Part shown: positions 1 through 40,779 of the stretch, in pieces
How the letters are laid out: every line of letters begins with the position of its first letter
Position numbering within the stretch: position 1 is the stretch's first letter
Origin: a virus
Reading direction: 5' to 3' (one strand)
DNA: 40,779 nucleotides
IMG/VR virus record: IMGVR_UViG_3300036715_000283
Span: 1-40,779 of that record
Notes under the pieces: model-generated
Told to the model about the DNA's origin: nothing
Database searches by the model: none
Seen by the model: only the letters and a program-made list of their open reading frames with translations
Program-made: the position numbers and the translations under genes

Positions 1-2
1 GC

Positions 3-689
3 TTTGTTAATGCGGAAAATGGTTTTGAGTCTAATCCTTGTCCAGAATGTGCTGTTGAGCCAGTACAAGTGAGCCAGCCTGTAGGATATTTTGCGCAGTT
101 GAATACAGGTGAGTATATTCAACTTCTTGACCCTCAAGATATATCAGAGGTTACGCCTCTTTACACATCGCCACCAGACTACCAAGCAACAGCTACAGCC
201 TACGCCCAAGCTGTAGATCAAGTAATTGCATTGCAGAATGAAAACGAAGCGCTGAAGGCTGAGAACAAAGAATTAAAAAAGGATGTTGATTGCTATACAT
301 CAGCCAATATTTCCTTTAAGCGCATAAAAACTAATCTTCAAGCTGAAAACGAAGCACTACGTAAACATCTATTGCAAGCCCAGCAAGCGGCAACTGTTGA
401 AGCAAAGATTGCAGATGAATTTAGGGCGGAGTGTGATGTGCTGCGTCAACGTGTAGCTGAGTTAGAGATTAACCGCGATGATATAGCTGCATTGGCTAGT
501 GAGTCTTATTTAGAGCGCGACAGATTGCAGATTGAGCTAACAAAGTCTGATGCAGGTTATAGGATGGCTTTAGATCAGTGTGTAGATAGTGCAAATAAAC
601 GGGTTCGATTGCAGAGTGAATGCGATAAGCTTGTTGGATTATTGCAGCACTACAGACTAAAAATGGCTATTAAGGAGCAAGCAAAATGA
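3..689 (+). CDS. Coiled-coil phage protein, 5' end cut by window edge
   Basis: The reading frame is open from base 3 with no stop and no convincing start, so the gene begins upstream of the window. A GTG at 69 exists but has no clear ribosome binding site, and the residues before it include a CPEC motif. After about residue 65 the protein is a long heptad-rich coiled coil (repeats such as ALKAENKELKK, LQAENEALRKH, RVAELE). It has no signal peptide or membrane segment. It resembles the accessory Ead/Ea22-like proteins of phages in style (short N-terminal module then coiled coil), but I cannot assign a function. Its stop overlaps the next start (ATGA at 686-689), so the two genes are probably translationally coupled. 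Confidence 0.75.
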   Translation, partial: FVNAENGFESNPCPECAVEPVQVSQPVGYFAQLNTGEYIQLLDPQDISEVTPLYTSPPDYQATATAYAQAVDQVIALQNENEALKAENKELKKDVDCYTSANISFKRIKTNLQAENEALRKHLLQAQQAATVEAKIADEFRAECDVLRQRVAELEINRDDIAALASESYLERDRLQIELTKSDAGYRMALDQCVDSANKRVRLQSECDKLVGLLQHYRLKMAIKEQAK

Positions 690-1084
690 AAACAGTAACT
701 TTCGATGAAACAACTCACGCGATAGTGCCGATTGTAGCTGACGAATTGATGCTCAATGCTGGAGAATATTTCTCAGAAAACGCCCTATTAGTATGGGATT
801 TAATGCTCGATGCCGCACCGCCATACCAATCTGTTGAAGTCAACGATATGGGTTGGGTACCTGTAAGCAAGCGATTGCCAGAACTACACACCGCAGTTGC
901 GCTGCTAAACATCAACACATGGATGAATACAGGTGGAGATTTTGAAATTAACTGGTGCGGCTGTGGTTGGCTATGTGAGTTTGGGAATCAATACTGGAAT
1001 ATTATTGGAGAACGCGGAGGAAGGACGATGGATTCTGTCACTCACTGGATGCCACTTCCAGCAGCACCAAAGGGGGAAGAATGA
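686..1084 (+). CDS. DUF551-domain phage protein
   Basis: A 132-residue protein. The C-terminal half has the DUF551 signature seen in many small phage proteins: GWVPVSKRLPE at about residue 56, then a Trp/Cys/Gly-rich core (INWCGCGWLCEFGNQYW), ending with THWMPLPAAPK. The family's biochemical role is unknown; members often sit with Ead/Ea22-like genes, as here. Start ATG 686 overlaps the stop of the previous gene. The gene ends just before a short noncoding stretch holding a palindrome and a T-run, so it probably closes the upstream transcription unit. Family call is from motif recognition only. Confidence 0.7.
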   Translation: MKTVTFDETTHAIVPIVADELMLNAGEYFSENALLVWDLMLDAAPPYQSVEVNDMGWVPVSKRLPELHTAVALLNINTWMNTGGDFEINWCGCGWLCEFGNQYWNIIGERGGRTMDSVTHWMPLPAAPKGEE

Positions 1085-1122
1085 GGTTTATACGCTAAAA
1101 TTTAACCCTTGCAAACCTACTT

Positions 1123-1143
1123 AACTATGGTAACATAGTTACC
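1123..1143. promoter_or_regulatory. Overlapping palindromes upstream of the HTH gene
   Basis: Two overlapping inverted repeats are visible: AACTATG-GTAA-CATAGTT (1123-1140) and GGTAAC-ATA-GTTACC (1129-1143). They lie about 30 bases before the HTH gene and are followed by a run of nine T (1153-1161). TATACT at 1161-1166, only three bases before ATG 1170, could be a -10 element giving a nearly leaderless transcript. The arrangement fits an operator for a small autoregulated DNA-binding protein. A weak, GC-poor terminator is the alternative. Confidence 0.4.
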
Positions 1144-1169
1144 CGCTTAACCTTTTTTTTTATACTGCT

Positions 1170-1415
1170 ATGCTAAACCAACGAAAACCAAAGATAAAAG
1201 CGCAGGCAATTTTTGATAGCACATACATTACAGCACATCAAATTATGAGCGATTTAGAAATTAGTCGCCCTGCCCTTTTGTATGCTCGCCGTTCCGGTAA
1301 ACTCCCTGACCCTATTATATTAAATGATGGGAGGTTATATATCTGGGAATTAAAAGATATACAAGTAACTCTCAACGAATGGAAAGAAGCTTTAAATACC
1401 CGTAGAGGTGTTTAA
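1170..1415 (+). CDS. Small helix-turn-helix DNA-binding protein
   Basis: An 81-residue protein. Residues about 18-60 (YITAHQIMSDLEISRPALLYARRSGKLPDPI) read as a MerR/AlpA/excisionase-type winged helix: a 'sets the helix, then recognises DNA' segment followed by a short hairpin ending in LYIWE. A DNA-binding regulator or replication accessory role is inferred. No Shine-Dalgarno is visible before ATG 1170; the upstream bases are a T-run and TATACT, so translation may be leaderless. The stop overlaps the next start (TAATG at 1413-1417), coupling it to the primase gene. An excisionase role is unlikely because no integrase is present. Confidence 0.65.
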   Translation: MLNQRKPKIKAQAIFDSTYITAHQIMSDLEISRPALLYARRSGKLPDPIILNDGRLYIWELKDIQVTLNEWKEALNTRRGV

Positions 1416-3955
1416 TGCTATCTCAATACGACAACATCCCCGAAGAGCTTCGGTGGGACAAACAATGGTGCCTTGCTGGCCCAGATGCTACTGGTAAGTT
1501 CAAAGCTCCCCACAGCGCAAGCTCAAGAGGCATCTTTTTAACTAAGCCTAATCTTCCTTTTGGTTGGAAAGATTTTGAAGATATTTTAGAAGACAAGCAC
1601 ATTCATACAGATTGTGGTATAGGTTATATTTTAACCGCAACAGATCCTTACACCTGTATAGATTTGGACGTTAAAAACGCAACCAATGAATCAGACCCTT
1701 CTAAGTGGACAACACCTGAGCAATTAGCACGCTTTCACAAAATAATAGAACTATTTGATAGCTATACAGAATACAGTAATAGCGGTCAAGGTTTCCACAT
1801 TTGGGTTAGAGGTAAAATTGGAAATGGGTTGAAGAGAGATGGTGTAGAAATCTACTCTCAAGAACGTTTTATTGTTTGCACTGGTAATGTATTTTTAAAC
1901 CATCCTATTCAACCACGTCAAGACCTATTAACCACACTTGCAAACGAAATCCGTTCCAAAAGTAAAACGGTTAGTATGCAATTGGTGGACGTGGAAGAAA
2001 CTGAAACCGATGCTGTTATTTTTGAGCGTGCAGCTTCGGCGGGCAATGCGGATAAGTTTATCGAACTCTGTGAGGGTGTGTGGTTAAACAATTACCCATC
2101 TCAATCCGAAGCCGATTTAGCATTGATGTCTATTTTTACTTTTTATAGTAAATCCAACATTCAATGTAGACGCATGTTCCGCGCGACAAAATTGGGTGAA
2201 CGTCCTAAAGCAACTAAAAACGATGTTGCGTTAAATAGAATATTGGGTATAATTCGTTCCCGTCAAGCTTTAGAGGAAGAGCAGGACGCGCACGGTGCTG
2301 AAGTCAGTAAAAACCTGTTGGAAAATGTACGCTTGCAGCAAGCAGCACAAGCAGCGCACATTGTACAGCTACATGCACACCAAACAGCGCAACAAAGCGC
2401 ACCAGCACCCGCACAGCACCCGCTTAAACAACTTAAACCACCAAAACCCCCAAAGGTAACAGTGGCGCCGGGCGGAGTACCTTATGATGCTGAAACTTAT
2501 CTACCAAAAGACAATATACCTACAGCACAGTCTATTGCGGATAGTGTGATTAAGTTTCCAGACCAAGCAAATAGGATTGAAGGTTTTTATACTTCTGCTA
2601 TTTATGATGAAGCGCCAGATATTAGTGGGGATTTAACATTTCCGCCTGGCACTATTGGTCAAATTGCAAGATATATTTATGACTATTCCCCAAGACCTGT
2701 TTCTCAAGTTGCAATCGTTGCTGCATTAGGTCTAGCTGCTGGTTTTTGTGGACGGTCGTTCAATATTTCCAATACAGGGTTAAACCTTTATATAGTATTA
2801 ATCGCTAAATCCGCTGTTGGTAAAGAATCTATGCACAGCGGTTTGTCTTATATTTTAAAGTCAATTGGAGTAGATTGTGTTGCTGCTAACAAGTCCATTG
2901 ATTTTACAGACTATGTTTCAGGGCCTGCACTTAGTAAAGCTATTGCAACAAATAATTGTTTTTTAAATGTTAATGGGGAATGGGGTAGAAAACTTATTAG
3001 ATTAGCTAACGAAAATTCTGGGGATTCAGCAATGGCATCTTTACGTACAGTGATGACACATTTGTATCAAAAGTCTGGCGCAAATTCCATTGCTGGTGGT
3101 ATGGGTTATTCCACAGCAGTAAATAATGTGGGCTCAACATCTGGTGCAGCTTACAGCATGATTGGTGAAGCAACACCTACTGCTTTTATGGAATGTTTAA
3201 CTGAAAGTATGATGGCAGATGGTTTTATGAGTCGTTTTACTATTATAGAATATGATGGCGAACGTGTACCGTTGAACCAGAGGGAGTTTGAGTTGTTAGA
3301 TAGAGATATGGTGAACAAGTTAATATCCATTGCTAACCATGCTGAAACTTTAAGTAGCTCAGGAATAGTTCAATCTGTCTTTGCTACAGTAACCGCACAA
3401 AAAATGATGGACGATTTTAACTTGGAATGTGATGAACATATTAACGGCAATGCTAATGACGAGAGTTTACGTCAAATGTGGAACCGTGCCCACTTAAAAG
3501 TTTTAAAAATATCCGCATTGCTTGCTGTAATGGATAACTATATTGCACCTATTATCAGCGAAGACCAAGTAGAATGGGCGTTGAAGCTAATTATAATGGA
3601 CATCTCCTTAATGCGTGCTCGCTTGAACGATGGTAAAATAGGTACAAGCGACCGTAGTAGAGAAAAGCGTATTATTTACTTAATGGAGAAGTTTATGAAC
3701 GCAAGTGCAATACCTGCTGCTTACCATGTATCTAAAAAGATGCACGAAGAAGGTATTGTATCTAAAACATTCTTTACTTTGCAAACGAATCGTTCCGGGC
3801 CATTTACTAACAACTCGAGAGGTCATACGTTTATGTTAGACTCTACGCTAAAGTCTTTAATAGACCAAGGGTATTTAGCGGAAGTACCAAAAGATAAATT
3901 ATTTAAAGAATTCGGTCAGTCTGGCCGTGCATTTAGGATTTTAAAAATCCGCTAA
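1415..3955 (+). CDS. Bifunctional prim-pol / DUF3987 replication protein
   Basis: An 846-residue replication protein. Residues about 1-190 look like an archaeo-eukaryotic primase/prim-pol domain: the catalytic acidic pair is in CIDLDVK (about 87-93), followed by GQGFHIWVRGK and EIYSQERFIVCTGN, as in phage and plasmid prim-pols. A low-complexity Ala/Gln/Pro linker follows (about 305-350). The C-terminal half matches DUF3987-type helicase/ATPase modules, with a P-loop-like LIAKSAVGKES in which the usual Ser/Thr after GK is Glu. It should prime DNA synthesis and probably unwinds DNA at the phage origin, working with the family B polymerase encoded at 17582. It begins inside the stop of the HTH gene. 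Two TAACCACAC copies (1929, 2078) lie inside it. Confidence 0.8.
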   Translation: MLSQYDNIPEELRWDKQWCLAGPDATGKFKAPHSASSRGIFLTKPNLPFGWKDFEDILEDKHIHTDCGIGYILTATDPYTCIDLDVKNATNESDPSKWTTPEQLARFHKIIELFDSYTEYSNSGQGFHIWVRGKIGNGLKRDGVEIYSQERFIVCTGNVFLNHPIQPRQDLLTTLANEIRSKSKTVSMQLVDVEETETDAVIFERAASAGNADKFIELCEGVWLNNYPSQSEADLALMSIFTFYSKSNIQCRRMFRATKLGERPKATKNDVALNRILGIIRSRQALEEEQDAHGAEVSKNLLENVRLQQAAQAAHIVQLHAHQTAQQSAPAPAQHPLKQLKPPKPPKVTVAPGGVPYDAETYLPKDNIPTAQSIADSVIKFPDQANRIEGFYTSAIYDEAPDISGDLTFPPGTIGQIARYIYDYSPRPVSQVAIVAALGLAAGFCGRSFNISNTGLNLYIVLIAKSAVGKESMHSGLSYILKSIGVDCVAANKSIDFTDYVSGPALSKAIATNNCFLNVNGEWGRKLIRLANENSGDSAMASLRTVMTHLYQKSGANSIAGGMGYSTAVNNVGSTSGAAYSMIGEATPTAFMECLTESMMADGFMSRFTIIEYDGERVPLNQREFELLDRDMVNKLISIANHAETLSSSGIVQSVFATVTAQKMMDDFNLECDEHINGNANDESLRQMWNRAHLKVLKISALLAVMDNYIAPIISEDQVEWALKLIIMDISLMRARLNDGKIGTSDRSREKRIIYLMEKFMNASAIPAAYHVSKKMHEEGIVSKTFFTLQTNRSGPFTNNSRGHTFMLDSTLKSLIDQGYLAEVPKDKLFKEFGQSGRAFRILKIR

Positions 3956-3974
3956 CAAGAAGGAGTCACCCCCT

Positions 3975-4526
3975 ATGTTTAACCACACAAAAGAACGTTC
4001 GTTCAGTGATGATATTGCTGCAATGAACACAATGTACGATTTACCCGTCAACCTTACACCAACCTTACAAATCGGACAGGACGTTGGAACACGTTTAGGG
4101 CATTTCAAAAGTATCTTAACAAAAGAGTTAAGTGAAATTGATTTAATTATGCGTAAAGTTAGCAGCTTGAAAACTGGTCATCCTTTTTATCAACAAGCTG
4201 CGGGAATTATTGGTGTTGTAACAGACCCAGACGCTGGACGTAACATCACAGAACTTGAAGTGCTTACAGACCTTGCAGACCTGTTCGCGGACTTGCAGGT
4301 TTATTGCGCCAGCGAAATGATTAAATTCGGTATCCCAATTAACACAACTTTGCAAATTGTCATGGATAGCAATTTCAGCAAACTTGGCGCTGACGGTTTG
4401 CCAATTAAAGACGCTGAAGGTAAATTCCTTAAAGGGCCAAACTACTGGAAACCTGAAGGTAAGATTGAAGCAATGTTGAAAAACTTGCGTGAAACAAATT
4501 CTGTAGTTCAACTGAAGTCTATTTAA
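3975..4526 (+). CDS. MazG-like NTP pyrophosphohydrolase candidate
   Basis: A 183-residue protein. The second half carries the pattern of all-alpha NTP pyrophosphatases of the MazG/PRA-PH type found in phages: acidic helix LTDLADLFADLQVY (about residues 95-108), then NFSKLGADGLPIKDAEGKFLKGPNYWKPEGK, whose 'SKL.DG.p......GK..KgpnY.kP' layout is typical of that clade. It would hydrolyse (d)NTPs to the monophosphate and help shape the nucleotide pool. It has a good ribosome binding site (AAGGAG at about 3959). A TAACCACAC copy covers codons 2-5. It is soluble with no signal peptide. Family assignment is inferred from motif layout; the first 90 residues are not recognised. Confidence 0.55.
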   Translation: MFNHTKERSFSDDIAAMNTMYDLPVNLTPTLQIGQDVGTRLGHFKSILTKELSEIDLIMRKVSSLKTGHPFYQQAAGIIGVVTDPDAGRNITELEVLTDLADLFADLQVYCASEMIKFGIPINTTLQIVMDSNFSKLGADGLPIKDAEGKFLKGPNYWKPEGKIEAMLKNLRETNSVVQLKSI

Positions 4527-4536
4527 GGAATCTAAA

Positions 4537-4827
4537 ATGTTAAATTCGAAACGTGGTTTCTCAGCAACAATGCTTCTAGCAGCAATAGGCGGTTTAGCTG
4601 CTGCAATTTCTGGTGTAAACGGTCATTACAGACCTGATCCGCAGCAAACGTCTAAGTACAGTCGTTCCCGTATTAAAGGTAAGCGCAAGCAAGCTGGTTC
4701 TAAACTACATTGCATTACTGGTCGCAGCCCAACTGTACAAGGTCGTATTCTTAAAGCACATTTTGATCAAAAAGGTACTAACACGTCCGCTAAATCTAAC
4801 AAGGTTCGTGCTAGTTTTGGTAGATAG
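4537..4827 (+). CDS. Small basic protein with an N-terminal hydrophobic helix
   Basis: A 96-residue unrecognised protein. Residues about 8-27 (FSATMLLAAIGGLAAAISGV) are hydrophobic enough for a membrane helix or signal anchor. The rest is strongly basic (KYSRSRIKGKRKQ, many Lys/Arg) and could bind nucleic acid or phospholipid. Start ATG 4537 has AAGGAATCT upstream. It follows the MazG-like gene by 10 bases and is followed by an inverted repeat, so it may end that transcription unit. No function is proposed. Confidence 0.6.
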   Translation: MLNSKRGFSATMLLAAIGGLAAAISGVNGHYRPDPQQTSKYSRSRIKGKRKQAGSKLHCITGRSPTVQGRILKAHFDQKGTNTSAKSNKVRASFGR

Positions 4828-4847
4828 TATAATCTGCTTGTGCTAAA

Positions 4848-4895
4848 TAATAAACTGTACTATAGTTAAGGTGTACGCTTTAGTACAGTTTATTA
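4848..4895. promoter_or_regulatory. 15-bp inverted repeat upstream of the 4920 gene
   Basis: Perfect arms TAATAAACTGTACTA (4848-4862) and TAGTACAGTTTATTA (4881-4895) enclose an 18-base loop, 25 bases before ATG 4920. There is no U-run directly after the stem, which argues against a simple Rho-independent terminator. It could be an operator, an RNA processing hairpin or a weak terminator for the upstream genes. The ribosome binding site of the next gene (GGGAG, about 4909) is left free. Confidence 0.6.
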
Positions 4896-4919
4896 ATTCA
4901 ATTTGATTGGGAGTACAAA

Positions 4920-5378
4920 ATGACCAAAGCATCCACAGTAAAAGAAGCGCCTGTTGTAAATCTTAATATTATTGCAGAGCCTATTATTGTTACGCAGGAA
5001 GATTTAAATAATTGGTACACTTTAAATGAGCAGCTTGCTCAAATTAAAGAACAGGAAATGGAACTGCGTAAAAAGATTTTCGGTTCCTATTTTCCAACTC
5101 CAGTTGAGGGCACTAATATAGCAGAACTTTCCGCTGGTTATATTATTAAAGGTAAGCGCGTTATTAGCCGTACTGTGGACGCGGAAAACCTTGTTACCAT
5201 GCGCCCAATGCTTACGCAAGAAGGTATTGCTGTAGATAGCTTGATTAAGTACAAACCAGAACTTATCCTACCTGCATACCGCGCATTGTCTGAAGAACAA
5301 CGGTTAAAATTTGACAATGTTTTAACAATTAAAGACGTTTCACCTGCTTTGGAAATTATGAAGCCAAAGCGCGGATAA
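4920..5378 (+). CDS. Conserved phage protein of unknown function
   Basis: A 152-residue soluble protein. It has an N-terminal segment, a Glu/Lys-rich helix (LAQIKEQEMELRKKIF, about residues 41-56), then FPTPVEGTNIAEL and GYIIKGKRVISRTVD, and a C-terminal part that looks helical. This 'EMELRKKIF...FP.P.EGTN...L..GY.LK..R.I.R.VD' pattern recurs in small phage proteins next to replication genes; I think it is a DUF7173-like family but cannot confirm. It sits between MazG-like and ligase genes, so a DNA-metabolism accessory role is only inferred from context. RBS GGGAG precedes ATG 4920. Confidence 0.6.
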   Translation: MTKASTVKEAPVVNLNIIAEPIIVTQEDLNNWYTLNEQLAQIKEQEMELRKKIFGSYFPTPVEGTNIAELSAGYIIKGKRVISRTVDAENLVTMRPMLTQEGIAVDSLIKYKPELILPAYRALSEEQRLKFDNVLTIKDVSPALEIMKPKRG

Positions 5379-5399
5379 CCACACAAATTAGGACTCTAA

Positions 5400-5906
5400 G
5401 TGAATAAAGAAATTGCCCAAGACGCTGTTGTAGAAGCGAACCGCGAAATGTTATTGCAACGCAGCATTATTGGCATCAACAAGTATGGCGTAACTTTAGA
5501 GAAGTCTGGTTTAAACGAGCGCCAGCTTGTTGTACATGCTTTGGAAGAAGCTTTGGATCTTGCAAACTATTTGCAAGCACAGTTGATGCGTATTGATCAA
5601 GTTAGTGCTTTTTTAGTATCTCTTTCGCCTCCTGTTATGCGTGTTACAAGCAACCCTGAAAACGTTTACCCTAGTTTTAAAGCAACGTTTGACGAAATTT
5701 TCAAGCAACGCTCAACTGAAGAAGACTTTGTACATCCTTCCGTTCCGCAACTTCCGCTTATTGGTACAGCAGAAAGAATTAACATTACACAAAATTGGGG
5801 CGAATGGGAACGGGAAGAACAAGCACGTAATGCTAGAATTGCTGGCACACAATCCCCAATTTTTTACCCTGCTAAACCATTTAGAACTAAGGATAGTATG
5901 CCATGA
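5400..5906 (+). CDS. MazG-like phage protein candidate
   Basis: A 168-residue protein starting with GTG at 5400 and overlapping the ligase start (ATGA at 5903). Residues about 22-62 contain RSIIGINKYGVTL and ERQLVVHALEEALDLANYLQAQL. This is the 'KYG.TL......HA.EEALD...YL' pattern of small phage proteins related to MazG/dUTPase-like helical pyrophosphatases, with the EExLD acidic motif intact. The C-terminal 90 residues are Pro-rich and unrecognised. The likely role is nucleotide-pool control or an unknown function of that helical fold. Together with the gene at 3975 it would be a second such enzyme in the region. Confidence 0.5.
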   Translation: MNKEIAQDAVVEANREMLLQRSIIGINKYGVTLEKSGLNERQLVVHALEEALDLANYLQAQLMRIDQVSAFLVSLSPPVMRVTSNPENVYPSFKATFDEIFKQRSTEEDFVHPSVPQLPLIGTAERINITQNWGEWEREEQARNARIAGTQSPIFYPAKPFRTKDSMP

Positions 5907-6844
5907 TTAAAGCTATGCTCGCGTCAGATTATGACGAATCTAAACTAGACTTTCCGTTAGGTGTACAGCCTAAAATTGATGGTGTTCGGGGTTTAAATAT
6001 GGAAGGTAAGATGTTGGGACGTAGCGGTAAACCGCACAAAAACGTCTACAATACAAACTTTTTTAGCACAAAAGAGCACTACGGTTTTGATGGTGAGCTT
6101 GCTGCTAATTTGGAAACACATCCAGACTTGTGTCGGATAACAAGTAGTGCAATGAGCACAATTAAAGGCGAGCCATTTATACTTTGGTGGGTATTTGATT
6201 ACCTTGTACCGGACACAATGGAGCTGGACTATATGGATCGCTACCTGTCTTTAAAAAGCAGGGTAAACCATTTACAAGCAAACGGATTGTGTAGGCATGT
6301 GCGAGTTGTTCCAATGCAAATTGTACACAATCTAGAAGAACTGCGAACTGCTCACGCTGCTTGGGCTGCTGAAGGGTACGAGGGTACAATTATCCGAAAG
6401 CTTACAGGTAAGCATAAGCAGGGACGCTCTACAATACGAGAGAGCGGTTTATTGCGCATTAAAGACTTTGTAGATGGTGAATTTACAATTAGCAAAGTTG
6501 TTGAGGGTGAAGCAAATGAAAATGAAGCTCAAACGAACGAACTTGGCAATACGTTCCGTTCTTCTCATCAAGAAAATAAGGTAGCAAATGGGATGGTGGG
6601 TTCATTTTTGGGTATAGTTTTAAAAGATGTGGAAGACCCATCAACAGGTAAAGTTGTTTTGTTTAAAGGGCAAGAAATTACGGTGTCCGCAGGTAAGATG
6701 GATCACACGACCCGCAAGTATGCTTTTGAAAATAAGGAAGAGTATGTTGGGAATATCGGTAAGTTTAAATTCTTTCCGAAGGGGATTAAGGATAAGCCTA
6801 GATTCCCCACATTTTTTTGTGTACGTAGTAAAGAAGACATATAA
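5903..6844 (+). CDS. ATP-dependent DNA ligase
   Basis: A 313-residue ligase of the short phage (T7-like) type, which seals nicks through a ligase-adenylate intermediate. Motif I is KIDG with the adenylated Lys at residue 24. Motif III is in the FILWWVFDY region (about 92-100), motif IV is EGYEGTIIRK (157-166) and motif V is LLRIKDF (183-189), which begins the OB-fold domain. Length fits a two-domain enzyme without extra N-terminal domain. It overlaps the previous gene by four bases. It should act with the polymerase, clamp and recombination genes in replication and repair. Confidence 0.9.
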   Translation: MIKAMLASDYDESKLDFPLGVQPKIDGVRGLNMEGKMLGRSGKPHKNVYNTNFFSTKEHYGFDGELAANLETHPDLCRITSSAMSTIKGEPFILWWVFDYLVPDTMELDYMDRYLSLKSRVNHLQANGLCRHVRVVPMQIVHNLEELRTAHAAWAAEGYEGTIIRKLTGKHKQGRSTIRESGLLRIKDFVDGEFTISKVVEGEANENEAQTNELGNTFRSSHQENKVANGMVGSFLGIVLKDVEDPSTGKVVLFKGQEITVSAGKMDHTTRKYAFENKEEYVGNIGKFKFFPKGIKDKPRFPTFFCVRSKEDI

Positions 6845-6845
6845 T
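6817..6845 (+). promoter_or_regulatory. Possible sigma70 promoter for the recombination genes
   Basis: TTGTGT (6817-6822), a 17-base spacer and a perfect TATAAT (6840-6845) lie across the ligase stop codon, 114 bases before the Sak4-like gene. The sequence TATAATCTGC followed by TTG also occurs at 4828, after another gene end. The -35 box is poor. A second, weaker candidate is TTGCTT (6851) with CATAAT (6874). Confidence 0.3.
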
Positions 6846-6911
6846 CTGCGTTGCTTTACGCAAGTATTAAGCGCATAATAGTGCTACCCGTTACCCATGT
6901 AGCGGAGCAAA

Positions 6912-6939
6912 TAACCACACTATGCAAGCTGCGTAGTGT
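6912..6939 (+). promoter_or_regulatory. Leader hairpin containing a TAACCACAC copy
   Basis: ACACTATGC (6917-6925) pairs with GCGTAGTGT (6931-6939; one G-U pair) around loop AAGCT. The left arm is made from the last four bases of a TAACCACAC copy (6912-6920). The hairpin ends about 20 bases before ATG 6959, just upstream of the CGGAG ribosome binding site. It could tune translation or mRNA stability of the Sak4-like gene, or be a protein-binding site. Confidence 0.4.
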
Positions 6940-6958
6940 TTACCTACCGGAGCAATAA

Positions 6959-7798
6959 ATGGGTATTTTAGATAGTATTTCTCATACACCAGTCAAAACT
7001 GGAATTCGTGCTGTTTTTGCTGGTGTTGAGGGTGTCGGTAAAACAACTCTTGCATGTAGCGCACCTCGCCCTTTGTTGGTTCCTTTGGAAGCTGGCGCAA
7101 TCGGCGTAAAGGTAAGCAAAGTACCAATGTTGGAACATTATGAGCACGTAATGATGACTCTGGATGAAGTTGAGGTACAGTGCCAACAAGGGCAGTTTCC
7201 TTATCAGTCTTTAGTATTTGACAGCATTACTGCATTAGAACGCCTTATTCATCAAGCTGTATTAGAAAGCGACCCTACTTACGCTAAGGGTAACAAAAAG
7301 GCAGTTACAATGGAAAGTGCTTTAGGTGGATATGGAAAGGCATACACCTACGCAAACGAACTCTTTCAAAACTTCCTTGCAAAGTGCGACATACTTGCAT
7401 CTCAATATGCAATCAACATTATTTTTACCTGCCACAGTTTCGCAGCTAAAATTGTTGATCCTACTGTTGGTGAATATGACTGTTGGGATATTTTGTTGCA
7501 CAGTCCTAAAAACCAAAAAACCTACGGTAAACGCGAAGCGTTGACGCAATGGGCAGATTTAATTGGTTTCCTGCATGAGCCTTTATTTGTAACAGAAGGT
7601 AAGTCGATGAACCGTGGCGTTAGTGCAAATCAAGGGCGCGTGCTTGCTGTTTGCAGAACACCGTCTTATGTTGCAAAGAATCGTTTTGGTGTGGTTAATA
7701 CAATAACTTTACCAAAAGATGGAGGTTGGAACTTCTTAGCTGCTGAAATCTATCAAGCTAATGGTTTTGACTGTTATAACCGTGACACCATAGCATAA
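6959..7798 (+). CDS. Sak4-like RecA-fold ATPase (recombinase)
   Basis: A 279-residue AAA_24/Sak4-type nucleotide-binding protein. Walker A is GVEGVGKTTL (about residues 22-31), Walker B is SLVFDSITAL (about 84-93). LFTCHS-like strand IIFTCHS (about 158-164) fits the sensor region. Sak4 proteins are single-strand annealing/strand exchange recombinases with a minimal RecA core. The neighbour at 7859 is the DUF669 ssDNA-binding-like protein that usually partners Sak4, followed by a RecB/Cas4-like nuclease and a helicase, so the four form a recombination module. The RBS is CCGGAG at about 6947. It carries a reverse TAACCACAC at 7689. Confidence 0.8.
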   Translation: MGILDSISHTPVKTGIRAVFAGVEGVGKTTLACSAPRPLLVPLEAGAIGVKVSKVPMLEHYEHVMMTLDEVEVQCQQGQFPYQSLVFDSITALERLIHQAVLESDPTYAKGNKKAVTMESALGGYGKAYTYANELFQNFLAKCDILASQYAINIIFTCHSFAAKIVDPTVGEYDCWDILLHSPKNQKTYGKREALTQWADLIGFLHEPLFVTEGKSMNRGVSANQGRVLAVCRTPSYVAKNRFGVVNTITLPKDGGWNFLAAEIYQANGFDCYNRDTIA

Positions 7799-7858
7799 TT
7801 TTAAACCGTTTGCTGATGGCGGACCACATCAGAAATCTAAAACTTAATAGGTAATAAA

Positions 7859-8623
7859 ATGGCAAATTTTTCATTTAACGCAAACGAAGTGGCACCAGAC
7901 GAAGGTCGTGCTGACGCAATCCCTGCTGCATGGTATCGTTTAATGCTGGTATCTTCAGAAATCAAACCAACAAACGCGGGCACAGGTAAATACATCAATT
8001 GTATGTTTGAAGTTGTTGACGGTCAATACAAAAATGCAAAAATCTTTGCAATGTTTAATATTGACAATCCAAATCCGCAAGCTGTTGAAATCGGCCGTAA
8101 ACAATTTAGCGCCTTGTGTCATGCTTGTGGAATTTTGACTGTACAAGCTACAGAACAATTGCACAATATTCCATTTCTTGCAAAAGTAAAAGTCAAAGCA
8201 GCTGAAGGCGGTTACGATGCTAAAAACGAAATTGCGCAATACAAACACCAAAGTGATCCGAGTGCAGGTCAGCCTGGCGCTGCTGTTGCACCTGCTGCTG
8301 TTCGTGTAGCACCACCAGCACCAAAAGCACCAGCATTTACCCCTCCTCCGGTAATGCAACAAGCTGCTCCAGTGCAAGCTTGGACACCACCTCCTGGCCC
8401 AATTGTTGCTCCAATGTCACCTGAAGAAACAAAGTGGCGTGCTGAACAAGCTGCTGCGGCCGCTGCTGCTCAACCTGCTGCATGGACTCCCCCTGCTGCT
8501 GCGCAACCTTGGGCAAATCAACCTGTTAATGTTGTGCAAGTTGATGCTTCTGTAGCCCCTGTTGTAGCTGCTGCCTCTGCACCAGTAGCTACTCCGCCTT
8601 GGATGGTTCAACCAACTGCTTAA
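7859..8623 (+). CDS. DUF669 ssDNA-binding-like protein
   Basis: A 254-residue protein. The first 135 residues match DUF669 (FNANEVAPDEGRADAIPAAWYRLMLVSSEIKPT, then TGKYINCMFEVVDGQYKNAKIFAMFNIDNPN), a family regularly encoded beside Sak4 recombinases and thought to be the phage SSB analogue. The C-terminal 115 residues are a low-complexity Ala/Pro tail with repeated AWTPPP/AAWTPP elements and a poly-Ala run, resembling the flexible tails of SSBs but without an acidic tip. A short hairpin (CTGATG/CATCAG, 7814-7833) lies in the 60-base gap before it. Confidence 0.75.
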   Translation: MANFSFNANEVAPDEGRADAIPAAWYRLMLVSSEIKPTNAGTGKYINCMFEVVDGQYKNAKIFAMFNIDNPNPQAVEIGRKQFSALCHACGILTVQATEQLHNIPFLAKVKVKAAEGGYDAKNEIAQYKHQSDPSAGQPGAAVAPAAVRVAPPAPKAPAFTPPPVMQQAAPVQAWTPPPGPIVAPMSPEETKWRAEQAAAAAAAQPAAWTPPAAAQPWANQPVNVVQVDASVAPVVAAASAPVATPPWMVQPTA

Positions 8624-8631
8624 TAACTTTT

Positions 8632-8668
8632 AGTTATAGCTCATAACTGAACCCTACGGGGTTCGGTT
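8632..8668 (+). terminator. Attenuator-like hairpin pair with UACG-capped terminator stem
   Basis: Stem AACTGAACCC (8645-8654) pairs with GGGTTCGGTT (8659-8668; one G-U) around a TACG loop, a very stable UNCG-type tetraloop. The following bases ATTTAT are only a weak U-tract. A second hairpin, AGTTAT (8632-8637) with ATAACT (8643-8648), shares 8645-8648 with the first, so the two are mutually exclusive. This gives a switchable terminator/attenuator between the DUF669 gene and the nuclease gene. Confidence 0.55.
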
Positions 8669-8747
8669 ATTTATAAATGCACTGGCGACAGGCGTCAGGA
8701 GCGTAAGCTTGCGGAGGGTTCGAGTCCCCGCCAGTGCATTTATAAAT
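8669..8747 (+). ncRNA. tRNA-like inverted repeat with a T-arm motif
   Basis: Perfect 19-bp arms run 8669-8687 and 8729-8747, enclosing 41 bases. Inside, GCACTGG (8679-8685) and CCAGTGC (8731-8737) resemble a 7-bp tRNA acceptor stem, and GGGTTCGAGTCCC (8716-8728) matches a tRNA T-arm loop with conserved TTCGAGT. Between them there is room for only one short arm (GAGC-GTAA-GCTT), so there is no D-arm plus anticodon arm and a functional elongator tRNA is not possible. It may be a decayed tRNA gene, a tRNA mimic or a structured leader. It ends one base before the TAGGAG ribosome binding site of the nuclease gene. Confidence 0.55.
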
Positions 8748-8758
8748 TAGGAGCAACA

Positions 8759-9679
8759 ATGGCTATCCAACTCGCTTTAAAAACTTTAGCAGCAATTGAC
8801 AGTTCCATGGTAGCTGACCAAGGCGCTGCATTCCGTGTAGGATCTGGTAAAATATTACCACACATGACAGATGCTTACCGTGGCGCAGATGAAGGTTTTC
8901 GTTCTCATCTTGGTGCATCGCAAATTGGCAACGATTGCGCTCGTCAAATTTGGTATGGTTTTAGATGGGTACAAAAAGCTAAATTCCCTGCACAGATTTT
9001 AAGATTGTTTAATAGAGGTCATCTTGAAGAAGCTAGATTTTTGGCAATGCTTTTATCAATTGGTTGCGAAGTTTTCCAACAGGATGAAAAAGGCAACCAG
9101 TTTAGAATTAGCGAGCTCGGAGGTCATTTTGGTGGCGCTGGTGATGGTGTTGCTTTGCATATACCTGATATTCCTGCTGGTTTACCTTGTTTACTTGAGT
9201 TTAAAACTCATGGGGAAAAGTCTTTTTTAAAATTGCAAAAAGAAGGTGTGCAAGTATCCAAGTTTGTGCATTACGTGCAGATGCAGACTTATATGCGCAA
9301 GATGAATATTACGCATGGTCTTTATGCTGCTGTCAATAAAAACACAGATGAAATATACATGGAAATTGTGTTACTAAATACCTATGTTGCTGACCAGTTT
9401 ATCGAGCGCGGTAAAGCTATTGTTATGATGCGTACAGCACCAGACCGTATTGCCAGTGCAAGTCCTGGCTTATTTACTTGCAAATATTGTGACATGAAAG
9501 GTATTTGCTTTAATAATGAACCAATGGAATTTAATTGCCGTACTTGTATCTACTCACAGGCTATTGAGGATGGTACATGGGTTTGTAATGCACCTGTAAA
9601 CAGATTGAACAAAGAATTTAATCCAATCTTATCTAAGGGTGAGCAATTAGCAGGGTGTCCTAACCATCATACAATATGA
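8759..9679 (+). CDS. PD-(D/E)XK (RecB/Cas4-like) exonuclease
   Basis: A 306-residue nuclease. Motifs of the PD-(D/E)XK superfamily are in order: HLGASQIGNDCARQIWYGF (about 51-69), a helix with the conserved RLFNRGHLEEARF, GGAGDGVALHIPD with the metal-binding Asp (about 123-135), and LLEFKTHGEKSF with the catalytic E-x-K (about 145-156). Cysteines follow in CKYCDMKGICF and CRTCIYSQ, consistent with a Cas4/AddB-type Fe-S or zinc site. It probably resects DNA ends for the Sak4 annealing system. The stop overlaps the helicase start (ATGA at 9676). Confidence 0.8.
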   Translation: MAIQLALKTLAAIDSSMVADQGAAFRVGSGKILPHMTDAYRGADEGFRSHLGASQIGNDCARQIWYGFRWVQKAKFPAQILRLFNRGHLEEARFLAMLLSIGCEVFQQDEKGNQFRISELGGHFGGAGDGVALHIPDIPAGLPCLLEFKTHGEKSFLKLQKEGVQVSKFVHYVQMQTYMRKMNITHGLYAAVNKNTDEIYMEIVLLNTYVADQFIERGKAIVMMRTAPDRIASASPGLFTCKYCDMKGICFNNEPMEFNCRTCIYSQAIEDGTWVCNAPVNRLNKEFNPILSKGEQLAGCPNHHTI

Positions 9680-11310
9680 AGATAATTCCCCGTTCATATC
9701 AGGTTGAAGCTGTAAAGAGTATTTTTGACTTCTTTACAGCTCACCAAAACCCAAGTGAAAACCCTGTTGTGGCGCTTCCAACAGGGACAGGCAAGAGTAT
9801 CGTTATTGCTGACTTTTTGCAACAAGCTTTTGGAATGTATGCACATCAAAAAGTGCTCATTGCTACGCATGTGAAAGAGTTAATTGCGCAAAACTACGCA
9901 GAGTTTATGGGTATGTGGCCAACTGCCCCTGCTGGCATTTATAGTGCAGGTTTAAAGCGCAAAGATGTAAACAAAGCAATTACTTTTTGCGGTATTGCGT
10001 CCATTGCTAAAAAACTTTATCTATTTGGTAAAATTGACCTAATAATCATAGATGAGTGTCATTTACTTAGCCAAGACGATGAGTCTATGTACCTAAAAGC
10101 AATACAGTATTTAAAAGATCAAAACCCTCTATTACGCATAATTGGCTTAACCGCTACTCCTTGGCGTGCTGGTCAGGGTAAGATTACCGATGATGGTATT
10201 TTTACGCATATTTGTTTTGACCTAACAACAATGGCGTGCTTCAACCGTTTTATTAAAGAAGGGTTCTTAGCGCCGCTTATTCCTAAAAGCACAGAAACAC
10301 TATTGGATGTTAGTGGTGTTCACATGCTTGGTGGAGATTTTAAACAAGGTGAGTTAGAACTTGCTGTCAATAAAGATGAAGTTACTTTTGCAGCATTAAC
10401 GGAGGCGGTTCAGCATGGTTATGACAGGAATCATTGGTTGGTATTTGGGTCTGGTATTAAGCACGTTGAGCGCATTACGGAGATGCTTAATCATCTTGGC
10501 GTTTCTGCTCGCTGTGTGCATAGCAAAATGCCAAGTTCCGAACGTGATAATAATATTCGGGACTGGAAACTAGGCTTATTTAAAGCTATTGTAAATAATG
10601 GTATTTTGACAACTGGTGTCAACTTTAAACCAATTGATTTGATCGTTATGTTACGCCCAACAAGCTCTACTGTACTTTGGATTCAGATGTTGGGCAGAGG
10701 GACTCGTCCAAGCCCCGAGACTGGTAAAGATAATTGCCTTGTTATGGACTTTGCTCAAAACACGCAACGTCTTGGCCCAATTAACGACCCTGTTCTGCCG
10801 CGAAAAAAAGGCGAGTCTAAAGGCGAAGTACCGATTAAAATTTGCGAAACCTGTGATATGTATAACCACATATCTGCTCGGTACTGTGGCGGTCAACCTT
10901 ACAAAACAAACGAAGGTTGCGGTTCCGAATTTTTGTTTAAAGTGCTTATCAAACAAAAAGCTTCTAGTAACGAGCTTATTAAAAACGATGAGCCTATAGT
11001 TGTGGATCTTGCTGTTGATAATATACAATTTGCTTTACACAAAAAACCTAGTAAACCAGACTGCATGAAGGTTACATACAATTGCGGTCTTAGTAGATAC
11101 AACGAATATATTTTGTTTGAACACGTTGGTTTTGGACAACGTAAAGCAGCCACTTGGTGGAGAGCTAGAACTGCAATACCTGTTCCGCAAACTACTGAAG
11201 AAGCTTTAGCAATTGCGCACCGCTTAATGGTGCCTAATCAGGTTAAGGTTTGGGTCAATAAACCATACCCTGAAATATTAAATATTACTTTTCCGGAGGT
11301 TCCATTTTGA
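9676..11310 (+). CDS. Superfamily 2 DEAD/DECH helicase
   Basis: A 544-residue helicase of the phage/RadD-like SF2 type. The Q-motif region is RSYQVEAVKSI, motif I is LPTGTGKS (about 34-41), motif II is IIIDECHLL (about 122-130) and motif III is GLTATPWR (about 155-162). Motif VI is QMLGRGTRPSP in the second RecA domain. A Cys-rich stretch (CETCDMYNHISARYC, then GCGSEF) looks like a zinc ribbon, followed by a C-terminal domain with a Trp-rich patch (ATWWRARTAIP). It should remodel branched or duplex DNA during recombination-dependent replication. It overlaps both neighbours by four bases. Confidence 0.85.
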   Translation: MKIIPRSYQVEAVKSIFDFFTAHQNPSENPVVALPTGTGKSIVIADFLQQAFGMYAHQKVLIATHVKELIAQNYAEFMGMWPTAPAGIYSAGLKRKDVNKAITFCGIASIAKKLYLFGKIDLIIIDECHLLSQDDESMYLKAIQYLKDQNPLLRIIGLTATPWRAGQGKITDDGIFTHICFDLTTMACFNRFIKEGFLAPLIPKSTETLLDVSGVHMLGGDFKQGELELAVNKDEVTFAALTEAVQHGYDRNHWLVFGSGIKHVERITEMLNHLGVSARCVHSKMPSSERDNNIRDWKLGLFKAIVNNGILTTGVNFKPIDLIVMLRPTSSTVLWIQMLGRGTRPSPETGKDNCLVMDFAQNTQRLGPINDPVLPRKKGESKGEVPIKICETCDMYNHISARYCGGQPYKTNEGCGSEFLFKVLIKQKASSNELIKNDEPIVVDLAVDNIQFALHKKPSKPDCMKVTYNCGLSRYNEYILFEHVGFGQRKAATWWRARTAIPVPQTTEEALAIAHRLMVPNQVKVWVNKPYPEILNITFPEVPF

Positions 11311-12029
11311 ACATTTTAATTGACCTAGAAAATATGGTTGTACGCTATAAGCATCCTAATGTAAACCATTTATCTAACTTGGTACATATTGAATTGTCAC
11401 ATGTACCAACTGCTATTATACAGTGCAATAATATCTGGGAGTTTGAAACACTAACCGACTTAGAGCTAAAGAAGCTTTACGAAAGTATGTGTGGTCAAAA
11501 GTACACAGGTTACAGTAGATATATTTTAATTCAAAATGTTTTTAATTTATGCAAGCTTTTACCTAACAGCGAGTTAAACGGTTTTGCATTAGATTGTCAA
11601 GCTAACTTTATTCAAGAAGACGATGATCGTTTTTATAGATACCAGCCTACAGCGCGTGTCCCAAAACTACAACAAGAGTTATACCTTGCAAAACCGCTTA
11701 CAGCAAGCGCAGCATACAACCCTGTACTTACTAGCACCTACGCACCGCAAACAGCACCCGCAAGCACACCGCAAGCGCAAACAGCGCAAACGCAAGCACC
11801 AAAGCAGCAAACAGCACGAGCAACAAGAGAACCGAGCGGGGAAGCTCCAAAACAAGGCTCTAAGACAGGTAGGGTCTGGGAAATAGCAGAAGAATTATAC
11901 AAGAACGCTGTTGGTGTTGTTAATTTTAAGTTGCTAAGATCCGCTATAGTTTCTGCTTGCGAAGGTGAAGGAATTAATAGTTCAACAGCGTCTGTACAGT
12001 ACGGTAAATGGAAGAATACAAAAACTTAG
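11307..12029 (+). CDS. Unrecognised protein with C-terminal domain shared with 12145 gene
   Basis: A 240-residue protein in three parts. Residues 1-110 form an alpha/beta-looking domain (starts MNILIDLENMVVRY, later LTDLELKKLYESMCG). Residues about 130-185 are a Thr/Ala/Gln/Pro linker with QTAPAST/QAQTAQTQ repeats. Residues about 186-240 (KTGRVWEIAEELY to VQYGKWKN) are a compact helical domain. That last domain aligns with residues 118-170 of the next gene product (GKVWALADAM to TQYARWK). Its start overlaps the helicase stop, suggesting an accessory factor for the recombination module. No family is recognised. Confidence 0.65.
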   Translation: MNILIDLENMVVRYKHPNVNHLSNLVHIELSHVPTAIIQCNNIWEFETLTDLELKKLYESMCGQKYTGYSRYILIQNVFNLCKLLPNSELNGFALDCQANFIQEDDDRFYRYQPTARVPKLQQELYLAKPLTASAAYNPVLTSTYAPQTAPASTPQAQTAQTQAPKQQTARATREPSGEAPKQGSKTGRVWEIAEELYKNAVGVVNFKLLRSAIVSACEGEGINSSTASVQYGKWKNTKT

Positions 12030-12144
12030 TATCTAACGAAAATAAAGCTTGCTTTTAAAAATGCAATGCTTTATATTTATCACTCTGAAGCGTAATTATA
12101 AATTTTAGTTTTTTAGTTATTAAACCATAAGAAGGAGTCTCACA

Positions 12145-12699
12145 ATGTCTACAAAGCAAACACCAGAACAAATTGCAGAAGCTAAAGTTGTAAAAGCTGC
12201 TGAAGCTAAAGCTGTTAAAGATGCAAAAGCTGCCGAAGCTGCTGCTGCGAAAGCTGCTAAAAATCAAGCTGCTGCTGATGCAAAAGCTGTCAAAGATGCT
12301 GAAAAAGCTGCAAAAAACAACGATGCAGAAAAAGCTGCTAAAGCTGCTGCTGCTGCTGCTGCTGAAGCTAAAGCTTTGAAAGAAGCTGAAAAAGCTGCTA
12401 AAACTGCCGCTGCTGCTCAAGCAAAACTTGACAAAGCTGCTGCAAAAGAAGCCAGTAAAATGCCTGTTGCTAACGGTATTACACGCCCTAAAGCTGAAAC
12501 CGCTTGCGGTAAAGTTTGGGCACTTGCTGACGCAATGAGCGCACATTTCAAACAACCAATTCCAATCAAAGAATTGCTGGAAGCTGCTTTGAAATCAGGC
12601 TTGAACGAAGCTACCACAAAAACGCAGTATGCTCGTTGGAAAGCATACTTCGGCATCACAGGTCAAGTGGCGTCCTTGCCCGTAGCGCCAGCAGCATAA
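12145..12699 (+). CDS. Ala/Lys-rich protein with shared C-terminal domain
   Basis: A 184-residue protein. Residues 10-105 are almost entirely Ala, Lys, Glu and Asp (units such as AKAVKDAKAAEAAAAKAAK), forming a long charged helix like histone H1-like or AlgP-like tails. Residues 118-170 are a small helical domain related to the C-terminus of the 11307 product (G-[RK]-V-W start, QY-x-[KR]-WK end). A nucleic-acid or nucleoid binding role is a guess from composition. RBS AAGGAG at about 12131 is excellent, so expression may be high. The 115-base gap before it holds no feature beyond this RBS, and a terminator follows it. Confidence 0.65.
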   Translation: MSTKQTPEQIAEAKVVKAAEAKAVKDAKAAEAAAAKAAKNQAAADAKAVKDAEKAAKNNDAEKAAKAAAAAAAEAKALKEAEKAAKTAAAAQAKLDKAAAKEASKMPVANGITRPKAETACGKVWALADAMSAHFKQPIPIKELLEAALKSGLNEATTKTQYARWKAYFGITGQVASLPVAPAA

Positions 12700-12725
12700 A
12701 AACAAATCCGCAGTAAGACCCGCAC

Positions 12726-12757
12726 ACAAAGCTCGTAGAAATGCGAGCTTTGTTCTT
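12726..12757 (+). terminator. Rho-independent terminator before queE
   Basis: Stem ACAAAGCTCG (12726-12735) pairs perfectly with CGAGCTTTGT (12744-12753) around an 8-base loop, followed by TTCTT. It closes the recombination transcript, or acts as an attenuator for the preQ0 operon, since queE starts 19 bases later. Confidence 0.7.
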
Positions 12758-12771
12758 CAGAGGTGAAATAA

Positions 12772-13476
12772 ATGATTCAAATCAATTCCCAACCCGTTGA
12801 AAAGAAAGTTGTTTCAGACGGTCAGCAGTTAGATGTACATTCCATTTTTTATACAATACAAGGCGAAGGCCCATTTTGCGGTCAACCTGCTGTATTTATC
12901 CGTTTAGCAGGTTGTAATTTACAATGTCCAGGCTGCGATACAGATTACACAAGTAATCGTAAAGATGCACAAAGGATTAGTGATGTTGCGTCAGCTGTAA
13001 ACTGTTCTTATCCTTGCGGAACAAGCTGCAAATTAGTTGTCATTACAGGCGGAGAACCATTCCGCCAAAACATTACACCGCTTGTTCAAATGTTGCTGGA
13101 CTATGGTTATGAAGTGCAAGTTGAAACAAATGGTACACTTGCACCGTCACCAGACCTAAATTCAAGAACTTTTATAGTTTGTAGTCCAAAGGCTGGCAAA
13201 GTAAATTTTGAAATTGCTCAACGTGCAGTTTGCTTCAAGTATGTTATGAGCGCAAGAAGTGTAAACCCTATAGATGGTTTACCTATACTTGCGCTTGACC
13301 ACACAGCAAGTCCGCAAGTTGCGCGTCCGCCAGCTGGCAAAACTATCTACTTGCAACCAATGGACGAACAGCATGAAATGCAAAATGTTCTGAATTTAGC
13401 AGCAGTAAAAGAAAGTTGCATGGAGTTTGGATACACAATGCAATTACAAATTCACAAATTAATAGGTGTAGCATGA
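12772..13476 (+). CDS. queE: 7-carboxy-7-deazaguanine synthase (radical SAM)
   Basis: A 234-residue radical SAM enzyme converting 6-carboxy-tetrahydropterin to 7-carboxy-7-deazaguanine, the ring-contraction step of preQ0 synthesis. The [4Fe-4S] cluster motif CNLQCPGC gives CX3CX2C (Cys48, 52, 55). IQGEGPFCGQPAVFIRLAGC before it and ITGGEPF (about 91-97) after it are family hallmarks, as is VETNGT. RBS AGAGGTG precedes ATG 12772. First gene of a four-gene overlapping operon queE-queC-queD-folE; the stop overlaps queC by four bases. Confidence 0.95.
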   Translation: MIQINSQPVEKKVVSDGQQLDVHSIFYTIQGEGPFCGQPAVFIRLAGCNLQCPGCDTDYTSNRKDAQRISDVASAVNCSYPCGTSCKLVVITGGEPFRQNITPLVQMLLDYGYEVQVETNGTLAPSPDLNSRTFIVCSPKAGKVNFEIAQRAVCFKYVMSARSVNPIDGLPILALDHTASPQVARPPAGKTIYLQPMDEQHEMQNVLNLAAVKESCMEFGYTMQLQIHKLIGVA

Positions 13477-14258
13477 AAACTAAAGCTCTAGTAATATTGT
13501 CCGGTGGGCAAGATAGTACAACTTGCCTTTTTTGGGCAAAGCAAAATTACGATGAAGTACACGCAATTACTTTTGATTACGGTCAGCGTCACAGCATCGA
13601 AATAGATGCTGCTCGCAAGGTTGCGGAAATGGCTAGTGTAGCTAGTCATGAAGTTGTAGCAGTTCCAAATTGCTTAGTTTCGTCTAGTCCGCTAACAAGC
13701 AATAACGAACTTGAGAAATACGAAAATGCAGACCAAATGGAAACTGTTATTGGTGATCGCGTAGAACTTACGTTTGTCCCAATGCGCAACACATTCTTTT
13801 TTGTTGTCGCAATGAACCGCGCTGTGGCTTTGGATTGCCGTAACTTGGTAACAGGTATTTGCCAAGAAGACAATGCTAATTACCCTGACTGCACAGAATT
13901 GTTCCGCAACGAGTTTGAAAACATGGCAAATATTTCGCTTGGCATTAGCACCACAGCAAACGATGCGTTTAAAATCCATGCTCCGTTAATGAACATGACA
14001 AAAGGTCAAAGCGTTGTGCTTGCCACTATGTTAAAAGATTGCATGAAAGCTTTAGCGTATAGTCACACAAGCTATGACGGCAAATACCCGCCAACTGACA
14101 TGAACCATGCAAACGTGCTTCGCGCAAAAGGTTTTGAAAGTGTTGGTATTCCTGACCCTCTTGTGATGCGTGCTGTACGTGAGGGTTTAATGCAATATCC
14201 AAGAACAGACAATTATTCACAAGACACGCTTTTGCGCCGTGTGGGGTATCTGTTATGA
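13473..14258 (+). CDS. queC: 7-cyano-7-deazaguanine synthase, zinc-site variant
   Basis: A 261-residue enzyme that converts carboxydeazaguanine to preQ0 with ATP and ammonia. The PP-loop SGGQDST is at residues 10-16. FDYGQRH and the FVPMRNTFF and TGICQEDNANYPDC blocks are conserved. I place the start at ATG 13473, overlapping the queE stop; an upstream in-frame ATG at 13416 lies inside queE. The C-terminal tetra-cysteine zinc motif of classical QueC (CYNG...CGxCxxC) is absent: the aligned stretch reads SHTSYDGKYPPTDMNHANVL, without cysteine. This could mark a phage clade with a different structural site. The stop overlaps queD. Confidence 0.93.
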   Translation: MKTKALVILSGGQDSTTCLFWAKQNYDEVHAITFDYGQRHSIEIDAARKVAEMASVASHEVVAVPNCLVSSSPLTSNNELEKYENADQMETVIGDRVELTFVPMRNTFFFVVAMNRAVALDCRNLVTGICQEDNANYPDCTELFRNEFENMANISLGISTTANDAFKIHAPLMNMTKGQSVVLATMLKDCMKALAYSHTSYDGKYPPTDMNHANVLRAKGFESVGIPDPLVMRAVREGLMQYPRTDNYSQDTLLRRVGYLL

Positions 14259-14707
14259 CTTTCATATCCACTAAGACATACGGCCATGAAATTGGCCTAA
14301 GCTGTGCCTTTCGTCAGTGGAAAGCACATTCCCATTGCAGTAAAATTCACGGTTATGCTTTAGCTGTAAAGTTTCAGTTTCAAGCTGAAGAATTAGACAA
14401 TTGTGGTTGGGTCGTAGATTTCGGCAGTTTGAAGTCTTTAAAAGGTATGTTGGAAGATACTTTTGACCACAAACTATTAGTGTCCGAAGATGACCCGTAT
14501 AAAGACGAAATTTGCGCTTTAGCAGGTCTTGGTATTGCTGACGTAATTGTTGTCGAGCGTACAGGTTGCGAAGCATTTGCAAAACTAATTTATGAATGCG
14601 CCGAAGTGTGGTTAAAAGACAACGGTTACTCTCCACGCTGCGCTCTGCTGTGGGTTGAAGTTAGTGAACATGGTGCAAACAGTGCAATTTATATTGGAGA
14701 AGAATAA
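14255..14707 (+). CDS. queD: 6-carboxy-tetrahydropterin synthase
   Basis: A 150-residue enzyme making 6-carboxy-5,6,7,8-tetrahydropterin from dihydroneopterin triphosphate, the second preQ0 step. Metal-site region is FRQWKAHSHCSKIHGYAL (residues 19-36). The usual HGH pair is HGY here and the upstream AAH histidine is replaced, so the ligands are probably His25 or His27 and His32. Catalytic Cys28 is present. WVVDFGSLK and FDHKLL (about 69-73) with the acidic EDDP follow, and ERTGCEAFA near the end holds the family's 'T.E' region. It overlaps queC (ATGA) and folE (TAATG). Confidence 0.9.
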   Translation: MTFISTKTYGHEIGLSCAFRQWKAHSHCSKIHGYALAVKFQFQAEELDNCGWVVDFGSLKSLKGMLEDTFDHKLLVSEDDPYKDEICALAGLGIADVIVVERTGCEAFAKLIYECAEVWLKDNGYSPRCALLWVEVSEHGANSAIYIGEE

Positions 14708-15324
14708 TGCCACACAAAGACAGTACCTTATGTACACACTACTTAAATATGAATAAAGAATCTATAAACAGTATTCAGAGCGAAGTAATTTACGACTTAC
14801 TTGATGTTGTTATTGGTGAAAATGTGAAACGCGAAGGTTTGGCTGAAACCCCTGCACGTGTTGTAAAAGCCTGGCAAGAATGGACAGCAGGTTACAATGT
14901 TGACATTGCTGGTTTAATGAAAGTCTTTGAAGATGGAGCAGAAGGCTATGATGAAATGGTTATCGTTAAAGACATACCTATTTATAGTAAGTGTGAACAT
15001 CATCTTGCTGACATTTTTGGCACAGCAACCATTGCATATATTCCGAACGGTAAGGTTGTTGGCTTATCGAAACTCTCGCGTGTTGCGGACGTATTTGCAC
15101 GAAGATTGCAGGTTCAAGAAAGACTTACGGGTCAAATAGCTGATGCACTTGTAGAACACTTAAACCCGCTAGGTGTTGGTATTATCATTCGTGCCAGACA
15201 TATGTGCATGGAAAGTAGAGGGTTGTGCCAACAAGGGCATTACACAATTACCAGTGCTTTACGGGGCGTTCTTAAAACTGAACCTGCTGCTAGAGCGGAG
15301 TTTATGTTGTTAGCATCTAGTTAG
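14707..15324 (+). CDS. folE: GTP cyclohydrolase I
   Basis: A 205-residue enzyme converting GTP to dihydroneopterin triphosphate, the entry step shared by folate and 7-deazaguanine synthesis. Zinc ligands are visible: Cys96 and His99 in SKCEHHL, and Cys167 in RARHMCMESRG. GLSKLSRVADVFARRLQVQERLT and the closing TSALRGV are diagnostic. An alternative start at 14749 (MNKESIN) is possible, but the TAATG overlap with queD favours 14707. It supplies substrate for QueD, so the phage can make preQ0 from GTP on its own. A strong terminator follows at 15352. Confidence 0.95.
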   Translation: MPHKDSTLCTHYLNMNKESINSIQSEVIYDLLDVVIGENVKREGLAETPARVVKAWQEWTAGYNVDIAGLMKVFEDGAEGYDEMVIVKDIPIYSKCEHHLADIFGTATIAYIPNGKVVGLSKLSRVADVFARRLQVQERLTGQIADALVEHLNPLGVGIIIRARHMCMESRGLCQQGHYTITSALRGVLKTEPAARAEFMLLASS

Positions 15325-15351
15325 TGTAAACACGCTGTAAGCGTTTATAAT

Positions 15352-15390
15352 AAATGGGTACAGCGTAACACCTGTACCCATTTTAAATTT
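15352..15390 (+). terminator. Strong Rho-independent terminator after folE
   Basis: Stem AAATGGGTACAG (15352-15363) pairs perfectly with CTGTACCCATTT (15372-15383) around CGTAACAC, followed by TTAAATTT. It separates the preQ0 operon from dpdA. A TATAAT (15346-15351) just before the stem could be a -10 box, but I see no matching -35. Confidence 0.8.
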
Positions 15391-15421
15391 AACTAGCAAG
15401 CTATACGCAAGCACAAACACC

Positions 15422-16354
15422 ATGAATTTATTTTTAGCTGCTATATATACTAATAACTATATGAGAACACAAAATCGGTTTATTAAATTAACCGAAGGTG
15501 AGCAGCAGATTGTTACAAGCATCCCTCACATTCTTGAGAGCTATCACTACGTCAAAGGGCAACAGTATGTGGACACTATGCGCGAACAAGGTGCAAAAGT
15601 ATTTTTGGATTCGGGTGCATTCTCTGCGCATAGCCTTGGTGTCAATATCAGCATTGACGATTACTGCCAGTATATTATCCGGAATCGTGATATATTGCGG
15701 GTTGATGGTAATGCTGTTATGGCTTCTGTCCTTGACGGGATTGGAGATGCTTTAAAGACTTGGCAAAACCAACTTTACATGGAATCACAAGGCGCGACAC
15801 CGTTACCATGCTTCCACTATGGGGAAGATCCACAATATTTAGATTGGTATGTGCAAAGATACGAATACATCACAATTGGTGGATTGGTTGGCAAAGCGCA
15901 ACAGGACCAAGAAGTTTGGCTAGATCGTATGTGGAACGAACATATGATAGATGGTAGTGGTCGTGCTAAATTAAAAGTCCATGCTTTTGGTATGACTGCG
16001 CCAAGTTTAATGAAGCGTTACCCTTGGCACTCTGTCGATTCCTCATCATGGATTCAAGCTGCTGCATTCGGTTCTATTTTTACAAGTGAGCACGGCCCAT
16101 TGGCTGTATCTGATAAATCACCAAGCAGACACGATAAAGGTAGGCATTTAACCACACTAACCGAAGTCGAGCGTAATTCTGTCCAAGAGATGTTAGCACG
16201 CAAAGGTTTTAATTTTGAGCGTCTATCCACAGTTTACGAAAGCCGTGCGTGTTACAATACATTGGGTTACATGGAACTTAACGATTTAGTGAATGAAGAC
16301 ATCAAACGTAAAGGTGGCGTCTTTACCTGTCAAGAAATGCAACAATTATTTTAG
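15422..16354 (+). CDS. dpdA: DpdA-like DNA-guanine transglycosylase
   Basis: A 310-residue protein of the phage DpdA group, distant relatives of tRNA-guanine transglycosylase that swap guanine in DNA for a 7-deazaguanine base. FLDSGAFSAHS (residues 61-71) corresponds to the TGT 'DSGG(F/Y)Q' site with catalytic Asp63. ITIGGLVGK matches the TGT substrate-recognition glycine loop, and KVHAFGMTAPSLMKRYPWHSVDSSSW holds the second conserved Asp near the nucleophile position. The tRNA-type C-terminal CxCxxC zinc site is missing, as expected for DpdA. No clear Shine-Dalgarno precedes ATG 15422. Placed straight after the preQ0 operon, it very probably inserts preQ0 or a derivative into phage DNA to evade restriction. 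A TAACCACAC copy is at 16149. Confidence 0.85.
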   Translation: MNLFLAAIYTNNYMRTQNRFIKLTEGEQQIVTSIPHILESYHYVKGQQYVDTMREQGAKVFLDSGAFSAHSLGVNISIDDYCQYIIRNRDILRVDGNAVMASVLDGIGDALKTWQNQLYMESQGATPLPCFHYGEDPQYLDWYVQRYEYITIGGLVGKAQQDQEVWLDRMWNEHMIDGSGRAKLKVHAFGMTAPSLMKRYPWHSVDSSSWIQAAAFGSIFTSEHGPLAVSDKSPSRHDKGRHLTTLTEVERNSVQEMLARKGFNFERLSTVYESRACYNTLGYMELNDLVNEDIKRKGGVFTCQEMQQLF

Positions 16355-16362
16355 GATATTAA

Positions 16363-17319
16363 ATGTTAAAAGCTCTTAAATTTTGTCAAGGTGCTGTTGC
16401 CAAAAAAGACTTCCTACCAGCTCTTACAAACTTTGTAATTGAGTACGGCAGGATACGAAGTTTTAATGGTGTGCTTGCGTTATGTAGCCCTATACCGTTT
16501 GACATTGCTTGTAAACCTGCTGCAACTACATTAATTAAAGCAATTGCTAATTGTGAAGACACTGTACAACTTTCGCTTACTAAAGCAGGTAGACTTTCAA
16601 TTAAGTCTGGTAAGTTTAAAGCTTTTGTAGATTGCATACAAGGTGATACAGTACATGCTGTTCCTGAAGGTTTAATTGTTAATTTTGACGGTGTAACATT
16701 CTTAAAAGGTTTAAAAACTGTTGCGCCTTTTATTGGTAGTGACGCAAGTCGACCATGGGCAAATGGTGTGCTATTTGAACGAAATAGTTTTTACGCTACA
16801 AATAACGTCATGCTTGTGCAATATTGGCTAGGGTTTGATTTCGGTTCCGCTTTAAACGTTCCTCGAGAAGCTGTGCAGGAAATGCTACGAATTGGGGAAC
16901 CGCCCACTTATGCACAAGTTGCTCAAGGCAGTATTACATTTCATTATGAAGGCGACCGCTGGTTGCGCACACAATTGTTTGATACAAAAGGTTGGCCGAA
17001 TATTGATGCAGTTTTGGATAAAGCGTCTACACAGCAACCAATCCAAGAAGGTTTGTTTAAGGCGCTTAGTGTGGTCAAACCATTTGTAGACAAAGCTGGT
17101 GTAATTTTGTTTGAGGACGAAGGTATAACCACACATACGGACGAAACCGAGGGCGCGTCTTATGGTGTGCAAGGACTGAAAGCTGACGGTAAGTATAATA
17201 TTGCAATGCTAGAAATACTTGAAGGTAGTGCAGTGACAATTGATTGGTCTTTGTATCCAAAACCTGCTTTATTTTGCGGTGAAAATTTACGTGGTGCAAT
17301 TGTAGGTATGAAGAAGTAA
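16363..17319 (+). CDS. DNA sliding clamp (DnaN/beta-like)
   Basis: A 318-residue protein shaped like a bacterial beta clamp subunit, though slightly short for the usual 366. Clues: an N-terminal LKFCQGAVAKKDFLPALTNF block, GRLSIKSGKFKAFVDCIQGD, then RPWANGVLFERNSFYATNNVMLVQYWLG, which parallels DnaN's 'R..LNGV.....L..VATDGHRLA'. It begins eight bases after dpdA and precedes the family B polymerase, whose processivity factor it probably is. No clamp loader is visible here, so host loading is possible. Contains one TAACCACAC copy (17126). Divergence makes the call moderately secure. Confidence 0.7.
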   Translation: MLKALKFCQGAVAKKDFLPALTNFVIEYGRIRSFNGVLALCSPIPFDIACKPAATTLIKAIANCEDTVQLSLTKAGRLSIKSGKFKAFVDCIQGDTVHAVPEGLIVNFDGVTFLKGLKTVAPFIGSDASRPWANGVLFERNSFYATNNVMLVQYWLGFDFGSALNVPREAVQEMLRIGEPPTYAQVAQGSITFHYEGDRWLRTQLFDTKGWPNIDAVLDKASTQQPIQEGLFKALSVVKPFVDKAGVILFEDEGITTHTDETEGASYGVQGLKADGKYNIAMLEILEGSAVTIDWSLYPKPALFCGENLRGAIVGMKK

Positions 17320-17327
17320 GTTCACCA

Positions 17328-17357
17328 TTGTTATGTCTTTAATAACGGTGCTATAAT
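17328..17357 (+). promoter_or_regulatory. Possible sigma70 promoter for the small ORF and polymerase
   Basis: TTGTTA (17328-17333), an 18-base spacer and TATAAT (17352-17357) lie just after the clamp gene. The spacer contains part of an imperfect stem (CACC...GTTAT with ATAAC-GGTG, 17323-17350). The perfect -10 and position 20 bases before an AGGAGG ribosome binding site support it. Confidence 0.4.
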
Positions 17358-17377
17358 AAAACTTTACAGGAGGTAAT

Positions 17378-17527
17378 ATGCACATAATACGAGAACTAAC
17401 AGAGGATGAATACGAAATGCTTATTGACGAAAACTCTGATATTGAAGGTACTATTTACCCTGGACAATTGATTAAAGCTGCATTTGCTTTAGCTACAGGG
17501 AGACCTGAAAATGTCATGCTGCACTAA
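17378..17527 (+). CDS. 49-residue acidic small protein
   Basis: ATG 17378 is preceded by a perfect AGGAGG (17368-17373) at good spacing and by a promoter-like TATAAT. The product is 49 residues, begins MHIIRELTEDEYEMLIDENS, is acidic in its first half and ends with IYPGQLIKAAFALATGRPENVMLH, which looks helical. It sits alone between the clamp and polymerase genes. No family is recognised. Tiny acidic proteins in early phage regions are often host-takeover or DNA-mimic inhibitors, but that is speculation. Confidence 0.65.
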   Translation: MHIIRELTEDEYEMLIDENSDIEGTIYPGQLIKAAFALATGRPENVMLH

Positions 17528-17581
17528 ATAATTTTGTAGTACTGCCGGGCGTCAGTCACACGCTACTTATAAGGTTTAAAA

Positions 17582-19597
17582 ATGTCAAAAAGAGCAGACG
17601 CAGTCGGTCTTTTCTGGGAAGATTTTGCACCAGTAAAAGCACCACCGAAAGAAAAAATAAAACGTACACCACCTGAGCGTTTTTGGGAAGAAGCAGATTA
17701 CCTACCTTCCCTACCTGAAGCACTAGCTTGGAAACCAGATCTATTTACAGATATAGAACTTTGGCAAGCTTCTATAAACAAAGAAAAACTAACGTGGGAT
17801 ATTGAAGTTTATCCAAACTATTGTTTGTTTGCGTTCAAGTCTATTGTGAGTAAAAAGGTTATTTATTTTGAACTGTACGAAGACGACCAAACTTTCGATA
17901 TTCCAAAACTAGAATGGATTTTACGCAACTTTACTGTTATTACTTTTAATGGTAAGAAATACGACGCGCCTATAACCACACTTGCTCTTGCTGGTTATGG
18001 GTCTGAAAGTTTGTGGGAAGCTACCTGCATGATTATTGTAGAACGTTTGCAATCTAAAGACGTTTACAAAAGGTTTAATACAAAGAGTTTGGAAACAGAC
18101 CATATTGACTTAATCCAACTTACAGCACTTAATACAAGCTTGAAAGCTGCTGGCGCACGGTTACATTGCCCCAAGCTGCAAGACTTGCCTGTGAAAGCTG
18201 GCACATGGCTTAATACAAACCAAATTGCAATAGTTCGTTTCTATTGTATTAATGATTTGGATAACACAGAGTTGTTATATAACGATTTGCAACCACAAAT
18301 TGAAATTAGAGAAGTGCAGGGTAAGAAATACGGATTAGACCTGCGTTCACATTCAGATGCGCAAATGGCAGAAGCTATTATTTCCACGCAGTTGAAAAAG
18401 ATTAGCGGTAAGAAACGTATTAACCGAACAGAGTTACCCGCTGGTACTTGGTACAACTACAAACCACAAAGATACCTTAAATACAATAGTATCTTTATGA
18501 ACAGTGTGCTGTCTCTTATTGCAAATGCTGTGTTCCATATTGACCCTATACAGGGTACACTTATTATGCCTAAAGAAGTTGCAGAGCTTGCAATTACAAT
18601 AGGTAAAGCAACTTATCAAATGGGTATTGGTGGATTACATAGCCAAGAAAAAACAATTGCGCATGTTGCAGATGAAAACTACTTTATTGCTGATACAGAC
18701 GCAACTTCTTATTACCCTTACTTAATTCTAAATGCGGGTATCACGCCTAGTAATCTTGGTGCAAACTTTCTTATTGTTTATAATGGAATTGTTGTTGAAC
18801 GGGTTAGCGCAAAGCAACTAGGTTTTGCAAGTGTTGCAGAGTGCTTAAAAATTGTGGTTAACGGTACTTTCGGAAAGCTTGGTAGCCCGTGGTCTATTAT
18901 GTATGCACCAAACTTAATGATGCAAGTAACCATTGGCGGACAGTTATCTATGCTAATGCTTGTTGAAACATTTGAGTTAAACGATATTGAAGTTGTGTCG
19001 GTAAATACAGACGGTATTGTGGTTAAGTGTCTACGTAGTAAAGAAGCATTATTTAACCAAATTGTAAAAGATTGGGAAAAGGTTACAGGGTTTAGTACAG
19101 AGGAAGTTAGATATAAAGCTGTGTATAGTAGGGACATTAATAACTACATTGCTATATATGAAAAACCGCAAAAAGGTGAACTACTTAAACTAAAAGGCGC
19201 TTATGCTAAGACTTCATCTAAAAAGAACGCTGTAAATGAAATTTGCATTGACGCAGTTAAAGCAATGATAACCACACAAACACCTATTGCGCAGACAATT
19301 ATGTCTTGCCGACAAATAAGTAGATTTACAACAATGCGCCAAGTTACGGGAGGTTGTGTTAAAGACAATCAGTATCTTGGTAAGGTTGCTCGTTGGTATT
19401 ACGCTGAGGGCGTTGAAGGTGTTATTATTAGTACTAAAAAAGGCGCCACAGTACCTAGAACTGAAGGTGCAAAACCCTGTATGGATTTACCTGATACATT
19501 TCCAACAGACATAAATTATCAGTGGTATATTGATGAAGCATATTCAATATTAGAAGATATTGGCTATACACCAAAACAATTGTTATTAGCTGCATAA
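17582..19597 (+). CDS. Family B DNA polymerase with 3'-5' exonuclease
   Basis: A 671-residue replicative polymerase. Exonuclease motifs: Exo I TWDIEVYP (Asp73, Glu75), Exo II ITFNGKKYDAP (Asn123, Asp128), Exo III YCINDLD (221-227). Polymerase motifs: A DTDATSYYP (371-379), B LKIVVNGTFGKLG (422-434) and C SVNTDG (473-478). Motif B reads NGTFG where NSxYG is usual, a variant common in small phage PolBs. The region preceding motif A (about 280-360) would hold the template-binding elements. It probably works with the prim-pol, clamp-like protein, ligase and SF2 helicase. Copying a 7-deazaguanine-containing template is expected of it. TAACCACAC copies at 17973 and 19269 both encode Ile-Thr-Thr. 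Confidence 0.9.
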   Translation: MSKRADAVGLFWEDFAPVKAPPKEKIKRTPPERFWEEADYLPSLPEALAWKPDLFTDIELWQASINKEKLTWDIEVYPNYCLFAFKSIVSKKVIYFELYEDDQTFDIPKLEWILRNFTVITFNGKKYDAPITTLALAGYGSESLWEATCMIIVERLQSKDVYKRFNTKSLETDHIDLIQLTALNTSLKAAGARLHCPKLQDLPVKAGTWLNTNQIAIVRFYCINDLDNTELLYNDLQPQIEIREVQGKKYGLDLRSHSDAQMAEAIISTQLKKISGKKRINRTELPAGTWYNYKPQRYLKYNSIFMNSVLSLIANAVFHIDPIQGTLIMPKEVAELAITIGKATYQMGIGGLHSQEKTIAHVADENYFIADTDATSYYPYLILNAGITPSNLGANFLIVYNGIVVERVSAKQLGFASVAECLKIVVNGTFGKLGSPWSIMYAPNLMMQVTIGGQLSMLMLVETFELNDIEVVSVNTDGIVVKCLRSKEALFNQIVKDWEKVTGFSTEEVRYKAVYSRDINNYIAIYEKPQKGELLKLKGAYAKTSSKKNAVNEICIDAVKAMITTQTPIAQTIMSCRQISRFTTMRQVTGGCVKDNQYLGKVARWYYAEGVEGVIISTKKGATVPRTEGAKPCMDLPDTFPTDINYQWYIDEAYSILEDIGYTPKQLLLAA

Positions 19598-19648
19598 ATT
19601 GCTGTTGGTACTAAGTGCTATATTTTGTTTTTAAACAGCGTAGCGGTA

Positions 19649-19837
19649 CTACCAGCGCAACCCAAACAGTTTATTTATTACCAAAGCAAGTACACTAATA
19701 AACATTCCCAACAAACCTGTAAACCATAAATGGAAATTCAGTATTGTTGGGAATTTCTCAGACCTATAATTCAAATACCAGCCGAAGAAGCAAGCTAGGG
19801 CAAATATTCCGAATTGGGTCACTTTCTTATAGTCCAA
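19649..19837 (-). CDS. Two-TM small membrane protein
   Basis: A 62-residue protein with two hydrophobic segments: FGIFALACFFGWYL (about 9-22) and LWFTGLLGMFISVLALVINKLFG (about 37-59), separated by a charged loop (NYRSEKFP). It overlaps the end of the papain-like gene by 19 bases and is the last gene of the - strand lysis block, facing the end of the polymerase gene 51 bases away. It could be a holin or antiholin component, or a membrane partner of the protease. No family is recognised. Confidence 0.6.
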   Translation of the reverse strand: MDYKKVTQFGIFALACFFGWYLNYRSEKFPTILNFHLWFTGLLGMFISVLALVINKLFGLRW

Positions 19838-20541
19838 AAGTCGTCTGATAATTTGCGAGTAAGGTAATCAAATGGAAGTGTGAAGTAACCTTTTTGCCCC
19901 CATTGATCGCCCCACGAATTGCGTACAAGAATCCGCCGATTTATTTTGTCGTAGCCAACTGCCATAACAGCATGACCGCCTAATGCCTTCTCTTTTGCGG
20001 TAGGCATGTTGACTATGCCAGTTTTTGCCACATCTGCACTCTCAAAACCTTCGTAGACAGTAAATCCAAATACAAAGGGAAATCCAGCAGCCAGACATTG
20101 CAGCATATCGTCTAGCGTGGTTAATCTCTGATAGCTTGAAATAGTTGTTTTCGCAGCCTCTTTGTAGCTTTTTGCAGATGGCTTAGATTTAAATTTTGCA
20201 ATGTTATATGGCCATGTTAGTTCAGTACATACACCAAGGTTAGCAATCGACTTAATACCATCGCGTATCATTGCGCCAGCATCTTGCTTGATTGTACCTT
20301 CAATAGATCGCTCATTAAAGTAAATGAATAGCCGAGAGAATGCTACGCTAACAGAGTGGATAAATCCCATTGCGCCTGCAAGTGCATTGCCAGTACACGA
20401 CCCCAATTGCCCTTGATCGACAATAGTAGGGCATTTATCTCGTAGATCAACTACATCCGGTATTGGTGAGCCAGTATGCATAAATATATGATCTCGATGA
20501 TCTGGCAAATCCGGCTTCCAAGTATATTTTTTAGTGTTCAT
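19819..20541 (-). CDS. Papain-family (C1A) cysteine protease
   Basis: A 240-residue peptidase with the complete C1A active site. Oxyanion Gln43 or Gln45 and nucleophile Cys49 are in DQGQLGSCTGNAL, catalytic His190 is in LGGHAVMAVGYD, and Asn208 is in RNSWGDQWG. The lead-in WKPDLPDHRD and VDLRDKCP is typical of bacterial and viral C1A proteins without a propeptide. No signal peptide is evident, so it may act in the cytoplasm, be carried in the virion, or reach the envelope after holin triggering. It overlaps the Rz gene by four bases. Papain-like proteases are uncommon in phage lysis blocks; role unknown. Confidence 0.85.
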   Translation of the reverse strand: MNTKKYTWKPDLPDHRDHIFMHTGSPIPDVVDLRDKCPTIVDQGQLGSCTGNALAGAMGFIHSVSVAFSRLFIYFNERSIEGTIKQDAGAMIRDGIKSIANLGVCTELTWPYNIAKFKSKPSAKSYKEAAKTTISSYQRLTTLDDMLQCLAAGFPFVFGFTVYEGFESADVAKTGIVNMPTAKEKALGGHAVMAVGYDKINRRILVRNSWGDQWGQKGYFTLPFDYLTRKLSDDFWTIRK

Positions 20542-21092
20542 TTCTGCTCCATATATAATCCGTTATCCTTGATCCATTGCTGACACGCCGCATTCTGAAT
20601 GACAACGCTCTGTGCTTCTTTAACTATTTCATAAAGACCGTCTGCAATCTTGTCAGGAAGTCGATATTGACTGACTTCATTATTTCCTTCGGCGCTTGCG
20701 GCAGTGGCTTTGCTGGCAAATCCCGTACAATAGTCTTTTGGGAGCAGCAGCCCGCCATGAGACTTATCAGCAGCAATGCGCTTGTTAAAATCAGTATCTT
20801 TGTCTTTAAGTTTTTGCTCATAGTCGCTCACCACTTTCGTATTTTTTTTTTCGTAAAGTAAAACTGTTGCAGCATTTTCTTTCTTGCGATTTTCAATTGC
20901 AAGCTTCTCAGCATCAGCATCTAGCAGTTTTTGCTTATCCCATTCTGTGCGAATTTCAACCCGCCCCTGCTCACGCCAATGGTTAGCAACTTCATGCGCT
21001 ACATAAGTAACGCTAGCAAGCAGCGCGAACGCAGCAGCTATTTTTATGTAAAGTAGATAGGGCTTAAAAAAGCCAGTAACAAGATCCAACAT
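20538..21092 (-). CDS. Rz: Inner-membrane spanin (Rz-like)
   Basis: A 184-residue protein from ATG 21092, chosen because AAGGAATAACG lies just upstream; longer in-frame starts (to 21161) run into the holin gene. It has an N-terminal membrane helix (LLYIKIAAAFALLASVTYVA), then a periplasmic coiled coil rich in Lys/Glu/Asp (KQKLLDADAEKLAIENRKKEN). This is the i-spanin layout: the coiled coil pairs with the o-spanin lipoprotein to fuse inner and outer membranes in the final lysis step. The o-spanin gene is nested inside in another frame. Shows the host is Gram-negative. Confidence 0.85.
   Translation of the reverse strand: MLDLVTGFFKPYLLYIKIAAAFALLASVTYVAHEVANHWREQGRVEIRTEWDKQKLLDADAEKLAIENRKKENAATVLLYEKKNTKVVSDYEQKLKDKDTDFNKRIAADKSHGGLLLPKDYCTGFASKATAASAEGNNEVSQYRLPDKIADGLYEIVKEAQSVVIQNAACQQWIKDNGLYMEQK
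20624..20821 (-). CDS. Rz1: Outer-membrane spanin lipoprotein (Rz1-like), nested in Rz
   Basis: A 65-residue protein wholly inside Rz in a different frame. Lys-rich start (MSKNLKTK), hydrophobic signal (ILILTSALLLISLMAG), and lipobox-type cleavage before Cys25 or Cys26 (LMAGCC). It is followed by a Pro-rich stretch (LPAKPLPQAPKE), the classic Rz1 signature. After lipidation it would sit in the inner leaflet of the outer membrane and join Rz across the periplasm. Nested Rz1 is the lambda-type arrangement, which makes the pairing secure. Confidence 0.85.
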   Translation of the reverse strand: MSKNLKTKILILTSALLLISLMAGCCSQKTIVRDLPAKPLPQAPKEIMKSVNIDFLTRLQTVFMK

Positions 21093-21094
21093 CG

Positions 21095-21340
21095 TTATTC
21101 CTTCTGTGGTGGTGGTTCGGTATTTTTCATGCCATAGATAGCTGCCGAGTGTCCTGTGCAAACTGCCACCAATGCACCTGCCATAGCCAATAGATCCACA
21201 TCAAAGCCCGACCATCCGCGATGTACCGCAACTGCACAGATGACAATCATCGAACCTGCCCATGAAAACTTAGCCATGTGGTAGGTTTCATTGTCAGCAC
21301 CTGTAAAAATGTTCTTGCATATTTGTCTTACTGGAATCAT
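21095..21340 (-). CDS. Holin-like small membrane protein
   Basis: An 81-residue protein with two hydrophobic helices, FSWAGSMIVICAVAVHRGW (about 25-43) and LLAMAGALVAVCTGHSAAIYGM (about 50-71). It has a polar N-terminus and a Pro/charged tail (KNTEPPPQKE). This two-TM class II holin layout and its position directly before Rz support a pore-forming role that controls lysis time. Its stop is three bases before the Rz start. Which of the three small membrane proteins here is the true holin cannot be decided from sequence. Confidence 0.6.
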   Translation of the reverse strand: MIPVRQICKNIFTGADNETYHMAKFSWAGSMIVICAVAVHRGWSGFDVDLLAMAGALVAVCTGHSAAIYGMKNTEPPPQKE

Positions 21341-21341
21341 T

Positions 21342-21656
21342 TTAATCTCCGGTTCCTCGACACATTGCTTTTTCCAAAATGTCTTTTTGTTTTCCTGCCT
21401 CTAATGTTTGCCATTGCATATTTGTGCGCCAATTGTCTTCACCGCAAGCGCACAATGGTTTTTTGTGATCGACAATATATCCGTCACATTGCTTCTGGAT
21501 CTTGTTCGTTGCGGGGCATACATTATGCGCCTTGAATTGTGCGACTTGATAAGAACTGCGCTTAATCTTGCCGTGTGAGTCACGCTTCGGTTGGCACACT
21601 GCTGCAAAGCATGGTGACGATAGAAAAATACAGATAAGTAAGAGAATTTTTTTCAT
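21342..21656 (-). CDS. Secreted HNH-nuclease-like protein
   Basis: A 104-residue protein. It has a clear Sec signal peptide (MKKILLLICIFLSSPCFAA, cleavage probably after AA at about 19). The mature part resembles phage HNH-type proteins: YIVDHKKPLCACGEDNWRTNMQWQTLEAGKQKD, with the first His after Asp, the central Asn and the WQT...K-D segment. Six cysteines in the mature part fit periplasmic disulfides. The last HNH histidine is not obvious. It overlaps the endolysin gene and precedes the holin, so it would be exported to the periplasm during late infection. Possible jobs are degradation of extracellular or competitor DNA, or a non-nuclease role of the fold. Confidence 0.65.
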   Translation of the reverse strand: MKKILLLICIFLSSPCFAAVCQPKRDSHGKIKRSSYQVAQFKAHNVCPATNKIQKQCDGYIVDHKKPLCACGEDNWRTNMQWQTLEAGKQKDILEKAMCRGTGD

Positions 21657-22174
21657 ACGATTACCATCTTTGCACGGTTAAAATAAACAACTCGCGATGC
21701 CAAGCCATTAACACCACCATTAATTTTCTTCGTTACACCTAAAAAGTCTTCGTTGTCTGCAAGCTCATTACAGCTATGCATCTTCCAGAACCATGCTGCA
21801 CTACGGCAGGCATTTGCTGGCGTCTCCAATAATTCTGGATGGTCTACGCAAGGAATTTGCAGAGCACCTTGCAGCTTCTTATAGTTGAAATATCCGGTCA
21901 GTTGGATAAGGCCGCGGCCTTTATATTTTTTACCATAACCAGCTACCGTGTTACCTAAATCTTTGCGGTTTTCGTAGGCTTCACCAGTTGCTAGTTCCTG
22001 CGTATACCTGAACTCACCTGATTCATGGGCAATTTGCGCAACAAACATTTGTATGCGTTGAATAGTGTCAATCTCAAACTCTTCTATCGCTGTATCCAGT
22101 GGGTCGAGGAATAGAGGTATGCGCTTTATACCGAATGGCATAATCTTAATTAACTGCTCAGCGGTAAGCTTCAT
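21653..22174 (-). CDS. GH19-type endolysin
   Basis: A 173-residue glycoside hydrolase family 19 (chitinase-like) lysozyme that cleaves the glycan strands of peptidoglycan. VAQIAHESGEFRYTQEL (about 45-61) contains the catalytic Glu after His. GYGKKYKGRGLIQLTGYFNYKKL (about 79-101) is the diagnostic substrate-cleft motif, and VTKKINGG is the C-terminal motif. It has no signal peptide or SAR domain, so it depends on a holin for release. Overlaps both neighbours by four bases within a continuously coupled - strand operon. Confidence 0.9.
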   Translation of the reverse strand: MKLTAEQLIKIMPFGIKRIPLFLDPLDTAIEEFEIDTIQRIQMFVAQIAHESGEFRYTQELATGEAYENRKDLGNTVAGYGKKYKGRGLIQLTGYFNYKKLQGALQIPCVDHPELLETPANACRSAAWFWKMHSCNELADNEDFLGVTKKINGGVNGLASRVVYFNRAKMVIV

Positions 22175-22476
22175 TTAGCTGCTCCTACACGTTCAAGCAA
22201 ACGATCCAATTTTTGATTTACTTCTCGCAAATCCTCGCGTGCGGTTTTTCTCTGATCATCCAACATCGCTTCTTGTCGGTGGTCGATCACGATCTGGTTT
22301 ATTTTTGCCTCTTCCAGAACGACTACACGTTTATCCATCGTGGACCATGCAATTGCACCTGTAGCAATGAAGCCCAAGAACGTAAGAATATGGCCCAAAT
22401 TAATTGTATTATCGAACCTCACTTTTCTGTCCAGTGGGCTAACATCTAAAAAATCACTTGGCGCGTTTTGGTTCAT
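22171..22476 (-). CDS. Single-TM lysis-block protein with coiled-coil tail
   Basis: A 101-residue protein. It has a polar N-terminus (about 26 residues), one membrane helix (LGHILTFLGFIATGAIAWSTM, about 27-47), then a charged coiled coil (KRVVVLEEAKINQIV ... DLREVNQKLDRLLERV). This layout is common in phage proteins next to endolysins and may be an antiholin or pinholin-type holin. It overlaps the endolysin and the 22473 gene by four bases each. Function is inferred from context only. Confidence 0.6.
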   Translation of the reverse strand: MNQNAPSDFLDVSPLDRKVRFDNTINLGHILTFLGFIATGAIAWSTMDKRVVVLEEAKINQIVIDHRQEAMLDDQRKTAREDLREVNQKLDRLLERVGAAK

Positions 22477-22970
22477 TTTCTTACCTCTAGTCGTAGTATT
22501 AATTCTTCACTGAGCTTTGTCGGAGAGACGATATAGCTATGTTCAGACCATCCAGCTTTTTGCAAAATTTTAACCACGTAACCTGTGCAATCCAGTTGAT
22601 TTCTCCAGTGGATGAAGCGATTAAATCCAAAAAATTCATTGATGCCCGTTGCGATTGTGGCGAAATAACCGTAGTTGGTTTTAACGCGAATTGATTCTAA
22701 AATTGCTTCTCTGATGATGGATCTGGTGAGCGAATATGGCGGGTAAAAAACATCAAAATTTACACCATCCAATTGCGACATAGGGATAGCATGATTCCTT
22801 CCACCATTAATTTCGACCATCCACAAACCACCATCTAGCCAAACTGCTATTGCGGTATGCGTATAAAAACCTGTAAATAGTTTTGTGAGCCACCCGAACA
22901 GTCCATGAACAGTTCTCACTTGGATGATGTCACCATCAAGTATTTGGGATCGGGCTTCGGCGTAGTTCAT
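22473..22970 (-). CDS. YiiX/NlpC-P60-like permuted papain-fold protein
   Basis: About 165 residues from ATG 22970; a GTG three codons earlier (22979) overlaps the upstream gene's stop. DGDIIQVRTVHGLFGWLTKLFTGFYTHTAIAVWLDGGLWMVE is the pattern of permuted NlpC/P60 (YiiX, DUF830-like) proteins: His in THTAIAV, then an acidic residue, with the Cys in QLDCTGYVVKIL near the C-terminus. These hydrolyse amide or ester bonds in peptidoglycan or lipids. It lies between the tail-fibre genes and the lysis genes, so it could be a tail-associated or lysis-associated hydrolase. It is the second papain-fold gene in 3 kb. Confidence 0.65.
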   Translation of the reverse strand: MNYAEARSQILDGDIIQVRTVHGLFGWLTKLFTGFYTHTAIAVWLDGGLWMVEINGGRNHAIPMSQLDGVNFDVFYPPYSLTRSIIREAILESIRVKTNYGYFATIATGINEFFGFNRFIHWRNQLDCTGYVVKILQKAGWSEHSYIVSPTKLSEELILRLEVRK

Positions 22971-22972
22971 GC

Positions 22973-23479
22973 TTACCACACAATCGAGTTAATTTGATCG
23001 AGCGTCGTTGCGCTTGCTAACGCAGTTTTCAGGTCTTGAGAATGCCCAAAATTGATTGTGCCTTGCAGCGTCATGCTGTTGTACATTGCTTTAAATGCAG
23101 CAATGTCCGGCAGTGATAAATAGGTGTTGTCTGTCGCCTTCCACGCATTCGGAAAGCCAGCAGGAAATGTGCCATTAAGCGCAATTGAGCCCGCCACAGC
23201 ATCAATGTCAGAGCGCGATAAATCGTCACAAGCAATTGTCTTGCCGAGGTGCGTGAAGGTAGACTGATTAGCTTTACCACGCCATTCGTTAATTTGCAAA
23301 TTCTTATCTAGTTTTTCCTGAGTTAGATCGGGCGCAGGCTCCACCCAAGTACCAATGCTATGCGGCGAGCCAATCACTACAAAGTGAAAGTCAGTACCGT
23401 CAGCGTTATAACGATCTGCCAACGTCTGCACATCGTTGAAGGCGCCAAGTATTCCGTTCGGTGTAATTATTGATTTCAT
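22973..23479 (-). CDS. DUF4376-type tail fibre accessory protein
   Basis: A 168-residue protein. Residues about 65-160 (INEWRGKANQSTFTHLGKTIACDDLSRSDIDAVAGSI, then GFPNAWKATDNTYLSL and FKAMYNSMTLQG) match the DUF4376 pattern seen in proteins encoded right after tail fibres. Such proteins assemble or cap fibres or form short fibre segments. It overlaps the tail fibre gene by four bases. No enzyme motif is seen. Confidence 0.65.
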   Translation of the reverse strand: MKSIITPNGILGAFNDVQTLADRYNADGTDFHFVVIGSPHSIGTWVEPAPDLTQEKLDKNLQINEWRGKANQSTFTHLGKTIACDDLSRSDIDAVAGSIALNGTFPAGFPNAWKATDNTYLSLPDIAAFKAMYNSMTLQGTINFGHSQDLKTALASATTLDQINSIVW

Positions 23480-25512
23480 GCTACCGCCTCAATTCGTTGA
23501 ATTTGCAATCCTGTTGTGTTGTAGCTGAGCAGCCCCCACGCATCATTAGAGTATGCACCTGGCATTGAAGGGAAAGCGCCTCTAGATTTTTTTGCAACCA
23601 TAGAATTTGGTGTGATTACCACATCTTCAAATCCTTGAGTGCTGCTAAGTACATGGGTTGTTGATCCAACAGTTATACCGTTGGAAGCTCTTACTCCATA
23701 TAGACTAGACGGAGCTAGTGCTGAAATACCATTAGTAACACTTGGCCTATACGATGCACCCAGCAAAGCTGGCGTTGTACCGGAGCAATCAATATTAAGA
23801 GCGGTGAGTGAGTTACCAACCGTCGATGCAATTACCCTGACGGTTGTTCCATTACTATAGACTGGAGGTATAGCATTGGTAGATGGAGCAGTCAGTGATA
23901 ACGAAGACCCAATAGATGCTGCGCCACTGGTATCCGTGAGAATATTTAGCGTCGAAAATGTGGCGTTATTCCAAGTCGACAATAAGGTTTTGCTCGCGGA
24001 AATGGGAAACATGTCAGCAGATAAATTAACAGCACCAGTGATTGGCGCTACAGCAGTAACCGTGCTAATGGCCTCTACTGTTCCCGTTAGCTTGAAAATT
24101 GAAACTCGGTGATCTGAATTTGAATATTGCGCGACAATATTTCCATTGCCATTCTGGATTGCGCGAATTTCTCCTGTTGAGAGTGTTCCAGTTACCTGCG
24201 TCCCTACCGTTAATGTCGTGCCAGCGGATATGGTGTAAGGCGTGCAATAGAGAAGGCCGGTACCCACATTTCCACATACTGTCCTAATGATTGTTGCACC
24301 AGAAGCAAACAAGTTTGGCGCGTATGGCGATGTACCAGTAGCGGCAATAATAATAGTCTCTGCGCCTATCGTGGGCACTGTACCGGAAATGGTGATCGCT
24401 CTTAAACAAACCGTGCTAGTTGGTCTTACATAACCATAAACAATGGAAGATCCTACAATGACTAAAGGCGATGTTAGGCCGATCGCAGTGGATGGCGTTA
24501 CGGTCACTGCTGTTGCTGGCGTAATAGTTGTGCCAGATAAGGTGAGCACTCTCGCGCTGATCGTTGGTGCGTTCTCTGATGTGACAACTAATATCTGATT
24601 AGATGCAGTCAGGATCGCTTGATAATTGCTAGTCAACGATGATGCCGCGACATTTACAGGTGTACCCCACAGCCCTGTCGACGCATCGTGACATACTGCA
24701 TTAATGGCGCCGGCGCCAGAGCTTGCCGCATAAAATATACAATTTCTTGTGGCGTCAACTGCAATAACTTTAGAATATAAAAATTGTGACGCCAATCCAC
24801 TCGGAAGAGAAAGTGCAGCTGTAATGCCCAACTTCTCGACCCCAACCAGCGACCAGATACCAGCAGCAGTTGAGCTATCAGTAAGTCCAATAGTTGCGCC
24901 CTTTCCTGCACGTATCCAGCCTAACTGAACACCTGCGCTATTTTTTATACCGTAGTCAAATTCGCCCGCGTTAAAGATCGCGAATTGCGTCATACCTTTA
25001 ACACTTCCCGTAGCTACAGGCAGTGTTGCGTACAAGCCTGCGCTGGTTGGCGTCACCACCATACTTGCTGAGCTAGAAGCAACCAGAGTAATATTACTGG
25101 TAATCGATGCTCCACCTTGTCCATTAGGCAAATAAGTAACCAAAGCCCAGTTTGTTAGGTCTGTAGACGGATCAGTAGTGCTAGAAGTTGTTCCTGCCAA
25201 GGTACGGCGATAGGTCAAAAAGTTAATCGGGCTCCATGCACAGTTGCCTTGTGTGTAGTTACCAGATACCCATTTACCTGCTGTTGACGTTGCTACAGCA
25301 GAAGCTGCACTTGCCGCAGCATTACTTTCCGAAGTCGCTGCATTTGTCGCAGAAGACGCTGCAAGTGCTTGCTTGGTATTGACGTCCGTTTGCAACGTAT
25401 TCGCCTCCGTAGCAAACGTTGGTAGCGCAGTCATAAACGCATCACCAGCAGCAGAAAATGCCGCATCTGTCATGGTTCGATTTGGTGGAGTGGGAAGTGC
25501 AGTAATGGGCAT
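23476..25512 (-). CDS. Tail fibre / receptor-binding protein
   Basis: A 678-residue protein. Residues about 14-80 form an Ala/Ser/Thr-rich coiled coil (AAFSAAGDAFMTALPTF, ANTLQTDVNTKQALAASSATNAATSESNAAASAASA) typical of trimeric fibres. WVSGNYTQGNCAWSPINFLTYRR is a fibre docking-type module. From about 230 on come many short beta-rich repeats with Leu/Thr/Ser/Gly patterns (for example ASNQILVVTS ... VLTLSGTTIT, GSSIVYGYV ... ITISGTVPTI), spaced roughly 45-60 residues, which look like propeller blades or stacked sheets. It is the best candidate host-recognition protein. It starts in a TAATG overlap with the 25512 gene. Confidence 0.75.
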   Translation of the reverse strand: MPITALPTPPNRTMTDAAFSAAGDAFMTALPTFATEANTLQTDVNTKQALAASSATNAATSESNAAASAASAVATSTAGKWVSGNYTQGNCAWSPINFLTYRRTLAGTTSSTTDPSTDLTNWALVTYLPNGQGGASITSNITLVASSSASMVVTPTSAGLYATLPVATGSVKGMTQFAIFNAGEFDYGIKNSAGVQLGWIRAGKGATIGLTDSSTAAGIWSLVGVEKLGITAALSLPSGLASQFLYSKVIAVDATRNCIFYAASSGAGAINAVCHDASTGLWGTPVNVAASSLTSNYQAILTASNQILVVTSENAPTISARVLTLSGTTITPATAVTVTPSTAIGLTSPLVIVGSSIVYGYVRPTSTVCLRAITISGTVPTIGAETIIIAATGTSPYAPNLFASGATIIRTVCGNVGTGLLYCTPYTISAGTTLTVGTQVTGTLSTGEIRAIQNGNGNIVAQYSNSDHRVSIFKLTGTVEAISTVTAVAPITGAVNLSADMFPISASKTLLSTWNNATFSTLNILTDTSGAASIGSSLSLTAPSTNAIPPVYSNGTTVRVIASTVGNSLTALNIDCSGTTPALLGASYRPSVTNGISALAPSSLYGVRASNGITVGSTTHVLSSTQGFEDVVITPNSMVAKKSRGAFPSMPGAYSNDAWGLLSYNTTGLQIQRIEAVA

Positions 25513-26405
25513 TATGTGAGTCCTTCAAGTTGTATGTTCAGTAGCGATACTGTTGGATATTGCAGATCAATTGAGAAATCTTTATAGTAGCCAAGCAGCA
25601 TTGTTGCCCCATAGCTTGATGAGCCAATATAGACAATTGGCTGCGCACGATATAGCGCAAGCATAGCTTGCAGGCTATCAACCAATCCACCTTCAACCCA
25701 CACCGAAAAATCTGCTTTTTTGTTGTAAGCGCGTTGTGTGATGGAGTAAGTGCCGTAAGCATCTTTGGTTTTGATCGAATAATCTTGTATACCAACTTTC
25801 GCTCCGTACTGTGTGCTGCCAATTTCTTTGTTTAAGCCCAAGACGCAAGCACCACACGCAACAGTATTACCAGTATCCGTGAGAGTTACCGATACAACAG
25901 CATTGGCATAAAATGGCATGTCTGTAATAGCAAAATCTGTGATTCGCGTGATTGGTTCAAAAAAATAACTAAACCAATCATTAATACCTGAAGTTGATAA
26001 CAAAGAGGTAGTTTTGTTATATGTTAATCCATCTGTAGTGGTTTGCGTAATCGTTGCAGATGCTGCACTAATATTCATCAACGCAACAGAATCCGCGCGG
26101 CTGGTCAGCGTAAAGCTATATGCAATACTGTTGGCGTTAGTTGTTTGGGATGACACAGAAGTATCCAGCATCTTCCAGCGATTCGTTGCGCCAACCAATG
26201 CCCAATAGGTTGGATTTGTAGCGATAGGCTTGTTGGTTCCAGCTATTAAAGCTTCATATACTTTATGCACGTCAGCAGCAACTAGCATATATCTGTCGCC
26301 AACAATATAAGCTGTGGCAGCTGACCATGCTGCATAATCCGCTTCCGTTACATTATTCGATGTAAGGATAGCGTCAGTAATGGTAATAGGGCGAATTATG
26401 TTCAC
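25512..26405 (-). CDS. Distal tail structural protein
   Basis: A 297-residue protein starting with GTG at 26405 and no strong Shine-Dalgarno. An N-terminal segment WSAATAYIVGDRYMLVAADVHKVYEALIAGTNKPIATNPTYW resembles the small carbohydrate-binding-like module of fibre and baseplate proteins. The rest is beta-rich (SVALMNISAASATITQTTTDG). It lies between the tape measure and the fibre gene, where siphophages encode distal tail or baseplate hub proteins. A perfect hairpin separates it from the tape measure gene. Exact role is inferred from position. Confidence 0.6.
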   Translation of the reverse strand: MNIIRPITITDAILTSNNVTEADYAAWSAATAYIVGDRYMLVAADVHKVYEALIAGTNKPIATNPTYWALVGATNRWKMLDTSVSSQTTNANSIAYSFTLTSRADSVALMNISAASATITQTTTDGLTYNKTTSLLSTSGINDWFSYFFEPITRITDFAITDMPFYANAVVSVTLTDTGNTVACGACVLGLNKEIGSTQYGAKVGIQDYSIKTKDAYGTYSITQRAYNKKADFSVWVEGGLVDSLQAMLALYRAQPIVYIGSSSYGATMLLGYYKDFSIDLQYPTVSLLNIQLEGLT

Positions 26406-26426
26406 TGATTAGTTCGTGAGGTTATT

Positions 26427-26457
26427 TAACCACACTATATAGGATATAGTGTGGTTA
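26427..26457. promoter_or_regulatory. Perfect hairpin built from two inverted TAACCACAC copies
   Basis: TAACCACACTATAT (26427-26440) and ATATAGTGTGGTTA (26444-26457) pair perfectly over 14 bp around AGG. It lies in the 60-base gap between the tape measure stop and the start of the distal tail gene. There is no U-run on either strand, so it is not a classical terminator. It may be an RNA processing or stability element, a protein-binding site, or both copies may serve the dispersed motif's function. Confidence 0.75.
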
Positions 26458-26465
26458 TGCAAGCA

Positions 26466-29400
26466 TTATTGTGCAACCCATGTTCTGACTTCCGGCTGTC
26501 CATCACCATTCCAGCGGGTTAATGTGCGAGATGTTTCTCCGGTATTGCGAATGATAGAAATATTCTGCGCTTCCGTCTTGTCGATAAGCTCCCGAATTAA
26601 TGCTGCTACTTCGTCACTAGAACTGGCTTGGCTTGCAGTTTGCACACGCTCACCCTTGTGTAGCTTAGCTTTGTAACCATCAAACGGCACATAATCTAAT
26701 CCGTTAGCGTGAGAACCATCAATTTTTGTATCGGTAGTTGGATGCAGTCCGGCGTCAAATTGGCTTTGTATCCCTGCCCAATAATCACGTGTACGACCCG
26801 TTGATAATTGCCAGAGAGCGTCTACACTTTGAGATTTTTGATCGGACGTACCATATTTTTGATAGAAGTCAGAAAGCATTTGCACGCTATCCGATTTCGC
26901 AGAAAAATCATTAACATCCTTTATGAAGTAATATGCGTTGTCCCCATACTGCTTGCCGTAGGCAGCAACTTGCGAATTTGTTGCTGCAATTGCTTGCCCA
27001 GCCTCACCGCTAAAACCACCACCACCACCACCAACAGCGCCCAATACAGCTTTAGCACCCAATACAGCTTTAGCTCCCAAATACAAATCGAGTGCGTCTT
27101 TCACAGATAATACGGACTCGTTAATATCGATCAATCCGCGCATTTGATTGTTTAGCGTATCAAGTTGAGACTGTGAGACATCAGCTTGTTTATCTGCTGT
27201 TGTTGCCGCAGTATCAAGTCCGTTAGACACTTCTGCAAAGCCTTTTGCATAGTCAAGTTGTGTTGCGCTGGTTTGCTTGAGAAGATCTAGATACGTATTA
27301 GAAGCTGCACCGAGTTTGTCTGGTGTTGCTGTCTGTAGCTGACGCTTAGCCTCTGCCAGCTTGTCTGTTAACGATAATGAAGAAGATGCACCAACCAACA
27401 AACCATTTTTAAATTCAATTAACGATTTCGATAGCGTGCGTAATGTTGTGATTGTATTTGTGAGCGTAGCTGCTTCTGTATTATAAGCTGATTGCAAAGT
27501 AGACTTAGCACTGTCGAAAGCTGTTTTAGCAGCTTGCGCAGCTTGCACCTGATCAAACAAGGCACGATTACTGCTATCTATCGCGTCACGCTGCTTTTGC
27601 AATAACTGTATAGAGCTCATTGTCAACTGATCAAACTGATTTTGCAAATCCTTGCGCTCAGACAGAATATCAGCAGCCGATTTAGCAGCTTTGCTTGTAT
27701 CTTCAACAACTGGAATGAGGTCTGCAAATGCACCGGACAATTTCATCAGAGATGCATACAACTCAAGATTCCCCGCTGCATTCGCTTTTTCAACTTCTGC
27801 ACGGAATCCAACTCTATCTAATGGCATAGCTACGCCCAGATCTTTTAGAGCAGCAGTTAACAACTCTGTAGATTTTTTTGTTCTTTCTGCATCTGTATAG
27901 AAATTCTGATAATAAGAACTTGTTTCGGATTGTATCTTATCTATACCACCAAACAATTCGACTAAAGTTTCAGACGTTTTAATGCCTTTTGCGCTTAATG
28001 GTAATAGCGTAACGCCTAAAAGGTTAAATGAATCGTTCACAGCGGTGAGATTAGTAGCAACACGTATTAGCGTTTGCAAAGAACCTTCTCCAGCTTTTGT
28101 AAATTCTGATAAACCAGATACAGCAAACTTTGCCATATCGTCGCCAATTTTAGAAAAAATAGTTTGAAACTGTTTTTCAATTTCTTCAGGTTTCATCCCC
28201 TTAGTTGATATAGTTCCAATATTAACCACAAAAGAATTAAGTTTAGCTGTAAAGCTATCCCCGCTTTGACCCACTAAACCAGCAGCAGTTGTTATGCCTT
28301 TTGCTAAAGCTTGAATAACTAGCGTAAACTGTTGATTTACGCTTTCTGGTAGAGCATTTGTCTGTGTTGAGTCTTTGTTAGAAAATGTAACGCCTAAGAA
28401 TTTCTTCTTTACATTAACATCTGTGTATCCCTGAACGTTAGTACCTTTGTCATTAATTTGACTTAGGGTTTGTTCTTTGCCAATAAAGCCTTGGTCTGTT
28501 ACACTAGACGTAACCTTGGATAATTTTTGGGTAATGTAACCCGCAATAGCGCCCACAACAGCACCCAAAGGCCCCGCAACTAAAGCACCACCAACAGCGC
28601 CACTAGCAGCAGTAAACCCCGCTAAGTTAGCTGCAATGCTGTTATTACCGTATAGCTGCCCCGTTGTATTATATTTAGCAGAATTTGCGTTTGTAGCACC
28701 AACGCTATATTGAGACACAACTGTTCCAAGATTTATTATATTAGTATCAATGCTATTTAACGACCTATCCATTGACACTAAGCGAGACAAAGATTTTTCA
28801 GAAATCTTGGAAGTATATTCTATAGCGTTAGCTATACTATCTGATTTAGCTTTATCGTCACCTAATATACTGCCAGTTCCAGCAGAAGCTTGCCGATCAG
28901 CTGAACGTGTATCGTTACCACCACTAAACCCACCACCAACAGCAAAGCCCAAAGCAGCAACAGCAGAAGCCATTGCTGCCATGCGGAAGAATGCGCTATA
29001 TGGGTCTCCACCTGCTTGATTTAATACAGCTTTAACAGCAAGTTGACCCATTTCTATAAGATTCATTGCAACTTGTGCAATGTGAGCAACTTTAGCAGCA
29101 CCTTCCAATGTTTTATAACCTGCACTACCAACAGCAAAGAAATCTTTAGCTGCATCTGCCATATCCCCATAAGCACCAATTTTATCAGTAGTATAAGATT
29201 TTTGATCTCTAGCTTCTTTTTCTTCAATACTTGCAATGTCTTTTAGCCCTTTGCCAAATCCTACCATCGCACTAGCAACACCTTTCCAACTATCCCCAAA
29301 TTTACCAATTGCAGAGCCCATTTTTTCAAATTGTGTTCCAACATCTTTAAGACCTGCAATTTCAAACTTCTGGTTAAATAGTTTTTGTATTGTAGCGTTA

Positions 29401-32400
29401 GCATCTTCAGCAGCTTTCTTTGTCTTAGCAAAGTTAGCTTCCACGATTGCGTTTGTACCTTGTCCATTAGCTGTAGCAGCAGCGTAAGCTTGTTCCGCAA
29501 CGTTCCATTCAAGGGCAATACGCTTCTGTGCGCTTTCTGCCCAAATAGCTACCTTAGCTTGCTCGTCTCCAATCACTTGTTGTATTGCATTTATAGGACT
29601 TTCTTTTGCTAATTCTAACTGTATTTGTTGTAAGTTATTGTAAGCTTGTCCTAAATCTTTTATTGCAGCTGATTCACGTAATGCATCAGCAACGCTTGCA
29701 TTTAAACTAATGTCTAATTTAGATTTTGTAATTTGTAGTTCTGCTAATTGAATATTTGTTTGCCGACCAGCTAAACCGTATTGTTTCAGAGCATCACCAG
29801 CTTCGAACAACTTAGTAGAATCTAAATTATTTTGGTCTGTGATTTTATTAATACCTTTAGCGCCGTAACTATCCTGTTCTTGCTTATCCATTGCTATTTT
29901 ATCAGCAAGCTCTTGACGACGTTGAGTTGTACGATTTTGTGCCGCTAAGATCATACCTTTAACACGCTCAGTTTCAATAGCGTTACCTTTAGTATTAAAA
30001 GCTTTTAATTGTGCAATTTCTTTGTCATTAGCTTCTGTAATTGCAACAGCTTCGTCCTCGCGAAGTGCGCGTATTTGTGTGTACCCTTGTAAACGTGTAA
30101 CCACACCATCGTCTAAAGCCTTCTTAATACTTACAATTTCTGCTTGATCTTTGCTTGTGGTTAATTTGTACTTAGCTTCCGCATCATCCTCGATTGATTT
30201 TAAAACTAACTTGGAGCCGTCTTTAAATGCTGCTACTTTTTTATCTGCATACTTTTCTTCTGCTGCTTTTTCAAAACCAGCACGTTTGTCAGCATCAACA
30301 ATTAAAGTAAGCCCATATTGTTTCGCAAGTTCAATTTGTTTTTGAAACTCTTGCTCTTTATTGCTAACACGAATTTTACTACCCACATTTTCAACAGACG
30401 TTGTTTCCGCATCCGCTTTACGAACAACCTCTGTTAATTCTTTGTAAGATAAACCTTGTTTAGCAAGTTCTGTAGCTAGTTGCCCCGCATTTTTATTTAC
30501 GCTATTGCTATCTGCTTCCGCAATAGCATCTAATCTTTTTTCTTTCTTGGAACGGATCAACTGTGTTAAGTTATCTAGTTCTTTACTTGCATGAATTGCG
30601 TCAACATTAGCTTCTGCAACACCTGAAGCAAGTTTTGCGTCTAACTTTTCTTTATCTGCTTTATCTTGTAATGCTTTAATTCCAGTCAGCATTTTACCAT
30701 ATTGCTCAACAAGCTCTCGATAAGGGCCTTCAGTAGCGGATGCATTATTTAGGTCGACACCCCTACCTTCAAGTTTCTCTCTAAGTTTTAATGCTGCATC
30801 AACCTGAGTATTTAGTTGTTGACCTGTTGTTGGCCCTGCTCCAAGTTCTTTTAAACCATGATTAATCCTATCGAAGATGTCCGCCCAATCTCTATAAAGC
30901 TGAACCAGAGTACCCACTTTACGTTTATGGTCATCTGTTGCGTCATTAAAAGCTTTCAAGTTTTCACTTAATGCTTCTTGTTTATTACCTTGACGTTCTA
31001 ACAAATCAATATGTAAATATTGAGCAACAGAGAGATAATGAAAAGTTTCGTTATTTTTCTCAGCCCATTTTGCAACGCCTTTTGACATATCCTCAAACAA
31101 TGTAGCAGATTTTTCAGCGGACTCACCTGTTAAATGAGAATAGTTTAAAGCTGCTTCTGCTGTTGCAGAAATATTTTGAGCACTCACTTTCCCAGAAGCA
31201 GCTAAAGCTTCTAAAACATTAATTGCTTTACCTGCACCACCTGTGACACCATTAGCAAGTCTTTGACCCATATCTTCAAGACTGTCTCTTGTTAAACCCG
31301 CAGCATTGCTTGTAAGAATCAAAGCTTTTTCAAGCTTATCCAAATGAAGTGCGCCTTGTATCATTTCATATCCCGCATATACAAGAGCTGCTCCAACTGC
31401 TGCAACTGCTCCGCCTAATACTGTAAATATTGCGCTGGATGTATTTGTATATTCTGCCATAACAAATAATGAACCAATAAATCGTTTAAATTGTCCTTGT
31501 AAAGCTTCGTGAGAAAGAACTAAAAGTTCTGTTTTAGCTTTAGAATTAAGAACTTTACTAGAATAGTCGTCTAACGCATTTCCCAATGCATCTGTGGTTT
31601 GCTTTGAAAGTTTAGCAGCATTATTATATTGAGCGTGCATTGCTGTAAGTTCGGGGAGTGCATTTTGAGCAGCACTAGAAAACTTAGTATCGATAGTTGC
31701 AGTGGAGATTGCAGAATTAGCTTTATAAAGTTTTAATTCTTCAAGTTGCTGAATTTTAGCCTTAAGTGAAATGCGACCCCATTGAATTTCTTCAATAGCT
31801 TGCTTCTCAGCTAGTTTAATAGCAGCTTCTTCTTGTTCTGTTAAAATAGCTAAAGCTTGAGCTCTATTCTCCGCTATTGTTCTTATTTTAAATGCTTGAA
31901 ATACAGCAATATCTGACTTTTCTTTTTCTAACGCAGCAATACGAGCTTCTTCCATTAAATTAATATCAGCTATTGCAGCAGCTCTGTTTTCTGCTAAAGT
32001 TCTTATTTTGAAAGCTGTGAAAGCTGTTATAGCAGACTCTTGTTGTGCTATAGTTGCATTAAAAATTGCATCTACTTCTTTTTGTGTCGCAATTTGAGCA
32101 GCAGCAACTTCACGTTCTGCTGCTAGTGCGTTTTGACTTACTGCTAAACGGGAGCTGGCGTAACCCTGCGTCAGCGCAATTATTTCAGCATTCTTAACTT
32201 TTTCAAGTTCTATTTCTTTAGCTGCATTTTCATTTAAAGTTCTTATTTTGAAAGCTTGAAATACGATAAGAGCTGTTTCTCTTTCTTTTTGGATTACAGC
32301 TTCTGCTGCTGCAACTTCGCGTTCAGCAGCTAAAGCTTTTTGACTGTCGGCTAAACGGGAAGATGCAAAAGATTTTAACTTGACAGAAGCTGTATCTGCA

Positions 32401-32519
32401 GCATCGCCTGTTTTAACAAGAACTTCTGTTGTTTTATTTAAGTTCTTGTTTAACTCGTCTAATTTTTTTTGTGCTTCGTCTGTATCTAAAACAAGTTTTA
32501 CGTCTGATCCGTTACCCAT
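26466..32519 (-). CDS. Tail tape measure protein
   Basis: A 2017-residue protein that sets tail length and is ejected during infection. The N-terminal third is long coiled coil with internal repeats. Hydrophobic segments occur at about 346-380 (FTVLGGAVAAVGAALVYAGY) and two more in the second half (AMASAVAALGFAVGGG, GAVGGALVAGPLGAVVGAIAGYI). The C-terminus has the usual tape measure ending DGSHANGLDYVPFDGYKAKLHKGERV. At about 0.15 nm per residue the tail would be near 300 nm. The start at ATG 32519 has AAGGA upstream and overlaps the chaperone T frame by eight bases. Confidence 0.95.
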   Translation of the reverse strand: MGNGSDVKLVLDTDEAQKKLDELNKNLNKTTEVLVKTGDAADTASVKLKSFASSRLADSQKALAAEREVAAAEAVIQKERETALIVFQAFKIRTLNENAAKEIELEKVKNAEIIALTQGYASSRLAVSQNALAAEREVAAAQIATQKEVDAIFNATIAQQESAITAFTAFKIRTLAENRAAAIADINLMEEARIAALEKEKSDIAVFQAFKIRTIAENRAQALAILTEQEEAAIKLAEKQAIEEIQWGRISLKAKIQQLEELKLYKANSAISTATIDTKFSSAAQNALPELTAMHAQYNNAAKLSKQTTDALGNALDDYSSKVLNSKAKTELLVLSHEALQGQFKRFIGSLFVMAEYTNTSSAIFTVLGGAVAAVGAALVYAGYEMIQGALHLDKLEKALILTSNAAGLTRDSLEDMGQRLANGVTGGAGKAINVLEALAASGKVSAQNISATAEAALNYSHLTGESAEKSATLFEDMSKGVAKWAEKNNETFHYLSVAQYLHIDLLERQGNKQEALSENLKAFNDATDDHKRKVGTLVQLYRDWADIFDRINHGLKELGAGPTTGQQLNTQVDAALKLREKLEGRGVDLNNASATEGPYRELVEQYGKMLTGIKALQDKADKEKLDAKLASGVAEANVDAIHASKELDNLTQLIRSKKEKRLDAIAEADSNSVNKNAGQLATELAKQGLSYKELTEVVRKADAETTSVENVGSKIRVSNKEQEFQKQIELAKQYGLTLIVDADKRAGFEKAAEEKYADKKVAAFKDGSKLVLKSIEDDAEAKYKLTTSKDQAEIVSIKKALDDGVVTRLQGYTQIRALREDEAVAITEANDKEIAQLKAFNTKGNAIETERVKGMILAAQNRTTQRRQELADKIAMDKQEQDSYGAKGINKITDQNNLDSTKLFEAGDALKQYGLAGRQTNIQLAELQITKSKLDISLNASVADALRESAAIKDLGQAYNNLQQIQLELAKESPINAIQQVIGDEQAKVAIWAESAQKRIALEWNVAEQAYAAATANGQGTNAIVEANFAKTKKAAEDANATIQKLFNQKFEIAGLKDVGTQFEKMGSAIGKFGDSWKGVASAMVGFGKGLKDIASIEEKEARDQKSYTTDKIGAYGDMADAAKDFFAVGSAGYKTLEGAAKVAHIAQVAMNLIEMGQLAVKAVLNQAGGDPYSAFFRMAAMASAVAALGFAVGGGFSGGNDTRSADRQASAGTGSILGDDKAKSDSIANAIEYTSKISEKSLSRLVSMDRSLNSIDTNIINLGTVVSQYSVGATNANSAKYNTTGQLYGNNSIAANLAGFTAASGAVGGALVAGPLGAVVGAIAGYITQKLSKVTSSVTDQGFIGKEQTLSQINDKGTNVQGYTDVNVKKKFLGVTFSNKDSTQTNALPESVNQQFTLVIQALAKGITTAAGLVGQSGDSFTAKLNSFVVNIGTISTKGMKPEEIEKQFQTIFSKIGDDMAKFAVSGLSEFTKAGEGSLQTLIRVATNLTAVNDSFNLLGVTLLPLSAKGIKTSETLVELFGGIDKIQSETSSYYQNFYTDAERTKKSTELLTAALKDLGVAMPLDRVGFRAEVEKANAAGNLELYASLMKLSGAFADLIPVVEDTSKAAKSAADILSERKDLQNQFDQLTMSSIQLLQKQRDAIDSSNRALFDQVQAAQAAKTAFDSAKSTLQSAYNTEAATLTNTITTLRTLSKSLIEFKNGLLVGASSSLSLTDKLAEAKRQLQTATPDKLGAASNTYLDLLKQTSATQLDYAKGFAEVSNGLDTAATTADKQADVSQSQLDTLNNQMRGLIDINESVLSVKDALDLYLGAKAVLGAKAVLGAVGGGGGGFSGEAGQAIAATNSQVAAYGKQYGDNAYYFIKDVNDFSAKSDSVQMLSDFYQKYGTSDQKSQSVDALWQLSTGRTRDYWAGIQSQFDAGLHPTTDTKIDGSHANGLDYVPFDGYKAKLHKGERVQTASQASSSDEVAALIRELIDKTEAQNISIIRNTGETSRTLTRWNGDGQPEVRTWVAQ
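27040..27084. repeat. 18-bp tandem repeat in the tape measure gene
   Basis: CCCAATACAGCTTTAGCA (27040-27057) is repeated with one change (27058-27075), and a third partial copy follows (27076-27084). On the - strand it encodes LGAKAV repeated, next to a poly-Gly run. It is in frame, so copy number can change without breaking the protein, and it looks like recent slippage. Confidence 0.85.
31830..32363. repeat. Internal repeats in the tape measure N-terminus
   Basis: The block SSRLA-x-SQ-x-ALAAEREVAAA occurs at residues 53-72 and 122-141. A second block, F-[QT]-AFKIRT-[LI]-x-EN, occurs at 87-98, 167-178 and 207-218. The DNA is also similar, for example the + strand string GTTCTTATTTTGAAAGC near 31999 and 32239. 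Spacing of 40, 70 and 80 residues suggests in-frame duplication of coiled-coil segments that lengthen the tail ruler. Confidence 0.75.
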
Positions 32520-32880
32520 TTTTCTTGTCCTTGCTATTATGGTTATTAATGTATGCTATATCTATCTCACGTATAGCTTGAACTTCAAATGGTAACAAGT
32601 CAATATTCATTAATCGAGCCCAGTGATCAATTTCTACATTTGTTATTGGACCAATAGACATACTGTTTTGCCTTGTTGCATCCAACTCCCTAAACCATGA
32701 CCACACATACTCAACTTCAACAGGGCAATGACAAATATCTGGTGTATCCGCAAATGTCTGATCAGTAATTACTAAGGAGGCTAAACAATTCTTCTTTGCA
32801 CTTTCTGCATGTTCATGTGCAGAAGCTCCATCGGATTGCTTGCCTCCCCAATAAAAAGTGTACTTGGCAAATTCTACCAA
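32512..32880 (-). CDS. Tail assembly chaperone T domain, read by -1 frameshift
   Basis: A 122-residue frame; the only start in sight is TTG 32880 without a good ribosome binding site. The frame is open upstream through 32910, overlapping the end of the G gene. It should therefore be made as a C-terminal extension of G through -1 slippage at AAATTTT (32901-32907). YVWSWFRELDATRQNSMSIGPITNVEIDHWARLMNIDLLPFEVQAIREIDIAY resembles the T/GT-type tail chaperone domains that bind the tape measure. It runs eight bases into the tape measure gene, which is the standard gene order. Confidence 0.8.
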   Translation of the reverse strand: MVEFAKYTFYWGGKQSDGASAHEHAESAKKNCLASLVITDQTFADTPDICHCPVEVEYVWSWFRELDATRQNSMSIGPITNVEIDHWARLMNIDLLPFEVQAIREIDIAYINNHNSKDKKNG

Positions 32881-32888
32881 GCTACGGA

Positions 32889-33338
32889 TCAGACCTTCAT
32901 AAAATTTGCGTCTGTTTCCAAAGCATTACTTACCATTGCTTGCCATTGTGGATAACGAGCAAACATCTTAGCAACAACATTTTTGTCGAAGTCCATTGGC
33001 GCACCTTCCATATTAAAACCGAACCAGTCAACTACGCAAGCAAGCGCAACTGTTAATTCGTTACTTGCTACAGTTTTAGCAAGTAAAGCAGCGCCTTCTG
33101 CTGTGGAGCTATCGATTTGTTTACTACGCTTTGATGCACGTTGAATATTTTCAATGCGAACAGCATTGTTAGCAGCTTGATATTCTGGGCTATTTTTACC
33201 GACAATTTTAAAACCAGACAAGTCTTCTCCATCTTCGTCTTTAATAACTGCAACGTTGAATGTAACTTGTTTAGTTGTTGCGTCATCCAATACAGAAACT
33301 TCGAAACCTGTTGACTTTTGTGTTTGTGCTGTGTTCAT
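32889..33338 (-). CDS. Tail assembly chaperone G
   Basis: A 149-residue protein placed between tail tube and tape measure genes, the universal place of the chaperone G. It starts at ATG 33338 with AGGTA upstream. It contains VTFNVAVIKDEDGEDLSGFKIVGKNSPEYQAANNAVRIENIQRASKRSK, then a helical half ending DANFMKV. Near its end GCA-AAT-TTT-ATG contains a slippery heptamer, so some ribosomes would continue into the T frame as a G-T fusion. It coats and delivers the tape measure during tail assembly and is usually absent from the mature virion. Confidence 0.8.
   Translation of the reverse strand: MNTAQTQKSTGFEVSVLDDATTKQVTFNVAVIKDEDGEDLSGFKIVGKNSPEYQAANNAVRIENIQRASKRSKQIDSSTAEGAALLAKTVASNELTVALACVVDWFGFNMEGAPMDFDKNVVAKMFARYPQWQAMVSNALETDANFMKV
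32901..32907 (-). other. Slippery heptamer for -1 programmed frameshift
   Basis: Read on the - strand the sequence is AAATTTT, of the X XXY YYZ type in the correct phase (GCA AAT TTT in the G frame). After a -1 slip the frame reads AAA TTT TAT GAA GGT and runs without a stop into the T-domain frame. The G frame ends 10 bases later at TGA (32889-32891). It is the classical lambda G/GT geometry. Confidence 0.85.
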
Positions 33339-33374
33339 ATTATTACCTATTATAGTTAAGGATTAAGATACTTC

Positions 33375-33405
33375 TAAAAAACCTTGCGGGTTTTATACCG
33401 CAAGG
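33375..33405 (-). terminator. Rho-independent terminator after the tail tube gene
   Basis: On the - strand, CCTTGCGG (33398-33405) pairs with CCGCAAGG (33382-33389) around an 8-base loop, followed at once by TTTTTT. The 8-bp GC-rich stem and clean U-run make it strong. It lies between the abundantly needed tail tube gene and the chaperone genes, so it would lower expression of everything downstream. Confidence 0.85.
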
Positions 33406-33456
33406 AAAAGCACAGGGTAAGGAGTCACCAAAACCCTGATTCTGTACAATAGCAAC

Positions 33457-34704
33457 TTATACGAACGCGCTATCTTGAATTACAACTGTTGTTTGTAAAC
33501 TGGTAGTTGACAAACCACCATTCACATTTTCCAAAGCAACGAAAGGCATTGTCATTACTAAACCTTTTTCACCATCGTCTTTAGCTGCACCGCCCATTTT
33601 AACACGAGGGAATGTAACACCAAAGAAACCAGATGTTGCAGTATTGTCTGTTGTAAAAACAGCCATAATACTAACTTCCGTTTCGTTAAGGAAGTAATCC
33701 CGCACAATGTTGTCTGTAAACAATACAGTAACTTGACCATCCGAGTCCAAACCGCCAGGAAAGATATCCGGTTCAACGTTAGATCCAACTACTCCACCAA
33801 TCATTGTGAACCCACCTTTTACGGAAAAATTCATACCTGTAATCAAACCAATTGCAAGACCGTTGACATAAATTGCGCCATTTGCAGCAGCAAGAGTTGC
33901 ACCTGATGTTACCGCTGTTGGAGATGTAAAGTATCCAGTTGTGCCAGTGGTCATATTAAGACCCTTAATTTGGAAATCGACACCAGCCATACCAGATGCA
34001 GGGAGTTTTATATCCATTTGCGAAATAACACAATCCGTAAATCGCTCAGACTGTACAATGTCTTGAAAGTTGTGTTCAATTGTGTAATAGTCGCGTGTGA
34101 AAGAGTTCTGCGGCATAGTAATGTGCTTACCAACTTCCGTGAAAACTACAGCACCAGTTTCACTTTTAGCTACAATAGCTTGACCATCCAAACGCGCAAC
34201 AGTCATTACTTTAAATGTAGCATTAATTGCAGTGATCAAAAAATTAGCACCGTTGTTCGCCACTGCTGTTGTGGTAAAACCTGTCGCACGAACAACCATA
34301 CCAACTTTAAGACAAGTTGTAGCTACACCAGTACAAAATACACCCGCTGTTGTTGTAAACGTTCCAATGTTTGTGCCGGAACTTGCAGCAACAATATCGG
34401 TCATGCTTGCGCCAGCTACAACAGCATTTACCGCTTGACGTAACATAGATTCCATAAACGATTGATACGTACCAACAGATAATTCCCCTGATAGTGTCCC
34501 AGCTACGCCAACAACACCATGACGAAAGTCAGCTTTTTGTTGAGAAGGACGAATCTCTTTTGATTCGTATGTTGCTTTGGTTTTATCCAAAGAACAAGTT
34601 ACACGGCGTAAATTTTGAGCACCGGAAGCAGTAGCTACTGTGCCCAAACCAGATTGTTTCTTAAATGTAAGGAGTTTATTAATCCCCGTTGCTATAATAG
34701 GCAT
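33457..34704 (-). CDS. Major tail tube protein
   Basis: A 415-residue protein. The start MPIIATGINKLLTFKKQSGLGT, ending RRVTCSLDKTKATYESKEIRPSQQKADFRHGVVGVAGTLSGELSVGTYQSFMESMLRQA, is the tail-tube opening seen in many siphophages. Residues about 115-200 (NIGTFTTTAGVFCTGVATTCLKVGMVVRATGF) form an inserted beta domain. The C-terminal part continues the tube fold with VQDSAF near the end. AAAGGG upstream of ATG 34704 is a fair ribosome binding site. It is followed by a strong terminator, fitting a high-copy structural protein. The length is on the long side because of the insert. Confidence 0.8.
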   Translation of the reverse strand: MPIIATGINKLLTFKKQSGLGTVATASGAQNLRRVTCSLDKTKATYESKEIRPSQQKADFRHGVVGVAGTLSGELSVGTYQSFMESMLRQAVNAVVAGASMTDIVAASSGTNIGTFTTTAGVFCTGVATTCLKVGMVVRATGFTTTAVANNGANFLITAINATFKVMTVARLDGQAIVAKSETGAVVFTEVGKHITMPQNSFTRDYYTIEHNFQDIVQSERFTDCVISQMDIKLPASGMAGVDFQIKGLNMTTGTTGYFTSPTAVTSGATLAAANGAIYVNGLAIGLITGMNFSVKGGFTMIGGVVGSNVEPDIFPGGLDSDGQVTVLFTDNIVRDYFLNETEVSIMAVFTTDNTATSGFFGVTFPRVKMGGAAKDDGEKGLVMTMPFVALENVNGGLSTTSLQTTVVIQDSAFV

Positions 34705-34765
34705 GGTAGCCCTTTCTGACCCGCATGAGCGGAAAAATTAGCCGCTTACGCAGCAGGTTGAAAAA

Positions 34766-35416
34766 TTAATTAAATACGTCACACCAATAAGGCATTCTAA
34801 CACCAACAATAAAATATTCGTCTTCAGGGGCTGCAGACATAATAGAACCTGTAGACGAAATATTAACTGTCAAACCACCAAACGAAAAAGTTGAACCACG
34901 CTTGAATGTTGACTTAATCAACTCTGCTCGCGTCATAATATCAAACGTCCCAAACTGAACGGGATAGTATAATGTTATTTGTAGGAAACCTAGTTCCCTT
35001 GTAAGACCTCCACCGAAAGATGGATTTTGTGGTGCGGATGGTACTATTTGTACACGTTGGGATGGTACACCCGCTACGGGTATAAATGCAACGTTTTCCC
35101 AAGCAATAAGGTTAGCAGTTACAACACCACCTGTACCCCCTACAGTGCTTGCAATTGCAAGTTTTGTTACCCTATGCTTTAAGCTAAACGTATTAGCAGT
35201 AATAACCACACAATCATAGGTTCCGTTTAAAGCTGGAGTAGATCCTATATGTCCTGTAATGGTTATAGACAGACCTGTAGTCAATCCGTGATTCGTTGAA
35301 GTTGTAAAAACTGCTACTGTGCCAGAAGCCGAGGAAGTTATTGCACAAGCGGGGATTAGCCCGTCCATTGCATTAACTGCATTCTCTAAAGCGGTTCTGA
35401 TTTTAACAATAGACAT
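34766..35416 (-). CDS. Tail terminator-like protein with inserted beta domain
   Basis: A 216-residue protein from ATG 35416 (TAATG overlap with the preceding gene); a longer frame to 35503 would begin inside that gene and is rejected. The start MSIVKIRTALENAVNAM and the end (FGGLTVNISSTGSIMSAAPEDEYFIVGVRMPYWCDVF) fit phage tail terminators (lambda U-like, DUF4128-type). Residues about 30-105 (TVAVFTTSTNHGLTTGLSITITGHIGSTPALNGTYDCVVITANTFSL) are an inserted beta module like that in the tail tube protein. It would cap the tail and join it to the head. Confidence 0.65.
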   Translation of the reverse strand: MSIVKIRTALENAVNAMDGLIPACAITSSASGTVAVFTTSTNHGLTTGLSITITGHIGSTPALNGTYDCVVITANTFSLKHRVTKLAIASTVGGTGGVVTANLIAWENVAFIPVAGVPSQRVQIVPSAPQNPSFGGGLTRELGFLQITLYYPVQFGTFDIMTRAELIKSTFKRGSTFSFGGLTVNISSTGSIMSAAPEDEYFIVGVRMPYWCDVFN

Positions 35417-35901
35417 TATCCAACTTTCGCAATTGCGTCTTTCAAAATTTGTGGGTATTCTAAAATAACCCTTGTAATAATTCCCGGCGACATTACTTGC
35501 CAAGAATGTAAACCTGTTTCCAACAACTGCGCATAAGGGGCGGTATTAGCGAACGTATAAACATGCCCTACTTGCCAGCGACCCAAATGAGTAAATCGTT
35601 CTTTAGCAATACCCTCTGCTTGAATTCTACTAATATTTGCACCAGAAATTTCCTGTGTTTGTACACTATCAATTCCCAATTGCCAGTTCAAGATAAAATG
35701 CCCAGGCGTATAACCTTTAGGCCATTTACCTTTAGTTGAATGCCAAAACTGGGGCTGGCCAAATGCACTATAATCAACTAAACGTGTACCAATTTGCAAC
35801 AAAATTTCTTTTTGAATAGCTTGCACTCTCGACTTAGTTTTATCCATAAAAGCATCTTTAAATGCTTCGTACTGTACCTTAATAGATCCAGCATTACTCA
35901 T
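35416..35901 (-). CDS. HK97-gp10-like tail completion protein
   Basis: A 161-residue protein. The helical N-terminus (IKVQYEAFKDAFMDKTKSRVQAIQKEILLQIGTRLVDYSAFG), then an aromatic region (WHSTKGKWPKGYTPGHFILNWQLGID) and YTFANTAPYAQLLETGLHSWQ, match the gp10/minor tail Z-like family, where N-P/A-YA..LE.G is the hallmark. It forms part of the neck between head connector and tail terminator. Overlaps both neighbours by a few bases, as expected in this coupled operon. Confidence 0.8.
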   Translation of the reverse strand: MSNAGSIKVQYEAFKDAFMDKTKSRVQAIQKEILLQIGTRLVDYSAFGQPQFWHSTKGKWPKGYTPGHFILNWQLGIDSVQTQEISGANISRIQAEGIAKERFTHLGRWQVGHVYTFANTAPYAQLLETGLHSWQVMSPGIITRVILEYPQILKDAIAKVG

Positions 35902-36287
35902 GATTCTAAAACAATCAAATAAAGCAAAGGTGTACCGCCAGGGCTTGTTGCTTGAGAGCTTACAATTGTATAGTCCACACCATCAAAAATAATATGGTCT
36001 TGTAATTGAGGTTGAGCCCCTTTAGCATCCATATAAATCCATTTATTCTTATTTTGCATAAGGGTGCTTGCTTCCATTGTAAGCCCAAACCTGACTGCAA
36101 TTTGGTTCCCAGGCTGGTCTGCAACTACACAATTTCTTATACTATCAATAAATGTTGCTAATGTAGCTTTTCCTGTATTTGGGTCGTAATCTCCACCACT
36201 TGCAGAATACTGACGCAATGTAACAGGTCTACCATACTTAGTAAGCAATTTTAAAGACGTAGCAGCTAATTTAGAGTAGAATGTCAT
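35898..36287 (-). CDS. Head closure / stopper protein
   Basis: A 129-residue protein. LLTKYGRPVTLRQYSASGGDYDPNTGKATLATFIDSIRNCVV, ending DHIIFDGVDYTIVSSQATSPGGTPLLYLIVLE, has the small beta-barrel layout of head-tail stopper proteins (SPP1 gp16 / lambda FII-like): GxxVTLR near the start and 'D.I..DG..Y.I' near the end. It plugs the connector before tail joining. The 65-base gap upstream (36288-36352) shows no feature. Confidence 0.7.
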   Translation of the reverse strand: MTFYSKLAATSLKLLTKYGRPVTLRQYSASGGDYDPNTGKATLATFIDSIRNCVVADQPGNQIAVRFGLTMEASTLMQNKNKWIYMDAKGAQPQLQDHIIFDGVDYTIVSSQATSPGGTPLLYLIVLES

Positions 36288-36352
36288 TACAGATTGAGAT
36301 TAATTAGTTAGAGCATATTAGCATGAAAGGGTAATTTTATGCAAGGCTATTC

Positions 36353-36880
36353 TTATGTTCTAGTTAGCTTTACCATAGCCCCATTTCCACTATTTTTAAG
36401 ATAAACTTTAAGCATTGCGTCAATTTGAGGGAATATTGTTCTTTGCTTTGTATTTATATCATATTTGATTTTTACAGGACCTACGCCTTCTTCCAGCGTA
36501 CCTCTTTCTTGATCAGATAAAAGTTCACCAGCAGCAGCACGTAACGCAAGTTCTATACAAGCATTTTTAACTTCGTTTGGGACAATAGTATAAGAAACTA
36601 CAATATACCCATAAGAATTAAAGTGACCATCATTTGTAACCACACTATTACGAGGCCAGTCTAGTGCCTGTGTAGTTGTTACTCTATAACCTAACCAGCG
36701 CCCACGGTATTCTCCCATCATATAATCAGTAGCTCTACGCAAAGCTTGTTCTTTTTGTAAAGTTGAAATTGTGGGCCAAGTATCGTTGCCCCTATTTGCT
36801 TGGTATGTATCTGCATCTGTAACGGATGCGTACGACTCCGCTGTACTATCGCCAGTTCCTGTTTCAGTTATAAGGCTCAT
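36353..36880 (-). CDS. Head-tail adaptor (DnaT-like) protein
   Basis: A 175-residue protein. Its beginning ITETGTGDSTAESYASVTDADTYQANRGNDTWPT and EQALRRATDYMMGEYRGRWLGYRV are typical of the 'putative DnaT-like' head-tail connector family. VPNEVKNACIELALRAAAGEL and the closing VGPVKIKYD also fit. It should form a ring below the portal. Contains TAACCACAC at 36637, coding Val-Val on its own strand. Stop of the repeat protein overlaps its start (ATGA). Confidence 0.75.
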   Translation of the reverse strand: MSLITETGTGDSTAESYASVTDADTYQANRGNDTWPTISTLQKEQALRRATDYMMGEYRGRWLGYRVTTTQALDWPRNSVVTNDGHFNSYGYIVVSYTIVPNEVKNACIELALRAAAGELLSDQERGTLEEGVGPVKIKYDINTKQRTIFPQIDAMLKVYLKNSGNGAMVKLTRT

Positions 36881-38511
36881 GGATAGCTCCTAGTTGTGGT
36901 TATTGGATAAGCTTGCACTATACCATATAAAGGTTCTACAGTGCTTGTTCCAAATAGAGGATAGTGCATTAAAACGCTGTCTAAAATATAACTTCTATTT
37001 ATTCCTGCTAATGGGTACTCACCGCTAATACCACTAGCAAACCAGAAATAATCCGAACTGTCTGTTAGTGTAGCAGCTTCGGTAATAGTTGTGCTATGAA
37101 TTGTTGGTACTATTGCAGAACTAGAATGTACTGCTACTAAAGCTTCTGTTAACGCAGATACGTATAAAGAACTTCCTAAAATACTATCTAAAACTATAGA
37201 ACTTTCAAGTATTGCATTTAAAAACACAACTGTTGAGGTAATGTTATCAGTACTTGTTGCAGCTTCTGTAAGGCTACCAACTGTTGTCTTAAGACCTATA
37301 TTTGTTTCTGCAAGTATACCACTTTCTGTAATTATAGAAGTAAATCCATTTGAAGCTAAGGAAGATTCTAAACTTGTTATTGGTTCAGTTATAGCTGAAC
37401 CTATTGCATTGCCTGCAACACTACTTTCTATAGCTATGTTTGCTTCTGTAATTGCAGCAACAGCTTGCATTGTGCTAACCACACTATCCGACGCAGTTGT
37501 GCTTTCGGTTATTGTGGCGCTATTAGAACCGTTAAAGTCGCTTGTTTCAGCTGCTGTAGTAGCTTCCGTAACTGTTATCTGTGCAACCATACTACTAACT
37601 AAAGAGTCGTTTCCTGTTGCAGCTTCTGTTAAACTACTTAGTGCAACAAAAGTAGATACACTTGACTCCATTAATGCACCAGATTCTGTCTGGCTTACAA
37701 TAAATGCTTGTGTTACTGTAAATGTTTCTGCTAATATACCAGATTCAGTTATTATGGCATTATTAGATGCGCCTTGGAAGCTGCTATCTATAGCACTACT
37801 AGATTCTGTAATAGTTACAGCATTAATAGCAGTTGATAAAATACTATCGCTTGCGCTGCCTGTTTCGTTAATTGCGCTCGAAGCAACAAAGTTAGAAATA
37901 ATACTGTCGTTACTTGATATAGATTCAGTTAACAATGACGCAAAACTAGCAGTAACTACAATTGAATCTGCAGAAGTAGAAGCTTCTGTAATTGCTGTAT
38001 TATTAGACGCACCCTGAGTTGAAATATCTGTTGCTGTAGTAGCTTCTGTAATAGTTACCACACCAATAAATAAGGAAGACGATATGTCCGAAGGTATAGT
38101 AGGTTCAGTTAGTGTAGTTACAGCAATAGACGCAATAGCTATAGAATCTAAAGACGTTACAGGTTCTGTTATTATGCTAGAAAATAATGCTGTTGCGGAA
38201 ATGCTATTATTAGCTGTAGCAGGTTCAGTAATGCTACTAACTATTGAAAGTAAGCCCGCAGAGCTATCTACGGCGCTGGTGGATTCCGTTGCGGAAACAC
38301 TACCAATAAGTTGCGAAGCAATACTATCGGTAAGTGCTGCTGCTTCACTTATATTTAAAAGTAAGATAGCTACAGCAGTTGATATTTCGGAAAGTGTGCC
38401 TGCTTCCGTAATACCAACGTTGTGAACTATTCCACCTGCCGAAACAGCTGTATCAAGTTGAAGCCAAGTTACCTTAGCGTCAACTTGACCGAGCAGTAGC
38501 AGCAGGGACAT
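36877..38511 (-). CDS. Virion protein with about 23 twenty-residue repeats
   Basis: A 544-residue protein. Residues about 32-487 consist of some 23 units of 19-21 residues, each opening with [IL]-T-E-[ASP] followed by a small-residue turn and D/E-S-[IS], for example TITEATTATDIS and SLTEAATGNDSLVSS. Such short regular units rich in Ile, Thr, Ser and Ala suggest a beta-solenoid or an extended fibre. The tail (from about 488) has three YPLxG/PLYG motifs. It has no signal peptide. Genes with such TE-D repeats occur among phage structural genes, and location beside head-tail connectors suggests a head or neck appendage. Function unknown. Confidence 0.65.
   Translation of the reverse strand: MSLLLLLGQVDAKVTWLQLDTAVSAGGIVHNVGITEAGTLSEISTAVAILLLNISEAAALTDSIASQLIGSVSATESTSAVDSSAGLLSIVSSITEPATANNSISATALFSSIITEPVTSLDSIAIASIAVTTLTEPTIPSDISSSLFIGVVTITEATTATDISTQGASNNTAITEASTSADSIVVTASFASLLTESISSNDSIISNFVASSAINETGSASDSILSTAINAVTITESSSAIDSSFQGASNNAIITESGILAETFTVTQAFIVSQTESGALMESSVSTFVALSSLTEAATGNDSLVSSMVAQITVTEATTAAETSDFNGSNSATITESTTASDSVVSTMQAVAAITEANIAIESSVAGNAIGSAITEPITSLESSLASNGFTSIITESGILAETNIGLKTTVGSLTEAATSTDNITSTVVFLNAILESSIVLDSILGSSLYVSALTEALVAVHSSSAIVPTIHSTTITEAATLTDSSDYFWFASGISGEYPLAGINRSYILDSVLMHYPLFGTSTVEPLYGIVQAYPITTTRSYP
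37051..38418. repeat. About 23 imperfect 60-bp coding repeats
   Basis: The + strand shows recurring GCTTCTGTAA, GATTCTGT or GGTTCAGTTA blocks every 57-63 bases (complement of codons for T-E-A, T-E-S and T-E-P). Units differ by point changes and keep frame, so they are old, diverged repeats under protein-level selection, not a CRISPR array. Confidence 0.85.
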
Positions 38512-38515
38512 CTAG

Positions 38516-40018
38516 TTACTCCCATCCGAATACAGGCGTAACTCGATGCACTACGGTTCCGCTTGTACCTACAGTACCTATATGCCTAGTACAAAGTTGG
38601 ATAAACTCGCCCGGATTAACGTATAAAGGTGCGTCACCAAGGTCTACAAATTGGGTCAGCTGATTCACAAACGTATTGACCGCTTGTGCCGCAGTAACTA
38701 GCTGAGTAATAGGTAGCGCCATGCGTCTAGGTGCTTTTGTCGCTGCCCCTTCTGTTGTAGCTAATGAAACAGCCGTGTGACCAAAAGCTAGAAAGTATTC
38801 AGCTTGATAGGGACCACCAACGATAACGGTTTGCACATAGCTAGACAAGTAGAGACCACGAAGCACTAACCGTTTGCCTGGAATATTTACTGTTCCAGCG
38901 GGAACCTGATACGACATGATGATTGCATCTGTGTTGACCGCTAAAGAGACTGTCTCCCAGAATGTACCACCCAAGCCAGAGCCTAGTGCAGCAGTAGTCG
39001 TGGTAGGTACAGCAGCAGTGACGTTGGTTTCGTTACCTGTCGTAATTGTACCAACTCTAGCTAAAGACCCTAGCGTACCACCTTGCATACCCTGATAGCT
39101 TCCAAGTATGCGATTACCTTGCGTGCTTGCCGTAGTTGAAATATTTGAACCCCCGATCCGCACGTTGTACGAATTGACTAGACATTGAAGTACACCACCA
39201 GCAGCGCCGCCTGTAATTCTATGTTTTATTGTAAGGGGTAACGCTGAAGCCATACATACACGCCCAACACCCGCAGGCAATATAATAGAACCTAGACAGT
39301 ACGCGCCAAGTATCCCATCATTAACCCAGAACCGAGCCTCTGTAGCTGATGTATATACAATGAACTGATAACGCTTGGAATTCGTGTAAGCCCATGTACC
39401 AGTGCCTCCGGTAAGTGGGAATATACCTGTCGATACCTCAGTACCGTTATTTGAAGCAATGCCTTGCAGACCTGCGGAACTTAATCGAAAGAACACTCCA
39501 TCAGTTGGCGCAGTAGTTGCTGTTCCCGGCAAGCATGGGCCAAATTCAATGAAACTATTAGCTTGTGGTTGAGCAGAAAAAGCCAGTTCAAAATCACAAG
39601 CTAATGTTTGTGTTCCCACTAGTGGAAAAAATGCATAGGTTTGTAAAAATGTTCCAGTGGTTGTAGTAGTAATCGAAGAACTATTGGTTGTCATTTGCCC
39701 TGCTGCCCAACTGTTCGTCATTGTTGTAGTTATATGCTGATGCTTACCTGTATCCTGTGCCGTGTAATTAAATACAACGTCATCAAGCACTAAGTCTTGG
39801 CTTACGCGCTGGCGATAATCTGAGTCCGTCTCTGCTGATAGTAGCAACGGAATACCCGTAGCGTATCCCATATCGGATTCCGCAAATGAGCGATAACCCC
39901 CGATGTTAGCTGAACCAGTCAATGAATTAGTTTCAGTGATGACTTTAGCCAATCCACCTGTAACTACCTCTTGTGCTATGCCTGAAATAGCGCCTTTTAA
40001 GTTTGTATCGAGAGCCAT
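38516..40018 (-). CDS. Conserved phage virion surface protein
   Basis: A 500-residue beta-rich protein. The start LKGAISGIAQEVVTGGLAKVITETNSLTGSANIGGYRSFAES leads to a lectin-like middle part (CDFELAFSAQPQANSFIEFGPCLPG, RYQFIVYTSATEARFWVNDGILG). The last 130 residues (VNIPGKRLVLRGLYLSSYVQTVIVGGPYQAEYFLAFGHTAVSL ... DAPLYVNPGEFIQLCTRHIGT ... VTPVFGWE) match a widespread phage structural protein ending in P-[VI]-[FY]-GWE. Probably a head decoration or fibre component. AGAGGT precedes ATG 40018. Confidence 0.65.
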   Translation of the reverse strand: MALDTNLKGAISGIAQEVVTGGLAKVITETNSLTGSANIGGYRSFAESDMGYATGIPLLLSAETDSDYRQRVSQDLVLDDVVFNYTAQDTGKHQHITTTMTNSWAAGQMTTNSSSITTTTTGTFLQTYAFFPLVGTQTLACDFELAFSAQPQANSFIEFGPCLPGTATTAPTDGVFFRLSSAGLQGIASNNGTEVSTGIFPLTGGTGTWAYTNSKRYQFIVYTSATEARFWVNDGILGAYCLGSIILPAGVGRVCMASALPLTIKHRITGGAAGGVLQCLVNSYNVRIGGSNISTTASTQGNRILGSYQGMQGGTLGSLARVGTITTGNETNVTAAVPTTTTAALGSGLGGTFWETVSLAVNTDAIIMSYQVPAGTVNIPGKRLVLRGLYLSSYVQTVIVGGPYQAEYFLAFGHTAVSLATTEGAATKAPRRMALPITQLVTAAQAVNTFVNQLTQFVDLGDAPLYVNPGEFIQLCTRHIGTVGTSGTVVHRVTPVFGWE

Positions 40019-40030
40019 GATGTAACCTCT

Positions 40031-40324
40031 TTAGTCTGCCCAGACATAGCGCACAGTCCATGTTCCGGTAAGTTTGTGAATAGAACGTGCGTAAATAGTA
40101 AAGCCTGTTGCTGCTGTCGGAGTGCCACAAGAAAGATTAGCTAGTGCCTCTAGGTAACGATGATCGCTAGCAGTGTGATTAGAGCTAGTATCGTCTGCCA
40201 TAACATATGCTTCGGCCTTACTTGTTACACTAATTGTAGCGAGTCCCGTTACTGCAACTGATGCTTCATTAGCCCCCGGATAAGAACCGAAATCTATAGT
40301 CGCTGTACCTGTTCCATTAGCCAT
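40031..40324 (-). CDS. Small conserved virion protein
   Basis: A 97-residue protein. GTATIDFGSYPGANEASVAVTG, then AEAYVMADDTSSNHTASDHRYLEAL and a C-terminal beta segment, form a pattern recurrent in phage structural clusters beside the GWE-ending protein. All-beta, no signal peptide. It could be a decoration or fibre-tip protein. Its start overlaps the stop of the next gene (TAATG at 40324). Confidence 0.6.
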   Translation of the reverse strand: MANGTGTATIDFGSYPGANEASVAVTGLATISVTSKAEAYVMADDTSSNHTASDHRYLEALANLSCGTPTAATGFTIYARSIHKLTGTWTVRYVWAD

Positions 40325-40779
40325 TAGCTACTCGTCAGCGTAACGCTGATCGCCCCCGCAATAATTGTCGCAATCTCACCAGAAGTGAGCGTTTGTGTAT
40401 ATAGTGTAATCGTTGGTGTTAATGCATGAGTACGAGTCATAATTATTGTTACTCCTTGCTTCAGAATGACTGTTAGGGTTGAAGCATTTGTGCTCGATGC
40501 TCTGTAACTAAGAGTCTGGGAAGCACCTCCCGGAAATGCTGTGTTATCTAATACCATTTCACATGTAGAACCAGAAGCTACGCTAATAAAATCTGCATCA
40601 CTTGCTACTGACTCATTAACTGCTGCGGATAGTGTTCCTGCTGTGCTTGTCCATGCACCTGAGCTTATATCAGCTGCTGGGCTACCTAGTGTTGGGAGAG
40701 AGACATTTGCATAACTAATTAAGTTACGCTGTAGTGCAAATAATTGCCAAGGATTAGCTGAAAGTGATACAGGGTCAAC
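40324..40779 (-). CDS. Virion protein, 5' end cut by right window edge
   Basis: The frame is open from the window edge to the stop at 40324 (at least 151 residues), so the ATG at 40557 is internal and not the start. The visible part reads NPWQLFALQRNLISYA, then LGSPAADISSGAWTSTAGTLSAAVNESVASDADFISV, a beta-sandwich module ('GxWT.STGT.L..A.NE...DDADYI') found in many phage structural proteins. The end is a continuation of the same fold (GGASQTLSYRASS ... TIIAGAISVTLTSS). N-terminal part and full function lie outside the window. Confidence 0.7.
   Translation of the reverse strand, partial: VDPVSLSANPWQLFALQRNLISYANVSLPTLGSPAADISSGAWTSTAGTLSAAVNESVASDADFISVASGSTCEMVLDNTAFPGGASQTLSYRASSTNASTLTVILKQGVTIIMTRTHALTPTITLYTQTLTSGEIATIIAGAISVTLTSS

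Follow-up and report, generated by a model that had tools for sequence, protein, structure and literature searches.

The locus at positions 12772 to 16354 of this virus raises the question of whether a phage could make preQ0 from GTP with its own enzymes and insert it into its own DNA, and of whether preQ0 would then be the final base. The stretch analysed, here called the window, spans the entire virus record, which is linear and 40,779 bases long. A sequence-only reading had proposed five adjacent and intact genes, the first four of them overlapping, and had named preQ0 as the base inserted. The five genes are indeed present, with frames free of stops, and the matches that name them lie well outside what chance would give:

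12772-13476, plus strand: QueE-like radical SAM 7-carboxy-7-deazaguanine synthase (234 aa; phrog_2076, E 5.7e-66)
13473-14258, plus strand: QueC-like preQ0 synthase, a variant without zinc ligands (261 aa; PF06508, E 9.2e-51)
14255-14707, plus strand: QueD-like 6-carboxytetrahydropterin synthase, HGY variant (150 aa; phrog_2389, E 1.7e-40)
14707-15324, plus strand: FolE, GTP cyclohydrolase I (205 aa; PF01227, E 3.1e-66)
15422-16354, plus strand: DpdA, a phage TGT-like enzyme exchanging guanine for 7-deazaguanine in DNA (310 aa; phrog_887, E 3.1e-81)

Successive overlaps of 4, 4 and 1 nt join QueE, QueC, QueD and FolE, and 97 bp separate FolE from DpdA. The genes are intact in the sense that their frames are open; in QueC and QueD the canonical zinc ligands are lacking.

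The QueE-like protein keeps the CX3CX2C cluster motif (CNLQCPGC) and matches the QueE models of NCBIfam at E 8e-28, under their cut-off. QueC reaches 162 bits with TIGR00364 (NCBIfam cut-off 150), QueD matches the Pfam PTPS family (E 2.3e-18), and FolE keeps the zinc motifs CEHH and HMCMESRG. Neither Pfam nor NCBIfam models matched DpdA, which is 62.9% identical to the CAjan protein over 283 aa and 58.1% identical to that of Iggy over 310 aa. The conserved His 196 of 9g DpdA is a mark of the phage enzyme and is missing in DpdA2; its counterpart in the window is H187, which is invariant in our alignment and pairs with residue 196 of JenP1 DpdA, if 9g and JenP1 share the same numbering. The cassette has both the DpdA and the full FolE/QueD/QueE/QueC set of group 2 of Hutinet 2019 (PMC6884629).

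The genetic setting is that of a known type of phage. Genes for a primase, a MazG-like protein, a ligase, Sak4, SSB, a Cas4-type exonuclease and a helicase lie 5' of the cassette, whereas 3' of it, and co-oriented with dpdA, are the sliding clamp and DNA polymerase genes, followed by a convergent tail and head module. This arrangement recurs in uncultured relatives and in cultured Queuovirinae, and the order QueE-QueC-QueD-FolE-DpdA, then clamp and PolB, is common to HD01, Iggy and many of the uncultured relatives. Those that are similarly arranged measure 62-74 kb, and the record is probably incomplete, by perhaps 20-30 kb; judged against these relatives, it probably lacks the early genes on the left and the head and packaging genes on the right. 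As the record is linear, the lack of a gene in the window means little by itself.

Cultured phages offer several points of comparison. Iggy (NC_070970, Iggyvirus, Queuovirinae; GC 57%, known host Pseudomonas aeruginosa) matches the window in the five genes, their order and their clamp and PolB neighbours, and also has a QueC without zinc ligands (54% identity), an HGY-type QueD (56%) and no Gat; it differs in having extra small ORFs within the cluster and a DpdA that is 58% identical. Acinetobacter phage HD01 (PQ437329; 56.8-kb genome) shares the compact gene order, with a zinc-less QueC (62%), an HGY QueD (55%) and a DpdA at 63% identity, and no modification of its DNA is reported in the literature that we searched. 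Escherichia phage CAjan (NC_028776, Seuratvirus) likewise encodes FolE, QueD, QueE, QueC and DpdA without an amidotransferase, as expected of group 2, but its QueC is the four-cysteine zinc form (with CGECPAC in the zinc motif; 35% identity), its QueD has the canonical HGH (25% identity), and its cluster also holds a putative preQ0 transporter and other ORFs. Finally, 9g and JenP1 (Escherichia, Nonagvirus) and PaMx25 (Nipunavirus) resemble the window in FolE, QueD, QueE, neighbourhood and DpdA (58-61% identity), but encode QueC as a Gat-QueC fusion (about 466-487 aa), predicted or shown to lead to dG+, whose Gat half is lacking in the window protein.

We consider it very probable that the window comes from an uncultured Queuovirinae-like siphophage and carries its dPreQ0 DNA-modification cassette, in which DpdA inserts preQ0 as the final base. 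FolE would convert host GTP to dihydroneopterin triphosphate, from which QueD would make carboxytetrahydropterin, QueE 7-carboxy-7-deazaguanine, and QueC preQ0 (7-cyano-7-deazaguanine); DpdA would then excise selected guanines of the phage DNA and insert preQ0, leaving dPreQ0 as the final base. Restriction enzymes of the host would cut DNA bearing dPreQ0 poorly. The sequences show which genes are present, their order and integrity, their homology, the state of their motifs and the lack of QueF, Gat and ArcS in this and related records; what the enzymes do, which base results, which motif is targeted and whether the DNA is protected are things that we infer, with the insertion of the base by DpdA and its effect on restriction carried over from CAjan; a shield against many restriction enzymes would be expected by analogy with the relatives. 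In a plasmid test, 9g DpdA alone gave dPreQ0 at 0.3% of G and no resistance to EcoRI (PMC6884629). A use of the cassette to boost preQ0 for host tRNA queuosine or another purpose, as suggested for phages that have preQ0 genes and no DpdA (PMC6884629), is scarcely credible here, where a DpdA distinct from tRNA TGT and 63% identical to that of CAjan, whose deletion abolishes DNA modification, lies immediately 3' of the pathway genes.

Three lines of evidence bear on which base is inserted. First, preQ0-processing enzymes of three classes have been described for systems of this type, namely QueF or QueF-L, ArcS, and the Gat-QueC fusion (PMC6884629). The sequence-only reading had noted no gene of the QueF, Gat or ArcS type in the window, and model searches of the window and of 14 relatives, among which six measure 69-95 kb, agree with this. 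Archaeal controls were detected in the ArcS search. Absence of ArcS, QueF, QueF-L and Gat-QueC also belongs to the Hutinet 2019 definition (PMC6884629), and none is found in the 14 relatives or in the window, which is probably an incomplete genome. Two candidates in the window were discarded: the Pfam and NCBIfam QueF hits are cross-matches of FolE at the FolE locus, and phrog_10428 aligns through its QueC half alone (profile positions 244-424 of 476). The window QueC carries no fused glutamine amidotransferase domain, unlike the Gat-QueC of dG+-type cassettes. Second, a tree built from 74 DpdA proteins of phages places the window enzyme in a clade of 15 (SH-aLRT 98), none of whose members has Gat-QueC. 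Third, CAjan and Rosebush, which have the same gene set without an amidotransferase, contain dPreQ0 at about 32% and 28% of G, respectively, and in CAjan the base is gone when dpdA is deleted (PMC6884629). The gene set, the lack of any modifying enzyme in the searches and the measured relatives together predict dPreQ0, which, by this analogy, is the best-supported product and agrees with what was first proposed.

It is quite improbable that the final base is instead dG+ or dPreQ1, made by an amidotransferase or reductase whose gene lies beyond the ends of the record. The length of the linear record, 40.8 kb against 62-74 kb in related contigs, leaves room for such a gene, and the cluster of Sphingomonas phage MMDA13, whose QueC is 60% identical to that of the window, includes a 98-aa protein annotated as QueF-like. 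However, known genes of this kind lie in or beside the cluster, a region wholly covered in the window, the missing regions correspond to early and head/packaging genes in relatives, and the 14 relatives without QueF, Gat or ArcS are mostly longer than the window.

In QueC the cassette departs from the canonical set. Canonical QueC (PF06508 cluster 1) has the motifs SGGxDS, YxQxHxxE, VPxRN and YPDC, the zinc motif C(x)8CxxCxxC and, in the region of that motif, an essential Tyr (PMC13329287). The window protein keeps SGGQDS, YGQRHSIE, VPMRN, YPDC and the essential Tyr (of TSY), which cover the ATP loop and the motifs that mutagenesis tied to the substrate, and its AF2 model finds B. subtilis QueC (3bl5) as best match. 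It has none of the four cysteines, with TSYDGKYPPTDMNHANVLR in their place; the region of the zinc motif reads HTSYDGKYPPTDMNHANVLR, while the nearest zinc-bearing forms, from Desulfovibrio, read HTCYAGVFPPCGKCHSCVLR, and all four Cys are swapped in place when the Desulfovibrio sequence HTCYAGVFPPCGKCHSC is taken as reference. Because C(x)8CxxCxxC is missing, we class the protein as a QueC-like variant and not as a canonical QueC.

The variant is conserved across many phages. It is also the sole full-length QueC match that we found in Brackiella oedipodis and in four bacterial metagenome-assembled genomes, all five of which also encode TGT and QueF, and on this ground zinc-less QueC is probably active. 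As for its origin, a single loss of zinc was disfavoured by a quick QueC tree built without the zinc loop (p-AU 0.015), and several losses or one regain are possible histories of these sequences. Two relatives (L012 and L013) have no QueC at the usual place; both encode a very divergent, four-cysteine QueC-like protein immediately upstream of DpdA (244 aa, at 3587-4321 in L013).

QueD shows a parallel change. The motif of QueD, which defines PTPS-I, is CxxxHGH (PMC5041015), and the window protein reads CSKIHGY: Phe19 replaces the first zinc His and HGH has become H32-G-Y34, so that two of the three zinc histidines are lost. The catalytic residues C28, D71-H72 and E138 are kept and are invariant in 16 relatives, and the T-fold is predicted with confidence (AF2 pLDDT 92.7; Foldseek match to E. 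coli QueD 4ntk, E 1.6e-8). HGY QueD is conserved across many phages as well, and the evidence from cellular genomes is thinner than for zinc-less QueC. In two bacterial genomes the HGY protein accompanies a canonical QueD, the latter beside QueC; in one small bacterial genome it adjoins FolE and is the sole PTPS-family protein found. From the phylum of Brackiella, 299 genomes were sampled, and 3 of them have a QueD relative of the HGY type on the chromosome: L129 (7959-8495, minus strand), L130 (7936-8997, minus strand) and L131 (7582-8061, plus strand).

These losses are what gives weight to the idea that zinc-less QueC is half-active or inactive, with ADG or CDG building up and DpdA inserting dADG or dCDG, or else preQ0 from the host. 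The lost C(x)8CxxCxxC has been described as a hallmark of preQ0-making QueC, the enzyme acts via an ADG intermediate, and QueD is short of two zinc His. We nevertheless regard this as highly improbable, since no substrate or ATP motif has been lost, the Tyr of proven importance is in place, the variant is conserved across many phages, and no other QueC was found in the bacterial genomes that encode TGT and QueF beside it. A further argument comes from Pseudomonas phage Iggy, which has the same variant and is reported to be dPreQ0-modified at GA (title of Olsen 2023, as cited in PMC11008142).

The cells that Iggy-type phages usually infect, P. aeruginosa among them, produce preQ0 themselves, and the dPreQ0 of Iggy is therefore no proof that the phage enzymes work. 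The literature that we searched, with incomplete coverage, contained no description of zinc-less QueC as active and no assay of it or of HGY QueD. Given that QueC and QueD both lack the canonical zinc ligands, the self-sufficiency of the cassette is something that we infer. To return to the dPreQ0 cassette, its type is already known, namely the Queuovirinae-type dPreQ0 anti-restriction system, proven in CAjan and reported for Iggy, and the window adds an uncultured member to it. A wider reading is that a widespread QueC subfamily, present in phages and the sole QueC seen in some bacterial genomes, can form preQ0 with no four-cysteine zinc site, in many phages alongside a QueD short of two of its three zinc His, such that large parts of the pathway may be independent of zinc or use another metal; we see the chances of this as evenly balanced. 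The sequences are evidence that QueC, and probably QueD too, can lose the zinc ligands used for recognition. If true, such losses would bear on annotation rules, on mechanistic models of QueC and on ideas about metal limitation.

We also looked at dinucleotide usage. GA/TC at codon junctions, relative to synonymous shuffling, is 0.74 in the window, 0.67 in Iggy and 0.72 in HD01, equally depleted on both strands in all three, and the values range over 0.61-0.74 when the relatives L018, L022 and L013 are included. Values below 0.80 occur in 13% of 61 random viral contigs. Among DpdA phages, those without Gat have a lower ratio than those with it (p 7e-6, uncorrected), a difference that is not significant in a tree-aware comparison, which leaves 3 independent pairs. 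In view of this and of the overlap with random contigs, we dropped the depletion as a footprint of DpdA targets and retain it as a hint only of a link to DpdA.

The gap between FolE and DpdA holds one further feature:

15352-15383, plus strand: perfect 12-bp hairpin with an 8-nt loop and a U-containing tail

The 97-nt gap has a fold z of -3.2, and an alternative 17-nt inverted repeat (15332-15366) overlaps the hairpin. A riboswitch was considered and rejected, as the gap has no match in Rfam and the hairpin is mostly private to the window phage: a scan of 16 viral relatives found 14 without a comparable one. From its sequence the hairpin is a possible terminator or attenuator and may limit read-through into dpdA.

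Some relatives have additional genes in the cassette region. In two of them (L003, 10939-12144; L014, 10937-12124) dpdA is directly followed by a gene for an RtcB RNA ligase (PF01139, E about 1e-129), which is missing from the window, and a GIY-YIG endonuclease-like ORF lies between QueE and QueC in another (L006, 6328-7035). Outside the cassette, two ORFs of 544 and 500 aa adjoin the head-tail adaptor gene of the window (36877-38511 and 38516-40018, both on the minus strand), neither of them matched in PHROG or Pfam, and relatives have ORFs of widely differing length at the same site. At the end of the tail/lysis module, the window encodes a papain-family C1 peptidase (19819-20541, minus strand; PF00112, E 1.2e-16).
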